Source: Terriglobia bacterium (GTDB lineage: Bacteria; Acidobacteriota; Terriglobia; Bryobacterales; Bryobacteraceae). Taken from it: DNA of 64,000 bases. A program made the translations under genes and the position numbers. A model generated the notes under the pieces. That model searched no databases, had not been told where the DNA came from, and worked only from the letters and a program-made list of their open reading frames with translations. The first letter of the stretch is position 1, and every line of letters starts with the position of its first letter. The stretch is taken from the NCBI GenBank assembly GCA_020073305.1, contig JAIQFK010000001.1, positions 310,001-374,000 of the forward strand, written 5' to 3'. Below are positions 1 through 64,000 of this stretch, in pieces.

Positions 1-1464
1 CCGCCGGTCAGTGTGAGTGTGGCGCCGGCGGCGGTGACGCTGCATGCATCACAGACGCAGCAGTTCGCGGCGACCGTCAGCAACGCAGCAGACGGCTCGG
101 TGAACTGGTCGGTCAATCCGCCGGGCACGGGCAGCGTGAGCAGCTCAGGCTTGTACACGGCGCCTGGCACGATTACCGGCCGGAAGGTAATTGCCGTCAT
201 CGCAACCAGCAGATCCGATCCCAGCAAGTCCGGCTCGTCCAGCGTTACCCTGAACTCGTCCGTCGCCATGAGCGTGACGCCGTCCTCGGCGACACTCTAC
301 CAGTTGCAGACGCGGCAATTTGCCGCCACGGTTAGCGGTGCGGCGGCAAACAGCGCTGTAACGTGGTCCCTCAGCCCGCTGGGCGCAGGGTCTGTGAGCG
401 CCTCGGGTTTTTATACTGCGCCGTCTTCGATCACCGTGCAGAAGGTCGTAACACTCACCGCCACCAGCCAGGCGGACCCCTCCAAGCAGAGTTCGTCCAC
501 GCTGACGCTCTACCCGCCGGTGACCGTGACTGTGTCGCCGGCCTCGCTCACGTTGTACGCGTCCCAGTCGCGGCAGTTCACCGCAACCGTCGGCAACGCG
601 GTAGATGGCTCCGTGAATTGGTCGATCACTCCGGCAGGCACCGGGAGCGTGAATGCCTCGGGTGTCTACACGGCGCCGGCCTCGATTTCGAGCCGGAAGG
701 TGATTTCGGTGGTCGCGACCAGCCGATTGGACCCCGGCAAATCCGCCGCGGCCAGCATTACCCTGAGTCCTCCGGTGGCCGTGGGTCTTACGCCGGCCGC
801 CGTTTCGATGGGCCCTTCGCAGAAGCAGCAGTTTAGCGCTTCAGTCACCAATGCCGCCAGCACCGCCGTCGCCTGGTCCATCAGCCCCCCGGTGGGCGCG
901 ATCAACGCAACGGGCGTTTACACGGCGCCAGCTTCGATCACCGTGACACAAACCGTTACCGTGACTGCCACGAGCACATCGGATAATTCGAAGTCAGCAA
1001 CGGCGAAGGTCACGCTTATGCCCGATCTGGCGGTGGGCAAGAAGGCCACGCAGTCGAGTGCCGGCTTAGCTCCGGCCAGCTACGCCGTGGATGGCAACAC
1101 GGACGGCAATTTCAACGATCACTCGGTGTCATCTACCGGCAATAATGCCAATGCTTGGTGGCAAGTAGATTTAGGCGCCTCGGTTTCCATTAGCTCCATC
1201 ACCATCTGGAATCGCACGGATAGCGGGCAGACGCTGCTGAACGATTACTGGGTCTTTGTCTCCAACACGCCCTTCGCCGCAACGGATAAGCCCGCCACTC
1301 TCTCCAAGCGCGCCGCCACTTGGAGCAGCCACCAGACTACCGTTCCCAGTCCTTCGGCGACCATCAATGCGGGAGTGCAAGGACGATATGTGCGGGTCCA
1401 ACTGACGGGCACAAACTACCTGAACATGGCGGAAGTGCAGGTCATGGGGCAGCCAGGGCACTGA
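1..1464 (+). CDS. Secreted Ig-like repeat protein with C-terminal F5/8-type discoidin domain (5' truncated by window)
   Basis: The reading frame is open from base 1, so the true start lies outside the window; the GTG at 13 is only the first internal start-like codon. Four repeats of about 84 residues follow each other, each with a V-x-P-x-x-x-x-L opening, a Q-Q-F/R-Q-F core, a V-x-W-S strand and a G-x-Y-T-A-P motif. This is the pattern of bacterial Ig-like (Big2-type) domains. The last ~145 residues resemble an F5/8 type C (discoidin) carbohydrate-binding domain (A-V-D-G-N, W-W-Q-V-D-L-G, I-T-I-W-N-R, G-R-Y-V-R-V-Q-L). Such proteins are exported and bind glycans; the catalytic part, if any, would be upstream. 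It converges on the following minus-strand gene with about 30 bases between. Confidence 0.8.
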   Translation, partial: PPVSVSVAPAAVTLHASQTQQFAATVSNAADGSVNWSVNPPGTGSVSSSGLYTAPGTITGRKVIAVIATSRSDPSKSGSSSVTLNSSVAMSVTPSSATLYQLQTRQFAATVSGAAANSAVTWSLSPLGAGSVSASGFYTAPSSITVQKVVTLTATSQADPSKQSSSTLTLYPPVTVTVSPASLTLYASQSRQFTATVGNAVDGSVNWSITPAGTGSVNASGVYTAPASISSRKVISVVATSRLDPGKSAAASITLSPPVAVGLTPAAVSMGPSQKQQFSASVTNAASTAVAWSISPPVGAINATGVYTAPASITVTQTVTVTATSTSDNSKSATAKVTLMPDLAVGKKATQSSAGLAPASYAVDGNTDGNFNDHSVSSTGNNANAWWQVDLGASVSISSITIWNRTDSGQTLLNDYWVFVSNTPFAATDKPATLSKRAATWSSHQTTVPSPSATINAGVQGRYVRVQLTGTNYLNMAEVQVMGQPGH

Positions 1465-1495
1465 TCGCGTCGTCTACACATCGCGGCGTGGTTCC

Positions 1496-2695
1496 CTAGA
1501 ACGGCAGAATCTCTTCGCGCAGGGGGTCGAAGTCGATGCGGCGCTTTTCGACGTAAGCGATATTGCCCAGGTGAGAGGCTTGGGCGGAGCGGTGACCGAT
1601 GAGGACGTCGCCGTTGGGCAGTTTGCGAGAGCGGACGCACTCGAGAAAGTTGTTCACATGGTCGAGGGTCATGTCATGGGACTCGGCCTGCACAACGACT
1701 GGCTGCTCATTTCTGCCCACGGGGTGAAACTCGTAGTGTTCGCGATCGATATAAAGCCGGCCTGTGGTGCCACAGATTTCGACGGCCGCTCCGTTGATGC
1801 CGGGCGCCAGCGTGGCCTCGAAAGTAGCGGTGAATTCAGCGGGGTATTCCAAAAGCACGTTGATGGTGTCGGGCGCCGTGCGGCCGTCTTTGTAGTTGTA
1901 GACGCCACCTGCCGCGACGGCCGATTTGGGGATCTCATGACCCATGAACATGTGAACCACGTCGATCCAATGGGTGAACAAGTCCGTCACCTGTCCTCCG
2001 CCAAAATCGAGATATGCGCGAAAGTTCCAATACTGTTGGGGATCGTAATCGCGCCATTTGACCGGACCCAAGTAACGGGCCCAGTCGAGATTGGAAGGCT
2101 TCTGTTGCAGCGACGCCGGGGCACGGCGCAAGTGATACGTGTTGCCGTGCCACCAGGTTCGCGCGAGCGTGATCTTACCTAAGCGTCCGGTGTCGAAGTA
2201 CTCGCGCTTTGCGCGCAGGTAATGAATGCCGGAGCGCTGCTGCATGCCCACCTGGCAGATGCGCTCGTTGACGCGCGCGGCTTTGACAATGGGCGGGCCT
2301 TCTTCAATTCTGAGCGTGAGGGGCTTTTCGACGTAGACATCGCGGCCGGAATTGAGAGCGTCGATGGCGATAGGCGCGTGCCAATGGTCGGGCGTGGCGA
2401 CCAAAACCACGTCGATTTCCTTCATGTCGAGAAGCTTGCGGTGGTCGGAAAAATTCCTGGCGTGAGTGGCCTTCTGGCGGGCCTTGTCGATCTGCTCTCC
2501 ATAAATATCGCAGACCGCGGTTACGTCGACCGCCGGATTTTCCTGGAACTGCGACATATCGTGGCGGCCGCGCTCGCCGCAGCCGATGACGCCGAGTTGA
2601 ACTTTGTCATTCGCGCCAAGGACGCGCGAGTAGGAGAGGGCGGTGAGGGCGCTTGCGCCGCGCAGGAGGTCGCGCCGTTTGAGTTCGGTAGGCAT
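1496..2695 (-). CDS. Gfo/Idh/MocA family oxidoreductase, Tat-type signal
   Basis: A 399-residue protein of the NAD(P)-dependent sugar/inositol dehydrogenase-like family. The N terminus has a twin-arginine-like stretch (K-R-R-D-L-L-R-G) and a short hydrophobic region. A Rossmann nucleotide-binding motif follows (V-I-G-C-G-E-R-G), then the family signature D-V-V-L-V-A-T-P-D-H-W-H-A and the catalytic-region E-K-P-L. The C-terminal half is the typical alpha/beta domain. Many Tat-exported members occur in Acidobacteria and Planctomycetes, where they are linked to carbohydrate breakdown; the substrate cannot be read from sequence. It follows the amidase gene in the same direction with about 100 bases between. 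Confidence 0.9.
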   Translation of the reverse strand: MPTELKRRDLLRGASALTALSYSRVLGANDKVQLGVIGCGERGRHDMSQFQENPAVDVTAVCDIYGEQIDKARQKATHARNFSDHRKLLDMKEIDVVLVATPDHWHAPIAIDALNSGRDVYVEKPLTLRIEEGPPIVKAARVNERICQVGMQQRSGIHYLRAKREYFDTGRLGKITLARTWWHGNTYHLRRAPASLQQKPSNLDWARYLGPVKWRDYDPQQYWNFRAYLDFGGGQVTDLFTHWIDVVHMFMGHEIPKSAVAAGGVYNYKDGRTAPDTINVLLEYPAEFTATFEATLAPGINGAAVEICGTTGRLYIDREHYEFHPVGRNEQPVVVQAESHDMTLDHVNNFLECVRSRKLPNGDVLIGHRSAQASHLGNIAYVEKRRIDFDPLREEILPF

Positions 2696-2794
2696 GCTGA
2701 GATTATACCTTCGGCGTTTCGCGCCGAAGCCATGCTTCGCATCGCGGACACCGAGACGGGGAGACGCGGCGAATACGAGCGGAGCGGCACGTGG

Positions 2795-4408
2795 CTACGT
2801 GCGGGCGGTGAGATCGGCGCTCGGCAGGAAGCGCGGAGATTTGCGGAACTTTGTGGCCTGCTCGTAGGCGAACGCCAGACGGATCAGCACGGGCTCGCTG
2901 TACGCTTTTCCTACGAAGGAAATTCCGACGGGGAGGCCGAAGACGCTGCCTGCGGGGACGGTGATGTGGGGATAGCCGGCGACAGCGGCGGGGCCGGTGA
3001 ATCCTCCGCCGCCGGAGGGATCTCCATTGGCCAGATCGATGGGCCAGGCGGGCGGGGCCGTGGGAGCCACCAGGGCATCGAGTTTGTACTTTGTCATCAC
3101 GGCATCGATACCTTGCTTACGCGAGAGATCGTGGTCTTTCTTCAGGGCCTTCACATAGGCGGGGGTGGTGAGGGGCCCTTTCTCCTGAGCTTTGATCATC
3201 ATGTCCTGGCCGAAGAAGGGCATCTCCTTATCGGCATTCCTGTCGTTGAAATCGATGATGTCTTTGAGGGTGCGAACCGGCGCTTTGGGTCCCAGCCGCT
3301 CCAGATAGGCGTTGAGATCGGCTTTGAACTCGTAGAGCATCACTTGAAGCTCGGAATCTCCGTACTTCCCCATGCTGGGAAGGTCGGCAGGGTCGATGAT
3401 TTCGGCGCCCAAGTGTTTCATGGTGTCGAGGGCTGCGGCCATGAGCGCGTCGACTTTCTCGCTGAATCCGAAATATTTGCGTGCCACGCCGATGCGGGCG
3501 CCGCGGAGGCCGTTGGGGTCGAGAAACTTGGTGTAGTCCGTTTGAATTTTGCCGCGGCTTTCATTCGTGATGGCATCATTCGCATCGATGCCGGCCAGCG
3601 CGCCGAGCAAAATGGCGGCGTCGGCGACGGTGCGGGTCATCGGTCCGGCCGTGTCCTGGCTGTGGGCGATGGGGATGATGCCGGAACGGCTGACCAGCCC
3701 GAGCGTCGGCTTGATGCCGACCAGTCCGTTGATCGACGAAGGGCAGGTCACAGAGCCGTCGGTTTCCGTGCCGATGGCGAGCGCGCAGAGGTTGGCGGCG
3801 GCGGCCGCACCCGACCCGGAACTCGAGCCGCACGGATTACGATCGAGCGCATAGGGATTTCGCGTCTGCCCGCCGCGGCCGCTCCAGCCGCTCGAGGAAT
3901 GGCTCGACCGGAAATTCGCCCACTCGCTTAGATTGGTTTTGCCGAGAATCACGGCTCCGGCCTGGCGCAACCTTTGGGCGACAAACGAATCCCGCAGTGC
4001 GATGGAGCCGGAAAGCGCAAGCGATCCCGCTGTGGTCATCATGCGGTCGGCGGTATCGATGTTGTCTTTGATCAGCACAGGAATGCCGTGCAGCGGTCCG
4101 CGCGGGCCTTTCTCGCGGCGTTCTGTGTCGAGCGAGTCAGCGATCGCCAGCGCGTCGGGATTCAATTCGATTACGGAGTTGATTGCCGGCCCGTGCTTGT
4201 CGAGTTCGGCGATTCGCTCCAGATATTGTTCCGTGATGGAGCGCGCGCTGTGCTTGCCCGACTTCATGGCTGCTTGTAGGTCGGTGACAGTCGCTTCGTC
4301 AAGCTCGAAGGGCTTCACGGGCGCCGGAGACGGGGATTCAGTTTGAGGCCGGGCAAGTGCGGTTCCGCCTGCGAGCAAGCCGGCCTGCAAGAATGTTCTG
4401 CGATTCAT
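2795..4408 (-). CDS. Amidase-signature family hydrolase, exported
   Basis: A 537-residue amidase-signature enzyme. The N terminus (M-N-R-R-T-F-L-Q-A-G) is a Tat-like signal. The catalytic Lys is K114 in V-L-I-K-D-N; the Gly/Ser-rich loop with the cis-Ser lies at 194-200; the nucleophile is probably S219 in T-D-G-S-V. The family includes GatA, but the export signal and the absence of gatB/gatC nearby argue against a tRNA amidotransferase role. A secreted amidase acting on peptides or small amides is more likely. It starts 6 bases after the stop of the E1 gene, so the two are probably cotranscribed. Confidence 0.9.
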   Translation of the reverse strand: MNRRTFLQAGLLAGGTALARPQTESPSPAPVKPFELDEATVTDLQAAMKSGKHSARSITEQYLERIAELDKHGPAINSVIELNPDALAIADSLDTERREKGPRGPLHGIPVLIKDNIDTADRMMTTAGSLALSGSIALRDSFVAQRLRQAGAVILGKTNLSEWANFRSSHSSSGWSGRGGQTRNPYALDRNPCGSSSGSGAAAAANLCALAIGTETDGSVTCPSSINGLVGIKPTLGLVSRSGIIPIAHSQDTAGPMTRTVADAAILLGALAGIDANDAITNESRGKIQTDYTKFLDPNGLRGARIGVARKYFGFSEKVDALMAAALDTMKHLGAEIIDPADLPSMGKYGDSELQVMLYEFKADLNAYLERLGPKAPVRTLKDIIDFNDRNADKEMPFFGQDMMIKAQEKGPLTTPAYVKALKKDHDLSRKQGIDAVMTKYKLDALVAPTAPPAWPIDLANGDPSGGGGFTGPAAVAGYPHITVPAGSVFGLPVGISFVGKAYSEPVLIRLAFAYEQATKFRKSPRFLPSADLTART

Positions 4409-4414
4409 GTGTGG

Positions 4415-6517
4415 TTAGTACGCCAGCAGCCGTTCGACTTCTCGCGCGAGGTCATCGACTTGCGGCAGGATGGCGTTCTCCAACTGGGGATGATATCCCA
4501 CCCAGGTATCGAGCGCAGCGACCCGGCGAACCGGCGCGTCCAACTTGTCGAAGAGTTCGTCCGCAATGCGCGCGGCGATCTCGGCGCCATAGCCGAAGGA
4601 GAGGCAGTCCTCATGCGCGACCACGACACGATTCGTCTTTTCGACGGAAGCGCGGATGGCGTCCCAGTCATAGGGGGCCAGGCTGCGCAGGTCGATGACC
4701 TCAATGCTGGCGTCGGAGTTCGTGCGTTCCACCTGCATGGCTGCCTGCAGAGCTTTCTGCACCACCGCACCGTAAGTAATGATGGTGAGGCTCTGTCCGG
4801 TCTTGACGACTTTGGCGCGTCCGAAGGGGATGGTGAAATCCGGTCCCGGATAGGGCGATCGATTGTACGGCTCGCGATAGAGGCGTTTGTGCTCGAGGAA
4901 CAGCACGGGGTCGTCGCAGCGAATCGCGGTGCGGAGGAGACCGCAGGCATCGAGCGCGGTGGACGGCATCACGACGCGCAAGCCGGGGATGTGCGTAAAC
5001 TCCACCTCGCCGCACTGGCTGTGATAGATGGCGCCACCGTTCAAATACCCGCCGATGGGCACGCGTAGCACCACGGGAGCGGAAAATCCGCCGTTGGAGC
5101 GCCAGCGGATGGTGGCCAGCTCATCGCGAATCTGCATCATCGCCGGCCAGATGTAATCGAAAAACTGCACCTCGGCGATGGGTTTCATGCCTCGCGTGGC
5201 CATGCCAATGGCGCGGCCGACGATGCAGGCTTCAGCCAGCGGAGCATTGAAGGCTCGCCGCGATCCAAATTGCATCTGCAGGCCTGCGGTGACCTTGAAG
5301 ACGCCGCCCTTGCCCTTGACTTCCGCGAGATTCGCTTCTCGCGAACAGTCCGCAACATCCTCACCGAAAACCACCGTCTGCGGATTGCGGCGCATCTCTT
5401 CGGCCAGCGTGGCATTCAGCAGATCGACCATGGTCTTTGGTTGGCCAGTGAAATTCGGAACAGCAGCGAAAGCGTCGGAGGTTGGATCGACACGATCCGA
5501 ATAGAGGTGGCTCAGCGCGGAGGCGCGGGGAGGCGGGTCCTGGCGCAGGGCGTCCTGAGTTGCCTGGTGGATTTCTTCGTCGATTTCGTGAACGATAAGC
5601 TGCAGACGGTGGCGGTCGAGGAGGCCTTCATCGACTAGGAATTTCGGGAAATTCAAAACGGGGTCTCGTTCGGCTTCAGCTTTTCGCTCCGCGGCGGTTT
5701 TGTACAGGCGTTCGTCATCGGAAAGCGAGTGCGAATAAAGGCGCACCACGCGCGCTCGGACGAGAGCGGGACCGTGCCCGGCCCGGCAGTGTTCCGCCGC
5801 CTCACGAAGGCACCCGTAGGATGCGAGGAAGTCGGTCCCATCCACCTCCTGTCGAAACAGGTTGGGAAAGCCCGAAACCAGGCTGCTGATATTTCCGCCG
5901 GCGGTTTGATATTCGATAGGGACGGAGATGGCGTAGCCGTTGTCCTCGATGAGAAACAAGATGGGGAGGCGTTCGACACAGGCCACGTTCAAGGCCTCCC
6001 AGAATTCGCCTTCGCTGGTCGACCCATCGCCGCCCGTAACCAAGGTCAATTCGTGCGACTCGGGATGAAGAAACCGGCTCGCCTCGGCGCATCCGACGGC
6101 CTGAACATATTGCGTGCCAGTGGGCGAGGACGAGGTGACGATGTTCAGCTTCGGTGCACCCCAATGCGAAGGCATCTGGCGGCCGCCGGAAGCGGGATCG
6201 GCGGCTGCTCCGACTGCGGCCAACAACATGTCGTACGGGGTCACGCCTATCGTCAGGCAGAGTGCCCGATCGCGGTAATACGGATACACCCAGTCGTGCC
6301 CGGGGTGAAGAAGCATGCCGGCGGCGACTTCGACGGCCTCATGGCCCGCCCCGCTGCTTTGGAAATAGATGAGGTTCTGGCGCTTCAGCGTGATCTCGCG
6401 GTCGTCCAGACGGCGTGAGGTGTGCATCAGCCGGAACGCGCGAATCAGAGACTCGGCGTCCAGACCTTCGAATTCACCGGAGGTACCGCGTTCGGTGCTG
6501 GCCGGCGTGGTTGCGAT
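4415..6517 (-). CDS. Fused alpha/beta 2-oxoacid dehydrogenase E1 (thiamine-diphosphate dependent)
   Basis: One chain joins the E1 alpha-like half (thiamine diphosphate motif G-G-D-G-S-T-S-E-G...E-D-N) and the E1 beta-like half (V-F-G-E-D-V-A, then G-R-A-I-G-M-A, then the transketolase C-terminal domain). It decarboxylates pyruvate or a branched-chain 2-oxoacid and passes the acyl group to a lipoyl E2, which is not in this window. The first ATG in frame is at 6427, but typical E1 sequence (E-S-L-I-R-A-F-R-L) lies upstream of it and no ATG, GTG or TTG occurs there before the stop at the previous gene. The best start is ATC at 6515-6517, preceded by AGGAG with a 6-base spacer and giving M-A-T-T-P-A-S. 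An error in the sequence is the alternative. Confidence 0.85.
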
Positions 6518-6528
6518 GCGAGGCTCCT
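6515..6528 (-). promoter_or_regulatory. Ribosome binding site and probable ATC start codon of the E1 gene
   Basis: On the minus strand AGGAG (6528-6524) is followed by CCTCGC and then ATC (6517-6515), which opens the reading frame containing the conserved N-terminal E1 residues missing from the ATG-initiated frame. Confidence 0.5.
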
Positions 6529-6542
6529 GGCAGCCGGGGCTG

Positions 6543-8927
6543 CTAATTCAAGTGTAGAGGAGTTTGCCTCAGTCTTGCGGGATCGCGCGCCACAATTGCC
6601 AGGGCAATGAGATACAGGACTCCCCCCAGCAGGAGTGTCTGGACTAACCCGAAATAGATCGCAAATACCAGCGCGGCCACCGAGCCCAGCACGCTGGCGG
6701 CGGCGTTGAGCGACCACGCCCAGCGAACCGACACGCTCTGCCATCGCTCCAGGCGTGCGAGACCGGTGGGAAACGGCATGCCCATCAGAAATCCGGCGGG
6801 AAACAGGAGCACGATAGTTACGACGACCTTCCAGGCAAGCGGAAGCGTAATGGCCTTGGGGAGCAGCACCGCAACATCCACGGCCAGGAGCGCGATGAGA
6901 ACGGCGACTCCCGCCAGCACGGCTCTCCAACGGATGACAGAAGATCCAACGACCGCGCGGCTGGCATAGCTACCCACACCGCTCGAAACCAGGAGCGAGA
7001 AGATCACCACCGTCAACGCGTATGTCGGATGCCCGAGGAACAGAACGAATTTCTGGATGAGAGCTACTTCAATCAAGATGTATCCGGCGCCGATGGCGAG
7101 GAAGTAGAGCAGGAAACCGAGCACGGGTTTCTCGCGCGGCAAGCGCGTGCCCAACACCAGAAGGGGCAGGGCCAGGATGATGAGGGTGGCGAGCAGGCTC
7201 ACGCCGAGCAGTTCGAACAGCAGCGGCACCGCGCGGTTGATCTTGTAGTCGGCCGTACGCGTGGAAGCGTGCATGACGAAACTCCACACGTCGCGCGGCT
7301 GCACGGAGTAGAAGAAGAAGGGCCGGTTGTCGCTAACGGGAGAGATGTCGAAAGGGTAACGGCTCCGGTAGGCCACCGGATCGCTGCTGTGCAGCAGTTC
7401 CGTGAACTGATTGGGAATCATTTCATCCGGCAGGTAAACGGCTTGCATATGGGCTTCTGCCAGTGCGGCGCGCGCGCGGCTGATATCTTCCGCGGGAAGC
7501 GGCCGCCGCGAGATGAACACGGTGTCCTGCGCCCCCCATGCCGCCAGCTCGGCGCGCGATCCGGCCCGTGCGACCATAACGTGCCGGGACGGATCTGGTT
7601 CGCCCAATTCGCGCAGAGCGACCATCGCGAGCGAAACGAGCCGCAGAGATTCGCGCGGGGGGTCGAAACCCCAGCGCGTAAACACCAGGATGCCGTCATC
7701 GGTCAGGTGTGTGAGGTAGTCGCGAAAGGCCTCCGTCGTGTACAGATTGTTTTCCGAGAGTGCGAAGGCGCCGGCGGCGGTGGAGGCCCAGGTATCCACG
7801 AGAGTGGCCTGCAATACCTGGTATTTGTCCGGGCTGCGCCGAACGAAGGCGCGGCCGTCTTCGACAAAGACGTGGACGTCCGGGCGCAGATAGAGGCCGC
7901 GGCTCAACTCCGGAAACCGGCGCTTCATGATGGTGGTGGCGATGATGGGATTGATCTCGACGCCGGTGATGTCGTGGCTTCCGGAAGCCAGCGCGCGCGC
8001 CACATCCCAGCCGCCTCCGGGACCGATGATCAGCGTTTTGGCAGCCGGCCGAAGCACATAGGGCAAGCCCGGCCCCTGGTAGAGCAGGTCGTGCAGGTCA
8101 CGCTCGGACAAGTGATCAAAATCGAAATTGGCGATGGCGGTTTCGGCGTCGGCATCAATGAAGACAGCGGGGATGCCGGAGCTCTTATCCGGAGCGATAG
8201 CAATTCGTGAAAAACTGTTCCACTGGACGAAGGTCTCGTGCTCCAGCTTCTGTCCCTTGGCATACACCACGCCGATGAGTCCCTTCTGGCCATTGAAGAA
8301 GAGGAGGACGAAGAGCCCCAGCGCCAGCGCGACGCTGATCGCACGCGCCTTCACCGAGCCGCTGATACCGTGCCATATGGCGGCCGCCGCCGCGAACATG
8401 ACCGCGGCCACGATGGTGGTGTTGGGACCGCCGATTGTGTTCAGCAGCGGAACCAGCAGCAAACAGCCGCCCGCCGCGCCGGCGAGATCGAAAAAGTAGA
8501 CCTTGTTTACCCGCTCGATAGTCTCAGATACGGCCAGCGACACGATGGTGCCGGAGACAAAGAACGGCAAGGCGGACGTGAAATAGACCAAGGCCAGATA
8601 GCCGCTCGACGGATCCTTTCCCTGCGCCAGTACGACCAGTACGGCCAGGATCACCAGAACGCTGTTGACCGCACTGAGCAAGCCGAGCTTGGAAAAGAGA
8701 TTGCCCTTCCAGCCCACCACAGCGTAAGAAAAGACACCGCCTGCGCCGAGTCCAAAAAGGGCGATCGAGATCGCCAAAAAAGCGAAATGGTAGTAAAAGA
8801 CGACGGAGAAGATGCGCGTCAGGGAGAGCTCAAGCAGCAGGGTGGCGAGCGTGGTGAGGGCCACGCAGAGATAAACCAGAGACCAGTGAAAGCCGGGGGA
8901 TTGTGTGGGATCGGTGGAAGAGGACAA
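6543..8927 (-). CDS. Polytopic membrane protein with spermidine-synthase-like domain
   Basis: A 794-residue protein with hydrophobic N-terminal helices (about residues 15-215), a central soluble domain, and more membrane helices in the last third. The central domain has a class I methyltransferase/polyamine synthase fold signature: the nucleotide loop G-P-G-G-G-W-D-V-A, the acidic strand end G-V-E-I-N-P, and V-E-D-G-R-A-F. Such spermidine-synthase-like membrane proteins are common in Acidobacteria, but their reaction is not established. It may transfer an aminopropyl or methyl group to a membrane or exported substrate. Its stop is 25 bases upstream of the probable E1 start. Confidence 0.75.
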
Positions 8928-8978
8928 TCTACTATGTTACGGGATTCGGTTACGACAGATATTGAGCGAAGCGGGCGA

Positions 8979-9947
8979 TTACTTCTTCCGCGCCAGCGCC
9001 CGGTGGACGGCGGCGATCACGTCGCGCGATATCAGCCCGTACTTGTCGAGCAATTGCTCGGGTGAGCCCGATTCGGCGTACGTATCGTGGAGACCGACGA
9101 ACTCCATGACACAGGGATGCGTTTCGGCCACCGCCTGGGCGACGCGCACGCCAAGGCCGCCATCGATCAAGTGCTCTTCGGCCACGACGATGGCGCCGGT
9201 TTCGGCGGCAGCCCGGGTGATCGTCTCGCGGTCGAGCGGCTTGACGGTGTGGAAATCGATCACGCGCACGGAAATGCCCTCGGCTTCTAGCGCTTCCTGG
9301 GCGCGGATCGCCTCCGCGACGAGAAGTCCGGTGGCGATGACCGTCACGTCCGAACCATCGATCAGCTCTACCGCCTTGCCGATCTCGAATTTCTGTTCCG
9401 CGGGATAGATCACTGGCGCTTTCATGCGTCCGGTGCGGATGAACACGGGTCCAACATGGTCGATGGCGGCATGCACCAGGGCGGTGGTGGACACCTCGTC
9501 GGCTGGTGACAGCACCACGAAGCCGGGCAGGGAACAGGCCAGGGCCGTTTCTTCCACGCTCATCTGTGATGGACCGTCCTCACCAATCGAAATGCCGCTA
9601 TGCGTCCCGACGATCTTCACGTTGAGCTTGGGATAGGCGACGGTCACCCGCAACTGCTCGAAACCCTTGTTGACGACAAAGCACGAGAAGCTGGCGGCAA
9701 CCGGGATTTTGCCCGCATAGGCGAATCCGGCGGCGATCGCCACCATGTTGGCCTCGGCAATCCCGCACGAAAAGAAGCGATCCGGGAATTCGTGATGGAA
9801 CAGCGACGTGTAGGTGGATTTGGAAAGGTCCGCGTCGCAAACCACGACATCCTTGTTGCGGCGGCCCGCTTCCACCAGCGCTTTGCCAAACGCCTCGCGC
9901 GTGGCCATGCCGAGTTTGAGATCGAATTTGGTTTTGGTGGGAATCAT
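8979..9947 (-). CDS. Transketolase, C-terminal (pyrimidine-binding) subunit
   Basis: 322 residues matching the C-terminal half of transketolase: the pyrimidine-binding domain with the catalytic-glutamate region C-G-I-A-E-A-N-M, then the transketolase C domain (V-I-A-T-G-L-L-V-A-E-A). With the N-terminal subunit encoded just upstream it moves two-carbon units between sugar phosphates in the non-oxidative pentose phosphate pathway. The start ATG overlaps the stop of the upstream subunit (ATGA), which supports equal translation of both chains. Confidence 0.93.
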   Translation of the reverse strand: MIPTKTKFDLKLGMATREAFGKALVEAGRRNKDVVVCDADLSKSTYTSLFHHEFPDRFFSCGIAEANMVAIAAGFAYAGKIPVAASFSCFVVNKGFEQLRVTVAYPKLNVKIVGTHSGISIGEDGPSQMSVEETALACSLPGFVVLSPADEVSTTALVHAAIDHVGPVFIRTGRMKAPVIYPAEQKFEIGKAVELIDGSDVTVIATGLLVAEAIRAQEALEAEGISVRVIDFHTVKPLDRETITRAAAETGAIVVAEEHLIDGGLGVRVAQAVAETHPCVMEFVGLHDTYAESGSPEQLLDKYGLISRDVIAAVHRALARKK

Positions 9948-10765
9948 TGCAGCTCCTGTAATGCCAGCTTGACTTCATCCGGAGTGGGTGCGGTGCCATG
10001 AAACTTCGGATTGTTTTCCATGAACGAAACACCCTTGCCCTTGATGGTGTGAGCGATGATTGCCGTGGGCACGCCTTTGGTCCCTGCGGCCTCCTGGAAT
10101 GCGGCCTGGATGGCCGGGATGTCGTGACCGTTTATCTCGATGGCGTGCCACCCGAAGGCGCGCCATTTGTCCGCCAGGGGCTTGACCTCCATGATGTCCT
10201 TGACGAAACCGTCGAGCTGAATACCGTTGTAGTCCACGATGGCCACCACGTTGTCGACCTTGTGGAACGCCCCGAACATCGCGCTCTCCCAGACTTGTCC
10301 TTCCTGAATCTCGCCATCGCCCAACATGACATAGGTTCGCGAGGGGCTCGCATTGAGGCGCGCAGCCAGCGCCATGCCCAGCGCGAGCGATACCCCTTCG
10401 CCCAGCGAACCGGTGGAAGCTTCGAGCGACGGGATGAAGCGTACATCCGGATGTCCCTGGTAGATCGACCCAAGCTTGCGCAGCGTGTTCAGTTGATCGA
10501 GCGGCGTGTAGCCTGATTCGGCCATTGCGGCATACAGGACCGGCGCTGCGTGTCCCTTGGAGAGGATGAAGCGATCACGGTCAGCCCACTTCGGATTAGC
10601 GGGGTCATGGCGCATCTCGTTGAAGTACAGGGTGACGACTAGTTCAACCGCTGAGAGCGATCCACCCGGATGGCCGGACTTGGCGGCGCCGATCATCTCA
10701 ATGATTTCGCGCCGCATTCTCTTGGCGATGACCTGCATTTCAGGCACAGTTTTCTTCTGCATCAT
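9944..10765 (-). CDS. Transketolase, N-terminal (thiamine diphosphate-binding) subunit
   Basis: The N-terminal half of a split transketolase: S-G-H-P-G-G-S-L-S, S-K-G-H-A-A-P and the thiamine diphosphate motif G-D-G-E-I-Q-E-G...D-Y-N-G. The open frame runs up to 10861, but the extra 32 residues are low-similarity and Ser-rich, so I place the start at the first of two adjacent ATG codons (10765; alternative 10762), giving M-M-Q-K-K-T-V. Split transketolases are common outside Proteobacteria. It is followed by the C-terminal subunit with a 4-base overlap, and hemB lies about 100 bases upstream on the same strand. Confidence 0.92.
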   Translation of the reverse strand: MMQKKTVPEMQVIAKRMRREIIEMIGAAKSGHPGGSLSAVELVVTLYFNEMRHDPANPKWADRDRFILSKGHAAPVLYAAMAESGYTPLDQLNTLRKLGSIYQGHPDVRFIPSLEASTGSLGEGVSLALGMALAARLNASPSRTYVMLGDGEIQEGQVWESAMFGAFHKVDNVVAIVDYNGIQLDGFVKDIMEVKPLADKWRAFGWHAIEINGHDIPAIQAAFQEAAGTKGVPTAIIAHTIKGKGVSFMENNPKFHGTAPTPDEVKLALQELQ

Positions 10766-10871
10766 GGGAACTTCAATTTTACACGAGGCGGAGGAGGAGC
10801 AACGCCTGAAAGGTGTGAAGGAATCCGGTTCGATCTTGCTGTGGGAGATCGGGCCGGGCATTGCTCGGCCC

Positions 10872-11840
10872 CTACAGCAGCCTGGCGGCTGGCTTGGCGA
10901 AATAGGTGAGGACGAAGTCGGCGCCGGCGCGGCGGATGGACGTCAAGCTCTCCATCATGGCGCGCTCGCAATCGATCCAGCCGTTGCGGGCCGCGGCCAT
11001 GATCATGGAGAACTCCCCGCTCACCTGGTACGCTCCGAGCGGGACATCAAAGCGCTGGCGCGCCTGGTAGATCAGGTCGAGATATGGCATGGCCGGCTTG
11101 ACCATGATCATGTCGGCGCCCTCTTCCAGATCGAGCTCAATCTCGCGCATGGCCTCGCGCCCGTTGGCGGGATCCATCTGGTAACTGCGCCGGTCGCCGA
11201 ACTGGGGAGTAGACTCCGCCGCCTCGCGAAAAGGACCATAAAACACCGAGGCGAACTTGGCGGCGTAGGCAAGGATGGGCGTGTTCGGGAAGCCGTTGGC
11301 ATCCAGCGCGTTTCGGATCGCGCCGACGCGGCCGTCCATCATGTCGGAGGGAGCTACGATGTCCGCGCCCGCGCGGGCGTGGGAAACGGCCGTCGCCGCC
11401 AGCCACTTGAGCGTCTCGTCGTTATCGACGTCGCCATCGACGATCTTTCCGCAATGCCCATGGCTGGTGTATTCGCAGTTACAGACGTCGGTCATCACGA
11501 GAAGGCCGCTGATCTCCTGCTTTATCGCCCGGAGTGCGCGCTGCACGATGCCGTCTTCGGCGTAGGCGCCCGAGGCTAACTCGTCTTTCATTTCCGGGAG
11601 CCCGAAGAGAATGACGCCGCCGATCCCCAGGGATTTTGCCTCCGCGCATTCGCGCACCACTTCCTCCACCGACATTTGAAAATTGCCCGGCATAGAGCTG
11701 ATCTCGTGCCGGACGCCTTTGCCTGGACAGACAAACAGCGGGAGGATGAACTGCGCCGGATCGAGCCGGGTTTCGCGCACGAGCCGGCGCATGGGATCGC
11801 TGGCTCGCAACCTTCGCATACGTTGAATGGGGAAGGGCAT
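10872..11840 (-). CDS. hemB: Porphobilinogen synthase (delta-aminolevulinic acid dehydratase)
   Basis: 322 residues, the usual family length. It condenses two 5-aminolevulinate molecules into porphobilinogen in haem and other tetrapyrrole synthesis. Visible residues are the zinc ligands C120, C122 and C130 in the D-V-C-N-C...G-H-C segment (a zinc-type enzyme), and the two active-site lysines K195 (Y-A-A-K-F-A-S) and K248 (M-V-K-P-A). No other haem gene is next to it. It is the first gene of the minus-strand block and lies divergent to korA. Confidence 0.97.
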
Positions 11841-12037
11841 CCGCTAGGATTGATTTTAACCTGAGGAGAAGCTCTTGCGGTTGCTCCTCATCAGCCGTGC
11901 GATCAGCGCCGGCCGCCGTCACTCAATTGATGCAGTGCCAGGTGCGCGCGCACACACGCTCAGCGGCGTATAATCGAAAGGAACGACAGTTCAACCCAAG
12001 GGCGCGTCTGCCGCTCGGAGAAGGATCTCTTACATAG
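11841..12037. promoter_or_regulatory. Divergent hemB/korA intergenic region
   Basis: About 200 bases between divergent genes. A TATAAT at 11969-11974 on the plus strand could be the -10 element for korA, but no good -35 hexamer lies 16-18 bases upstream. A 7-base inverted repeat (11862-11868 with 11884-11890) sits just upstream of hemB. Neither is more than suggestive. Confidence 0.3.
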
Positions 12038-13882
12038 ATGTCAACTACTGAGGTTTCGCCGGCCGCGCCGCGGTCAGGCGAATTTCACCATCCCGTCGTC
12101 AACGATTTCAGCATTCAGGTGGCAACGATCAACGGTTCCGGCAGCCAGACCGCGAACAGCGTGCTGATGCGCGCCATATTTCAGATGGGTGTTCCGGTTT
12201 CGGGGAAGAACATGTTCCCGTCGAACATTCAGGGGCTGCCCACGTGGTTCACGATCCGCGCCAGCAAGCACGGGTACATCGGCCGCAAGAAGGAAGTCGA
12301 TTTTCTGGTGGCCATGAATCCCGAGACCGCTCGCGAGGACGTCATGAAGCTGGACAGCGGAGCCGCGGTGGTATACGACGAGCCGCTGAAGCTGGATGCC
12401 CTACGCTCGGATCTGCATTTCTACCCCGTGCCATTCGACAAGCTCGTGGGCCCTGTCTGCCCGGAGGCGAAGTTACGCAAGCTGGTGCGCAACATGATCT
12501 ACGACGGCATTGTGGCCCAGCTCCTCTCGATCGATATGGAGGAGATCCACAAAGCGTTGTTCAAGCAATTTGGAAAGAGAAAAGCGAAAGCCGCGGAGCT
12601 GAACTGGGGCGCCTGCCAGGCCGGGTACGATTACGCCAACAAGACTTTCACCAAGAGCGATCCCTACCGAGTGGAGCGCATGAACGCCACCAGCGGCAAG
12701 ATCATTATCGAAGGCAATTCGGCCGCGGCGCTGGGCTGCGTATTCGCCGGAGTCACGGTGGTCACGTGGTATCCCATCACCCCTTCCTCGTCGTTGGTGG
12801 AAGCCATGATCGGTTATCTGAAACGCTTCCGCATCGACAAGGAGACCGGCAAGGCCACCTTTGCGGTAGTGCAGGCCGAAGATGAACTGTCGGCGATCGG
12901 CATGGTGCTGGGCGCGGGATGGGCTGGCGCGCGCAGCGTCACCTCAACCGCCGGACCCGGGATCTCGCTGATGTCCGAGTTCGTGGGTCTGGGCTACTAT
13001 GCTGAAATCCCCGGCGTGATTTTCGACGTGCAGCGCGTGGGTCCCTCAACCGGCCTGCCGACGCGCACCGCGCAGGGCGACATCATTTCCACGGCGCTGC
13101 TTTCGCACGGCGATACCAAGCATCCGATGCTGTTCCCGTGCTCGCCTGAAGAATGCTTCAGCATGGCGATTGAGGCGTTCGATCTGGCGGAGCATTTCCA
13201 AACGCCGGTTTTCGTGATGATCGACCTCGATCTGGGCATGAACAACTGGATGGCGGATCCGTTTGAATACCCGACCCAGCCAATCCGGCGCGGCAAAGTC
13301 CTGACCGCCGAGGATCTCAATCGGCTGGGCGGTTTCGCGCGCTACAAGGACGTGGACGGGGATGGCATCGGCTACCGGACTTTGCCCGGCACTAATCATC
13401 CCCACGGGTCCTACTTCACTCGGGGCAGCGGGCACAACGAGAAAGCGCAGTACACCGAACGCGAAGACGATTACGTGAACAACCTGGATCGCCTCGCGCG
13501 CAAGTTCGAAACGATGCGCTCGCACGTTCCGGCGCCGGTGGTTGAGTACAAGGCGAAGGCTCAGGTTGGTTTGATCGCGTTTGGCACCTCCCATCACCCG
13601 GTGGAAGAAAGCCGGGACCAGTTGCGAACGGAATACGGGATTGAGACCAGCTACCTGCGGTTGAAAGCTTATCCGTTCAATAAGGAGTTACCCGAATTTA
13701 TCCACCGGCACCAGAGGGTGTATGTGATCGAACAAAACCGCGACGCCCAGATGCTAGGGCTGATGCGGCTGGAGTGCACGGCGGAAGAGATCGCAAAGCT
13801 GAGAAGCATGCGGTATTACGGCGGTCTGCCGCTGGACGCGCGGACCGTCACCGATGACATCGCGGGCCAGGAGGGGAAATGA
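12038..13882 (+). CDS. korA: 2-oxoacid:ferredoxin oxidoreductase, fused gamma/alpha subunit
   Basis: 614 residues. The N-terminal ~200 are the gamma-type domain (V-A-T-I-N-G-S-G-S-Q-T-A-N). From about 225 comes the alpha-type pyrimidine-binding domain (I-I-E-G-N-S-A-A-A-L-G, W-Y-P-I-T-P-S-S-S, Q-A-E-D-E, S-T-A-G-P-G-I-S), ending in a domain II-like region. With KorB it oxidatively decarboxylates a 2-oxoacid, most likely 2-oxoglutarate, to the acyl-CoA with ferredoxin as acceptor. The gamma-alpha fusion plus a separate beta subunit is the usual form in aerobic bacteria that use this enzyme in place of 2-oxoglutarate dehydrogenase. The 2-oxoglutarate assignment is inferred from subunit layout. 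Confidence 0.88.
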   Translation: MSTTEVSPAAPRSGEFHHPVVNDFSIQVATINGSGSQTANSVLMRAIFQMGVPVSGKNMFPSNIQGLPTWFTIRASKHGYIGRKKEVDFLVAMNPETAREDVMKLDSGAAVVYDEPLKLDALRSDLHFYPVPFDKLVGPVCPEAKLRKLVRNMIYDGIVAQLLSIDMEEIHKALFKQFGKRKAKAAELNWGACQAGYDYANKTFTKSDPYRVERMNATSGKIIIEGNSAAALGCVFAGVTVVTWYPITPSSSLVEAMIGYLKRFRIDKETGKATFAVVQAEDELSAIGMVLGAGWAGARSVTSTAGPGISLMSEFVGLGYYAEIPGVIFDVQRVGPSTGLPTRTAQGDIISTALLSHGDTKHPMLFPCSPEECFSMAIEAFDLAEHFQTPVFVMIDLDLGMNNWMADPFEYPTQPIRRGKVLTAEDLNRLGGFARYKDVDGDGIGYRTLPGTNHPHGSYFTRGSGHNEKAQYTEREDDYVNNLDRLARKFETMRSHVPAPVVEYKAKAQVGLIAFGTSHHPVEESRDQLRTEYGIETSYLRLKAYPFNKELPEFIHRHQRVYVIEQNRDAQMLGLMRLECTAEEIAKLRSMRYYGGLPLDARTVTDDIAGQEGK

Positions 13883-14922
13883 GTACCACGGTAACGCCGC
13901 CACCCAAGAAACTGAATCGCCTGGGCCTCGAGGTCCTGAGTTACAAGGGCGCGAAGACCACGCTGTGCGCCGGCTGCGGCCACAACGCAATTTCAGAGCG
14001 TGTCATTGAATGCTTCTACGAGTTGGGCGTGCAGCCTTGGAACGTGGCGAAGTTTTCCGGTATCGGCTGCTCGTCAAAATCGCCGGCGTACTTTCTGGGT
14101 CTCTCGCACGGCTTCAACGCAGTGCACGGCCGCATGCCTTCGATCGCCACTGGCGCCATGCTCGCCAATCGCACCGTGCTGGGCATTGGCGTAGCCGGCG
14201 ATGGCGACACGGCGTCGATCGGGATGGGGCAATTCATGCATCTGCTGCGGCGCAATCTGCCATTCGTGTACATCATCGAGGATAACGGGGTGTACGGTTT
14301 GACGAAAGGGCAGTTTTCAGCCACCGCCGATCTGGGTTCCAAGCTCAAGACGGGTGTCCTCAACGATCTGCCGCCCTTTGATTGCTGCGCGCTGGCGTTG
14401 CAGTGCGGCGCCACTTTCGTGGCCCGTTCCTTCTCCGGCGATAAGAGGCAGCTGCAGGCGATCTTGAAAGCTGCCATCGTTCACAACGGGCTTTCCATCA
14501 TCGATGTCATCTCGCCTTGTACCACATTCAACGATCACGAAGGCTCCACCAAAAGCTACAGCTACATCAAGGAGCACGATGAGGTTCTGAACGAGGTGGA
14601 TTTCGTTCCGTACTACGACGATATTTCGGTCGACATCCCGGAAGGCGCGGTGCAGGAAATCACGATGCACGACGGCTCGAAGCTCCGCATCAAGAAACTG
14701 GGGCGGGAATACGATCCGACCAACAAGTTCGACGCTCTCAAGGCCCTCGATGAAGCCGGGAAGAAGGGTGAAGTGTTGACCGGGGTCTTCTACATCGACA
14801 CCCAAAAGCCCAATTTCATGGAGATGCTGCATATGGAAGACGCGCCGCTTGCTACTCTACCTGAATCGAAAACCCGGCCGCCTAAGGAAGTGCTGGATCA
14901 GGTGATGGAAGAGCTGCGGTAG
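13879..14922 (+). CDS. korB: 2-oxoacid:ferredoxin oxidoreductase, beta subunit
   Basis: 347 residues carrying the thiamine diphosphate motif G-D-G-D-T-A-S-I-G...E-D-N-G-V-Y-G-L-T-K-G-Q. The [4Fe-4S] cluster cysteines appear in L-C-A-G-C-G-H-N, G-I-G-C-S-S and S-P-C-T-T-F. The T-K-G-Q-F-S sequence after the cofactor motif is typical of KorB/PorB proteins. Its ATG overlaps the korA stop by four bases (ATGA), so the two are translationally coupled. Its partner ferredoxin is not encoded nearby. Confidence 0.92.
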   Translation: MSTTVTPPPKKLNRLGLEVLSYKGAKTTLCAGCGHNAISERVIECFYELGVQPWNVAKFSGIGCSSKSPAYFLGLSHGFNAVHGRMPSIATGAMLANRTVLGIGVAGDGDTASIGMGQFMHLLRRNLPFVYIIEDNGVYGLTKGQFSATADLGSKLKTGVLNDLPPFDCCALALQCGATFVARSFSGDKRQLQAILKAAIVHNGLSIIDVISPCTTFNDHEGSTKSYSYIKEHDEVLNEVDFVPYYDDISVDIPEGAVQEITMHDGSKLRIKKLGREYDPTNKFDALKALDEAGKKGEVLTGVFYIDTQKPNFMEMLHMEDAPLATLPESKTRPPKEVLDQVMEELR

Positions 14923-14994
14923 GGCAGCTGGCGCCGCACGGCATTCTGATCGGTAGTGGCAGGCAAGCGAGGTTGGCCTTGCCGGACAGATTCC

Positions 14995-15321
14995 ATGGCA
15001 AAGACCACGGTTTCTCCGGAAACCGAAATCACCAATCAGGAAGAGCTGATTCCGCTCTACCGCGTGGTGTTACTCGACGACGACGATCACACTTACGATT
15101 ACGTCATAGAGATGTTACAGAAGATCCTCGTCTTTTCAATGGATGAGGCATACCGGCATGCCGAGGAAGTGGACACAGCCGGCCGCACGGTGCTGATCAC
15201 GTGCGAGTTACCCGAAGCCGAGTTCGCACGCGATCAGATACAAGCCTATGGCCCCGACTGGCGCCTGCCGCGTTCGAAAGGATCGATGTCGGCGATAGTG
15301 GAACCTGTCGGCGCCGCGTAA
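14995..15321 (+). CDS. clpS: ATP-dependent Clp protease adaptor ClpS
   Basis: 108 residues from the ATG at 14995; an upstream GTG at 14956 would add 13 atypical residues. ClpS delivers N-degron substrates to the ClpA/ClpC unfoldase. The core Y-R-V-V-L-L-D-D-D-D-H-T-Y-D-Y-V matches the family signature (V-L-x-N-D-D-x-T), although the usual Asn is Asp here and Tyr replaces the usual Phe/Met. E-E-V-D-T-A-G-R corresponds to the usual V-H-x-x-G segment, with Glu where His normally sits. These changes suggest a subfamily with a modified N-degron pocket. The C-terminal tail is a little longer than in E. coli. Confidence 0.85.
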   Translation: MAKTTVSPETEITNQEELIPLYRVVLLDDDDHTYDYVIEMLQKILVFSMDEAYRHAEEVDTAGRTVLITCELPEAEFARDQIQAYGPDWRLPRSKGSMSAIVEPVGAA

Positions 15322-15353
15322 ATCTGCAAGCAGCTTACTGATATCATGAGGGA

Positions 15354-16304
15354 ATGAATTTTCCCGGATTTATTGTGTTCTTAGCCGGTGCGGCGTGTCT
15401 TTTCGCACAGACCCCAGCGCCCAGCCAACCGCCGGCGCCTCCTCCAGCGCGCCTCGGCGTTCCGGCTTCCAAACCCCCTGTAAGCGCGCCCGTTCCACCG
15501 GACAAAGTGGTTCTGACGGTCGGCGATGAAAAGATGACAGCCGGTGAGTTCGATCAACTGGTCGACGCTCTTCCCGAGCAGGTTCGCGCCTCGGCTCGAG
15601 GTCCTAACAAGCGTCAGTTCGCCGAGCAACTGGTTCGCATCAAGGTGTTGTCGCACGAGGCCCACAAGCGAAAGCTCGACGAAAGTCCAACCGTACAGCG
15701 TCAGATCGAGCTGCAAAAGGAGAACCTGCTGGCGAACGTGCTCTTCCAGGAAATGGTGGCCAACGTCAAGGTGGACGATGCGACGGCGCAGCAATATTAC
15801 GAGCAGCATAAGTCAGAGTACGAGAGTGTGCACGCGCGCCACATTCTGATTCGCACGAAGGGCTCACAACTCGCCCTGCCGGCGGGCAAGAAGGAGTTGA
15901 CGGACGAGGAGGCGCTGGCGAAAGCGCAGGAGATCCGCAAGAAGCTACTCGCCGGGGAGGATTTTGCCACCCTTGCCAAGGCGGAATCTGACGACACCCA
16001 ATCTGGCGCCAAGGGCGGCGATCTGGGCACGTTTAAGCACGGCCAGATGGTAGCGGAGTTCGAAAAGGCGGTCTTCGACCTTCCCGCCGGCCAAACCAGC
16101 GAACCGGTCAAAACCAAGTTCGGCTACCACTTGATTAAAGTTGAGCAGCACGAGATCAAAAGCTTTCAGGACGTGAAACCCGAGCTGGAAAAGAAGATGA
16201 GTCCCGAACTAGCGCGGAACGCAGTGGAGAATCTTGAAAAACAAGTCTCCGTTACAATCGACGACAGCTTCTTCGGACCGGCAGGAGTACGGCCGGCGCA
16301 ATAG
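15354..16304 (+). CDS. Exported peptidyl-prolyl isomerase, parvulin/SurA type
   Basis: 316 residues with an N-terminal signal peptide (I-V-F-L-A-G-A-A-C-L-F-A) and a Pro-rich linker. A SurA-like chaperone region follows (E-Q-L-V-R-I-K-V-L-S-H-E-A), then one rotamase domain of about 100 residues (H-A-R-H-I-L-I-R-T, G-G-D-L-G-T-F, F-G-Y-H-L-I-K-V). It probably helps fold outer-membrane proteins in the periplasm. The nearby lptD, an outer-membrane barrel, is a plausible client, but the genes are not in one operon. Only one parvulin domain is present, unlike the two of SurA. Confidence 0.9.
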   Translation: MNFPGFIVFLAGAACLFAQTPAPSQPPAPPPARLGVPASKPPVSAPVPPDKVVLTVGDEKMTAGEFDQLVDALPEQVRASARGPNKRQFAEQLVRIKVLSHEAHKRKLDESPTVQRQIELQKENLLANVLFQEMVANVKVDDATAQQYYEQHKSEYESVHARHILIRTKGSQLALPAGKKELTDEEALAKAQEIRKKLLAGEDFATLAKAESDDTQSGAKGGDLGTFKHGQMVAEFEKAVFDLPAGQTSEPVKTKFGYHLIKVEQHEIKSFQDVKPELEKKMSPELARNAVENLEKQVSVTIDDSFFGPAGVRPAQ

Positions 16305-16336
16305 GTTCGGAGCCGGTGTCCCGGATATCCGCGAGG

Positions 16337-17248
16337 CTAGGGCTTGCGGAAGAAACTGCGGTTCGATTCCTCGACTGTTGGAAAGGTCTTTGACATGTGG
16401 TCATGCCAGGCGAGTTTTTCTTCGTCGGCCAGGGCCCACAACAACCCCACGCCGCCCGCGCAAAAACTCAGGCACGCACCGATCCCGCGAAGAATTCTGG
16501 CGCGCCGGTCCGCGGGGAAGCCGTCGAAGTCAATCAGGCGGAGCCCCGTACAACGCATCCCTACGGTTTGCCGGTCCGCCCAAATCCAAAGCAGGCCGTA
16601 GAACATCGCTAGCGTACCGAATACGCCGATGAAAAAGGGCAGGGTCTGGCGGTTCAAGCGGAACATTCCGCCCATGAGGTGGAATGCGAAAAGAAACAGT
16701 CCGAATCCGGTGAAAATCATCCCGCCGTCAATGGCGGCCGCAATGGCGCGATGTTTGGGCGTGGCCACATCGGCATCGCAATAGATGACAGCCTCCACCT
16801 GCGTCTTCAGCGTGCGTGGGCCGTGGGGAGGCGGCACCAGAAAATCGAGGCCCGGCTGAACGTCATTTTTCTCGGGCTTGGCGAACGGGTGGCCGGTGCT
16901 GGGGCGCGGGGAGGCCGCAGGTTTTGCGCCGTGTGTGGCGGCAGTCCGCGCTGGGGCCGGAGCTGGCGCGATGGGCTCAATGCGATGCGCGGCGAAGGAC
17001 TCAAACGGGATCACTTTCGAGGCCGGGACTTCTGCGAAGCCGAATGTTTGAGGGATGGGTGCGCCGCACCGCAAAGCCGGCCCCTCCACTTCGACCACGA
17101 CCGCCGGATGTTCCGCGAATGCCAGTGCGGAGGCTGACCGGCTTGCCGGATAGCTGGATGAAACCCCGCCGTTCGTCAGCCGTCTACCGCAACGAGTGCA
17201 GCGGTGTTCGTCTTCGGCATTCCAATTCGCGCAGTGCTTGCAGTTCAT
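16337..17248 (-). CDS. RDD family membrane protein with N-terminal zinc ribbon
   Basis: 303 residues. The N terminus has two C-x-x-C pairs (C-K-H-C...C-T-R-C-G-R-R), a short zinc-ribbon-like element. A Pro/Ala-rich linker of about 110 residues follows. The C-terminal half has membrane helices of the RDD family (A-A-A-I-D-G-G near the first, R-Q-T-V-G-M-R later). RDD proteins are small membrane proteins, some acting as sodium/proton antiporters; the zinc-ribbon form is of unknown function. It is divergent from lptD. Confidence 0.75.
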   Translation of the reverse strand: MNCKHCANWNAEDEHRCTRCGRRLTNGGVSSSYPASRSASALAFAEHPAVVVEVEGPALRCGAPIPQTFGFAEVPASKVIPFESFAAHRIEPIAPAPAPARTAATHGAKPAASPRPSTGHPFAKPEKNDVQPGLDFLVPPPHGPRTLKTQVEAVIYCDADVATPKHRAIAAAIDGGMIFTGFGLFLFAFHLMGGMFRLNRQTLPFFIGVFGTLAMFYGLLWIWADRQTVGMRCTGLRLIDFDGFPADRRARILRGIGACLSFCAGGVGLLWALADEEKLAWHDHMSKTFPTVEESNRSFFRKP

Positions 17249-17363
17249 CGTTTTATGCGCGCATGGTCATGAGCAGTTGTGTTACGTTGCTCGATTGGGG
17301 ACCTCTGCGCGGAACTTCTCTTTCTGTCTTGATAACACGCTCACTCGGAATTGTCACGAGTTT

Positions 17364-19703
17364 TTGCGCCCCACGGGAATTTTCCTTGCCCTGATTTTTG
17401 CGGCAGCGATTTCTTCGGCACAGATCGTCCGCCCACCGGCTGTGGCCGCGCCTGGGCCTGCCACTGTGCAACCGAATTTTAGTGTCAAGATTCCGCGCCC
17501 GAATGCGCCGCCAGAAGGCGAGTGGAATATCGGCGCGGATCACCGCCTCGAAACGGAAGGCCGCATCTACCATCTGCGCGGCCACGCCTCCATCGAGGGC
17601 GCTGAACTGCTCCTCACGGCCGACGAAATTGACTACGACGAAGACACCGGCAATGCCCAGGCCCGCGGCAACGTGACATTCCATCAGTATGTGAAAGACG
17701 AAGAAATTCACGCTGACCGTGTGGAATACAACACGCACGACGAAACCGGTAAATTCTACAATGTGCGCGGTTGGAGCCGGACGCACGTTGTCGCGCGGCC
17801 CGGCGTGCTCACGTCCAACAACCCGCTGTACTTTGCCGGAGAATGGGCCGAGCGGCTACAGGACAAGTACATTCTTCACAACGGCACGGTCACCAATTGC
17901 AAGCTACCCAACCCGTGGTGGACACTGCGCGGCCCGATCTTCGATATCATCCCCGACGAACGCGCCATCGCGCGGCGCAGCGTGTTCCGTTTGAAATGGT
18001 TGCCGCTGTTTTACACGCCCTATTTCTATAAGTCGCTCGAAAAGCTCCCGCGCAAGAGCGGTTTTTTGACTCCGCTAATCGGGCACAGCTCGCTCCGCGG
18101 TTACACCTATGGCGTAGGGTATTACTGGGCCATCAACCGCAGTTACGATGTTACATACCGCTTTCAGGATTTCACGCTAGGTGCTCTGGCTCATCACATC
18201 GACCTTCGAGGCAAGCCGACGGCCGGTTCCGATTTCGACGTGATTTTCTACGGCGTGCAGGATCACACGCCGCTGAAAGCGAGCGGGTATAGCATCTACG
18301 GAGCGGGTAAGGCCGATCTGGGGGATGGGTTTACCGCGCGTGGCGCGATCGATTACCTCAGCTCACTGACGTTCCGCCAAGCGTTCACGCAGTCGTTCAA
18401 CGAAGCGATCTTCTCGGCCAGTTCGTCGGTCGGATTCATTACCAAGCATTGGTCCACCTTCAGCTTCGATACCGCGTTTTCACGCCTGGAGAACTTCCAG
18501 AGCACGCTCCCGGGCGATACGATCGTGATCCGCAAGTTGCCGGAAGTCGATTTCTCAAGTCGCGACCATCAGATATCGGAAAGCATCATACCGATTTGGG
18601 TGTCATTCGATTCGAGCGCCGCGCTGCTAAACCGCTCGCAACTGCTGTTCCAAACGCGCCAGTTCGTGGACCGCGTGGATCTTACACCGCATGTGATGAC
18701 CGCATTTGACTGGAAAGGCTTTCATCTGGTCCCGAGCTTTTCGTTCGAAGAGACGCATTACGGCGAACAGCAACAGAACCAAACCATCATAGGGCGGGGG
18801 CTGAACCGCAGCTCGCGCGAGTTCGACGTTGAGTTAATCGCACCCTCGCTCGAACGGACTTTTGACCGCAAGACATGGCTGGGCGACAAGCTGAAACATG
18901 TCATAGAGCCGCGTGTTTCCTATCACTACGTCACCGGCGTGCAGGATTTTAACGAGGTCATCCGTTTTGATGGCGCTGACTTGATCTCCAACACCAACCA
19001 GTTGGAAATCTCTCTGACGAATCGGATTTACGCCAAGCGGGGCACGGATGTATTCGAAGTGTTCAGTTGGGAACTCAAACAAGAACGCTATTTTGATCCT
19101 ACCTTCGGCGGCGCCGTTATTCCGGGCCAGAGAAATGTGATCCTAAGCTCGGCTGAGCTGACGCCTTACGCCTTTCTGAGCGGCCCACGGAATTACTCGC
19201 CGATTGTCTCTGCCTTCCGGGCCAGTCCAAAACCCGGCTACAACCTGGAGTGGCGAACTGACTATGATCCGCTGGTGCATAAGATCGTGGACAGCGGGGT
19301 TACGGCGGATTTTCGCCGGGGCAACTTCTTCGTATCGGCCGGCCACAACCTGGTGGCCTGCCGCCCGCTGACGCCTGCGGACGATGGCCAATGCCAGCTG
19401 TTGAATCCCAACAGCATCCGGCTGCTATCGCCGAAGGCAAATCAATTGCGCGGCCGTATCGGGTGGGGCGATCCAAATCATCGGGGGTGGAATGCGGGCT
19501 TCGACACGGTGTACGACTACCGGCTGGGCATCATGCAATTCGGCACGGCGCAGGTGACGTACAACACCGATTGCTGCGGCATCAGTGTCCAGTTGCGGCG
19601 ATTCAACTTCGGAGTGCGCGATGAAACACAGTTTTTGGTCTCGTTTTCCGTCGCCAACATGGGCAGCTTCGGAACGCTCCGGAAACAGGAACGCCTGTTC
19701 TGA
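17364..19703 (+). CDS. lptD: LPS-assembly outer-membrane protein LptD
   Basis: The frame is open from 17196, but the first ~56 residues overlap the divergent RDD gene or are not signal-like. Starting at TTG 17364 gives a clean signal peptide (M-R-P-T-G-I-F-L-A-L-I-F-A-A-A, ending A-Q). After the signal comes the periplasmic OstA-type beta domain (L-T-A-D-E-I-D-Y-D-E-D-T-G, G-N-V-T-F-H-Q), then a large C-terminal barrel of the LptD family with many aromatic strands. It inserts lipopolysaccharide into the outer leaflet of the outer membrane with LptE. Its presence shows that the host is diderm with LPS. Length is about 780 residues, as expected. Confidence 0.88.
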   Translation: MRPTGIFLALIFAAAISSAQIVRPPAVAAPGPATVQPNFSVKIPRPNAPPEGEWNIGADHRLETEGRIYHLRGHASIEGAELLLTADEIDYDEDTGNAQARGNVTFHQYVKDEEIHADRVEYNTHDETGKFYNVRGWSRTHVVARPGVLTSNNPLYFAGEWAERLQDKYILHNGTVTNCKLPNPWWTLRGPIFDIIPDERAIARRSVFRLKWLPLFYTPYFYKSLEKLPRKSGFLTPLIGHSSLRGYTYGVGYYWAINRSYDVTYRFQDFTLGALAHHIDLRGKPTAGSDFDVIFYGVQDHTPLKASGYSIYGAGKADLGDGFTARGAIDYLSSLTFRQAFTQSFNEAIFSASSSVGFITKHWSTFSFDTAFSRLENFQSTLPGDTIVIRKLPEVDFSSRDHQISESIIPIWVSFDSSAALLNRSQLLFQTRQFVDRVDLTPHVMTAFDWKGFHLVPSFSFEETHYGEQQQNQTIIGRGLNRSSREFDVELIAPSLERTFDRKTWLGDKLKHVIEPRVSYHYVTGVQDFNEVIRFDGADLISNTNQLEISLTNRIYAKRGTDVFEVFSWELKQERYFDPTFGGAVIPGQRNVILSSAELTPYAFLSGPRNYSPIVSAFRASPKPGYNLEWRTDYDPLVHKIVDSGVTADFRRGNFFVSAGHNLVACRPLTPADDGQCQLLNPNSIRLLSPKANQLRGRIGWGDPNHRGWNAGFDTVYDYRLGIMQFGTAQVTYNTDCCGISVQLRRFNFGVRDETQFLVSFSVANMGSFGTLRKQERLF

Positions 19704-19711
19704 AGGCCGCC

Positions 19712-19737
19712 GCGCGTTTTACAAAATCGAAACGCGC
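19712..19737 (+). terminator. Possible terminator hairpin after lptD
   Basis: Perfect 8-base inverted repeat GCGCGTTT (19712-19719) and AAACGCGC (19730-19737) with a 10-base loop, starting 8 bases after the lptD stop. There is no clear T-tract, so termination is uncertain. Confidence 0.4.
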
Positions 19738-19798
19738 AACTCACCAGGAGCGCACGGAGTTTTCGATACACTGGGAAAATCAGGAGAAGATATTATCC

Positions 19799-20248
19799 AT
19801 GGCAATCCCCTCGAAGGCCGAAAGACCGGCGACTTACGACGATGCAAACCTGCTGCTGCGCCTCTACGAGCTGCGGCGTGAAGAGAAACTCCGGCAGGCG
19901 CGTGAATGGTTCATGAAGAATTTTCACGCCGCGACGCTGGAAGAGTTCCAGAAGCTCTGCCCGCAGGGCTCCCAAGAGAATGCTTATGCCCGCATGATCT
20001 GGAGTTATTGGGATATGGCGGCTTCTTTTGTGACCAGCGGCGTTCTTCACCAGGAGCTGTTTATTCAAAATTCGAACGAACTGCTTTTCACATGGCTCCG
20101 CGTGTCCGATTTCATCGCTGTTTGGCGCGAGCGCATGAACAACCCGCACATGGCCAAGAACCTGGAGACGGTGGCCAATATCATGATCGAACAGAAAAAG
20201 CAGGCAGGATCATTTGAGGCTTTTCGTAAGATGGTGCAGGGTGCGTAA
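19799..20248 (+). CDS. Conserved hypothetical protein, helical
   Basis: 149 residues that I do not recognise as a named family. The protein is rich in charged and aromatic residues (L-L-R-L-Y-E-L-R-R-E-E-K, W-F-M-K-N-F, S-Y-W-D-M-A-A-S-F-V, W-L-R-V-S-D-F) and looks helical, with no signal peptide or convincing membrane helix. It starts at ATG 19799 with GGAGAAG upstream and ends 3 bases before the GTG start of the GMC oxidoreductase, so it probably shares a transcript with that gene and its partner. A cytosolic accessory role is possible but unsupported. Confidence 0.7.
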   Translation: MAIPSKAERPATYDDANLLLRLYELRREEKLRQAREWFMKNFHAATLEEFQKLCPQGSQENAYARMIWSYWDMAASFVTSGVLHQELFIQNSNELLFTWLRVSDFIAVWRERMNNPHMAKNLETVANIMIEQKKQAGSFEAFRKMVQGA

Positions 20249-20251
20249 TCC

Positions 20252-22045
20252 GTGAACTTTCTCTCTCCCGATAAGCCCAACGCCGCCGATGTCGATCTGA
20301 AACGTGTTTACGATGCGGTGGTGGTAGGCTCGGGTGCGGCCGGCGGGATGGCGGCACATGTGCTCACGTCGCACGGCATGAAAGTGCTGCTCCTTGAAGC
20401 GGGCAAGAAACTCGACATCAACAAAGAGCTGAAGTCCATGGAATGGCCGTACGATCATCCACGCCGCGGCGGCATTCCCGCTGACACTCACTCACTAACT
20501 CCCGCCGAATACCGCTTCCGAGACCGGCCGTACGCCAAGGGCACGCCCTACAGTCACGTGTACTCGTATATCGAGTCGTGGGGCAAGGGTGATTACAGCA
20601 AGAACATCGTAGTGGACGAGAAGGACCATCCCTACACGGGCACACCGTATGCATGGGCGCGGGCGCGCTGTCTGGGCGGCAAGACCAACATCTGGGGACG
20701 GCTTGGTTTGCGGCTTTCCGATTACGACTTCAAGGCCAAGAGCCGCGACGGGTACGGCGAAGACTGGCCCATCTCGTACTCTGACCTGGCCCCCTACTAT
20801 GACAAGGTCGATCTCTACCTCGGCATCTCAGGCCACAAGGAGAATCTGGATTACCTGCCGGACAGCATTTTCCAGCGATCGATCCGGTTGAGCCCGTCGG
20901 AAATGATGCTCCGAGAGAGCCTGGCGGGAATGGGCCGTGTGCTGACGCCGTATCGGGCCGGCGTTACCACGGACGGCTTGAAACATAACAAATATCGCAG
21001 CCGCTGCTTCGGCCGGGGAGCCTGCGAGCGCCATACCGGCGGTTGCGACATTCACGCTGCGTTTGATTCACCCACAGGGCTGATCTTTCCGGCGCTCGAA
21101 ACAGGGAATCTGACGATTCGCACCAATGCGACCGCCTATGAAGTTACGGTCGATCCCGCGTCCGGAAAGGCGCGCGGCGTTTCCTTCGTAGATTCGGAAA
21201 CCCGGAAGACCTACGAAGCGCGCGGTAAAGCCGTGGTGCTCGCGGCTTCGACGCTCGAAAGTGCGCGCCTGATGTTGCTCTCAAAATCCAAGATCTACCC
21301 TAACGGCATCGGAAATTCGAGCGGCCATGTGGGCCACAATCTGTGCGACCACATTATGGGGCCGGGCGTGACGGGCCTGGTGAAGGCTCTCGTCGGCAAG
21401 CCGCGGACGCTGGATGACGGGCGGCCGGGAGGCTTCTACGTGCCGAGGTTCCGGAATCTCAAAGACCGCAACCCGAATTTCATTCGCGCCTACGGATTCG
21501 AAGGCTTCGGCGGAAATACCATGGAGCCCGGATACGCGGTGTCCATGCCTGGATTCGGCCGCGGCTACAAGAAGGCCGTTCGCGACCACGCGGGTGCGTT
21601 CATCCACATGTCCGGTTTCGGCGAAGTGCTGGCGCGGTATGAAAATCACATCGAGATCGATCCCGAAGCAAAAGACAAGTGGGGAATCCCGGTGGTGCGC
21701 TTCCACTACAAGTACGGCGACAACGAGAAAAAGATGGCAGTGGACATGGGCAACGCTGCCAAGGAGATGTTCGAAGAGGCGGGGTTCGAAGTGATTCACG
21801 TCAGCAATGAAATCCTCACGGAGGGCTGGTCGATTCACGAACTGGGCACGGCACGCATGGGAACGGATCCCAAGATGTCGGTGCTGAATCCGTTCCAGCA
21901 GTCGCACGACGTGAAGAACCTCTTTGTGGTGGATGGCAGCAGTCATGTGAGCGCATCGTGCCACAATCCCACTTGGACGATCATGGCGCTGGCATGGCGC
22001 TCTTGCGATCATCTGGCGGACCAGTTCCGCAGAGGAGAAGTCTAA
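20252..22045 (+). CDS. GMC family FAD-dependent oxidoreductase
   Basis: 597 residues starting at GTG 20252. The N-terminal FAD-binding motif is V-V-G-S-G-A-A-G-G-M-A-A...L-L-E-A-G. The C-terminal GMC domain has the active-site histidine region (I-H-E-L-G-T-A-R-M-G) and C-H-N-P-T-W-T-I-M-A-L. It oxidises an alcohol group, probably of a sugar or sugar acid, passing electrons to a partner. No signal peptide is visible. The next gene encodes a gluconate-2-dehydrogenase subunit-3 type protein with a Tat signal and starts on the base after the stop, so the complex is probably co-exported. Confidence 0.9.
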   Translation: MNFLSPDKPNAADVDLKRVYDAVVVGSGAAGGMAAHVLTSHGMKVLLLEAGKKLDINKELKSMEWPYDHPRRGGIPADTHSLTPAEYRFRDRPYAKGTPYSHVYSYIESWGKGDYSKNIVVDEKDHPYTGTPYAWARARCLGGKTNIWGRLGLRLSDYDFKAKSRDGYGEDWPISYSDLAPYYDKVDLYLGISGHKENLDYLPDSIFQRSIRLSPSEMMLRESLAGMGRVLTPYRAGVTTDGLKHNKYRSRCFGRGACERHTGGCDIHAAFDSPTGLIFPALETGNLTIRTNATAYEVTVDPASGKARGVSFVDSETRKTYEARGKAVVLAASTLESARLMLLSKSKIYPNGIGNSSGHVGHNLCDHIMGPGVTGLVKALVGKPRTLDDGRPGGFYVPRFRNLKDRNPNFIRAYGFEGFGGNTMEPGYAVSMPGFGRGYKKAVRDHAGAFIHMSGFGEVLARYENHIEIDPEAKDKWGIPVVRFHYKYGDNEKKMAVDMGNAAKEMFEEAGFEVIHVSNEILTEGWSIHELGTARMGTDPKMSVLNPFQQSHDVKNLFVVDGSSHVSASCHNPTWTIMALAWRSCDHLADQFRRGEV

Positions 22046-22579
22046 ATGGCGGATCAGGAACAACTGACCCGGCGTGAGCTGATCCAAATCAGCGCCGCGG
22101 CTGCAGCCGTCGCCGTGGGTGCGCAACACGGAGCAGAAGGCGAGTCCGTGGAGAAATTCTTCTCCCAGGACGAGTTCGCCATGCTGGACGAGCTGACCGA
22201 CCTGATCATCCCGACCGACGATCACTCGCCGGGCGCGCGCGCCGCCGGGGTCGCGGCATATCTCGATCGAAGACTTGCAGAATCCATAGAAGACGAGCGC
22301 AAGCAACAGTGGCACGCGGGCCTGAAACGCGTCGACGCCCTTGCGCGCGAAATGCAGGGCGTGCCCTTCATGAAGGCTACGCCCGAGCAGCGCGTTGCCG
22401 TGCTGGCGCGCATCTCGAGGAACGAGCAGAGCCCGCAGACACCGGAAGAGCGGTTCTTCGTCGAGCTGAAGTTCAGTACAGCGGACGCTTATTACTCTTC
22501 GAAGATCGGCATCCACCAGGAAATGGAGTATAAGGGCAATGTCTTGCTGCCGGAGTTCGTTGGTTACGAAGTAAGGTGA
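22046..22579 (+). CDS. Gluconate 2-dehydrogenase subunit 3-like protein, Tat signal
   Basis: 177 residues with a Tat-like N terminus (T-R-R-E-L-I-Q-I-S-A-A-A-A-A-V) and the body of the subunit-3 family (M-L-D-E-L-T-D-L-I-I-P-T-D-D-H-S-P-G-A, K-F-S-T-A-D-A-Y-Y-S-S, Y-K-G-N). In studied dehydrogenases the small subunit carries the Tat signal and carries the FAD subunit across the membrane. Its ATG follows the GMC stop directly (TAA-ATG), so the pair is coupled. Its last 16 bases overlap the convergent ligase/acyltransferase gene. Confidence 0.88.
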   Translation: MADQEQLTRRELIQISAAAAAVAVGAQHGAEGESVEKFFSQDEFAMLDELTDLIIPTDDHSPGARAAGVAAYLDRRLAESIEDERKQQWHAGLKRVDALAREMQGVPFMKATPEQRVAVLARISRNEQSPQTPEERFFVELKFSTADAYYSSKIGIHQEMEYKGNVLLPEFVGYEVR

Positions 22580-25056
22580 CCCACGGCCATCCGGTGAATG
22601 GCGTCCTCGATGGCTCGGGTGGCGGCTGCCTCATCGTGCCCCTGATCGAAATGCAGCGGAGCTCCGATCCGCACGCGGACCGGTCCGCGTTTCGGCCAGC
22701 TCGCGTTCGCGGGGTAAATCTCAAATAGCCCTGTTATGTGGATGGGGACCACCGGAACGCGCAAGCGCGTCGCCATCAGGCCAATGCCTGTCTTGAAGGG
22801 CTGCAACGTGCCATCGGGCGTGCGCATCCCTTCCGGAAACACCAGCGGGCAGTAGCCCTCGCCGACCAGTTCGCCGGTGTACTTCAACGCGCGCCGCACT
22901 CCGGCCATCCGCTGGGGCAGGGGATAGGCGTTGAACAGGCCGGTCGCGACAAAATATTGAAGCATGATCGATGTTCGTTCCTGGACCGATGCGCGCCCCG
23001 GTTCGAGCCACGCACGGAAGTAATCCTGGGACATGGCCGGCGCAACCCGATAACGCCAGCGCCGCGGGAGCGCCGTTTGAATGGCGGGCGTATCCAGATC
23101 GCTCTGATGATTGGAAGCGAACAGAACCGGGGGATCGAGGTTCTGCAGGTTCTCCATCCCCTCCACGGTCAGAGTCAACAAGCCACGAAACAAAGGAATC
23201 ATGAGGGCTTGAAAAATCAGAAACCGGAGCGCGCGCACGGGATAGCTGCGCGCCCAGCGTGGCAATAGCGTCCGCTCGACGCGCATGGTCTGCTCACCTG
23301 CATCGCGCAGCAGGGCATTCAACTCCTCCACCGACGAGATTTCCGCGAAGCGGCGCTCGTCCAGCTCGACGCCGTATTGACTTTCCAGTTCGGAAAGCAA
23401 CTCCACGCGCTCGAGAGAAGAGATGGCGAGTTCCTCGCCTGGCCGTGATTCGATACCCTTCAGGCGCGCCAAAACGCCTTCGGCGCCTCCCTTTTTTCCG
23501 GTTGTTTGCCCTTGCGCAATCCGCCGCGCCACCTCGTTGCGCTTCACTTTCATGGTGGATGGCGTGCGCGGGAAATCCTCTTCCGGCCAAACCGACCAGC
23601 TTTGAATCCGCTGATGGGATTCCAGGCGCCGGTTGGCTTCCGCGACGATCCATGCGGGATTCGCCGAAGGTTCCTTCAGGATGAGCGCGGCATGTACCTG
23701 TTCCTCTCCATCGCGACGCGTGGCGACTACCGTACTGTCCTTCACCTGTGCGATGGAGTTGAGCACGCGTTCGACATCTTGCGGGTAGACGTTGAGGCCC
23801 TCAGAGGTCACGATCATCTCCTTTTTGCGGCCTTTGTAATACAGCCGGCCCTCGGCGTCGATTTCACCGATATCACCCGTATGCAGCCAGCCCTCTTGGT
23901 CGACGCGTCCCTGCTCGGCGCCGCGCGTTCCCAGATATTCCCGAATCACACTTTGACCGCGCACCAGAATCTCACCATCTGGCGCGATCTGGATTTCCTG
24001 GCCATGCAGCGGTTTTCCGATGGACCCGCTCCGGGTATTAAAAGGATGATTGAGCGCAACCACCGGGCTGGTCTCGGTGAGCCCGTAGCCCTGGATCACG
24101 AGGTACCCGAGACGCGCCCAGTACGCTTCGACCTCCGGGTTGACCTCCGCGCCGCCGACGACCAGCGCCCAGAATTTGAAGCCCGTTCCCCGGTGTACCC
24201 TCCGATATCGCCACCAGCGTTCCACAATCCCCGGAATACCTTCGCGCTTTGCCGGAACGTCCGGCGGGTGATATCGGCGCTCGACTTCGTGCTGCAGATT
24301 GGTCAGCAACTTTGGGACCGAGACCAGAACGGAGACGCGCTCCCGGCGGATGGTATCCAGGATCGCGGCCGCGTGCAACTCCAGCATGAACACGGCCGCG
24401 CCGCCCAGCAAGGGCGGTATGAAAATGCCGAGCGATTGCCCGAACAAGTGGCTGAGCGGCAGCATGTCGAGAATGCGCACAGGCTGAAACGGGCGCGCCC
24501 ATTTTTCATACTTGCGCATCTCCTCCTGGATGGGAGTGAGGTTTGCGCAGATATTCTTGTGGCGGTGCACCACGCCCATAGGCTCGCCCGTTGTCCCGGA
24601 CGTGTAGACAATCTCGACGATGTCTTCGGGTGAGATCTCGGATGCGGTGAACGCATCGCTCGCGGCAAGATCGGCAATGGCCGTCGCCGAAAACTGCGGA
24701 ACATCCAGGCCTTCGCACCGCACGGCGTCGCCGGTTACGATGAGGCGCGCCCGTACCTCCTTCTGAATGCGGCGTACCAGATCGATCGACGATCGGTAAT
24801 CGACCGGCACAACGTGCACGCCGCGCGCCACCGAGGCCCAGAAGGCGCTCACCCATTCGGGCCGGTTCTCCGCCCAGATGATGACACGATCGCCTTTATG
24901 CAAACCGGCGCGATCCAGGTACGCTGCGAATGACCCGATCTGCTGGTACAGATCGCGGTACGCCAGCCTCCACGTGCGAAAGCCGTTCGAGAAGCGGATG
25001 GCTTCGCGGTCGTCCAGACGGCGGATTTCCGCGAGCAGTTCGAGGAGAGTCTGCAT
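22564..25056 (-). CDS. Fused AMP-dependent acyl ligase, acyl-carrier-like domain and PlsC acyltransferase
   Basis: 830 residues in three parts. Residues ~1-520 are an acyl-AMP ligase (T-S-G-T-T-G-E-P near 151; G-Y-G-L-T-E-T-S-P; Y-L-G-T-R...H-T-G-D-I-G). Residues ~525-590 look like an acyl-carrier domain, with I-S-S-L-E-R-V-E-L-L at 545 matching the usual phosphopantetheine-Ser context. Residues ~620-830 are a PlsC-type acyltransferase (N-H-Q-S-D-L-D near 649-655, i.e. H-x4-D, and F-P-E-G near 735). It could activate a free fatty acid, hold it on its own carrier and transfer it to a lysophospholipid. E. coli Aas has the two catalytic domains in the reverse order and no carrier. Confidence 0.85.
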   Translation of the reverse strand: MQTLLELLAEIRRLDDREAIRFSNGFRTWRLAYRDLYQQIGSFAAYLDRAGLHKGDRVIIWAENRPEWVSAFWASVARGVHVVPVDYRSSIDLVRRIQKEVRARLIVTGDAVRCEGLDVPQFSATAIADLAASDAFTASEISPEDIVEIVYTSGTTGEPMGVVHRHKNICANLTPIQEEMRKYEKWARPFQPVRILDMLPLSHLFGQSLGIFIPPLLGGAAVFMLELHAAAILDTIRRERVSVLVSVPKLLTNLQHEVERRYHPPDVPAKREGIPGIVERWWRYRRVHRGTGFKFWALVVGGAEVNPEVEAYWARLGYLVIQGYGLTETSPVVALNHPFNTRSGSIGKPLHGQEIQIAPDGEILVRGQSVIREYLGTRGAEQGRVDQEGWLHTGDIGEIDAEGRLYYKGRKKEMIVTSEGLNVYPQDVERVLNSIAQVKDSTVVATRRDGEEQVHAALILKEPSANPAWIVAEANRRLESHQRIQSWSVWPEEDFPRTPSTMKVKRNEVARRIAQGQTTGKKGGAEGVLARLKGIESRPGEELAISSLERVELLSELESQYGVELDERRFAEISSVEELNALLRDAGEQTMRVERTLLPRWARSYPVRALRFLIFQALMIPLFRGLLTLTVEGMENLQNLDPPVLFASNHQSDLDTPAIQTALPRRWRYRVAPAMSQDYFRAWLEPGRASVQERTSIMLQYFVATGLFNAYPLPQRMAGVRRALKYTGELVGEGYCPLVFPEGMRTPDGTLQPFKTGIGLMATRLRVPVVPIHITGLFEIYPANASWPKRGPVRVRIGAPLHFDQGHDEAAATRAIEDAIHRMAVGHLTS

Positions 25057-25224
25057 GAAAGATGATGCGCGGCGGTCTGGATGCTTACCGTCTGTTTGGG
25101 AAAACCGGGTCCACGGCGCGCAGATCCGGTGCGCTGCCTATCCGCAGCACGGTAACAGCGCAGAAGAACGCCGGAACTCTGACGGCCACTCGGTTTCCGA
25201 TTATAGAACAAGGGAAGGCGGCGT
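25057..25224. other. Short intergenic gap
   Basis: 168 bases between two minus-strand genes. I see no gene, strong hairpin or convincing promoter. The gap leaves open whether the ligase/acyltransferase is part of the chemosensory transcript. Confidence 0.4.
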
Positions 25225-26619
25225 TCAGGCGATGCGCGCATCCGCGGACAAGCTCTTCAGTTTGGCCGAGAGCGTGGTCCGCTTGAGCCGGAGCATTCCG
25301 GCGGCCTGCGCCTTATTTCCACCTGTCTTGCGCAGGGCTTGTTCGAGGATGGTGCGTTCCATGTGAGCGACCATCTGCTCGAAATCGAGCCCTTCGTCGG
25401 GAAACGAAATCGCCGGCCACGCCACGACCGCCTTGGAGTCGAGCCGCGGCGAACGGGGAAGCGGGAAATCGGCGGGATAGAGCGTATCGCGATCGCCGCT
25501 CAACGCGATGGCCATTTCAACCGCGTTTTCGAGTTGCCTGACATTGCCGGGCCACGAGTGGTTGGCCAGCCGTTCGAGGGTTTCCCGTGCGAGCCGTCGG
25601 GGTGATAGGCCCTCTTGGAGACAGATCTTGTCGATCAGATGATGCACCAGGACCGGAATGTCGGACGGCCTTTCGCGCAGGGCTGGCACGTGTAAAGGGA
25701 CCACGTTGAGCCGGTAGTACAGGTCTTCGCGGAATTTGCCGTCGCGCACAGCCTGTTCCAGATCAATGTTGGACGCGGCGATCACCCGAACATCGACTTT
25801 AATGGTTTCAGAGCTGCCAATGCGCTGAAATTCGCGTTCCTGGAGAACCCGCAGGAGCTTGGCTTGAATCTCCAGCGGCAAGTCGCCCACTTCATCCAGA
25901 AACAGGGTGCTGCGATGAGCCTGCTCGAAGCGGCCGACGCGGTGATTAATAGCGCCCGTGAAAGCGCCTTTCACGTGGCCAAACAACTCGGCTTCGAGAA
26001 GATTTTCCGGCAGCGCCGTGCAGTTGACCGCCACCATGGGCAGGTTCCGCCGGTCGCCGGCCAGGTGAATCGCGCGCGCCACCATTTCTTTGCCGGCGCC
26101 GGTCTCTCCCGAGATCAGCACGGTAGAACGCCGGTTCCCCACCAGGCGAATCACCTGCAGGACTTGCTGCATTGCACGGCTCTCGCCCACCAGGAATTTT
26201 CGCCAAGGCTCGCTCGATACGCCATGCGCGAGCATCTCCAGATCGCAAGAGCGGCTGTGTTCCGCAGCCCACTCCAGGATTTGTCGGAACTCGCCCTGAT
26301 CTTCGGCCCGCGTGAAATAAAATGCGCCCAGTTTAGTAAAGCGAACGGCGTCGGCTACGGTTCCATTCGGATCGCAGATGATGACAGGGATGAATGCCTG
26401 CGTCCGGTGGATCTGCTCAAGCAGGTCTTCGGCGTTGCACTCTTCCAGGGGGAGATGGATGGTCACAGCGTCGAATTTCGCACCCTTCAACCGCTCGAGT
26501 GCTTCCCAGGGGCTGGATAATTCCACCTCGATGCCATGGAGTGTCTGGAGGAGATTCCGTGAGGCGGGGTCGCCGCTGGAGATGCAGACGAAGGTCATGG
26601 CCGTTGCTACTGAAACCAT
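25225..26619 (-). CDS. Sigma-54 activator (NtrC family) with degenerate receiver domain
   Basis: 464 residues. The N-terminal ~120 look like a response-regulator receiver, but the phosphoacceptor Asp is replaced by His55 (F-D-A-V-T-I-H-L-P) and the conserved Lys region reads F-T-R-A-E-D. It is therefore probably not phosphorylated in the normal way. The AAA+ domain is intact: Walker A G-E-T-G-A-G-K-E at 171-178, G-A-F-T-G-A at 218-223 for sigma-54 contact, Walker B L-F-L-D-E-V-G-D. A Fis-type helix-turn-helix ends the protein (G-G-N-K-A-Q-A-A-G-M-L). It lies 60 bases after cheB in the same direction and may control genes of the chemosensory operon. Confidence 0.92.
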   Translation of the reverse strand: MVSVATAMTFVCISSGDPASRNLLQTLHGIEVELSSPWEALERLKGAKFDAVTIHLPLEECNAEDLLEQIHRTQAFIPVIICDPNGTVADAVRFTKLGAFYFTRAEDQGEFRQILEWAAEHSRSCDLEMLAHGVSSEPWRKFLVGESRAMQQVLQVIRLVGNRRSTVLISGETGAGKEMVARAIHLAGDRRNLPMVAVNCTALPENLLEAELFGHVKGAFTGAINHRVGRFEQAHRSTLFLDEVGDLPLEIQAKLLRVLQEREFQRIGSSETIKVDVRVIAASNIDLEQAVRDGKFREDLYYRLNVVPLHVPALRERPSDIPVLVHHLIDKICLQEGLSPRRLARETLERLANHSWPGNVRQLENAVEMAIALSGDRDTLYPADFPLPRSPRLDSKAVVAWPAISFPDEGLDFEQMVAHMERTILEQALRKTGGNKAQAAGMLRLKRTTLSAKLKSLSADARIA

Positions 26620-26679
26620 CGGCCGAAACCGCGCAGCCTTTAGCGTTTCTTACGCCTTAGGCCACCTGTACCTGGGGTA

Positions 26680-28200
<1,521 letters not shown>

Positions 28201-28208
<8 letters not shown>

Positions 28209-28587
28209 TGGCCACCCCTAAAACGCGTTCCAGTTCGCCGCGCAGCGCCTCCGGAGAAAACGGCTTCACCACGTACCCGCGGGCGCCGATTTCGATCATG
28301 CGGCGGATGCGGTTTTCGGTCGCGTCGGTCGAGACCACAACCACCGGAATCGAGCGATACACGTCTTGCCGCTCGAGCTCGGCTACAAACTCTTCGCCGT
28401 TCATCTCCGGCATGTTGATGTCGGTCAGAATGATATCCACCGGGTGTGTGCGTAGCAACGCGAGCGCGTCTGCGCCGTTCGCTGCGTCCCAGCACGAGCC
28501 GACTTCGAAGCCGGATAAGTCCATGACGCGCCGCACGAACTTGCGCATCGACTGGGAGTCATCCACGATCATTACGGAGTAAGCCAT
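28201..28587 (-). CDS. cheY: Single-domain response regulator, CheY type
   Basis: 128 residues from ATG 28587, chosen because AAAGGAG precedes it with a 6-base spacer and upstream residues in the open frame are not receiver-like. The receiver has D9/D10, phosphoacceptor D56 (I-L-T-D-I-N-M-P), the Thr/Ser region V-V-S-T-D-A-T and the conserved Lys (Y-V-V-K-P-F). It is the probable output of CheA in this cluster. Its start lies inside the 3' end of cheD (29-base overlap). Confidence 0.93.
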
Positions 28588-29101
28588 CCGTCGCTCCTTT
28601 CCAGTTCGCACGGGCGACTGGCATTTCCTGCTCCGGTTGCCCCGCGGTTCGCAGCCAGAACCTCCCGGTCCCAACTTCCAGGCGCACCGTGCGGGACGTC
28701 TCCCCGCCAACCGCTTCGCCATGCACCAGCACTCCGGCCTTCCAAAGAATCTTTCGCACCGCCAGATAGTTGCGTTTCCCGATGTTGAAAACACCCTTGT
28801 CGTCCATGACCTGCGCCCCGCCTGCCAGTCGAACAGTCAGGCGGCGCTTGTCCGCCCCGTGTTTATACGCGGTTCGAAACAGCAACGGAACGCCCGAGTC
28901 TGCAAACATGTAGGGGTTGGCCTGTGCTTTGACCGGGTCGATGGCCGATTCCGGCAGCATGAAGTGCAGCAACCCGCCGACCCCTGCCGCCGCATCGTGA
29001 ATGGCGATGGCGATGCACGACCCCAGTGCGTAGGTCACAAGCGTGCCCTCGCAATCGTTGCTGACCTGACAATCGGCCACTCCCACCACAAGCGAACTCA
29101 T
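28559..29101 (-). CDS. cheD: Chemoreceptor glutamine deamidase CheD
   Basis: 180 residues. The catalytic Cys29 is in Y-A-L-G-S-C-I-A, the catalytic His46 in L-L-H-F-M-L-P. CheD deamidates receptor glutamines and in some bacteria binds CheC. The presence of a CheC/CheX-like protein two genes downstream fits this link. Its ATG overlaps the cheR stop by 4 bases, and its 3' end contains the start and ribosome site of cheY. Confidence 0.95.
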   Translation of the reverse strand: MSSLVVGVADCQVSNDCEGTLVTYALGSCIAIAIHDAAAGVGGLLHFMLPESAIDPVKAQANPYMFADSGVPLLFRTAYKHGADKRRLTVRLAGGAQVMDDKGVFNIGKRNYLAVRKILWKAGVLVHGEAVGGETSRTVRLEVGTGRFWLRTAGQPEQEMPVARANWKGATDGLLRNDRG

Positions 29102-29955
29102 GAACCACTCCGGCGGTAGATCGTGGGCCGCACATAGCTCAGCGGGTGATCGATCCCGGTGAGGCTTTCCGAGTGGCCGATGAGCAAGTAACCGCCGGGT
29201 TCGAGCTGGCTGGCCAGTTGCCGCACCAGCTTCTGCTGGGTTGGCCGGTCGAAATAGATCATCACGTTCCGGCAGAGAATCACGGAGAACGGTTCGGGAT
29301 GGGAAAAGGGCTCAATTAAATTGAGCCGGCGAAACTGGACGAGCCCCGCAACCTCGGGCTTCACCCGGTACTGTCCTTGCCATTTTCCGTCACCCCGCAA
29401 AAGAAAAGCCCGCTGCCATGCCGCGGGGAGGTTCGCCAGCCGGGCAGCCTGGTAAATGCCGCGGTGTGCGTGCTGGAGCGCACGCGATGAGATATCCGTA
29501 GCCACAATTTCTAAACGCGGGCGGGAGGCGTTGCCCAGCGCATCGAGCAGCGCAAAGGCAATGCTGTAAGGCTCTTCGCCCGTCGAGCAGGCCGTACTCC
29601 AGATGCGCACCCGATCCCGCTTGGCCCAACCGGCGAGGGCTTCGTTACGCAGGAAGTCGAAGTGCGCGGGCTCGCGCATGAAGTCGGTAAAGTTGGTAGT
29701 CAGCGCATCGATCAGTTGGATGAGGGACTCGCCCGTGGAATCCGCCACCACGCTCTGATAATACTGTTCGAAAGAACGAAAGCCCGCCGCGCGCACCTTC
29801 TTGCCCAGCCGCGCCGACACCAATTCCTGCTTGCCGGGCTTCAACTCCAGGCCGAATTTCTCGTACGCCAGCCGGCTGATCTTCTCGAATTCACGATCGG
29901 TGAGCGGCCGGACCCCTGGCTGAGGATCGACGGGCGGCGGCGCGGACTTAGACAT
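29098..29955 (-). CDS. cheR: Chemotaxis protein methyltransferase
   Basis: 285 residues: N-terminal helical domain (L-T-D-R-E-F-E-K-I-S) and S-adenosylmethionine-binding domain (I-W-S-T-A-C-S-T-G-E-E-P-Y-S, E-I-V-A-T-D-I-S, I-L-C-R-N-V-M-I-Y-F-D). It methylates receptor glutamates. It overlaps cheA by 8 bases and cheD by 4 bases. The receptor at 32312-33952 ends in a likely CheR/CheB docking tail, which fits with this gene. Confidence 0.96.
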   Translation of the reverse strand: MSKSAPPPVDPQPGVRPLTDREFEKISRLAYEKFGLELKPGKQELVSARLGKKVRAAGFRSFEQYYQSVVADSTGESLIQLIDALTTNFTDFMREPAHFDFLRNEALAGWAKRDRVRIWSTACSTGEEPYSIAFALLDALGNASRPRLEIVATDISSRALQHAHRGIYQAARLANLPAAWQRAFLLRGDGKWQGQYRVKPEVAGLVQFRRLNLIEPFSHPEPFSVILCRNVMIYFDRPTQQKLVRQLASQLEPGGYLLIGHSESLTGIDHPLSYVRPTIYRRSGS

Positions 29956-32017
29956 GCGGAACTCCTCCGTAGACGCCCTCGAGATCCAGGATCAGCCCCA
30001 CCCGGCCATCTCCCAGGATGGCGCCTCCGGCAACGCCCGCGATGCGTTGCATGGTCGGGCCCAGGCTCTTGATGACCACCTCTTGTTTTCCGAGGACCTT
30101 ATCCACCATCAGACAAAAGTCCTTGCCGGCGCTCTCGACTAAGATCAGCACGTTGCTGACGGCCTGCTCGGAGTGCGGAACCACGTGAAATCGCTGGTGA
30201 AGGCGGACGACGGGAAACAATTGGCCCCGAACCAGCGCCATCTCGTCCCGGTTTTCGACCGTGAACATCATGTCCTCGGTGGGCCGCAGGATCTCCTTCA
30301 CCGCGAGTACCGGCACCACATAGCGATCTCGGCCGACCCCGACCAACAGGCCGTCAATAATGGCCAGCGTGAGCGGCAGCTTCAGCAGGAAGGTGCTCCC
30401 GCGCCCGGGAGCCGACTGGATCTCAACCCGTCCGCGCATCTTCTGAATCCTCTTGCGGACCACGTCCATGCCCACGCCCCGGCCCGAGATATCGGTGACC
30501 TGGTCGGCCGTCGAGAACCCGGGCTCGAAGATGAGGTTGAAGATTTCGCTATCCGAAAGGTGGGCGCCGTCTTGAATCAGCGCTTTCTGGCGGGCCTTGG
30601 CCAGAATCTTCTCTTGGTCGAGACCGCGCCCGTCGTCCGACACCTCGACGCAAATGTGTCCCGCCCGGTGAGCGGCGCTGAGGGTAAGCCGGGCCGTCGG
30701 ATCCTTACCCGCGGCGCGGCGTACTTCGGGCGTTTCGATTCCATGGTCGATGGCGTTGCGCACCATGTGCATGAGCGGATCGCCCAGCTCTTCCACGATG
30801 TTGCGATCGAGCTCGGTATCTTCACCCACCGTCGCCAATTCCACCTGTTTGCCCTGCTTGCGCGAGGTGTCCCGCACCAGGCGCGCCATCTTTTGGAACA
30901 GCCCCCCGATGGTCACCATGCGCATGGACATGGCGGTCTTCTGTACTTCGCTGGTCATGCGCGCGAGCTGCGCCAACCCACGCAGCACCCGTGTGCTCTT
31001 CAACTCCGCCAGCTCCGGGGTGTGCCGGAGGATGGAATCGGCAATCACCATCTCACCGACCATGTCCACCAGGGAATCGAGCTTGGCGGTATCCACCTTC
31101 ACCGCCGCCGCGGCGCCCTTCTTTTCGCTCCTGCTTTCCGGTGAGGAGGGCCTCTCTTCGGTCTTGTCGGAGGAGCGCTCGGGCGCGAGAATCGAATTCG
31201 ACAGCGCCGCCAGATCCGCGGCCGGTGCGGGCGGCCGTCCGTCTGGATTGGAACCGGCGGCCGGCGCGCGCATCAGTGCGCGAATGCTCTCGAGCATCTT
31301 CCCGTTCTCTGTCGCCGGTTCCCGCTGTGAGCCGTTCAGTTCACGCTCCACGCGGTTGATTTCGATGCCCAGGTAATCCGCGCCGGCCAGCACCGCGTCG
31401 ACCACCTCCCGCGTGACGGCAAGGCGGCCGTTGCGCGCCAGATCCAATAAGGTTTCGACCTCATGCGCGACCTCTTGGATCGCGGAGAATTCCAGGAACC
31501 CCGCTAGTCCCTTGATGGTGTGGAATCCCCGGAAGATCGAATGGATGGGCTCCTGATCGCCTGGATTCTCCTCGAGCGCGAGCAACTGCGCCTCGATGTT
31601 TGCGAGGTGCTCTCGCGCCTCCATGATGAAGTCCGAAACCAGCTCGCGGTCTTCTGCCAGGGCGGTGGCCGGAGGGCGCGGGGCAGCTTCGACTTCGCAC
31701 GATGCCGTGCTGCTGCGCTCGACTGCTTCCTGAAGCTGTGCGATCGCCGAATGGAGCGCGGGTTCGAAGTCGCCAGGATCTTCTTCGCCTCGCCGCACAC
31801 GGGCAGCCCGCAGCTCCAGCGGCACGCTCAGACTGCGAATGTCCGGTCTCCCAACGAGCTCCGCCATCGCGCCGATTCGCGCCAGAGTGCTCGTCACTTC
31901 CGCAATCCAGGAACCCTGCCAGTTCCCGTCGTTCAGGATCAACTGGGAAGCCAGCTCATCCAGCATCCCGCGTATCTTCGATGCGTTTTCCGACAGATCT
32001 TGTTCGCTCAGGGTCAT
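29948..32017 (-). CDS. cheA: Chemotaxis sensor histidine kinase
   Basis: 689 residues. After an N-terminal helical region the phosphotransfer domain has H166 in F-H-T-I-K-G-L-A-G-F. An acidic/Pro linker leads to the dimerisation domain (V-D-T-A-K-L-D-S-L-V-D-M-V-G-E), the ATPase domain (H-M-V-R-N-A-I-D-H-G-I-E, D-D-G-R-G-L-D, G-R-G-V-G-M-D-V-V) and a C-terminal CheW-like domain. It phosphorylates CheY and CheB on signals from the receptors. The first ~105 residues have no HPt signature and no canonical P2 domain is obvious in the linker. The gene is separated from the upstream receptor gene by 294 bases with three hairpins. Confidence 0.96.
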   Translation of the reverse strand: MTLSEQDLSENASKIRGMLDELASQLILNDGNWQGSWIAEVTSTLARIGAMAELVGRPDIRSLSVPLELRAARVRRGEEDPGDFEPALHSAIAQLQEAVERSSTASCEVEAAPRPPATALAEDRELVSDFIMEAREHLANIEAQLLALEENPGDQEPIHSIFRGFHTIKGLAGFLEFSAIQEVAHEVETLLDLARNGRLAVTREVVDAVLAGADYLGIEINRVERELNGSQREPATENGKMLESIRALMRAPAAGSNPDGRPPAPAADLAALSNSILAPERSSDKTEERPSSPESRSEKKGAAAAVKVDTAKLDSLVDMVGEMVIADSILRHTPELAELKSTRVLRGLAQLARMTSEVQKTAMSMRMVTIGGLFQKMARLVRDTSRKQGKQVELATVGEDTELDRNIVEELGDPLMHMVRNAIDHGIETPEVRRAAGKDPTARLTLSAAHRAGHICVEVSDDGRGLDQEKILAKARQKALIQDGAHLSDSEIFNLIFEPGFSTADQVTDISGRGVGMDVVRKRIQKMRGRVEIQSAPGRGSTFLLKLPLTLAIIDGLLVGVGRDRYVVPVLAVKEILRPTEDMMFTVENRDEMALVRGQLFPVVRLHQRFHVVPHSEQAVSNVLILVESAGKDFCLMVDKVLGKQEVVIKSLGPTMQRIAGVAGGAILGDGRVGLILDLEGVYGGVPHV

Positions 32018-32311
32018 TTGAAATTTCTCACGTCAGGTGAGCGCGGCCGAACTTCGCGAAGCCAGCGGCGTTGAGCGCTCCCATAGTTGCTGGATCGCAC
32101 CAACGCTGGAGGCGATCTCTTGAAACTGATCGGCTGGAAACCGTTAAACAATGAGTGTGAATTAGCGGAGATTTCGGCACACATGAAATCGGCCCCACTG
32201 CAAACTCGTCTCAAGCCTGGGGAGGCTTGGGGTGTGCCGGCACGGGCTCACGCGCACCCGTGCCTCGGCGGGACAGACCCCATACACGGTCTGTCCTCTG
32301 TCTGGCGCTTG
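32018..32311 (-). other. mcp-cheA intergenic region
   Basis: 294 bases without a gene, unlike the overlapping cheA-cheR-cheD-cheY-cheX-cheB string. It holds three consecutive perfect hairpins (annotated separately) near the receptor end. I found no convincing -24/-12 or -35/-10 promoter in the part next to cheA. Confidence 0.5.
32212..32296. repeat. Three consecutive perfect hairpins between mcp and cheA
   Basis: Three separate inverted repeats without mismatches: CAAGCCT-GGGG-AGGCTTG (32212-32229), GGCACGGG with CCCGTGCC (32239-32246 and 32257-32264, 10-base loop), and GGACAGACC with GGTCTGTCC (32271-32279 and 32288-32296, 8-base loop). None is followed by a T-tract on either strand. They could be stacked processing or attenuation hairpins that set cheA below receptor expression, or copies of short palindromic genome repeats. 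Confidence 0.7.
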
Positions 32312-33952
32312 TCAGAACTCCTTGAAGTCTTCCTCCAGGGGAAATGCACTCTTGTCGGCAGCTACGGTTGCCGAGGCCATCTCTCTGGGCTGAGAATCAC
32401 CATGCTTCGGTGAAACGCCCGCGTGTACGGGCGTAGGCCTCAAATTTGAGCTGCGGCCGCTCCTCGAGGCTCCTACGCGGCTTGGCTGGTGCTGGCGGAC
32501 CGAATACTGGGCTTCCGAACCACCGCCCACCATGCCGTTCAACCGGGCCACAATCGCTTTCAGCGTATCGGATTGCGCGCTCAACTCTTCGCTGGCGGAG
32601 GCGCTTTCCTCTGCGTTGGCCGCGGTGGTCTGCGTGACCTTCTCCATTTGCGTGATGGCTTTGGCCACCTGCTCGATCCCGCGTGCCTGCTCCTCGCTCC
32701 CGAGCTTCACTTCGTCCACCAGCGTCTTCACCTTGCTGGCGCTGTCGGTGATCGACCGGACCGCCGTTGCCACCTGCTCCAACTTGGTTTTGCCGTCGTT
32801 GGATTTGGCGATGGATTCCTCGATCAGCCCGGAAGTATCCTTGGCTGCCTGCGCGCAGCGTTGCGCCAGATTGCGCACTTCGTCGGCCACCACCGCGAAC
32901 CCCATGCCCGCTTCACCGGCCCGCGCCGCTTCCACCGCCGCGTTCAACGCCAGTATGTTGGTCTGGAACGCAATCTCGTCGATGACCTTGATGATCTTCG
33001 AAATCTTATCGCTGGACGCGTTGATCTCGTTCATCGAGGTGACCATCTGCGCCAGGTTCCGGTTGGCCTCTTCGACCCGCTGGGCGGCTTCCACCATGTT
33101 CTCTGCCGCGACGTTGGAATTCTCCGCGTTCTTGCGCGCCATGGAGTTGATCTCTTCGCTCGACGCTGAGGTCTCCTCGATGGATGCAGCCTGTTCGGAA
33201 GATCCCTGCGCCAGCGACTGGCTGGAGGACGAGACCTGCGAAGCCGCAGCGGCCACCTGCTCGGCGCCGTCGGCCATCTCGCCAGCAATCTGCCGCAGCG
33301 TGCTGCTAATTTGCCGTACGATGAAGACCACGCCCACACCTACGGCCAGGCAGAGGCCGATCAGCACAAACGCGATCCAGCGGCTGCGCGAGGTTTGTTC
33401 GGCTGCCTTTAAGGCGGAAGCCGCGAAAAGCTCTCTTTGAAGCTGCACTTCGTCGGCTACGGCCTTCTGCGCCTCGTCTGCCTGAATCCTGGCCTTGTCC
33501 TGCGCCGTCATCAGATCGTTGCCGAAGTCCTGCTTGGCACAGAGTTGCGCCACATCCTGGTACAGCGGCAGCCAAGCCGCCAGGGATGAAGAGATACGCT
33601 CCAGGTCCTGCTTTCCCCGGTCAGTAGACAGCAAGGGCCGCAGTTCAGCCGCCAATTTATCGAGTGTGCCGGCGTTTGTGTGGAATAACTGGCTGGCGGT
33701 GCTCGCGTGCGCGGAATCTTTCAACAGTGAGAACATGATCATGCCCCGCTGTCCAGCTCTCATATTGCCGATACCCTCGGCAATCTGGCCTGCCAGATCC
33801 ATTTTCTTTCCCGTTACGTTCGCGGTGTAGTCTAGCTCTTTGCCGAGACTGCCGATAGAGGACAGCGAAGAATACGCCAACCCCAACACCAGGGCCAGCG
33901 TCGTACCGAACGCCAGCATCAACTTCTTACCGATTGTCATCTGTGATTTCAT
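32312..33952 (-). CDS. Methyl-accepting chemotaxis protein with C-terminal docking tail
   Basis: 546 residues: N-terminal membrane helix (~10-32), periplasmic helical sensor of about 160 residues (four-helix-bundle-like), a second membrane helix (~193-215), then almost directly the coiled-coil signalling domain with little room for a HAMP domain. The signalling hairpin tip contains [20 protein letters not shown]. The tail is a flexible ~55-residue linker ending in D-F-K-E-F, which resembles the W/F-x-x-F pentapeptide that docks CheR and CheB. It begins 32 bases after the cheW stop. The second half is nearly identical in DNA to the receptor at 39491-40936. Confidence 0.94.
32523..33299. repeat. 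Receptor signalling-domain repeat, copy 1
   Basis: About 775 bases coding the signalling domain are nearly identical to 39528-40304, with a constant offset of 7005 bases and no indel at the positions checked. The sensor-coding parts are unrelated at DNA level. Confidence 0.9.
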
Positions 33953-33984
33953 GAAAGCTGTCTCCCTCTTTTTGCGAATTTTCT

Positions 33985-34506
33985 CTATTGCAGGACCGAC
34001 TCGATCCCGTGCAATTCCTGGCTGGTGAGCACCTGGTCGATGTCCAGCAAGATCTTGACTTTTCCTTTGATCTTGGCCATGCCCAGGAGGTAGGGCGTCA
34101 CCACTCCCTGGCCAAAATCAGGCGTGTCTTCGATATCCCCGGGCACCAAATTGAGGACCTCGGCCACTCCATCCACGACGATTCCCATCATCATGCCGTG
34201 AGAGTCCGCCTGTACTTGCACCACGATGATGCAGGTGCGCTGTGTGTATTCGATCTCCGGCAAGCCGAATTTCAGCCGCAGGTCCACTACGGGAATCACC
34301 TTCCCGCGCAGGTTGATCACGCCTTTGACATAAGCTGGCGTCTGCGGCACAGCCGTGATGCCCTGAATGCCCATGATTTCCCGGACCTTCAGCACGCGAA
34401 TCCCGAATTCTTCCTTGCCCAGGTGAAAGACCAGGTATTTGCCGGCACGTTCTTCGGTGCGGAGCGCTGGATTGCTTTCTGACGACGCGATTAGAGTTGA
34501 CGGCAT
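33985..34506 (-). CDS. cheW: Chemotaxis coupling protein CheW (copy 1)
   Basis: 173 residues of the CheW family: [37 protein letters not shown] (written with breaks) and the V-V-D-G-V-A-E-V-L strand. It couples receptors to CheA. It is the first gene of the minus-strand chemosensory operon. Two more cheW genes follow at 38841 (broken) and 42345; this copy is the most different of the three. Confidence 0.95.
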
Positions 34507-34570
34507 GTTTTTTCCCTCAAAGAAAGGGGAACATCCGCAAGGCTTGCTTTCCGTCGTTGACGGCGCGTTG

Positions 34571-34586
34571 GCGGGTTCCGTGCCTT
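34571..34586 (-). promoter_or_regulatory. Weak sigma-54 promoter candidate upstream of cheW copy 1
   Basis: The minus strand reads AGGCACGGAACCCGCC, with the GG-N10-GC spacing of -24/-12 promoters and a good -24 half (GGCAC), but a poor -12 half (CCGC instead of TTGC). It lies about 65 bases before the cheW ATG. The sigma-54 activator at the end of the operon makes it worth testing. Confidence 0.25.
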
Positions 34587-34714
34587 TACTGAAGGATGAT
34601 CGGTTCCTTCGCAGTGTGACTTTAGACCGCTACTCCGAGTCCGGCAGCCAGCCTCTGGCACTTCGCAGCTTCCTTCCTCAAGAAAGACAGTCTTTGGCCG
34701 AAGAGCCGAGTGAC

Positions 34715-35559
34715 ATGAAATCCATCCTGCTGATCGGGACCACTCTAGCTTCAGCTTCGGTGCTCGCAGGGCAACAGCTCTCTCCGGTTGATGGGACAAC
34801 CCAGTCCGAGGACGGTGAATTTTCCGCTGACCGGCCGGGGTTTGGAGTACCCACGAATGTGTTACCGCGCGGTGTGGTGCAGTTTGAAACTGGATTTACC
34901 TTCGCCTCCGAGGCGGACCGCAACACGCTCTGCCGTACTCTGACGTGGGGCAGCCCGCTGGCTCGGCTGGGCATCGGAACTCGTACCGAAATACGATTCG
35001 GCGGAGATGGCTTCCTGGCATCCAGAACCGAAGGCGATGCTCACACAGACAAAGCGCGTGGCTGGTCGGATTTCGGCGTGGGGCTAAGATTGCATTGTTC
35101 AAAGGACACGGCTTAATACCCGCTTTATCCCTGATTCCAACGCTCTCTCTGCCGGTGGGCAGCCAGGCGTTTACCCGCGCGGCGATAGATCCCAGCGTGG
35201 TGTTGGCCTGGTCCACGAACCTTCCCGCAAAGTTCAGCGCGGGCGGCGCCATCGGCTATGCATCCATCTCAGATGGCGCCGGACGCCTGGCACAGCGCAC
35301 GCACGCCATGTCGATAGGGCACCCTTTGCCCGCTGGTTTCAGCGGCTACGCGGAGGTCTACAATGTAAGCCCAGCGGCGCGGGCGGCGAGCGCCACCTGG
35401 CTGTTTAACGGCGGAGTGACTCACGCCCTAGGGCGAAACGCAGCGTTTGACGTGGAGCTGGGACGCTGGTTCCTACCGTCGACAACATGCTGGTTTGTAT
35501 CGATGGGCATCGCAGTCCGCACCGGGACCCTGCGGCATCTCCTGCCGTCGCCGCGGTAG
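34715..35559 (+). pseudogene. Frameshifted outer-membrane transporter (phenol-degradation MetA type)
   Basis: From ATG 34715 a signal peptide (M-K-S-I-L-L-I-G-T-T-L-A-S-A-S) is followed by F-S-A-D-R-P-G-F-G-V-P-T...F-E-T-G-F-T, the start of the MetA-type transporter family. Frame 2 ends at 35116 after G-V-G-L-R-L-H. The same family continues in frame 1 from about 35085 (G-L-I-P-A-L-S-L-I-P-T-L-S-L-P-V-G-S) to 35559, ending with A-F-D-V-E-L-G-R-W-F. One base lost or gained near 35085-35105 explains both halves. A sequencing error is possible, but a neighbouring cheW also has a single-base frameshift. Confidence 0.75.
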
Positions 35560-35623
35560 TCTGACAGCCGTACGCGGAGTCCGACGCCGTTCCGGCAACT
35601 GAGCTGTTGACGCCCTCGAAGGA

Positions 35624-35827
35624 CTAACTGGTCTTTCTTCCACTCGTCTTACGACACAGGGTTGGTGGCTTGCCCTTGTCCGCCGCCTTGGCCTTTGTCG
35701 CTTCTTCCGCTTTCTTGGCTCCGCCGTCCTTAGGTTGCTTCGCCGTAACGAGCTCGTTCTTCTCTTTCGCCCCTTCGGACTGAACAGCGGTCACCCGCCG
35801 TTCCGTCCTTATTCCTCGGGCGGTCAT
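35624..35827 (-). pseudogene. Decayed C-terminal remnant of a Lys/Ala-rich secreted protein
   Basis: A 67-codon frame whose sequence runs parallel to the last ~60 residues of the protein at 43329-43958: R-V-T-A-V-Q...K-E-K-N-E-L against R-A-T-E-V-Q...K-E-K-K-E-L, and K-P-P-T-L-C-R-K against K-A-P-T-L-Y-R-K. No signal peptide or N-terminal half is present. It is best read as the tail of a lost paralogue. Confidence 0.6.
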
Positions 35828-35955
35828 TCAACGGCGTGGCCGCCGATCACGCGGGGAAAAGCACCTGCGTGCGCGAACCGGCGTACCGGTACTACTTACT
35901 CTGTCCGTACCCTTGTCTGCATGATTCGCCCGAGATATCGTGGCCATAGATACGC
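35828..35955 (+). promoter_or_regulatory. Upstream region of the VWFA gene
   Basis: 128 bases without a gene. The last part (agatatc...ccatagatacgcatgaa, 35932-35960) recurs at 43056-43084 in front of a decayed copy of the same signal peptide, so the promoter/leader was duplicated together with the gene start. No clear -35/-10 pair seen. Confidence 0.4.
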
Positions 35956-36945
35956 ATGAAGAGTCGACACTATCGCCGATGGATACGCGTCTATCTGCCG
36001 CTCATGCTTCTCGGCGCCCTCGGGGTACCGTCAGTCGTGCCGCAAAACGCGGTGGCGCGCAGACGGCCCAATCCCTCCACGGCCAGCGGGGATCGGGCCC
36101 GACCGGACTTCAAGGTGGACAGCGCGGTCGTGCTGATCCACGTCGCGATTACGGATGACAAGGGCCGATTTGTCACAGGCCTCGCAAAGGAAAACTTTCA
36201 GGTCTTCGAGGAGAAGACCGAGCAGAAAGTGAAATACTTCTCGGCTGAGGAGGCGCCACTCTCTGTCGGTCTGGTTCTAGACTTCAGCCACAGCATGTCC
36301 GACAAATTCAACCGGCTGCAGGAAGCGGTTGCCCAGTTCCTCAAGACTGGCAATCCGCAGGATGAATTCTGCCTAGTGGAGTTCCGGGACCGCGCAGAAC
36401 TGGCGATGGGTTTCACCGGCGCACCCGAAGAAATTCAGAACCGCGTGGCATTCGTGAGGCCGAAGGGAAGCACGGCTTTACTGGACGCCGTCTATCTGGG
36501 TCTCCGGCAGATGAAGAAGGCCCACAACGCCCGCAAAGCGCTTCTCATCGTCTCTGATGGCGCGGACAACAATAGCCGGTTTCGCGCTCGGGACGTGGAG
36601 AATCTGGCGCGGGAATCGGATGTTGAAATCTATGCCATCGGCCTTGTGGATTGGACTCCTCCGCAACGCGAAGAGCCGGAGAAGCCTGCGGGAGCCGCGC
36701 TGCTCGACGAGATTACCGAACAGGGCGGAGGACGCTATTACCAGATTGACAATCCGCGGGAACTGCCTGCGGTGGCGGAGAAGATTGGGCGCGAACTGCG
36801 CCACCAGTACGTGCTGGGTTACACGTCCAGCAATCCGGAGCGCGACGGAAAGTACCGTCACGTGCGGGTGAAGATCGTACGGCCGGCGGGGCAACCGAAA
36901 TACTGGGCTTACTGGAAACGAGGATATTACGCGCTGGCAGATTGA
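35956..36945 (+). CDS. Secreted VWFA-domain protein, acidobacterial type
   Basis: 329 residues. An N-terminal signal peptide (V-Y-L-P-L-M-L-L-G-A-L-G-V-P) and an Arg/Pro-rich linker precede an Ig-like strand region (V-H-V-A-I-T-D-D-K-G-R-F-V-T-G-L with N-F-Q-V-F-E-E), then the von Willebrand A domain with an intact metal-ion site D109-x-S111-x-S113 and T/D residues in G-S-T-A-L-L-D-A. This arrangement is the VWFA-related family abundant in Acidobacteria, of unknown function but probably an exported adhesion or complex-assembly protein. Its stop codon lies in the loop of a 14-base inverted repeat shared with the convergent porin gene. Confidence 0.88.
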   Translation: MKSRHYRRWIRVYLPLMLLGALGVPSVVPQNAVARRRPNPSTASGDRARPDFKVDSAVVLIHVAITDDKGRFVTGLAKENFQVFEEKTEQKVKYFSAEEAPLSVGLVLDFSHSMSDKFNRLQEAVAQFLKTGNPQDEFCLVEFRDRAELAMGFTGAPEEIQNRVAFVRPKGSTALLDAVYLGLRQMKKAHNARKALLIVSDGADNNSRFRARDVENLARESDVEIYAIGLVDWTPPQREEPEKPAGAALLDEITEQGGGRYYQIDNPRELPAVAEKIGRELRHQYVLGYTSSNPERDGKYRHVRVKIVRPAGQPKYWAYWKRGYYALAD

Positions 36946-36959
36946 GCCAGCGCGTAATA
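36925..36959. terminator. Bidirectional hairpin overlapping the VWFA stop codon
   Basis: Perfect 14-base inverted repeat TATTACGCGCTGGC (36925-36938) and GCCAGCGCGTAATA (36946-36959) with the 7-base loop AGATTGA, whose TGA is the stop codon of the VWFA gene. It lies between convergent genes and could end transcription from both sides. Confidence 0.65.
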
Positions 36960-36998
36960 GAGCATACCGTTGCGGTTTAGGACAGCCGGTCCTTGCTG

Positions 36999-38339
36999 TC
37001 AGAACGTCTTCGTGACCATCAAGTAGGGAAATGTGTAGCTGCCTCCCTTAGTGGATTGGATCAGATAAGCTCCGGGAAACAAGTGACCGACGCCCCCGCC
37101 AATGTTGGCCGTCTTGGTTAGCTGGTAAACCGCGTAGGAGTCCAACTCGAGGCCCACGTGGGCGCTGGTGGCTTTGGAGTTGAATACGCTCTTCGCGCCC
37201 GAAGCATCGTACATCGCATCCTTCACCGTGGCCAGCGACAGGTCGCGGAAATCCGTCACCAACTTGAGCTTGCGCAGCGGCATGAAGTCCACGCCCACGC
37301 GCCGGTTGCGCGAGTTGCGCCAGCCCAGCCGGTCGGCGATGCCCAACAGAGAATGAAAGCCGCCGTAACACTGATCGAAGGTCTCGTGATGGCCGTCCTT
37401 GGAGCCGTGATCCCCGGAAGCGTGGTCGTACTCTGCGCTGATGCGTGGCTTCCACGCCGAGCTATTGATGGTCCAGCCAATGGCGTGAGCTCCTGCCAGC
37501 CCCGAGATCCCGTCGCCTGCGTAGGAGCCCCATTGACTGACGATGAGCGTGGAGTAATCGAACCGGCCGGGCAGCCGGCCCACCATCCGCACGCCGCCGT
37601 TGAACGAATCCGACTCGCCATGACGGCTGCTCTCGGAAACCACGTTCAATTGGGTTCTATAGAAAAGGAACGGCTCGATCGAGGCCTTGGGCACGAGCTT
37701 GTCCAGCCAGCCATACGCGCCGGACATGCGGTCGCCAGGCCTATGCCGGTCAAAGCGAGTGGGGTCGGGTAACATGGCCGAAGCCGTGAGCACGTCCACC
37801 TTAAGACCCGACTGTTTGTACGACACCACCGCGCCATCCAAAGTGCGGCCGGTGTTGCCCCAATCGGAGGGCGTTATCAGCCAGCCGCCGGCATAAGTCA
37901 TCTCCTGCCGGCCTACACGAGCCATGTACCCGCTGCGTTCCCCATCTCCCACCTGGACGTAGGCCTGGCGCAGATCCACCGGGTCCTGCATCGAGCCGGC
38001 GGGGTTCTGGTACGCGAAAGCACGCGTGTCCTGGCCTTGCACAACAAACTGCAGCCACGACTCCGGCTTGATGGTCACATCCAGCCGCACGCGATTCAAA
38101 TCGTAAAGCTGATCAGCGCCTTTTTTGAATCCGACACCGAAGGGGGCCTCCATGCGGTTGCGTTCCAATACGCCGAATTTCAGCCAGGCCGGCCAAGCAC
38201 TCGACTCGGCTGGCGATTGTTCAGCAACAGTGTTGCTGGGTTGGGTTGTGGTATCTGCGTCTTCAGCCGCTAAGGCGGAGCCAGCCGGTTGAAACGTGTG
38301 ACAGAAAAATACGAAGGTTGGAAGTGCTAAGCGTCGCAT
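36999..38339 (-). CDS. Alginate-export-type outer-membrane porin
   Basis: 446 residues with a signal peptide (L-P-T-F-V-F-F-C...A-L-A-A) and the body of the alginate-export (AlgE-like) porin family: R-V-R-L-D-V-T-I-K-P...L-Q-F-V-V-Q-G-Q-D-T-R-A-F, D-L-R-Q-A-Y-V-Q-V, R-V-G-R-Q-E-M-T-Y, then barrel strands up to a C-terminal Phe. In Acidobacteria these proteins are general outer-membrane pores and need not move alginate. A hairpin (GACAGC...GCTGTC) covers its stop and may help terminate. Confidence 0.8.
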   Translation of the reverse strand: MRRLALPTFVFFCHTFQPAGSALAAEDADTTTQPSNTVAEQSPAESSAWPAWLKFGVLERNRMEAPFGVGFKKGADQLYDLNRVRLDVTIKPESWLQFVVQGQDTRAFAYQNPAGSMQDPVDLRQAYVQVGDGERSGYMARVGRQEMTYAGGWLITPSDWGNTGRTLDGAVVSYKQSGLKVDVLTASAMLPDPTRFDRHRPGDRMSGAYGWLDKLVPKASIEPFLFYRTQLNVVSESSRHGESDSFNGGVRMVGRLPGRFDYSTLIVSQWGSYAGDGISGLAGAHAIGWTINSSAWKPRISAEYDHASGDHGSKDGHHETFDQCYGGFHSLLGIADRLGWRNSRNRRVGVDFMPLRKLKLVTDFRDLSLATVKDAMYDASGAKSVFNSKATSAHVGLELDSYAVYQLTKTANIGGGVGHLFPGAYLIQSTKGGSYTFPYLMVTKTF

Positions 38340-38352
38340 AGAAGTCTACTCC

Positions 38353-38368
38353 GCGAGGAGCGCCTCGC
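38353..38368 (-). promoter_or_regulatory. Hairpin directly upstream of the porin ribosome site
   Basis: GCGAGG-AGCG-CCTCGC forms a perfect 6-base stem whose end touches the GGAG ribosome site (38352-38349) of the porin gene, 9 bases before the ATG. Such placement could affect translation start, but the stem is short. Confidence 0.35.
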
Positions 38369-38840
38369 AGTAGGCTCTTCGGCGACGGCAGTGGGAAGTG
38401 TGAAAGCAACAACCTTAGTTGTGGGGACGGTTTGACTGAGCTTGACGACGACAGCTGTAAGTGATGACTAAGTGGGTAAGATCACCGAAAGCTAAGTGTG
38501 TGGTCTCGCTGCCGATATGCATTGTATGGAAATCGCTATCGGCATAAAAGCTCAAGTGCTGGGAATGATCTTTCTGCCTGTGCTAACAATGTTGGGGACG
38601 ATGGGTGCTGCCTGGTTAAGAAGGACCTGCCGGAAGTGGGCGATCGAAGGAGCTTGTAGTTCTCCTGGTAGGCCACCAGTCCATCCGTTGGCCGACGACG
38701 CTGAGCGTGAAACCGGACCGGTTAAAGTTCGATGAGCCGCGACTTTGTCATGCTAATTGGGCGCGCCCCGGCACGCGGTGTTATCCAAGAACCAGATCGT
38801 TGGTCCAAATGGTGATGACAGCTTCTTCTGACAATGGGGG
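38369..38840. other. Apparently decayed intergenic sequence
   Basis: About 470 bases of less GC-rich sequence with many stop codons. The longest plus-strand frame (38496-38735) has one hydrophobic stretch (G-M-I-F-L-P-V-L-T-M-L-G-T-M-G-A) but no family I recognise and no ribosome site. Probably the remains of one or more lost genes. Confidence 0.4.
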
Positions 38841-39361
38841 CTAGCTCAGCACCGACTCGAGCCCGTGCAGTTCCTGGCTGGTGAGCACCTGGTCAATGTC
38901 CAGCAGAATTTTGACATTGCCCTTGATCTTGGCCATGCCGAGCAGGTACGGGGTCACCACGCCCCGGCCGAAATCCGGTGTGTCCTCGATATCTCCGGGC
39001 ACCAGATTGAGAACCTCGGCCACTCCATCCACCACAATGCCCATGAGCATGTTGTGGGAATCGGCCTCGACTTGCACCACGATGATGCACGTGCGCTGCG
39101 TGTATTCGATTTCCGGCAACCCGAACTTCAGGCGCAGATCCACCACGGGGATCACTTTCCCGCGCAGATTGATGACTCCCTTCACATACCCGGCGTCTGC
39201 GGCACGTCTGTGATGTCCTGAATGCCCATGATTTCCCGCACCTTCAGCACGCGAATCCCGAATTCTTCGCAGCCCAGATGAAAGACCAGGTATTTGCCTG
39301 CCCGGTGCTCGGTCTTGGCCGCCGGGCTGTTCTCTAGCTGTTCGATTCCGGTTGATGACAT
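38841..39361 (-). pseudogene. cheW: Frameshifted CheW (copy 2)
   Basis: Reading from ATG 39361 the protein matches CheW copy 3 almost exactly for about 55 residues, then one G missing from the ccCGGGcg run (39189-39193; copy 3 has cccgggcg) shifts the frame and gives a stop after Q-T-P-G-M. The other frame continues the CheW sequence intact to V-L-S at 38841. One further change turns the Arg of L-G-R-E-E-F into Cys. Only a truncated ~57-residue product would be made unless the ribosome shifts. Confidence 0.85.
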
Positions 39362-39469
39362 AGTTTTTATCGACTAGGAAGCGGAGCCTCAAGCAGCTCC
39401 GAGGCCCTAGATGGAGCCCCGCACGCCGCTCCCAGGATCAATCGGGAAAACCGTGCCGGGACTTTAGGG
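38863..39469. repeat. cheW-plus-leader repeat, copy A
   Basis: About 607 bases nearly identical to 42373-42980, covering most of cheW and some 108 bases of upstream leader. Similarity ends at the shared gggactttaggg. The leader includes an inverted repeat CGGAGC...GCTCCG. Confidence 0.9.
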
Positions 39470-39490
39470 CGGTCACGTATCCCGGCTGTG

Positions 39491-40936
39491 CTAGCGGACG
39501 GAATGCTGGCTGCCTGCTTCCGCACCACCACCCACCATGGCGTTCAAACGCGTGACAATAGCCCGCAGTGTGTCGGATTGCGCGCTCAACTCCTCGCTGG
39601 CGGAGGCGCTTTCCTCCGCGTTGGCCGCGGTGGTCTGGGTCACCTTCTCCATTTGAGTGATGGCCTTGGCCACCTGCTCAATGCCGCGCGCCTGCTCCTC
39701 GCTCCCGAGCTTCACTTCGTCCACCAGCGTCTTTGCCTTGCTGGCGCTGTCGGTGATCGATCGAACCGCCGTGGCCACCTGCTCCAACTTGGTTTTGCCG
39801 TCGTTGGATTTGGCGATGGATTCCTCGATCAGCCCGGCGGTATCCTTGGCCGCCTGCGCGCAGCGCTGCGCCAGATTGCGCACTTCGTCGGCCACCACCG
39901 CGAACCCCATGCCCGCTTCACCGGCCCGCGCCGCTTCCACCGCCGCGTTCAACGCCAGTATGTTGGTTTGGAACGCGATCTCATCGATGACCTTGATGAT
40001 CTTGGAGATCTTATCGCTGGACGCGTTAATCTCGTTCATCGAGGTCACCATTTGCGCCAGGTTCCCGTTGGCCTCCTCGACCCGCTGGGCGGCTTCCACC
40101 ATGTTCTCTGCCGCGACGTTGGAATTCTCCGCGTTCTTGCGCGCCATGGAGTTGATCTCTTCGCTCGACGCTGAGGTCTCCTCGATGGATGCAGCCTGTT
40201 CGGAAGATCCCTGCGCCAGCGACTGGCTGGAGGACGAGACCTGCGAAGCCGCGGCAGCCACCTGCTCGGCGCCGTCGGCCATCTCGCCCGCCAACTGCCG
40301 CAGAGCGCTGGATAACCTCACGACAGTGACGATCGAAGCCGCACTAATCCCGATGAACGCCGCCAACAGCGCCAGGGTCACTTGCCAGATCTGCCGGCTC
40401 GCTGATTCCACCAGCACCACCCGCGCCGTCGCGCTCCGTTTGACCAGCAAATCCACGATTTTGTCGACGGTATCCGTGGGGGCTCGGTCCTGCCCCTTCA
40501 CCATCTGATCTACTTCTTTCATGTTGAGCCCTTTGGCCTGACTAAAAGCTTGCAGACCCGCGGCATACTTGTTGCCCAGTTCCCCATGGGCCTGTACGAA
40601 CTGCTCCAACAGGACGCGAACCTCCGGTTCTGACTCCACTTTCATGAGCGCCCCCCCCAGTTCCCTCACCTTGCTTTCCTGCCCATGAAACTCTTCGGAG
40701 TACTTCTGTAGCGCCGCCGGATCGGAGCCACGAATCAGAATGTCCTTCCAGGCCTGAACCTGCTTTTTGAAGGTCAACTGCATGTGGCGTGCCGAGTCCT
40801 GGTGCACCGTACCGGTCAGAACATCCTCATAGGCCGCGCTGAGTGCCTTCAAGCGAAAAATCAGGAAGGCGGAGGCACCGGTGCCAGTGAGGAGCGCGAT
40901 CGCCACGAGCAGCCAAATCTTCGTTGAAATTTTCAT
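39491..40936 (-). CDS. Methyl-accepting chemotaxis protein (second receptor)
   Basis: 481 residues: N-terminal membrane helix (~7-28), a periplasmic helical bundle of about 155 residues ([17 protein letters not shown] typical of helical-bundle sensors), a second membrane helix (~187-210) and the signalling domain with little room for HAMP. The sensor is unrelated in sequence to the one at 32312-33952, while the signalling half is nearly identical at DNA level. It ends shortly after the coiled coil (...S-Q-H-S-V-R) without the CheR/CheB docking pentapeptide. Its ATG overlaps the stop of the porin-like fragment upstream (ATGA). The broken cheW lies about 130 bases downstream. Confidence 0.93.
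39528..40304. repeat. Receptor signalling-domain repeat, copy 2
   Basis: Nearly identical partner of 32523-33299 at a constant offset of 7005 bases; similarity drops at both edges (proximal to the second membrane helix and in the C-terminal tail). Confidence 0.9.
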
Positions 40937-41568
40937 ATTGGTTCACCGAGACATCTACTTTCCACCCTAGGTGCGGACCCGGGCAGCACGTATCGCAGAT
41001 CGGCAAAGATCATGTGCGCGTGCGCATTGCTGGGCTGGCCCGTGGCCACGAACCACGGGTCGCGGGTCACGTACGAGTACTGGAGGATCATCTGGAGGGC
41101 TCCGAACTTCGGATCCTTCCAAAACGTCTGCGTCGATCCGAAAGAGGGCTCCTGGATGACGCGATTCTGGCCCGCGCCTGAACCCGGATAGCCGTATCCA
41201 ATCCACTTGTTGGTCGCCGGATCCATGGCGATGTTCTTGGGGATGTAGACTCCACCCCAGTAGGCGTATAAGAGCAACTTCTTGAATTGACATTCGAACC
41301 CGTCGGTGGTCGAATTGGCGTGAACCGGCGAGAGGCTGCCGTCGGGACGCACGATCAGGTCCGGAGCCAGACCGAAAATCCAGCGGCCACCGCCATCACT
41401 GACGAAGTTGTTGCTGATCAGGCGGAAGTTCTTCACTAACTCCAGTCTCGAAGCCGGCCGAAGGTTCGTTACATCGAGATCGTGCTGGTTTATCTCCATG
41501 GGCTTCGCCGTACAGGGATCTGGGTTGCGCTGGATGCTCCCGTTCCGGCGATGACGACACATCTTCAT
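40933..41568 (-). pseudogene. C-terminal fragment of a porin-like outer-membrane protein
   Basis: 211 codons. From about residue 45 the sequence looks like the C-terminal barrel strands of a large acidobacterial outer-membrane protein (F-R-L-I-S-N-N-F-V-S-D-G-G-G-R-W-I-F-G, L-L-L-Y-A-Y-W-G-G-V-Y, T-F-W-K-D-P-K-F-G-A-L, F-A-D-L-R-Y-V-L-P). The first ~25 residues are basic, with no signal peptide, so the protein could not be exported. I infer a 5'-truncated gene. Its stop overlaps the receptor start (ATGA), so translation of this fragment may feed ribosomes to the receptor gene. Confidence 0.6.
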
Positions 41569-41594
41569 TTTTGGTCGCCTCTGGTGCGGCGCTC

Positions 41595-42332
41595 CTAACG
41601 TCCAGACGCCCCTGGCAGCACAACCCGGTTATGCCGCGATCGAAAAGCCACCGGTTCAAGAAAGTCTACCTTTCCGGATTCCAGTTCGTAGACTGCACCC
41701 ACAAATATCACCTTCCCGGACTCGCTCAACTCGGTCAGCACCGGGCTGCAGCGCGCGATGTCATCAAGATTCTGATGCACGCTCGCGTACACGGCGCTGG
41801 TCCACAGGTCGCCGGTTCGCGCAGCGTGTTCCAGACTCGGGCGAATCGCCGACAAGATCCGTTCCAGATTGATGCCTGCTGGATCCGGCTTCGCCGGTGC
41901 TGGCGTTTCCATGGCCGCCTTGACAGCACCGCACGACGTATGTCCCATTACCACCACCAGCGGCACCTGCAGGTGCTCCGCTGCGTATTCCATGCTGCCC
42001 AGGACCGCCTGGTCGGGTACCGCGCCCGCTGTGCGAACAACAAACAGATCTCCCAATCCCTGGTTGAAAATCAGCTCCGGCGGTACCCGGGAGTCGGAAC
42101 AAGTAAGTACGGTGGCGAAAGGATGCTGGTTCCCGGCCACTTCCGCCCGCCGAGCCCCGCCGCTCCGGCTCAAATCGATCTTTCCGGCTCGATATGCCAC
42201 ATTGCCGCGACGTAGCCTCTCCAGCCCTTGTTCGGCAGTGGACCGTTGCTCACCCGCCGCCAGTCCGTTGGCGCTGATCGCCGCCAAACATACCCAACAA
42301 GCCCACATCATTCGTCTGGTCATTGTCCGCAT
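41595..42332 (-). CDS. Periplasmic beta-class carbonic anhydrase
   Basis: 245 residues. A signal peptide (M-M-W-A-C-W-V-C-L-A-A-I-S-A-N-G-L-A-A) precedes a beta-carbonic anhydrase with all key residues: zinc ligands C78, H131 and C134, and the D80/R82 dyad in C-S-D-S-R. It interconverts CO2 and bicarbonate outside the cytoplasm. It starts 12 bases after the stop of cheW copy 3 in the same direction, so the two are probably cotranscribed, an unusual pairing. Confidence 0.93.
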   Translation of the reverse strand: MRTMTRRMMWACWVCLAAISANGLAAGEQRSTAEQGLERLRRGNVAYRAGKIDLSRSGGARRAEVAGNQHPFATVLTCSDSRVPPELIFNQGLGDLFVVRTAGAVPDQAVLGSMEYAAEHLQVPLVVVMGHTSCGAVKAAMETPAPAKPDPAGINLERILSAIRPSLEHAARTGDLWTSAVYASVHQNLDDIARCSPVLTELSESGKVIFVGAVYELESGKVDFLEPVAFRSRHNRVVLPGASGR

Positions 42333-42344
42333 CGCCTCCTGATT

Positions 42345-42872
42345 TCAATTCCGGTCAAGGACGGTTTCCAGTCCGTGCAGTTCCTGGCTGGTCATGACCT
42401 GATCAATATCCAGCAGGATTTTGACTTTGCCCTTGATCTTGGCCATTCCCAGCAGGTAAGGCGTCACCACCCCCCGGCCGAAATCCGGTGTGTCCTCGAT
42501 ATCGCCGGGCACGAGATTGAGAACCTCGGCCACTCCATCCACCACAATGCCCATGAGCATGTTGTGGGAATCGGCCTCGACTTGCACCACGATGATGCAC
42601 GTGCGCTGCGTGTATTCGATTTCCGGCAACCCGAACTTCAGGCGCAGATCCACCACGGGGATCACTTTCCCGCGCAGATTGATGACTCCCTTCACATACC
42701 CGGGCGTCTGCGGCACGTCTGTGATGTCCTGAATGCCCATGATTTCCCGCACCTTCAGCACACGAATCCCGAATTCTTCGCGGCCCAGATGAAAGACCAG
42801 GTATTTGCCTGCCCGGTGCTCGGTCTTGGCCGCCGGGCTGTTCTCTAGCTGTTCGATTCCGGTTGATGACAT
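42345..42872 (-). CDS. cheW: Chemotaxis coupling protein CheW (copy 3)
   Basis: 175 residues, intact, with all CheW landmarks ([37 protein letters not shown]). It is nearly identical at DNA level to the frameshifted copy 2 and clearly less similar to copy 1. It leads a string with carbonic anhydrase, porin fragment and receptor, all on the minus strand. A shared ~108-base leader lies upstream. Confidence 0.95.
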   Translation of the reverse strand: MSSTGIEQLENSPAAKTEHRAGKYLVFHLGREEFGIRVLKVREIMGIQDITDVPQTPGYVKGVINLRGKVIPVVDLRLKFGLPEIEYTQRTCIIVVQVEADSHNMLMGIVVDGVAEVLNLVPGDIEDTPDFGRGVVTPYLLGMAKIKGKVKILLDIDQVMTSQELHGLETVLDRN

Positions 42873-42980
42873 AGTTTTTATCGACTAGGAGGCGGAGCCT
42901 CAAGCAGCTCCGAGGCCCTAGATGGAGCCCCGCACGCCGCTCCCAGGATCAATCGGGAAAACCGGGCCGGGACTTTAGGG
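42373..42980. repeat. cheW-plus-leader repeat, copy B
   Basis: Partner of 38863-39469. The offset changes from 3510 to 3511 across the single-base deletion in copy A. Confidence 0.9.
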
Positions 42981-43079
42981 ACAGGTGCCATCCTCGGCGA
43001 ACGGAACTACTGTAGGCAGGGTGAATTCTCGTTCGGTATCTTTGGGTTCCTCACGGAGATATCACAGCCATAGATACGC

Positions 43080-43175
43080 ATGAATGCTCGTCATCGCCAT
43101 GGGTTGACACGTGTATCTGCCGCTAATATTAGTCGGTGCTTTGGGAGTACCCACCCTTAGCCAAGCGCGGCTGCC
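43080..43175 (+). pseudogene. Remnant of a second VWFA-protein signal peptide
   Basis: The leader ccatagatacgcatgaa (43068-43084) is the same as before the intact VWFA gene (35944-35960). The following bases encode, with one frameshift, V-Y-L-P-L-I-L-V-G-A-L-G-V-P-T, against V-Y-L-P-L-M-L-L-G-A-L-G-V-P-S of the intact protein. Similarity fades after about 100 bases and no VWFA domain follows. Confidence 0.7.
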
Positions 43176-43328
43176 CTCGTGGAGTACTCGGGCTGAGATG
43201 AAGACGTGTGTTTCGGACCACTGTCGGACCGAACGGGTAGTCCAACCCTGGGGTATTACCTCACAGCGGGTAATCTAGCCAGCCAATGCAACGAGGATCC
43301 AGTCGTCGCAGCGGCAGAACACTTCGAC
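43176..43328. other. Intergenic remnant sequence
   Basis: About 150 bases between the VWFA remnant and the end of the minus-strand secreted gene. I see no gene; probably further decay of the duplicated block. Confidence 0.35.
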
Positions 43329-43958
43329 CTACTGCTGATCCTTCTTCTGCTCGCCTTTGCGATAGAGAGTAGGCGCCTTGCGCTTTTCGCCTTCCTTCTT
43401 TTCCGCGGCCTTCTTCTGCTCGAGTTCCTCGGTCGACATGGCGGCCTCGAGTTCTTTCTTTTCTTTCCGCTCCTTGGCCTGGACCTCGGTGGCGCGCCGC
43501 CCGAGATCTTCCTGCGAAAGCTCGAGGGAATCGCGTGTGGTGTCTAACGCCTGTTTGAGAGCAAATTCATAGCGAGCCACGTCCTTGGGCTGGCTTTCCT
43601 CAATCTTCTCCAGCTCTTCGAGCAACTCCTTCTCTCCAGCCGCCACCGCGGCCATGCCTTCCTTGATGTCCAGCTTGCGCTTGAGCGCGTCGTCGGCCAC
43701 GGTATCGATGGCGTCGATAATCTGGCTGTAGTCTTCGAGCGCATCGTGCACCAGAATGGAGCGCCCGGCCTTCTCCTTGGAAAGCGCGCTGTGCGCCAGG
43801 TTGAGGCGCTGCTTGGCCAAATGCACATACAGCTTCAGACGGTCGTTCGGATCCTGCGCCAGGCGGACCTGGTCGGTCTCGTCAGCCGTCAGGAAATCCC
43901 GCTCCGCGAATGACGACGGCACGACCATCAGTCCGAGTACTATCAAAAGCGGTTTCAC
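43329..43958 (-). CDS. Secreted charged hypothetical protein
   Basis: 209 residues with a signal peptide ([18 protein letters not shown]). The mature part is helical and very charged: a [17 protein letters not shown] region, a helical middle, and a Lys/Glu-rich coiled-coil tail. I do not recognise a named domain. It ends the three-gene string TPR protein, small secreted protein, this gene, with 4-base overlaps, which suggests a periplasmic complex. A decayed copy of its tail is found at 35624-35827. Confidence 0.75.
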
Positions 43959-44404
43959 TTGTTTTTCCCCATTATGCCGTCCAGCAGGGCATCATGTATC
44001 TTCTGCACGGTTCCAATTACACGGTCCACCGCCGGACGGTCCGCCACACTCATGGCTTCGCGGAAGCTGTCCAGCTTGCGAAGGAGTTCGCGGCTTTTGA
44101 GTTCGGCGTACTTGAAGTGTTTCGGGCTGCGGCTTGGGTTCTTACCGGTTTCCTTCAATGAGCTATGGGCCAGTTCGACGGAACGCTGCACCTCATCCAG
44201 CAAGGCCGACATCCCCGGGTTATCGCCCTTATCGTACGCATCCCGAGCCTGTTTGAGCACGGAGTCGGCATGGTCCAGGGCGAGGTGCGCCCGCTTGTCC
44301 GGATGCGGTTCCGACTGAACGCGGGCCAGGTCGTCCGCAGGCGGCCCGACGGGCTTGTCGCCCATGGCTGCCAGCGGTAGAAGAAGGAAAATTGCCAACT
44401 TCAT
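43955..44404 (-). CDS. Small secreted helical hypothetical protein
   Basis: 149 residues with a short signal peptide ([15 protein letters not shown]). The rest is predicted helical ([28 protein letters not shown], with P-H-P-D-K-R near the start). The D-x-R/K-L-x-L-x-x-x-A pattern resembles the N-terminal part of its downstream neighbour, so the two may be distant relatives. It overlaps both neighbours by 4 bases. Confidence 0.75.
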
Positions 44405-45618
44405 TTCTTGCTCAACATTCTCTCGATAATCCGGGCCCTTTGGCGGGCTTTGAATTCCTCGTCCGGATTCTTGCCTTCGCTCGAGGCCAGAAACTTCTGG
44501 TACGCCTCGAGCGCCGGCTTGAACTGGTGAAGCTTATCCAGAATGATGGCACGCAGATAGTAGTCGCCGGGGATTTCCTGTCCCAAGGCGTGAACGCGAT
44601 CGAGCGCCGCCAGCGCTTGCGGATACTGTTCCGCCAGGGTCAAGACGCCGGCCAATTCATTCCAGACCTCCTTGGCCTCCGGCTTCTGCTGCGCGGCAGT
44701 GGCGAATTGATTCGCGGCAGGCATGAATTGCCGTTCATCGCGCAGCGCGCGTCCGTAGGCCATGCGCAGATCGTAGCTCGCCGGTTCGGACGCCACGGCC
44801 TTTCCAAGCTGTTCGATAGATTTCGCCGGCTCTTTGTTCATCTGATAGGCGGTGGCCAAGGCGAGACGATTGGCGGACGTCGCGTCGCGCGCCACCGCTT
44901 TCTCCAGGTAGGGAATAGCTTCTGCAAACCGCTTGTTCTCCACCAGCAGCTCGCCTAGCCGCTCCTGGGCGCCGACATTGTCCGGGAACTTCTGATAAAT
45001 GGCAATGGCTTCATCCGGCTGATGATTCTGCTCGAAGAGCCCGGGCAATTCCAGCAGCGCATCATTGAAGCTGGCATCGAGCTGAGCGGCCCGCCGGAAA
45101 TGCTCAGCGGCATCATTCAGGCGATTCTGTTTGGCCTGCGCCCGCGCGAGACCCAGTTGGGCAGCGGCCGACCTGGCGTCGAGCTCCACCGCCGCCTGGT
45201 AGTGCGGTTCCGCCCGCGCCGCATCCCCCACGGCGAGCAGCGCCTCCGCCAGGTGCCACTGTGCGCGAAATTCTTTGGGCTTGGTTTCGACCGCCGCCTG
45301 GAGATGCGGCGCCGCTTCTACCGGCCGCTTGAGTCGCAGCAGCAGAATGCCCAGGTTGAGTTCGGCCTGATACAAACCGGGCTTGAGTTGGAGCGTCTTT
45401 TGATACTCGGGAATGGCGTCGGTGTCCTTGCCGAGAAGGCTCTGGGCGAGCGCCAGGTGGAAATGCGCCGCGTAATCGGCCGGATCCGCCTGGACGGCCT
45501 GCACAAACAGTTGCGCCGCCTGGTCGTATTGCTTTGCTTCGAGCGCTTTCAACCCATCGGCCTGATAGTCCGTCGCGGGAGCGAACAGGAGAAACAAGGC
45601 CGAAATCGCCGCCCACAT
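44401..45618 (-). CDS. Secreted or membrane-anchored TPR-repeat protein
   Basis: 405 residues: an N-terminal hydrophobic stretch (I-S-A-L-F-L-L-F-A-P) followed by about ten tetratricopeptide repeats (for example A-A-Q-L-F-V-Q-A-V-Q-A-D-P-A-D-Y-A-A, A-E-L-N-L-G-I-L-L-L-R-L-K-R-P-V-E-A). TPR arrays hold protein complexes together. First of the three-gene string; the two small secreted proteins that follow may be its partners. Its ATG is 45 bases from the stop of the Solibacter-domain gene upstream on the same strand. Confidence 0.88.
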   Translation of the reverse strand: MWAAISALFLLFAPATDYQADGLKALEAKQYDQAAQLFVQAVQADPADYAAHFHLALAQSLLGKDTDAIPEYQKTLQLKPGLYQAELNLGILLLRLKRPVEAAPHLQAAVETKPKEFRAQWHLAEALLAVGDAARAEPHYQAAVELDARSAAAQLGLARAQAKQNRLNDAAEHFRRAAQLDASFNDALLELPGLFEQNHQPDEAIAIYQKFPDNVGAQERLGELLVENKRFAEAIPYLEKAVARDATSANRLALATAYQMNKEPAKSIEQLGKAVASEPASYDLRMAYGRALRDERQFMPAANQFATAAQQKPEAKEVWNELAGVLTLAEQYPQALAALDRVHALGQEIPGDYYLRAIILDKLHQFKPALEAYQKFLASSEGKNPDEEFKARQRARIIERMLSKK

Positions 45619-45663
45619 ATCTTCATTCTACTGATGTGGGCTGCTGGCGGGTTGGTCGTTCAT

Positions 45664-47538
45664 TTACGGACCGACAATGAGATCGACTTGATCGTGAAAA
45701 CTCTCAGGCGTCTCGACGGCGAGTGGGAACGGACCGATGGCGCTGACCGGCAGGTTCGCCGGCACTACTACGTTGAGCTGATACAGGCCTGGAAACAAAG
45801 GCGCGAGACCTGCATAGGAAACCGTTGCTGGAAGACCGCCGATGTATACAGTGACCGGCGCAACCGCAAAGCTGAACTGACTAGCGCCGGCAGCGGTCCC
45901 GTCGGCCACCGGTGGGCTCACCGCGCCTAACCCGGTCAAGTAAACCAAAACCGTTTCTCCGGCTTTGGCTGGCTTCGACGAATCGACCAGAGAGAAATCC
46001 GCGTGCAAAATCGCTCCCGGACCAAAACCGCTCCTGTCGAGTGAATAAACACCGGGCGCCGTCGGTGCCACCGCCACCTGGACAGCGTTCGAGGGACTTT
46101 CTTTGTTGCTCACGACAATAGTGGCGGTCGTCCCCGTAGTCGCGTACGGAACCAACGCGTTGATTTGGCCGGCGCTGACAGAATAAATAGGAGCAGTCGC
46201 GCCGTTGATGGTGACTGTGACGCCCCCGAGGCTCGGCGGGTAGGGTGGAGCGGCGACCTGCGAACTGGCCGCGAGATTCGACCCATATAGCGCCACAAAT
46301 TCGCCCGGCGCGATCGGCTCGCCGGCCGGCGCGGAGCTAGCGGCGTTCACCACGCCTAACGGGTTCAGAAATACTCCGTTCCCGGAGAGTGTTGGCCTAC
46401 GAACTCCCAGGTAAAGTTCGTAGCCTGTCGGGTCACTGGGATTCCCCGCGGCGCCCACAAAGCCATTGCCGGCCGCACCTATCGCTACGTTGGTCAACTC
46501 TGCCGTGCCAATTCCAGTGGCTGCGAGCGTATAGGCGTTGACACCCGTGAAGTCGTAAGTCACGGCGCCGGTTGACTGCAACTGATGCTCGCGACGTGTC
46601 AAAGTGACGGTTCCGTTTCCAGTGGAATAGAGCGAGCCGCTAAAGGCGCTGGCTGATCCGCCGCTCTCGAATCGCAAGCCGGCCTGCCAGAAGTAGTTGG
46701 CCCAGGTGTTTCCGGTTCCACCCTTGAATCCCATCAGAATGTCCTGTTGCGTGCCGTCGCTGGAACCACCAAGTACGACGCTGCCGCTTAGGGAGACGTA
46801 GATCGTCTTGTTCCCGCTGAGCAGTTGCGTCGAGTCCGTTAATCCCGACTGCAGCGGAAAGCTGGCCGAGCCGCTCCCATCCGCCTGCATCGTGTAGGTC
46901 GCGCCGCTGAGGACCTGGCTGGTGGGACTGCCGCCCGCGATACTCGCTCCGTGGCCGTTGATTCCGATATCTGCAAACCCGCCTTTCCCATTTGCCGGCA
47001 AACCGAACAGCGCACTGCGCACCGCGGAGGCCGTGCCGGAGGGAAAGGCCAGGGTGGCCGTGTAATAATCGCCGAGAAGAGACCCATCCGCAGTGCCCAG
47101 CGCCGCGGGAATTGCGATGAACAGATCGAAGGTGTTCCCGGCCGCTTCCGTGCTCGATCCGATGACCATCATCTCCGTGGCCTGCTGCCCGGACGCCGCA
47201 GCCACCATACCCAAACGCCCATTAATGGTGAGCGTGTTGTTTTGTGGATTCGTTAGTGTGACAAAGTTAGCCGGGCTGACGGAGTACGTGCCGCTGCTGG
47301 CCGCGGACACAGGCGGCGTTGTTCCCACAGCGGACTGACCCGCAAGCGAGTAGTGTCCGCTGCCATCAAAGGTAATCGATCCCCACAGGCTGCGAATGTC
47401 GGTGATGGTTTCCGATGCGTCCGTAGTGAAAAGCAGGTGGCGAAAGTAATATTTGCCATTGAGACTCTGGTTGTTGCCGGTCTGGCCGAGGACGGCTCCC
47501 GCCAACAGCAGCAACCACGCGCCGCCGCGTATATGCAT
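45664..47538 (-). CDS. Secreted protein with Solibacter-type C-terminal domain
   Basis: 624 residues with a signal peptide (G-A-W-L-L-L-L-A-G-A-V-L-G-Q). The N-terminal ~380 residues are Gly/Ser/Thr-rich beta repeats (G-K-Y-Y-F-R-H-L, G-S-I-T-F-D-G-S-G-H-Y) typical of large acidobacterial surface proteins. The C-terminal ~220 residues are the uncharacterised domain largely found in Solibacter and relatives (V-V-N-A-A-S, P-G-E-F-V-A-L-Y-G-S-N-L-A, Q-I-N-A-L-V-P-Y, V-Y-L-T-G-L-G-A-V, G-L-Y-Q-L-N-V-V-V-P). Probably cell-surface or secreted; function unknown. The best taxonomic marker in the window. Confidence 0.9.
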   Translation of the reverse strand: MHIRGGAWLLLLAGAVLGQTGNNQSLNGKYYFRHLLFTTDASETITDIRSLWGSITFDGSGHYSLAGQSAVGTTPPVSAASSGTYSVSPANFVTLTNPQNNTLTINGRLGMVAAASGQQATEMMVIGSSTEAAGNTFDLFIAIPAALGTADGSLLGDYYTATLAFPSGTASAVRSALFGLPANGKGGFADIGINGHGASIAGGSPTSQVLSGATYTMQADGSGSASFPLQSGLTDSTQLLSGNKTIYVSLSGSVVLGGSSDGTQQDILMGFKGGTGNTWANYFWQAGLRFESGGSASAFSGSLYSTGNGTVTLTRREHQLQSTGAVTYDFTGVNAYTLAATGIGTAELTNVAIGAAGNGFVGAAGNPSDPTGYELYLGVRRPTLSGNGVFLNPLGVVNAASSAPAGEPIAPGEFVALYGSNLAASSQVAAPPYPPSLGGVTVTINGATAPIYSVSAGQINALVPYATTGTTATIVVSNKESPSNAVQVAVAPTAPGVYSLDRSGFGPGAILHADFSLVDSSKPAKAGETVLVYLTGLGAVSPPVADGTAAGASQFSFAVAPVTVYIGGLPATVSYAGLAPLFPGLYQLNVVVPANLPVSAIGPFPLAVETPESFHDQVDLIVGP

Positions 47539-47739
47539 GAGGCCATTCTAGCGGTAATCGTCCGGCCCTTGTGCCCAAGCCAGTAGGCTGAGAGCACTCT
47601 GGTCACCTGTTAACCGATTGTTCCTTTTGCACACTAACTTTGGAAGACATGATTCGATTGGCTGAATTGCCTACAATTGTGCTGTGATAGCCCATCGCGC
47701 ATCCGGACCGGCCCTAGTTGGCCAGTACAGTTGGACCCA

Positions 47740-48630
47740 ATGAAAAAACTAGCTATTCTCGCTTTGATTTGTCTCGCCCAGACGTTCGCGGAGGACAACA
47801 CAGCAACCACGTTTCGGAGCACCTGCTTCTCCAACGTCTGCATTGGTGACGATCTCGACAAGGTGATGCAAGCCCAGCCTCACTGGCTGACTGCTCACAT
47901 CAAAAGCTCCGATGACGACCAGGCCGTGATTCATTTGCGGGACTTGACCGCCGTGCGCAAAAAGTATGGCGCCGTGATCAGCAAGTCCTACCACGATCTG
48001 AACGCAGCCGACCTCGCGAAACTGTCGGATAACTTTCTCGATGGCGGTTACACGGGCGAGGCGGCGCCGTATACACGGCTGATGGAGTCCCTGGCGAAGG
48101 AGAAATCTCCTTTCATTGTCGCCGATTCAAGCGTGCTTCCCATCCTGAAGAAAGCGACCCTGTGCGGACTTCTGCCGGTCCATGGCGTGTTTGTCAGTGA
48201 GAGCGGTTTGTACACCGGAGTCCTGATGCTGCCCGTGGCCGGCAAGCTGACCGTTGTTCAAATGAAGCGATTATTTGATCTCCATATCCCGGTTGACGCC
48301 CCCGATGCGGAGAAGGAGCACATCATCTTCGATCGGGTTGCGGACATGGTCAAGCAGATAGACGCCAAGTATGGCACTCACTGGGATACGTCTGAATCCG
48401 GGGCCGTCCAAAACGAAAGCAGAGCCGTGGGGGATGATATCGAAGCGTCTCTAACCTTGGATCGCAATTCGCTGGGGCGCCGCGCCCGGGAGATCGAACC
48501 GTTGATGAGCCTTTACCGCCGGGACTTCGAAAATTCAGCCTGGCAAAGTACGAAATGGTCCCTGGACGATAGCCTGGCGGCTACCAAGGGCTGCGAGGTG
48601 AAGGCGAAGGCTTTAGTGGCGATCGAGTAA
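47740..48630 (+). CDS. Secreted hypothetical protein
   Basis: 296 residues from ATG 47740, chosen because it gives a clean signal peptide (M-K-K-L-A-I-L-A-L-I-C-L-A-Q-T-F-A); an earlier ATG adds 21 unlikely residues. The mature protein has paired cysteines near the N terminus (S-T-C-F-S-N-V-C-I-G-D-D-L-D-K-V), a pattern seen in small exported proteins that monitor thresholds, but I cannot name a family. Divergent from the Solibacter-domain gene with about 200 bases between. Confidence 0.75.
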   Translation: MKKLAILALICLAQTFAEDNTATTFRSTCFSNVCIGDDLDKVMQAQPHWLTAHIKSSDDDQAVIHLRDLTAVRKKYGAVISKSYHDLNAADLAKLSDNFLDGGYTGEAAPYTRLMESLAKEKSPFIVADSSVLPILKKATLCGLLPVHGVFVSESGLYTGVLMLPVAGKLTVVQMKRLFDLHIPVDAPDAEKEHIIFDRVADMVKQIDAKYGTHWDTSESGAVQNESRAVGDDIEASLTLDRNSLGRRAREIEPLMSLYRRDFENSAWQSTKWSLDDSLAATKGCEVKAKALVAIE

Positions 48631-48751
48631 CGCGCATCGGATTCCAGCGGCGTTTTGAGCCGATTCAGACGCGCTTCTCCACCATTTCTACCCATCACCA
48701 AACTCCGGCAGCGGTTCCACGTTTCGAGTATGATGCGTGCGGAGAGATCCT

Positions 48752-49120
48752 ATGAGCACTCATTCTGGAAGCGTACCCGGCGCCATCCCGCACAACATGG
48801 TGACCACGGCGCTCGAGCTGCCGGGCTGCCGCATCGTCCGCAACCTTGGTCTGGTTCGCGGCATCGTTGTGCGGTCGCGCTCGGTGATCGGAACCATCGG
48901 CGCGGGACTGCAGACCATCGTGGGCGGCAATATTTCGTTGTTTACCAAGCTCTGCGAGCAGACGCGGTCCGACTCTTTTGAGCTGATGTTGCAGCACGCA
49001 GCCGAGTTGGGCGCCAACGCGATTGTGGCGGCGCATTATGATGCGACAGAGCTGATGAATGGCGTAACCGAGGTGCTGGCGTACGGGACAGCAGTGGTCG
49101 TCGAGCGCCAGTCGGCGTAG
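48752..49120 (+). CDS. YbjQ/UPF0145 family protein
   Basis: 122 residues from ATG 48752 (an alternative start 15 bases upstream is less likely). Family marks are the start of the fold ([14 protein letters not shown]), [12 protein letters not shown] and [15 protein letters not shown]. YbjQ-type proteins form pentamers; heavy-metal binding has been suggested, but no function is firmly known. Confidence 0.88.
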
Positions 49121-49180
49121 TACCAATGCGCCTCGCCGGTACTTGACCGCACACCCGGTGGGACGGTATCGTGTAACGCA

Positions 49181-49486
49181 TTGAACAAGCGCATCCGGGA
49201 CCGGCTGAACGATAGACTGCGAGGACTCGAATACCGGCAGCGCGCTCGAGAGCAGGAACGGTCTACACGCCAGAAGGCTTACCGCATCGCCAGTATGATG
49301 CGCGAACAGGGAACGCTGCGAGGGGCGCGGAAGTACCTCGAGATCAAGGGCATTCCCTTCCGGGAATCGCTCGATCCGGCCAGTGGCAATCGCGAGCTGA
49401 CCATTCCGCAACAAATCACTCTTTCCTATGATCCGGATGGCCGGTTTCTCTCGAGCCGCCCTCCCTCCGTCAGCGCCAACGGCTGA
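49181..49486 (+). CDS. Small basic hypothetical protein
   Basis: 101 residues from a TTG start at 49181. The first half is highly basic and helical (Arg/Gln/Glu-rich), the second has a short R-K-Y-L-E-I-K-G-I-P-F-R segment. No family recognised. It lies between the YbjQ gene and motA in the same direction. Coding status is moderately supported by position and by lack of a better frame. Confidence 0.5.
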   Translation: MNKRIRDRLNDRLRGLEYRQRAREQERSTRQKAYRIASMMREQGTLRGARKYLEIKGIPFRESLDPASGNRELTIPQQITLSYDPDGRFLSSRPPSVSANG

Positions 49487-49590
49487 GATCTGCGTCGACA
49501 GCCGGCTTTGCCGATTCTCAGCGCTAAAGCTTAGCGCCCAAACAAGCCGATAGTCATACGGAGACCTGGCTCGACACGAGCCGTTTGGGC

Positions 49591-50514
49591 ATGTTTGCAA
49601 TCATCGGTATTGTTGTTGTTTTTGGCGCTATCGTCGGCGGCTATCTCATGGAGCATGGCAACCTTATGGTGCTGCTCCAGCCGGCGGAATTGCTCATCAT
49701 CGGCGGAGCCGCGTTGGGCACGATGTTCATCGCCAATCCGCTGCCCGTCATCATTCGCATCTTCAAGGGTTGCATCGGTGTTTTTGTCCCGAGTCCGTTT
49801 TCCAAGCCGTTCTATCTGCAACACCTGAAGATGTTGAACGAATTGTTTCATTACGCGCGCAAGAACGGCGCAGTGAAGCTGGAGGCCGACATCGAAGAGC
49901 CCCACAAAAGCCCCTTGTTCAAGAACTATCCGGGCTTTCTCAAAAACCACCATGCCCTTCATTTTGTTTGCGATACCCTGCGCATGTACATCAGCGGTGG
50001 TGTGGGCTCCTTCGAATTGGACCAGATGATGGAACTGGACATGGAAGTGCACCACCAAAGCGCGAACGTCCCGGTTTCCTCGCTGACGACCATCGCCGAC
50101 TCGCTGCCCGGCCTGGGCATCGTGGCTGCTGTCCTGGGTGTCGTCATCACCATGGGGGCTCTGGGCGGGCCACCCGAGGAGATCGGACACAAAGTGGCGG
50201 CGGCGCTGGTAGGAACATTTCTCGGCATCCTCCTGTGTTACGGCTTCTTCGGCCCGTTGGCTTCCAATATGGCGAAGCTGAACGACGCGGACGCGCAGTT
50301 CTATCACTGCCTGCGGGTTGCGGTCAACGCGTTCATCCGCGGTTCCGCGCCCATCCTGGCCATCGAGTTCGCCCGCCGCACCATACCTGCCGACTTGCGG
50401 CCCACATTCCAGGAAATGGAACAATTCTGCAAACGCGGCGCTGCCACCCCGGCTCCGGGAGCTGCGCCGGAGCCGGCCGGGGCGCCGGAGCCGGCCGCGG
50501 CCGACAAAGGATAG
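49591..50514 (+). CDS. motA: Motor stator protein MotA
   Basis: 307 residues from ATG 49591 (M-F-A-I-I-G-I-V-V-V-F-G), the usual MotA N terminus; a TTG two codons upstream is the alternative. Four membrane helices: two N-terminal (including G-G-Y-L-M-E-H-G-N-L and L-L-I-I-G-G-A-A-L-G), a cytoplasmic loop, and two C-terminal containing the conserved Pro motif P-G-L-G-I-V-A-A-V-L-G. With MotB it forms the proton-driven stator. The C-terminal tail is an Ala/Pro repeat. No flagellar genes are in the window. Confidence 0.95.
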   Translation: MFAIIGIVVVFGAIVGGYLMEHGNLMVLLQPAELLIIGGAALGTMFIANPLPVIIRIFKGCIGVFVPSPFSKPFYLQHLKMLNELFHYARKNGAVKLEADIEEPHKSPLFKNYPGFLKNHHALHFVCDTLRMYISGGVGSFELDQMMELDMEVHHQSANVPVSSLTTIADSLPGLGIVAAVLGVVITMGALGGPPEEIGHKVAAALVGTFLGILLCYGFFGPLASNMAKLNDADAQFYHCLRVAVNAFIRGSAPILAIEFARRTIPADLRPTFQEMEQFCKRGAATPAPGAAPEPAGAPEPAAADKG

Positions 50515-50516
50515 CT

Positions 50517-51326
50517 GTGCCCGAACCAGAAACCTCTGCAGCACCAGTCATCATCATCAAGAAAAAACAGAACCACGGCGGCCATCACGGGGGAGCGTGG
50601 AAGGTAGCTTATGCCGACTTTGTCACGGCGATGATGGCGCTGTTTATCGTACTCTGGCTCCTCAGCACCAGCGAAAAGGTGAAAAAAGCGGTGTCCAGCT
50701 ATTTCAAAGATCCCACGGGTAACGGCAAGCTGATGGGCAGCACCATGGCCGGCACGGGCGAGAGCGTCAGCGTCACCAAAGATGACATGGGCAAGCTGAA
50801 AGACAAGCTGGAACAGGCCATGAAGACCATGCCGCAATTCCAGCAGATGAAGGACAACGTCGAGCTGACCATCACCAACGAGGGCTTGCGCGTCGAATTG
50901 CTCGAGACCGAGAAAGGTATGTTCTTTGAAAGCGGCAACGCTCATCCTACGGACCGGGGAGAGGAACTGCTGGTCCGGCTCGCCGCGGAGCTGGGCAACC
51001 TGCCCAACACACTGCTCATCGAAGGCCATACGGATGCTAAACCGTATTCCGGCGATGGCACGTACAGCAATTGGGAGCTGTCCGCGGATCGGGCCAATTC
51101 CGCACGCCGCCTCATGCAGGCGAAAGGGTTGCGGCCCGCTCAAGTCGCGCAAGTCCGGGGATTTGCCGACCAGCACCTGCGCACACCGCTAGAACCGACG
51201 AACGCCAGCAACCGGCGCATTTCTGTCATTGTTAAATACCTCGACGCGCCCAAAACCGCAGCCGCAAAGGAACAACCGCCGCCAGCGAACGCTCCCGCAC
51301 CGCAGCCTGCCAAGGCAGCTCATTAG
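50517..51326 (+). CDS. motB: Motor stator protein MotB
   Basis: 269 residues from GTG 50517, 2 bases after the motA stop. A Lys/His-rich N terminus precedes the single membrane helix with the proton-carrying Asp D34 in A-Y-A-D-F-V-T-A-M-M. The C-terminal half is an OmpA-like peptidoglycan-binding domain (I-E-G-H-T-D-A, N-W-E-L-S-A-D-R-A, N-R-R-I-S-V-I-V). It anchors the stator to the cell wall. The tail is Pro/Ala-rich. The pair may drive a flagellum encoded elsewhere. Confidence 0.95.
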   Translation: MPEPETSAAPVIIIKKKQNHGGHHGGAWKVAYADFVTAMMALFIVLWLLSTSEKVKKAVSSYFKDPTGNGKLMGSTMAGTGESVSVTKDDMGKLKDKLEQAMKTMPQFQQMKDNVELTITNEGLRVELLETEKGMFFESGNAHPTDRGEELLVRLAAELGNLPNTLLIEGHTDAKPYSGDGTYSNWELSADRANSARRLMQAKGLRPAQVAQVRGFADQHLRTPLEPTNASNRRISVIVKYLDAPKTAAAKEQPPPANAPAPQPAKAAH

Positions 51327-51357
51327 CTGGCCTAGCCCAATAGCATCGAGAAGTCTT

Positions 51358-52533
51358 TTACGTCCGGCAGTGCTGGCTCTCGCGCGGCGCCTCATAATGC
51401 ACGCCCAGATGCGGCGTCTCCAGCCGCTTGTGTCCTTGGGTGCGCGAGGTCAAACAACTTTCGAGAATCCCGCTCACGATGAGCGTGCGCTCCACCGGAT
51501 AGGGCGCTCTCCCGGAAGCGAACATCTCCTCGACCTTACCGATCAGGCACGCCGAGTACGTCACATTGGGCACGGGCGTCAATAGGAACTGCGTCGATTG
51601 CCTGCCCAACCCTTTCACGCGCGCCGCAAAATTGAAGTCCGCCACTGCGCCGTTCAACATCAGCAGCGTGGCCTTGAGGCCGTCCGCGTACTCAATGAAA
51701 TAAGCCCATGGATTCCGGGCCAGCCTGGTCAGTTCGCCGTTCGAAACCAGGTCCTGCGTGCGGCCATCTTTGACCGTGAGCCCTTGCGGCGTATCGCTGC
51801 GCGAGAGCGCCGCCCTCAGCAGTTCCTTCGACCAGCGGCCTGCTTCACCCGCTTTCCACACGGCGTCGTCTTCGACCAACTGCACGGCCTTGACGCCCGT
51901 CTCGCCACCCTTGCGCCGCTCTACCATGCATTGGAGCGCCTCGAGCGCGTGGTAATCCATGGCGTCCGACTCGCCCTCTCCCACCATGAGCGCTTCTTCG
52001 ATTTCGCAACCGAGCGGCAATTCAATATCCGGCAGACGCCAGGTTACCGGCAACGACGATCCAGCCAGCACCGGAAAATGCAGCCGCCTGGAAGCATCAA
52101 CCATCCAACGGGCTTTCTCGAAGTTGTATGAAAGGTTCTTGTCGTTGAAGATGGGCACGGCGCGTCCGTCTTTTTCAAACACCTCTACGCACTGCTTGAA
52201 CCATTCGTAGCGCGGATAAAGGATCTGACCTTTTTCGTTGCGAGGATACTCTCCATGCTCGCCAATAATCATGACCCCATCGACCGCCAGTCTGTCCCCG
52301 CCGCATCGCAGCGTTTCGGCGATGCTCGGGTACACTCGGAATCCGAACTCGAGCGCCCGCGCCGCGCTCAAGTCGCCCTCCGGCTTCTGATCGACGTAGA
52401 GAGACGCAATCTTCATGTCCGGCCGGTGCCACCGCCCGCTATGCGGATATCCCACGAGGATGCGGTCCGCCTCGTGCTGCGCGTGCGTCAGATACCGATA
52501 GACCGTCGTAATGACCGCGATCCGTTTGGGCAT
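51358..52533 (-). CDS. Conserved hypothetical protein, tandem paralogue 2 (no signal peptide)
   Basis: 391 residues from ATG 52533, which overlaps the stop of the upstream paralogue (TGATG). I cannot name the family. Signatures shared with the paralogue: V-D-G-V-M-I-I-G-E-H-G-E-Y-P-R-N-E-K-G-Q, Y-P-R-Y-E, L-A-G-S-S-L-P-V-T-W-R, C-M-V-E-R-R-K-G-G-E-T-G-V and D-F-N-F-A-A-R. The order strand-G-E-H-G, N/S-D-K-x-L-S, then helix and A-G-S-S-L resembles the Rossmann part of Gfo/Idh/MocA proteins (where E-K-P-L occupies that place), but the N-terminal Gly-rich loop is replaced by V-I-T-T-V-Y-R-Y. Probably an NAD-fold or hydrolase-like enzyme; this is inference. Confidence 0.8.
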   Translation of the reverse strand: MPKRIAVITTVYRYLTHAQHEADRILVGYPHSGRWHRPDMKIASLYVDQKPEGDLSAARALEFGFRVYPSIAETLRCGGDRLAVDGVMIIGEHGEYPRNEKGQILYPRYEWFKQCVEVFEKDGRAVPIFNDKNLSYNFEKARWMVDASRRLHFPVLAGSSLPVTWRLPDIELPLGCEIEEALMVGEGESDAMDYHALEALQCMVERRKGGETGVKAVQLVEDDAVWKAGEAGRWSKELLRAALSRSDTPQGLTVKDGRTQDLVSNGELTRLARNPWAYFIEYADGLKATLLMLNGAVADFNFAARVKGLGRQSTQFLLTPVPNVTYSACLIGKVEEMFASGRAPYPVERTLIVSGILESCLTSRTQGHKRLETPHLGVHYEAPRESQHCRT

Positions 52534-53786
52534 CACGTTCTCCAGAAGGTCGATTCTTTCGTGGGCTGGTAACGAATTCCGAGCTGTGGCGTCTCCACCC
52601 GCGTCTGGCTGCGGTAAAGGCTTTCGACGCCCGCGGCGGTTAGTCCCGTTGTCAGCAGCGTGCGCTCCAACGGATAAGTGGGTTTCCCGGTGAGAAACAT
52701 TTGCTCCATGTTGTTGACCAGGGGGCTGAAGAAATTGGCGAGCGTGGTCCGCCCATCGGGCATGGGCAGGTACATCTGCGTAGAGAACGGCTCGGCGCGG
52801 CCTTCTATCCGCGCGGCGAAATTGAAATCCCGCACCAGCCCGCTCATCAGCAACATCGTGCACTTGAGGCCATCTTCGTGCTCGTAATGGTAGGCCACGG
52901 GCTCCTTTACGATGCGCCGCAAGTCATCCACGGTTGGGAAAATATCGTTGAAGCCCGGGCGCGCCGAAGTCAAGGTGTGGCTGCGGCACAACGCCGCCTC
53001 CATCAGATCGCGCGGCCAGATGCCTTCCCGGTACGCCTTCCAGAAACTCTCGCCGCGATACGCCTCTACCCACCTGACACCGCTTTCGCCACCCTGGCGG
53101 CGCTCCACCATGCACTGAATGGTCTCCAGACCGTGGAAATCGTAGCTGTCGACGCCACCGTAGCAGACACACACAGCCTCGCGGACCCTGGCTCCCGACG
53201 GCATCTCGACCGACGGCGTCCGCCACGTGACCGGCAGGCTGGATCCGGCCATGAACGCGAAGCCCATGCTGCGGGACGTCTCGTACATTTCTTTCGCCCA
53301 ATCCCAGTTCCAGGAAAGGTGCTTGTCGCTGAAGATGGGCACGGACCGTCCGCTATCGCGAAACACCCTTACGATCTGCTGGAAAAACTCGTAGCGTGGA
53401 TATTTGGTCTGCCCTTTTTCGTTTTGCGGATAGTGGCCATGCTCGCCCACAAGCACCACGCCATCCACCGCAAGCTTGTTTCCCCCGAGCGTCAACGTTT
53501 CCGCGATCGTGGAACAGGTCCGCATTTCGGGATGGCGGGCCGCGCGTTCGCGGCTCAAGTCGTCTCTGCCGACCTGATCGACATACAGCGAAACCAGATC
53601 CATCGGCGGACGGTGATGCGTGCCGTTCCATCCATAGCCGTCGAGAAAACGGTCGACGATGTGCTGCGCGTGCGACATGCGGAAGTAGATCGTCGAAACC
53701 GCCGCGAGTTTCGGCCGGGACGGGGCTGGCTGCGCCGGCAGCAGGGAAGCGGCTCCGGCAATGAACTCTCTTCTGGAGACTTGCAT
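52533..53786 (-). CDS. Conserved hypothetical protein, tandem paralogue 1 (Tat signal)
   Basis: 417 residues. The N terminus is a Tat signal (M-Q-V-S-R-R-E-F-I-A-G-A-A-S-L-L-P-A), then the same fold as the next gene: S-T-I-Y-F-R-M-S-H-A-Q-H, G-E-H-G-H-Y-P-Q-N-E-K-G-Q, S-D-K-H-L-S-W-N, A-G-S-S-L-P-V-T-W-R, C-M-V-E-R-R-Q-G-G-E-S-G-V. So one paralogue is exported and the other appears cytosolic, which suggests the same reaction or binding on both sides of the membrane. It starts 15 bases after the upstream gene. Confidence 0.82.
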   Translation of the reverse strand: MQVSRREFIAGAASLLPAQPAPSRPKLAAVSTIYFRMSHAQHIVDRFLDGYGWNGTHHRPPMDLVSLYVDQVGRDDLSRERAARHPEMRTCSTIAETLTLGGNKLAVDGVVLVGEHGHYPQNEKGQTKYPRYEFFQQIVRVFRDSGRSVPIFSDKHLSWNWDWAKEMYETSRSMGFAFMAGSSLPVTWRTPSVEMPSGARVREAVCVCYGGVDSYDFHGLETIQCMVERRQGGESGVRWVEAYRGESFWKAYREGIWPRDLMEAALCRSHTLTSARPGFNDIFPTVDDLRRIVKEPVAYHYEHEDGLKCTMLLMSGLVRDFNFAARIEGRAEPFSTQMYLPMPDGRTTLANFFSPLVNNMEQMFLTGKPTYPLERTLLTTGLTAAGVESLYRSQTRVETPQLGIRYQPTKESTFWRT

Positions 53787-53801
53787 TTGCTCTCTCGCAG
53801 T

Positions 53802-54725
53802 CTATCTCTTCAGATCCACCACCGCATAAACGTCTATCGTAGGAATCGTAAACTCCGTCCCTCCGTCAGACACAGCGTAGTCCGTGAGCCGGGCGTCCTG
53901 AATGCCGAAGGCCGCCAGCGTGCCGTGCGCATACTCCCCGCGAACCCGCACTCGCAGCCCGTTCACTTTTCCGCCGCCGTAGTTGATCAGATGGACGCGG
54001 ACCTCGCTGGCATCTCCGTTCAGCCTGCCGAGCACGACGTCGCTCCCGTAGAGACGCAACAGCCGCTTCTCGTCGGTCAGCTTCTGGCGCACCAGCGTCG
54101 CAAAGGCAAACGGATCCGCTGCCTCATCTTTCGGGAAATCCTTCGAACCGATTTGTACATTGAGGTCGAGCTTGGGATCGGCCGCCGGAACGACTCGAAA
54201 CAGCAGGTTGCGCCGGGCCATCAGGTTCAGGACCTCGGCGGTTTCCTCCGAGCCGTCGTCGACGATTCCGATGTTCGCCATCACCGGCAGAGCCGGGCCG
54301 TCGATGCTCTTCAGGAATGCCAGCATCTTGCCGAGTCGATCGAGGTCGCGGGGATCCGGATGAACGACGGCGGCGACACCGTTGGCATATGCCTCGGCCG
54401 CCGCCAGAGCAGCTCTGCGCCAGGGCGCGTCGTAAAAGTACGATTGACTCCCATCGCGCGCGAAGCGCCACCCGTTCGCATTCACCCAAGGCAGGCTGGT
54501 GGCCGCGGCAACGTCCATCTTGTATTCAACACCGGGCGCCGGGAGCTTCACGAACTTCGCCGGGTCCAACGCCAGGGCGTCAAAGCCCTCGGTCTTCCAG
54601 GCTGCCACTTGATCCGGCGGAGCAAACAAGCGCTCGACGCCGGCTTGTTTCACCTCACTCGCTGTCGAGAGAGCCTGATCCCAGTAGAGCCCCGGCAGCA
54701 ACGCGACCGCAAGAACGGCCAGCAT
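53802..54725 (-). CDS. Secreted hypothetical protein
   Basis: 307 residues with a signal peptide (M-L-A-V-L-A-V-A-L-L-P-G-L-Y). The middle carries alternating strands and helices with W-V-N-A-N-G-W-R-F and V-V-H-P-D-P-R-D-L, hinting at a TIM-barrel-like fold such as glycoside hydrolases; the C-terminal part is beta-rich (V-R-V-H-L-I-N-Y-G-G-G). No family named. Its ATG overlaps the stop of the DUF362-like gene (TGATG), so it is coupled to it. Confidence 0.7.
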   Translation of the reverse strand: MLAVLAVALLPGLYWDQALSTASEVKQAGVERLFAPPDQVAAWKTEGFDALALDPAKFVKLPAPGVEYKMDVAAATSLPWVNANGWRFARDGSQSYFYDAPWRRAALAAAEAYANGVAAVVHPDPRDLDRLGKMLAFLKSIDGPALPVMANIGIVDDGSEETAEVLNLMARRNLLFRVVPAADPKLDLNVQIGSKDFPKDEAADPFAFATLVRQKLTDEKRLLRLYGSDVVLGRLNGDASEVRVHLINYGGGKVNGLRVRVRGEYAHGTLAAFGIQDARLTDYAVSDGGTEFTIPTIDVYAVVDLKR

Positions 54726-55855
54726 CAGAGGTCAATCTTTCTGGCCTGGATCTTGCCGATGTCGTAGACACCGAGCCCCAGCTTGGATGCGTATTCAATG
54801 TGCCCGGGCTCGCGAATGAACCGATTGATGCTGGGATTGTCGTCGGGGTTGCGGCCGGTCTTCACGTTTGCCATGGTGCGGTCCCAGACGGAGCTGGCAT
54901 GCTCGGCGGCGCGCTTGCCGTCGATCACGTCGAGCAGCAGCCGGTCGACGGCCACCGGATCGGTGCCGAACATGAGTTCTTTGGGATAAAACCGGAACTT
55001 GCGTCTGAACGAGAACGGTCCGCCGTGCCATACTCCGCGCAGCCCATCCATGATTTGGAGCACGGTGCGCGAGCGAAGCGGCTCGACCGCGGCCAGAGTC
55101 CCGATGAACGAATAGGTGTTCGTTTTAAACCCGGAATGCGAGCGCGCCACGTTCGAGAAACTCCCGTAGGCAATGTTCTTCAGACAGCCGGTGACTCCCG
55201 CCGCCCCGTGGTCCTTCATATTCGGCACATTGATGATCTTGGTGAGCGGTTCCGCAACCAGGCGGGCGAGGTTGGAGCGGGTGTCATCTTCGCCGAAAAA
55301 GTTCACGTCGACATAAGTACCCGGATCGTAGCCGGCGATCGAGCCGCGTGACTGCTCCGCCGTCCAGATGTTCACGCCGGCCGGGACGTAGCGGTCGTAG
55401 TGCACGCTGTCCACCTGGCTGCGGAAGCGCTCGTAGATCCAGATTTTCTCCGGCTTTACCCCCACCGCGCCCAGGTTGCGCACGATCCCCGCGACCACCT
55501 CGGGCGTTGACATGATAGCGGGCGCCCCCGAACAGTTGACTTTGATCCCTACGACATCGGACGGAGTGAAGAACCGAGCCCAACTGTCGCGCGCGTCCGC
55601 ATCGCCGGTCAGCGCGCGCATCCCCTGCGCCATCATTTCATGGACCGTGTCGGCGTCCACCTTTTCGGATTGTTCATCGATGCACTTCGCCGCGTGCACG
55701 CGCGCCACCTTGCCTGGATAGGACCCCGGCATGCCCGGATGAGCGGATGGCTGAAACCGGCTCACGACGCGGTATTTCGGCAAATCCTCGTGCAGGGTGG
55801 CGGCAACAGCGGCAGGCGCGGAGGCCGCGGCCTGCAAGAATGTTCGGCGATCCAT
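54725..55855 (-). CDS. DUF362-like exported protein (Tat signal)
   Basis: 376 residues from ATG 55855; upstream frame residues are not signal-like. The N terminus is a Tat signal (M-D-R-R-T-F-L-Q-A-A-A-S-A-P). The body resembles DUF362 proteins: D-V-V-G-I-K-V-N-C-S-G, I-I-N-V-P-N-M-K-D-H, G-C-L-K-N and a C-terminal D-P-V-A-V-D-R-L-L-L-D segment. Related proteins often carry iron-sulphur clusters, but no C-x2-C-x2-C pattern is seen here. First gene of the four-gene string with the two paralogues. Confidence 0.78.
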   Translation of the reverse strand: MDRRTFLQAAASAPAAVAATLHEDLPKYRVVSRFQPSAHPGMPGSYPGKVARVHAAKCIDEQSEKVDADTVHEMMAQGMRALTGDADARDSWARFFTPSDVVGIKVNCSGAPAIMSTPEVVAGIVRNLGAVGVKPEKIWIYERFRSQVDSVHYDRYVPAGVNIWTAEQSRGSIAGYDPGTYVDVNFFGEDDTRSNLARLVAEPLTKIINVPNMKDHGAAGVTGCLKNIAYGSFSNVARSHSGFKTNTYSFIGTLAAVEPLRSRTVLQIMDGLRGVWHGGPFSFRRKFRFYPKELMFGTDPVAVDRLLLDVIDGKRAAEHASSVWDRTMANVKTGRNPDDNPSINRFIREPGHIEYASKLGLGVYDIGKIQARKIDL

Positions 55856-55900
55856 ATGACGATCATACGTCAGACGTGAGTTTCCCAAAAAACGCCCGCC

Positions 55901-58252
55901 CTACAGCTCCAGTTTTCGCAATCTCAGCGCATTCGTGATCACGGAAACAGAGCTGAAGGTCATGGCGGCGCTTGCGATCATCGGGCTCAGCAGCCATCCG
56001 AAGAAAGGATAAAGCACGCCCGCCGCGATGGGGACGCCCACGGTGTTGTAAGCGAACGCGAAAAAGAGATTCTGGCGGATGTTGCCCATAGTGGCGCGGC
56101 TGAGTTTTCGGGCGCGCACAATGCCGCGCAGGTCGCCGCGAACGAGCGTGATCCCAGCGCTTTCCATCGCTACGTCCGTCCCCGTACCCATGGCGATCCC
56201 TACCTGAGCTTGCGCCAGAGCGGGGGCGTCATTGACACCGTCGCCAGCCATGGCCACGGTCCGCCCCTCGTCTTGCAGGCGTTTGACGATTTCAGCCTTC
56301 TGATGGGGTAGCACCTCGGCGTGAACCTCATCGATGCCGAACTGGCGCGCCACGCTCTCGGCAGTCGCGCGGTTGTCGCCGGTCAGCATCACTACGCGCA
56401 CGCCATCGCGGTGCAGGAACTCGATCGCTTCCGCGGCGGAGGCCTTGGTGGGATCCATGATGCCTAGCAACCCTGTGACGCGCCCTTCGACGGCCACGAA
56501 GATCGCGATCTTTCCGTCGCGTCGCAGGATATCGGCGCGCCCCGCGAAAACTCCCGGATCGATCTCCAACTCGCGCATCAGTTCCTGGCTGCCGACGGCC
56601 ACCTGGCGCCCGACGACTCCGCCCGTGACGCCTCTGCCGGGAATCGAACGAAAGTGCTCCGGTTTCGGAATCTCCAACCCTCGCTCTTCCGCGCTCCGGA
56701 TGACCGCGGCGGCCAGCGGATGCTCGCTGGCCCGCTCGAGGCTGGCGGCGAACCGGATGACATCAGCATCGCTCCCTTCGGCCATTACCGACACCACGCG
56801 CGGCTTGCCTTCAGTCAACGTCCCGGTCTTATCGAACACCACCGTGTCGACTTTCTCGAGAACCTCAAGCGCTTCGGCATTGCGGATGAGGACGCCGGCC
56901 GTTGCGCCGCGCCCGGTCCCCACCATCACCGACATCGGCGTGGCCAACCCGAGCGCACAAGGACACGCGATAATGAGCACCGCCACCGCATTAACCAGTG
57001 CGTAGGCCATCCTTGGCTGCGGTCCGAGCGTGGCCCACACAACGAACGCGATCACGGCAATCAAAATCACAGCCGGAACGAAGTATCCGGCGATGACATC
57101 GGCGACCTGCTGGATGGGCGCACGGCTGCGTTGCGCTTCCGCGGTCATGCGGACGATCTGCGCCAACAGCGTGTCGCTGCCCACATGTTCCGCCCGCATC
57201 ACAAAACTGCCCGCCGCATTCACCGTGCCGCCCGTGACCTGGGAGCCCGCCGATTTCTCAGCGGGGATGGGCTCGCCCGTCACCATGGATTCATCGACCG
57301 CGCTGGAGCCTTCAAGCACGAGGCCGTCCACCGGGATTTTTTCGCCGGGCCGTACGCGGAGGCGCTCGCCGGCCTGAACCTGGTCGAGCGCGACGTCCTC
57401 CTCGGCTCCGTGATCCCGGAGGATGCGCGCCGTTCTCGGCGCCAGGCTGAGCAGGGAACGCAGGGCGCTAGATGTCTGGCTGCGCGCCCGCAATTCGAGC
57501 ACCTGTCCGAGCAGAACGAGCGTCGTAATGACCGCAGCGGGTTCAAAATAGACCGCCACCACGCCGCCATGCCCGCGAAACGAGTCGGGGAAGACAGAAG
57601 GCGCGAGAGTTGCGATCAGGCTGTAAAGGTACGCCGTGCCGGTGCCCATGGCGATCAGCGTGAACATATTCGGGCTGCGATGCACCACCGATGCCCAGGC
57701 GCGTTCGAAGAACGGCCACCCTCCCCAGACCACGACGGGCGTCGACAGCGCCAGTTGAATCCAAACCGCGAACGGCCCCGGCAGGAAATGCGCCGCGGCC
57801 CCGCCGGAGATCATTTCGCCCATGGTCATCAGCAGAATCGGAGCGGTCAGGACGGCGCTCGTCCAGAACCGCCGCCTCATTTCGATCAGCTCAGGGTTCT
57901 CTCCCTCCTCCAGAGTGAGAGTGCGCGGCTCCAGCGCCATGCCACAGATCGGGCAGGCGCCCGGACCGTTGCGCACAACGTCAGGGTGCATCGGGCAGGT
58001 GTAGGTAGCAGCAGCCGGTGGAGGAGGCATGGGCTCTGCCACCGCTTTTTCAGCCGTGTACTTCTCGGGATTCGATCGGAATTTGTCGAGGCAATGAGCG
58101 CTGCAGAAGTACCAGGTTTTCCCTCGGTATGGGTGTGAGCCGGCGGCTCGTCCAGGGTCGACCGTCATGCCGCATACAGGATCCTTGGCCGGCTGGCCCA
58201 CAATGGCAAACGGAGAACCGCCTTGGCCGGGCACAGAACTCACACCATTCAT
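55901..58252 (-). CDS. Copper-type heavy-metal P-ATPase with YHS and metal-binding N-terminal domains
   Basis: 783 residues. The N terminus holds a YHS domain (residues ~24-66, [15 protein letters not shown]) and a short heavy-metal domain (~84-110, Y-T-C-P-M-H-P...[10 protein letters not shown]), with no classical CxxC HMA domain. Then eight membrane helices, the T-G-E-P actuator motif (325-328), the metal site C-P-C (430-432), the phosphorylation motif D-K-T-G-T (474-478) and H-P (511-512). It exports Cu(I) or a related soft metal. It lies 45 bases upstream of the DUF362-like gene in the same direction. Confidence 0.93.
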
Positions 58253-58663
58253 CGTTACACAGGGTTGATGTCCGAAACTTCGAAGCGATTCAAAGGGCAG
58301 GGAAGACTGCGAACTTCCTCACAATGGCAGCGGCCTCCGGGGCCGCACTCCAGGGCGCGATTTGGAGTGCGGCTACTGAGAAGCGGTACAACCAGCCAGA
58401 TCCTTGGGTAGGGTGATCGTGCCGATCCATCCTCCGAGAGCATATCAGCCGTATCACCCTGGGGTTGACGATGCTGTTTGGATTGCAATCTCACTGCCAG
58501 ACCTCCGCGCGTTCGCCGGGGACAGGAAATCAACTGGTTACGGCAGACAGTTCCTCCGCCGGATGTTAGGAACTATCCAAACGGATAGCGGGCCTATCTG
58601 AAAGATGAGTGCTGGCGTCCCACAGCCCCTCACCATGCCGTATATTGGTGGGTCGGCCCGGAT
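58253..58663. other. Divergent intergenic region with palindromic repeats
   Basis: About 410 bases between the P-ATPase and the FHA activator. It holds two overlapping strong inverted repeats (58330-58373, separate entry) and a smaller one, CTATCC-AAAC-GGATAG (58573-58588). I see no gene or clear metal-regulator site, and no -24/-12 promoter in front of the activator. Confidence 0.5.
58330..58373. repeat. Overlapping palindromic repeats
   Basis: GCGGCC-TCCGG-GGCCGC (58330-58346) overlaps the longer repeat GCCGCACTCCA (58342-58352) with TGGAGTGCGGC (58363-58373), 11 perfect pairs and a 10-base loop. Both cannot form at once, so they are mutually exclusive hairpins. The second looks like a REP-type palindromic repeat, which I cannot confirm without the genome. 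Confidence 0.7.
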
Positions 58664-60586
58664 ATGACCCACAGGTTGGTGGCAAGAGACGGCCCTCTGA
58701 AAGGCTCGGTTTATGCGCTCGACGACAGCGAGTTCTCCGTCGGGCGAAATCCGTCCAACCGCTTGTCGGTAAGCGATCCGTCCATATCGCGGCAGCACTG
58801 TGTCATCGTTTCGCAAGCCGGGCAATATCAGATTCGTGACCTGGAAAGCCGCAATGGCACCTTCGTCAACGGGGTTCCAGTGCGCGAGCGTGCCCTGGCC
58901 GACGGCGACGAGATCCAGATCGGCAACTCGCTCCTGCTGTTTCTGGCCGAAGAACAGCCCGCCGGTCCCAATTCCACAACGCCGCTGCGCCTGGATGAGC
59001 GAAGCGTCCTCACCGGAGCCACGGTCGTGCTCCGGAGTGAGGATTCCCGGTATCTTCAGCCCGAAAAGGTCGCCACCGCTCCGTTGCCTGCGCTGCGCGT
59101 CGCGCGCGACCTCAAGGCGCTGCTCAAGATCAGTACGGCCATCAACTCGGTGCGAAAGCTCGACGTGCTCGCGCGGCAGTTGATGGAGTGCGTCTTTGAA
59201 GTGGTTCCCGCGGCTCATGGCGCTATTTTGCTGACCGGCGAAAATCAGGAGGATTTCACGTCCGCCTTTTCGTGGGACCGCAACCAGGGGCTGGTCGCGC
59301 CGTTTCCCGTGAGCGCGACGCTGGTGCGCAAAGTGCTGAAAGAAAAGGTCGGCGTTTTGAGCACGGATGTTCTGCAGGACCCCACGCTGGGCCCGTCCAC
59401 GAGCCTGACTCTTTCCGGCACCAGATCGCTGCTTGCCGTCCCCCTGAAGGTTTTCGACCGCGTGCTCGGCCTGATCTATCTGGATACCGGCGATCCGAGC
59501 GCCAAACTCGACAAGGATCATCTGGAATTGATGACGGCAATCGCCGCCATTTCCGCCGTGGCGCTTGAAAATGCGAAGGAGGTAGAGCGTCTGGAGGATG
59601 AGAACCAGAGGCTGAAGGCGGAGATCAATATCGAGCACAACATGGTTGGCGAAAGCGCACCCATGCGCACGGTGTACCGGTTTGTTTCCCGCGTCGCGCC
59701 GACCGAGGCAACCGTCCTGATTACCGGCGAAAGCGGTACCGGGAAGGAACTCGTAGCGCGCGCCATCCATCGCAACAGTTCCCGCGCAGAGAAGCCGTTC
59801 GTAGCCATCAACTGCGCCGCACTCACTGAGACCCTGCTCGAGAGCGAATTGTTCGGCCACGAAAAGGGAGCATTCACCGGCGCCGTCGTGCAGAAGAAAG
59901 GAAAACTCGAAGTCGCAGACGGCGGGACGCTGTTTCTCGACGAGATAGGCGAGCTAGCCCCGGCCTTGCAGGCCAAGCTCTTGCGCGTTTTACAGGAGCG
60001 GGAGTTTGAACGGGTGGGCGGAACCCGGCCTATCAAGATCGATGTGCGCATTCTCGCGGCTACTAATCGCGACCTGGCAGACAGCGTCAAGGTGGGTAGC
60101 TTCAGGCAGGATCTCTACTATCGGCTCAACGTGGTGTCCATTGAGATGCCGTCCCTGCGGGAACGCCGCGAGGACATTGCGCTGCTGGCAACTTACTTCG
60201 CTGCGCGCGCCGGCGAGAAATCCAAACGCCATGTCCGCGGCGTGTCACCCGAAGCGCGCGTCTGCCTCATCAATTACGACTGGCCCGGCAACGTGCGCGA
60301 GCTCGAAAACGCCATCGAGCGCGCTGTCGTTCTGGGTTCATCGGAGTTCGTTCTCCCCGAGGATCTGCCCGAAGCCGTGCTCGAGACCGAACGGCCGGCC
60401 GGCGCGTCCATCGCCCGGTACCATGAAACCATCGCCGAAGCCAAGAAGCAGGTGATCCTGCGCGCGGTGGATCAGGCCGGCGGCAATTACACCGAGGCTG
60501 CCAAGCTGCTCGGCGTGCACCCCAATTACCTCCACCGCCTGATCCGCAACATGAATCTGAAATCGGTTCTGAAGTCGGTGGGTTAG
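58664..60586 (+). CDS. Sigma-54 activator with FHA and GAF input domains
   Basis: 640 residues. FHA domain at ~25-80 (S-V-G-R-N-P-S-N...I-S-R-Q-H...R-N-G-T-F-V-N-G), which binds phosphothreonine peptides; GAF domain at ~155-303; AAA+ domain with Walker A G-E-S-G-T-G-K-E (355-362), G-A-F-T-G-A (402-407) and L-F-L-D-E-I-G-E; Fis-type helix-turn-helix ([19 protein letters not shown]). It activates sigma-54 promoters in response to a Ser/Thr kinase signal and perhaps a small ligand. The next gene has a -24/-12 promoter, which makes it the obvious target. Confidence 0.95.
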
Positions 60587-60681
60587 GCATCGCGGCCACA
60601 TTGGAGCGGGGTGGTGCATTTCGGCCAGCCGGCGGGTTGGTGAATTGGCCTATAAGCCTTTCTAAATCAATTAATTAAAGA

Positions 60682-60698
60682 TTGGTACAGAAGGTGCC
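60682..60698 (+). promoter_or_regulatory. Sigma-54 (-24/-12) promoter of the FecR-domain gene
   Basis: TTGGTACAGAAGGTGCC has GG at 60684-60685 and GC at 60696-60697 with exactly 10 bases between, close to the TTGGCAC-N4-TTGC consensus. Transcription would start near 60709, just before the ribosome site GCGGGG and ATG 60722. The sequence upstream is AT-rich (ttaattaaag), suitable for DNA bending. Confidence 0.6.
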
Positions 60699-60721
60699 TT
60701 TCAGAGAGCGGGGAACCGCCC

Positions 60722-62740
60722 ATGAGACGCACTTCATACCTACTCCTGTTGGCGGTCGTTCTAACCGGAACGATCACGATGGCGCGTGCCCAGGTTCCAC
60801 CCGCCCAGGATCCGGATAATTCGGAACACGGCGTCGCGCGCATGAGCATCATCGGCGGAGACGTTACGGTTCAGCGAGGCGATTCGGGTGAGCAGACGGC
60901 CGCCGTGGTAAACGCCCCCCTGATGGCCGGCGACGTCATCTCCACCGGGCCAGGCGCGCGCGCCGAGATTCAGTTCGATTCCGCCAACATGGCGCGGCTC
61001 GCATCGGATTCCGAAGTCCGGATGAGCGAGCTGACCAGTAAACGAGATCAGTTGCAGGTAGCGCGCGGCACCGTGGTTTTCAGTGTGATTCGCGCAGCGC
61101 AAACACAAGTGGAAATCAGCACTCCATCCGTTTCCGTGCGGCCCGTCCAACCGGGAGCGTACCGCATCACGGTGTTCGAGGATGGCCGAACCGAAATTAC
61201 GCCTCGTGCGGGAGAGGCGGAAGTCTATGGTCCGCGTGGAGTCGAGACGCTGCGCGCCGGAAACACCATGGTGGTGCGGGGCAACCCGTCCGACCCGGAG
61301 TTTCAGGTTGTCGGCGCTGTGGCGCAAGACGATTTTGATCGCTGGAATGCGGAGCGCGATCAGAGTCTCATGCGTTCCCCGAGCTATCAACACGTAAGTC
61401 CTGAGATCGAAGGGGCGGGCGACCTCGATGCGCACGGCCGATGGGTGACCTCACCTGAATATGGCGAAGTCTGGGCGCCGACGGTCGGCCCGGACTGGGC
61501 GCCTTATCGCTACGGCCGCTGGGTTTGGGAAGACTGGTATGGCTGGACTTGGGTGAGCTACGACACCTGGGGCTGGGCGCCGTTCCACTACGGCCGCTGG
61601 TTCTGGGGCGCCGGGTACGGCTGGTGCTGGTATCCAGGGCCCAGGTACGTCCGGCCCTTCTGGAGCCCGGCGCTTGTTGGATTTTTCGGCTTCGGCGGAT
61701 TCCACGTCGGCGTCGGTTTCGGCGGGCCTGGCTTCGGATGGGTGCCGCTTGCTCCTTTTGAAGCCTTCCATCCGTGGTGGGGGCGAGGCTATTACGGCGG
61801 TTTTCGCAATCATAATGTGCTGGTTAACAACATAAATGTTGTGAACAACGTGAATATTGTGAACACCTATCGCAATGCGCGCGTTGGAAATGGAGTGACA
61901 GCCGTCAACGCGAACGATTTCGCGCGTGGGCATTTCACGACACCAATCCGCGTCAGCCCGGATCAGCTCCGGCAGGCCAGCCTGGTGAAGGGTGCCGTGC
62001 CCGTTGCGCCAACATCTTCGAGCCTGCGGTTTTCGGACCGGCCGGTGACTTCACCGGTGCGCAGTGCTGCATTAAACAATAGCCGCTTCTTCAGCCATAA
62101 CCAGCCGGCCGCTGTGAACCGCGTGCCGTTCGCGCAGCAGCAACAGAGTCTGGCGCAAATCAACCGGCAGGGAAGTGCGGTGACCGGAAATGCCGGCCGA
62201 GGCGTGCCGAACGTGACGCAAAATACGACGCATGTTCCTGTGACGCCCAGCGCTCCGGCGGCGTCGAACTCTGGCGGCGCCTGGCGACGCTTTGGGAATT
62301 CACCGCAAACAGGAAGTCCCGCCGCCCAGCCGCGCGTGAACAGCGAGGCTGCCGGTGGCGGATGGGGCCGTTTCGGAAGTCCGAACGCCGGCGGCGGTTG
62401 GCGTACTACAGGCGACCGCCCGGCCACGGCAACTCCATCCACGCAGCGCTACCAGAGCGTGCCGTCGGACGGCTGGCGACGCTTCCAGCCGGCCACGCAA
62501 CCCTCGACGCCGCGTTACGCGAGCCCCGGATCCGGCAGCAACAGGTCTCTCCAGATCGCGCCTCCGATTGTGCGCGAACGTTCAACGCCTTCGTACAGTC
62601 GCGGCGGGTCTTCTGGCGGCGCCCGTAGTGCGCCAACCCATCAGTCAGCGCCCAGCGGCGGCGGTGGCTCGCGCGGTAGCGGCGGTGGTGGTGCCGGCGG
62701 CCACTCCAGCGGCGGTGGCGGACACAGCTCACATCGCTAG
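60722..62740 (+). CDS. Exported FecR-domain protein with aromatic and Ser/Gly-rich repeats
   Basis: 672 residues. A signal peptide (Y-L-L-L-L-A-V-V-L-T-G-T...A-R-A) precedes a FecR domain (~45-150: V-T-V-Q-R-G, A-P-L-M-A-G-D-V-I-S-T-G-P-G-A-R-A-E-I, S-V-R-P-V-Q-P-G-A-Y-R-I). Next comes a Trp/Tyr/Gly-rich region with repeats of Y-G-R-W-x-W and W-A-P (~225-365), then an Asn/Val-rich stretch and a long low-complexity Ser/Gly/Pro tail ending in Gly-Ser-His. It lacks a membrane helix, so it is not an anti-sigma factor like FecR itself; it is probably a cell-surface or matrix protein. Driven by the -24/-12 promoter upstream. Confidence 0.85.
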   Translation: MRRTSYLLLLAVVLTGTITMARAQVPPAQDPDNSEHGVARMSIIGGDVTVQRGDSGEQTAAVVNAPLMAGDVISTGPGARAEIQFDSANMARLASDSEVRMSELTSKRDQLQVARGTVVFSVIRAAQTQVEISTPSVSVRPVQPGAYRITVFEDGRTEITPRAGEAEVYGPRGVETLRAGNTMVVRGNPSDPEFQVVGAVAQDDFDRWNAERDQSLMRSPSYQHVSPEIEGAGDLDAHGRWVTSPEYGEVWAPTVGPDWAPYRYGRWVWEDWYGWTWVSYDTWGWAPFHYGRWFWGAGYGWCWYPGPRYVRPFWSPALVGFFGFGGFHVGVGFGGPGFGWVPLAPFEAFHPWWGRGYYGGFRNHNVLVNNINVVNNVNIVNTYRNARVGNGVTAVNANDFARGHFTTPIRVSPDQLRQASLVKGAVPVAPTSSSLRFSDRPVTSPVRSAALNNSRFFSHNQPAAVNRVPFAQQQQSLAQINRQGSAVTGNAGRGVPNVTQNTTHVPVTPSAPAASNSGGAWRRFGNSPQTGSPAAQPRVNSEAAGGGWGRFGSPNAGGGWRTTGDRPATATPSTQRYQSVPSDGWRRFQPATQPSTPRYASPGSGSNRSLQIAPPIVRERSTPSYSRGGSSGGARSAPTHQSAPSGGGGSRGSGGGGAGGHSSGGGGHSSHR

Positions 62741-62760
62741 TCTCAAGAGTTTCTTCCCTT

Positions 62761-62801
62761 GGGGCCCGCGGACCTACGAAGGTCTGCGGCCCCATTTTTT
62801 T
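62761..62801 (+). terminator. Strong intrinsic terminator after the FecR-domain gene
   Basis: GGGGCCCGCGGACC (62761-62774), loop TACGAA and GGTCTGCGGCCCC (62781-62793) form a GC-rich stem with one bulge and one G-T pair, followed by ATTTTTTT. Begins 20 bases after the stop. Confidence 0.9.
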
Positions 62802-62879
62802 GGGGGGATCGCGAGCCCAAGCACGGCAGGCGGATAGAAGTTTACATAATCTTCGTTATCGGAAGCCGCCGAAACATCC

Positions 62880-64000
62880 CTACCTGAACCTCACCGACCC
62901 GACCACCTCGTTGAACACGCTCTCCACGTTCTTGAACTCCGCCGAGGGTGCGATGAAGACCAGGTAGAACAGGCCTTGAGGCCGGACGACGGTCAGCAGC
63001 GCGTCGGTTTCTTCGCCGGCGGTCAGCGGCGAGCTGCTCGACAGCATCGTCGTCAGGCCCGGGTTGCCGTCGACCTTCACTTTGCGGCTGCTGTGCGCGA
63101 TCTTCATGCTGGGGTTCGAAGCGTGCAGATGCTGGATCAGGTCGTCGGTGGCCTGCGAGAGGCTCTGGCCCTGGCTCTCGGGTGGAAAGTAACTGGCGAT
63201 CACCCCGTAGCCCACCTGGGCACTGCCGCCGCCCGAACGTTGCACGATGCCCTCGCGCGGCGCAATGGTGATGGAATCCGAGTTCTGATCGCCGAATACC
63301 TGCCAGTTGGAAGGATACGAAAGCGAGAAGCTGCGGCCTTGAAAGGGTTGCAAGCTGCCTGACGGGCACGGGTCCGCCGGGTTGGCGACGGCGGCGACGC
63401 CGGTCTTATTTGCTGGCACCGGTTTGGGCAGCTTGGCTACTTCGGTTTTGGCGCGCTCGAATTCGCCTGTCTGGAAAGCGTATTGCCGCTTCGGCAGTGT
63501 GCCAACTTCCTCCTGGATGGCCTGCTCGCGGTTTCCCGGATTGGGGTGGTCGGAAAGAAATTGCAGCGGGCGCGAGCCGCCTTGCCCTTCCAGCTTCTGG
63601 AAAAAGTGAGCGAGTTCGATTGGATTGTAGCCGGCCTCCGCCATCAGGTGCGTACCCAGAGCGTCGGCCTGGCTCTCGTCGTCTCGCGAGTACTTCAGCA
63701 GGAGCGAATTTGCGCCAACTCCGATCCCGAGCTTGGTCAGTTCGCCCAGCAAGGAACTATCGCCAACCACGGCCCCAGCCAGCATCGCCGGGATTTGCAG
63801 CAGGTTCGCCTTGGACGCCTGCTTGGTTCCGTGGCGCAGGATGACATGTGACATCTCGTGGCCCATCACTCCCGCGATCTGCGCTTCATTCTCGGCGTTT
63901 GCGATGGTTCCCGAGTTCACGAACATGGGTCCACCGGGAAGCGCAAAGGCGTTAATATTTGGGTCGAGGATCACCGTAAAATTGAAGGGCCAATCCCCTG
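62880..64000 (-). CDS. M48 family zinc metalloprotease (5' part outside window)
   Basis: The reading frame stays open to the right edge (D-W-P-F-N-F-T-V-I-L-D-P-N-I-N-A-F), so at least 370 residues are seen. The zinc motif H-E-M-S-H is present, and the third ligand Glu is in D-D-E-S-Q-A-D-A-L-G. After the protease core, D-H-P-N-P-G-N-R-E follows as in BepA-like M48 enzymes. The last ~160 residues (F-S-L-S-Y-P-S-N-W-Q-V-F) form an extra beta domain of the PsbP/DUF1795-like kind. BepA-type enzymes act in outer-membrane protein quality control; whether this one has the TPR domain is not visible. Confidence 0.9.
   Translation of the reverse strand, partial: GDWPFNFTVILDPNINAFALPGGPMFVNSGTIANAENEAQIAGVMGHEMSHVILRHGTKQASKANLLQIPAMLAGAVVGDSSLLGELTKLGIGVGANSLLLKYSRDDESQADALGTHLMAEAGYNPIELAHFFQKLEGQGGSRPLQFLSDHPNPGNREQAIQEEVGTLPKRQYAFQTGEFERAKTEVAKLPKPVPANKTGVAAVANPADPCPSGSLQPFQGRSFSLSYPSNWQVFGDQNSDSITIAPREGIVQRSGGGSAQVGYGVIASYFPPESQGQSLSQATDDLIQHLHASNPSMKIAHSSRKVKVDGNPGLTTMLSSSSPLTAGEETDALLTVVRPQGLFYLVFIAPSAEFKNVESVFNEVVGSVRFR

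Follow-up and report, generated by a model that had tools for sequence, protein, structure and literature searches.

Two neighbouring paralogous genes, here called A and B, probably encode an obligate heterodimer in which, in this bacterium's lineage, B is a hitchhiker on Tat export. They lie in a 64,000-nucleotide stretch of DNA from a Terriglobia bacterium, the whole of which we call the window. The simplest reading of the data is a heterodimer that some phyla export by Tat and others retain in the cell. The family to which A and B belong is widespread and is unrecognised by Pfam and NCBIfam, although its fold is common.

Four open frames occupy positions 51358-55855 of the window, all on the minus strand, in the order DUF362, secreted unknown, A and B. 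The first (54725..55855) begins with ATG and encodes a 376-residue DUF362-domain protein (PF04015, E 3.1e-18). Its twin-arginine leader, MDRRTFLQAAA, scores 20.1 bits with TIGR01409 against a cut-off of 16.7, which bears out the original prediction of a DUF362-like Tat protein. A TTG at 55888 is a possible alternative upstream start for this gene. A TGATG at 54723..54727, read directly in the sequence, forms a one-base stop/start overlap with the second gene (53802..54725), an open frame for a 307-residue secreted protein of no assigned family with a hydrophobic N-terminus, MLAVLAVALLPG, recognised by eye. After a 15-base gap (53787-53801) comes A (52533..53786, 417 residues). Its twin-arginine-type leader, MQVSRREFIAGAASLLPAQPAPSR (53715..53786), was also recognised by eye and occupies the same position as the leaders of other A genes; it matches neither TIGR01409 nor PF10518. 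Another one-base TGATG overlap (52531..52535), again visible directly in the sequence, joins A to B (51358..52533), which encodes 391 residues without a leader. The four-gene layout, the overlaps and the gap are thus all as originally described. The same strand carries a heavy-metal P-type ATPase gene whose end, at 55901, lies 45 bp before the ATG of the DUF362 gene, so the transcription unit may start before DUF362; a scan of 51200-58700 for sigma-70-type promoters found none.

A and B are 45% identical over 394 aligned columns (E 6e-124), far beyond chance, and each of the three motifs quoted when they were proposed to be paralogues is present in both. From the A sequence and the A/B alignment we place the motif GEHGHYPQNEKGQ at 53409..53447 in A, and the motif GEHGEYPRNEKGQ lies at 52225..52263 in B, where the alignment and the AlphaFold model put it in an extended loop after strand 4. 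A search of the 7.0-Mb genome at E up to 0.001 returned two copies only, A and B. Profile searches of Pfam and NCBIfam gave no family match for either protein, in agreement with the claim that the family is unnamed, and for 14 relatives they gave no family, just a Tat-leader model and weak, chance-level matches. PF01408 did not match A, B or the 14 relatives at E up to 1; elsewhere in the genome it has 74 matches (73 over the cut-off), none of them at the A/B pair.

We then considered the fold. AlphaFold modelled B with a pLDDT of 96.3 and a pTM of 0.94, and the top match of this model was GenD2 (6nor; Z 25.6, rmsd 3.4, 281 residues). Z was at least 8 for 734 of the 999 aligned chains, and the best 50 of the 999 are chains which we take, from their titles and general knowledge, to be Gfo/Idh/MocA superfamily enzymes. 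The A half and the B half of a naturally fused relative (L066) each model as this fold, and it is through this A half that we assign it to the window's A. Among PDB sequences, the family profile found only three Gfo/Idh/MocA chains, weakly (E 0.34-0.36), with the family's DKHLS aligned to EKP; hhalign against 30 canonical Gfo/Idh/MocA proteins of the same genome gave a probability of 89.5 in local and 96 in forced global alignment. As modelled, then, B has the Gfo/Idh/MocA fold over its whole chain, a known fold rather than a new one. A resemblance to these proteins without the Gly-rich loop had been predicted for the middle of the paralogues; the fold comparison confirms it and extends it to the entire chain. 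A and B may still be a new enzyme type, as suggested: the fold is known, and the cofactor loop is not canonical.

The loop is missing throughout the aligned family. In an alignment of 144 sequences, GxGxx[GA] after strand 1 is absent from all 144, and positions 8-16 are without any Gly in 136. This argues against ordinary NAD(P) binding. The tip of strand 2 keeps its acidic residue, described as a ribose-binding hallmark (PMC4777477), in 139/144, and the extended loop after strand 4 is conserved as GEHGxYPxNEKGQ. Gfo/Idh/MocA enzymes are characterised by an EKP motif with a catalytic Lys, and inositol dehydrogenases by a K-D-H triad with Asp-x3-His, as given in PMC5969746. Profile alignments place Lys132 of B (codon 52138..52140) at the Lys of EKP; this residue is kept in 143/144 sequences, in a DKH instead of an EKP motif. 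His195 is kept in all 144, and Asp190 and Asp193, each present in 141/144, precede it by 5 and 2 residues, where Asp-x3-His would require 4. We rejected a pseudoenzyme subunit, since A and B have the same key residues. We also considered a metal site of conserved residues that might lie close to the cleft (His17, His20, Glu92, His93, Asp131, His133) and dropped this candidate: His20 is lost in distant relatives, and His133 is replaced by Asn in the window's own B.

How A and B occur together was examined in 80 loci spanning, by the titles of their records, eight phyla. Both were present in 70 of these, a pairing rate that does not come from a random sample, the loci being the best of 399 confirmed relatives found with a B-first query from a capped number of pattern hits. 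In 69, A lies upstream of B in the same orientation, and L083 is the sole locus with B first. The 69 comprise 63 with separate A and B, four fusions (L057, L066, L069, L091), one with a broken B (L095) and one with A-B-B (L089). With L092 and L099 set to their true starts, the 65 unfused A-first loci divide into 60 with A and B within 200 bp of each other and five with 0.7-2.2 kb between them. In six loci a single type, A or B, was present in the stretch of DNA examined. In a tree, the 80 B rows group in a single clade (SH-aLRT 99.9), and a paired model of the fused L066 protein (810 residues) has a pTM of 0.87.

Tat leaders were called by a regular expression with correction by eye, and models confirmed part of the calls: TIGR01409 matches 16/46 leader-bearing N-termini and 0/77 leaderless ones. 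Correction changed the leader state of L036, L055, L076, L080, L090, L092, L099 and L100, excluded L035 and added L095. The 62 readable unfused pairs divide into 21 with a leader on A only, 15 on B only, five on both and 21 on neither, so that exactly one leader is found in 36 of the 41 leader-bearing pairs (the window and 35 others). Over all 62 pairs, leaders do not exclude each other significantly (p 0.098). In Acidobacteriota, Planctomycetota, Verrucomicrobiota and Actinomycetota, at least one leader occurs in 41/42 pairs and exactly one in 36, for which Fisher's test gives p 2.5e-6 with phyla grouped post hoc and shared ancestry ignored. On the A subtree the leader state of a pair switches 7 times, and on the B subtree 6 times; the means over 100 label shuffles are 34 and 33. 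Leaders on either partner, together with the fusions, point to one complex in one compartment. The pattern gives no support to the idea of paralogues working on opposite sides of the membrane: which of them bears the leader differs between lineages, and the two proteins are fused in 4/80 loci.

Only the A-B pair is widely conserved, and we rejected the four-gene operon as a general feature. The close DUF362 type (59-62% identical) occurs in 4/80 loci (L046, L090, L100, L022), remote DUF362 genes in L051, L070 and L071, and a DUF362 fragment in L055; homologues of the secreted unknown adjoin the same DUF362 type in three loci (L046, L100, L022). We scanned for families 96 of the 117 operon-like neighbours called with a composition-based gene caller. 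The commonest among the first 25 of 116 listed were creatininase (5), PhyH (5), AhpC-TSA (4), DUF362 (4), aminotransferase V (4), SDR (3) and RraA-like (3), and no clear substrate pathway appeared among them. The surroundings of 20 solitary copies gave no pathway clue either. A link to viruses was rejected: 60 stretches in viral contigs fit the pattern and none was confirmed.

We propose that A and B each supply one subunit of a single divergent Gfo/Idh/MocA-fold enzyme, pairing as a heterodimer or as a hetero-oligomer built from heterodimers. In the window's lineage the complex would fold in the cytoplasm, load any cofactor there, and be exported by Tat through the single leader on A, carrying B along. 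In the periplasm it would probably oxidise or reduce a small polar substrate, for example a sugar or sugar acid, with Lys132 and His195 acting in the interdomain cleft.

Other readings deserve weight. One enzyme type serving two compartments, with A periplasmic and B cytoplasmic, would fit the window, where A alone bears a leader, and would also give exactly one leader per pair. We consider it quite improbable: two fixed roles would not change sides, whereas the leader sits on B instead in 15 pairs and its state switches 6-7 times in the trees, and the four fused loci, the 21 pairs with no leader and the five with two also speak against it. It is unlikely, too, that A and B are two homodimeric enzymes with related substrates, co-transcribed and co-inherited. 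The same catalytic-type residues in both, and the six loci where one type stands alone, are what such enzymes might show, but one complex is favoured by the natural fusions, the near-constant gene order, the single leader that may belong to A or to B, and the confident model obtained for the fused protein.

A further reading concerns the chemistry and is compatible with a heterodimer. NAD(P) redox chemistry may have been abandoned, the Rossmann site now serving another cofactor or a non-redox reaction; we give this possibility real, though less than even, weight. The absence of GxGxx[GA], the Gly-free positions 8-16 and the conserved GEHGxYPxNEKGQ loop argue for it, while the retained acidic residue of strand 2, Lys132 and His195 argue against it, and Tat export of a folded protein would suit a tightly bound cofactor. 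Just as tentatively, the whole could be seen as a hetero-oligomeric enzyme of eight phyla in which a Rossmann site without the Gly loop has been remodelled for another mode of cofactor use or for non-redox chemistry, and in which a single leader has hopped repeatedly between the subunits.

The heterodimer we favour can be set beside known systems. With Gfo/Idh/MocA enzymes such as myo-inositol dehydrogenase (4mie/3nt2) and GenD2 (6nor), the B model shares the common two-domain fold (Z about 24-26), and the family shares the Lys at the EKP position and an invariant His close to where a C-terminal-domain helix starts. It differs in having no PF01408 match, no Gly-rich loop, DKH rather than EKP, an additional hairpin that follows helix 1 and a lengthened loop behind strand 4. 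The A/B family makes it testable whether this fold works without the Gly-rich loop. Zymomonas glucose-fructose oxidoreductase and Caulobacter aldose-aldose oxidoreductase are each encoded by one gene and have a canonical NADP site, whereas the A/B family has two genes and no Gly-rich loop. Both of these enzymes are Gfo/Idh/MocA proteins with a Tat leader (PMC4628093), and NADP is present in structures of the Caulobacter one (PMC9795676). The Zymomonas enzyme is 9-11% identical to the B model, and 1rye/1h6d are among the model's fold matches. The Gfo/Idh/MocA structures reported in PMC5969746 are homo-dimers or homo-tetramers, in contrast to a two-gene pair. Open-access titles and abstract openings, in which the slash-written name may escape phrase matching, yielded no study of a Gfo/Idh/MocA protein that is hetero-oligomeric or lacks the Gly-rich loop.

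In E. coli hydrogenase 2 (HybOC) and PaoABC, a leader-bearing subunit carries its leaderless partner or partners (PMC4273604). A leader on either of two paralogous partners makes the A/B family a natural experiment on Tat export, with the untagged and fused forms as internal controls. The leader of HybOC and PaoABC is fixed on one subunit, unrelated to its partner; A and B, in contrast, are paralogous to each other, and their leader has switched from partner to partner.

The four genes at 51358-55855 (minus strand), coding for a DUF362 protein, a secreted protein and paralogues A (52533-53786, 417 aa) and B (51358-52533, 391 aa), are arranged as the original prediction had given, which we confirmed on the window sequence. 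The DUF362 gene has a firm family match in the Pfam search; the secreted protein of the window matched no family. A and B share 45% identity and were the sole copies of their family found in a genome-wide search of the window's genome. Upstream, a heavy-metal P-type ATPase with YHS and HMBD domains (55901-58252, minus strand) stops 45 bp before the DUF362 ATG, and since it runs in the same direction, the unit may exceed four genes. Beyond the ATPase lie an FHA-GAF-sigma54 activator (58664-60586, plus strand) and a FecR/DUF6600 protein (60722-62740, plus strand).

Searches of Pfam and NCBIfam at E up to 1 assigned neither A nor B to a family. PF01408 was unmatched in 16 sequences (A, B and 14 relatives), which gave one Tat-leader match and four weak families at E 0.05 to 0.22. 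We predicted the structure of B with an alignment of 144 rows: B as the query, A, and 142 of the 151 domain rows drawn from the genome collection; the other nine were shorter than 370 aa or contained a stop and were left out. The predicted model (pLDDT 96.3) superposes over residues 1-381 on Gfo/Idh/MocA enzymes (Foldseek, VIA-align), with Z 25.6, rmsd 3.4 and 281 aligned for GenD2 and Z 25.2 for myo-inositol dehydrogenase. Each half of a fused relative, L066, also matches this fold in its predicted model. Sequence comparison is in independent agreement: profile-profile comparison with 30 canonical Gfo/Idh/MocA proteins of the window's genome gave 89.5% (local) and 96% (forced global), and the only PDB matches of the family profile were three Gfo/Idh/MocA chains, weak alone (E 0.34-0.36), with DKHLS and EKP aligned. 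The fold had been guessed correctly from the sequence, and A and B are a new, widespread family inside a known fold. The canonical set in the same genome is large, with 74 PF01408 matches (73 over cut-off) in 7.0 Mb.

The Gly-rich loop was found in none of the 144 aligned rows. The loop following strand 1 seems longer in the family, a conserved hairpin, GYxxxGxxHxP, comes after helix 1, and the loop after strand 4 bears GEHGxYPxNEKGQ. An acidic residue at the tip of strand 2 is kept in 139 of 144 rows and can be His in the most distant relatives; Lys132 (B numbering), aligned with the Lys of EKP, is kept in 143 and His195 in all 144. Ribose binding by a strand-2 carboxylate is a Rossmann hallmark according to PMC4777477, and an excerpt of PMC5969746 gives the EKP Lys, an Asp and a His as catalytic in scyllo-inositol dehydrogenase. 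Because the strand-2 acid, Lys132 and His195 are kept though the Gly-rich loop is absent, it is plausible that a nucleotide cofactor is bound in an unusual manner; the family could also have lost it.

A GTDB genome scan gave at least 399 confirmed relatives, and pairing was surveyed at the best 80 loci, which by their record titles span Acidobacteriota, Poribacteria, Latescibacterota, Planctomycetota, Verrucomicrobiota, Chloroflexota, Gemmatimonadota and one Actinomycetota bin; the window is one further A-B pair. Both types occur at 70 of the 80, a lone B at a contig end at four (L060, L064, L085, L088), and a single gene within the DNA examined at six (L067, L068, L093, L094, L096, L098). By eye, L088 opens on the C-terminal portion of an A gene, a trace of the partner at a cut locus, and at L085 B is preceded in frame by an A-like C-terminus; judged by its sequence, L085:2-1279 may be a fifth A-B fusion, cut by the contig end. 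Natural fusions are present in three Chloroflexota bins and one Gemmatimonadetes bin (L057:2148-4658, L066:4104-6536, L069:729-3449 and L091:2199-4823), and the model of the fused L066 protein (810 residues, pTM 0.87) suggests that its two halves may pack in a defined way. The order is A-B at 63 separate loci, the four fused ones and L095, where B is broken; L089 reads A-B-B, and L083 has B first, with a very divergent A 1.5 kb away. Spacing is within 200 bp at 60 of 65 unfused A-first loci and 0.7-2.2 kb at L027, L035, L040, L050 and L095. B rows form a single clade (SH-aLRT 99.9), and A rows a clade or grade.

N-termini were scored with a twin-arginine and hydrophobicity rule and then corrected by reading. 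The N-termini of L035, L043 and L048 were unreadable; among the 62 unfused pairs that could be read, 21 have a leader on A only, 15 on B only, 5 on both and 21 on neither. The leaderless pairs belong to Poribacteria, Latescibacterota, Chloroflexota, Gemmatimonadota, the bin of L056 and one Planctomycetota (L027). Across Acidobacteriota (with the window placed there on the basis of its closest relatives), Planctomycetota, Verrucomicrobiota and Actinomycetota, a leader is present in 41 of 42 pairs, and in 36 of them on one gene only. Mutual exclusion has a Fisher p of 2.5e-6 in these four phyla, grouped after the fact, and 0.098 over all 62 pairs. Profile models confirm part of the rule-based calls: at E up to 0.05, TIGR01409 matched 16 and PF10518 15 of 46 leader-bearing ends, versus 0 of 77 leaderless ends for each (one leaderless end, A of L050, stood outside this comparison). 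Neither model matched the leader of the window's A. The leader state of the pair underwent 7 changes on the A subtree (67 rows) and 6 on the B subtree (65 rows); shuffling the labels 100 times gave means of 34 and 33. By eye, a leader is also present on five of the six genes that stand alone, all Planctomycetota.

Kinship-drawn samples held family matches in 11 of 297 genomes of the window's phylum, the window's own counted, and in 15 of 246 Planctomycetota. Five of these 15 have adjoining copies (G297, G310, G441, G444, G497; the first two were previously counted via loci), and the other ten scattered copies only. Most of the scattered copies score lower and look like a third, solitary subfamily, which in other genomes occurs alongside the A-B pair. 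Fifteen of the 20 copies examined at L135-L154 seem export-leadered by eye, and Planctomycetota carry several per genome, G306 having nine family copies in total. A distant relative (32%) at L020:11971-13269, on the conjugative Arthrobacter plasmid pHiyo8-1, adjoins an MFS transporter gene.

At L022, L046 and L100, the pair has the same DUF362 type and the secreted protein within about 10 kb, along with a TonB-dependent outer-membrane protein and a SelA-like PLP enzyme, the last two named through Pfam in L046 and L100. SelA-like relatives in the window's genome are located elsewhere, away from the pair. DUF362 lies within 10 kb at 8 of 80 loci (four close, three remote, one fragment), only the fragment falling outside Acidobacteria. 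Given the nine DUF362 genes in the window's genome, our own arithmetic puts a chance neighbour within 10 kb at about 3% of loci at most. The association of the pair with DUF362 looks real in Acidobacteria; it suggests, without showing, that a small compound is taken up and then converted in the periplasm.

One leader per adjacent pair, shifting between the paralogues and absent in some lineages, fits a heterodimer of A and B that would cross the membrane already folded, one leader serving both; leaderless lineages seem to retain the pair inside. The same pattern makes it unlikely that A and B act in two compartments, as the original prediction had suggested. Among the open-access papers listed in our literature searches, none was a precedent for the heteromeric and export pattern. 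The export proposed for A and B, from their sequences, would be the hitchhiker route described for HybOC and PaoABC in part of PMC4273604. GFOR and AAOR, related enzymes of the same fold, each carry their own Tat leader (PMC4628093). Superfamily structures reported in the excerpt of PMC5969746 are homo-dimers or homo-tetramers, in contrast to the heterodimer to which the A-B patterns point.
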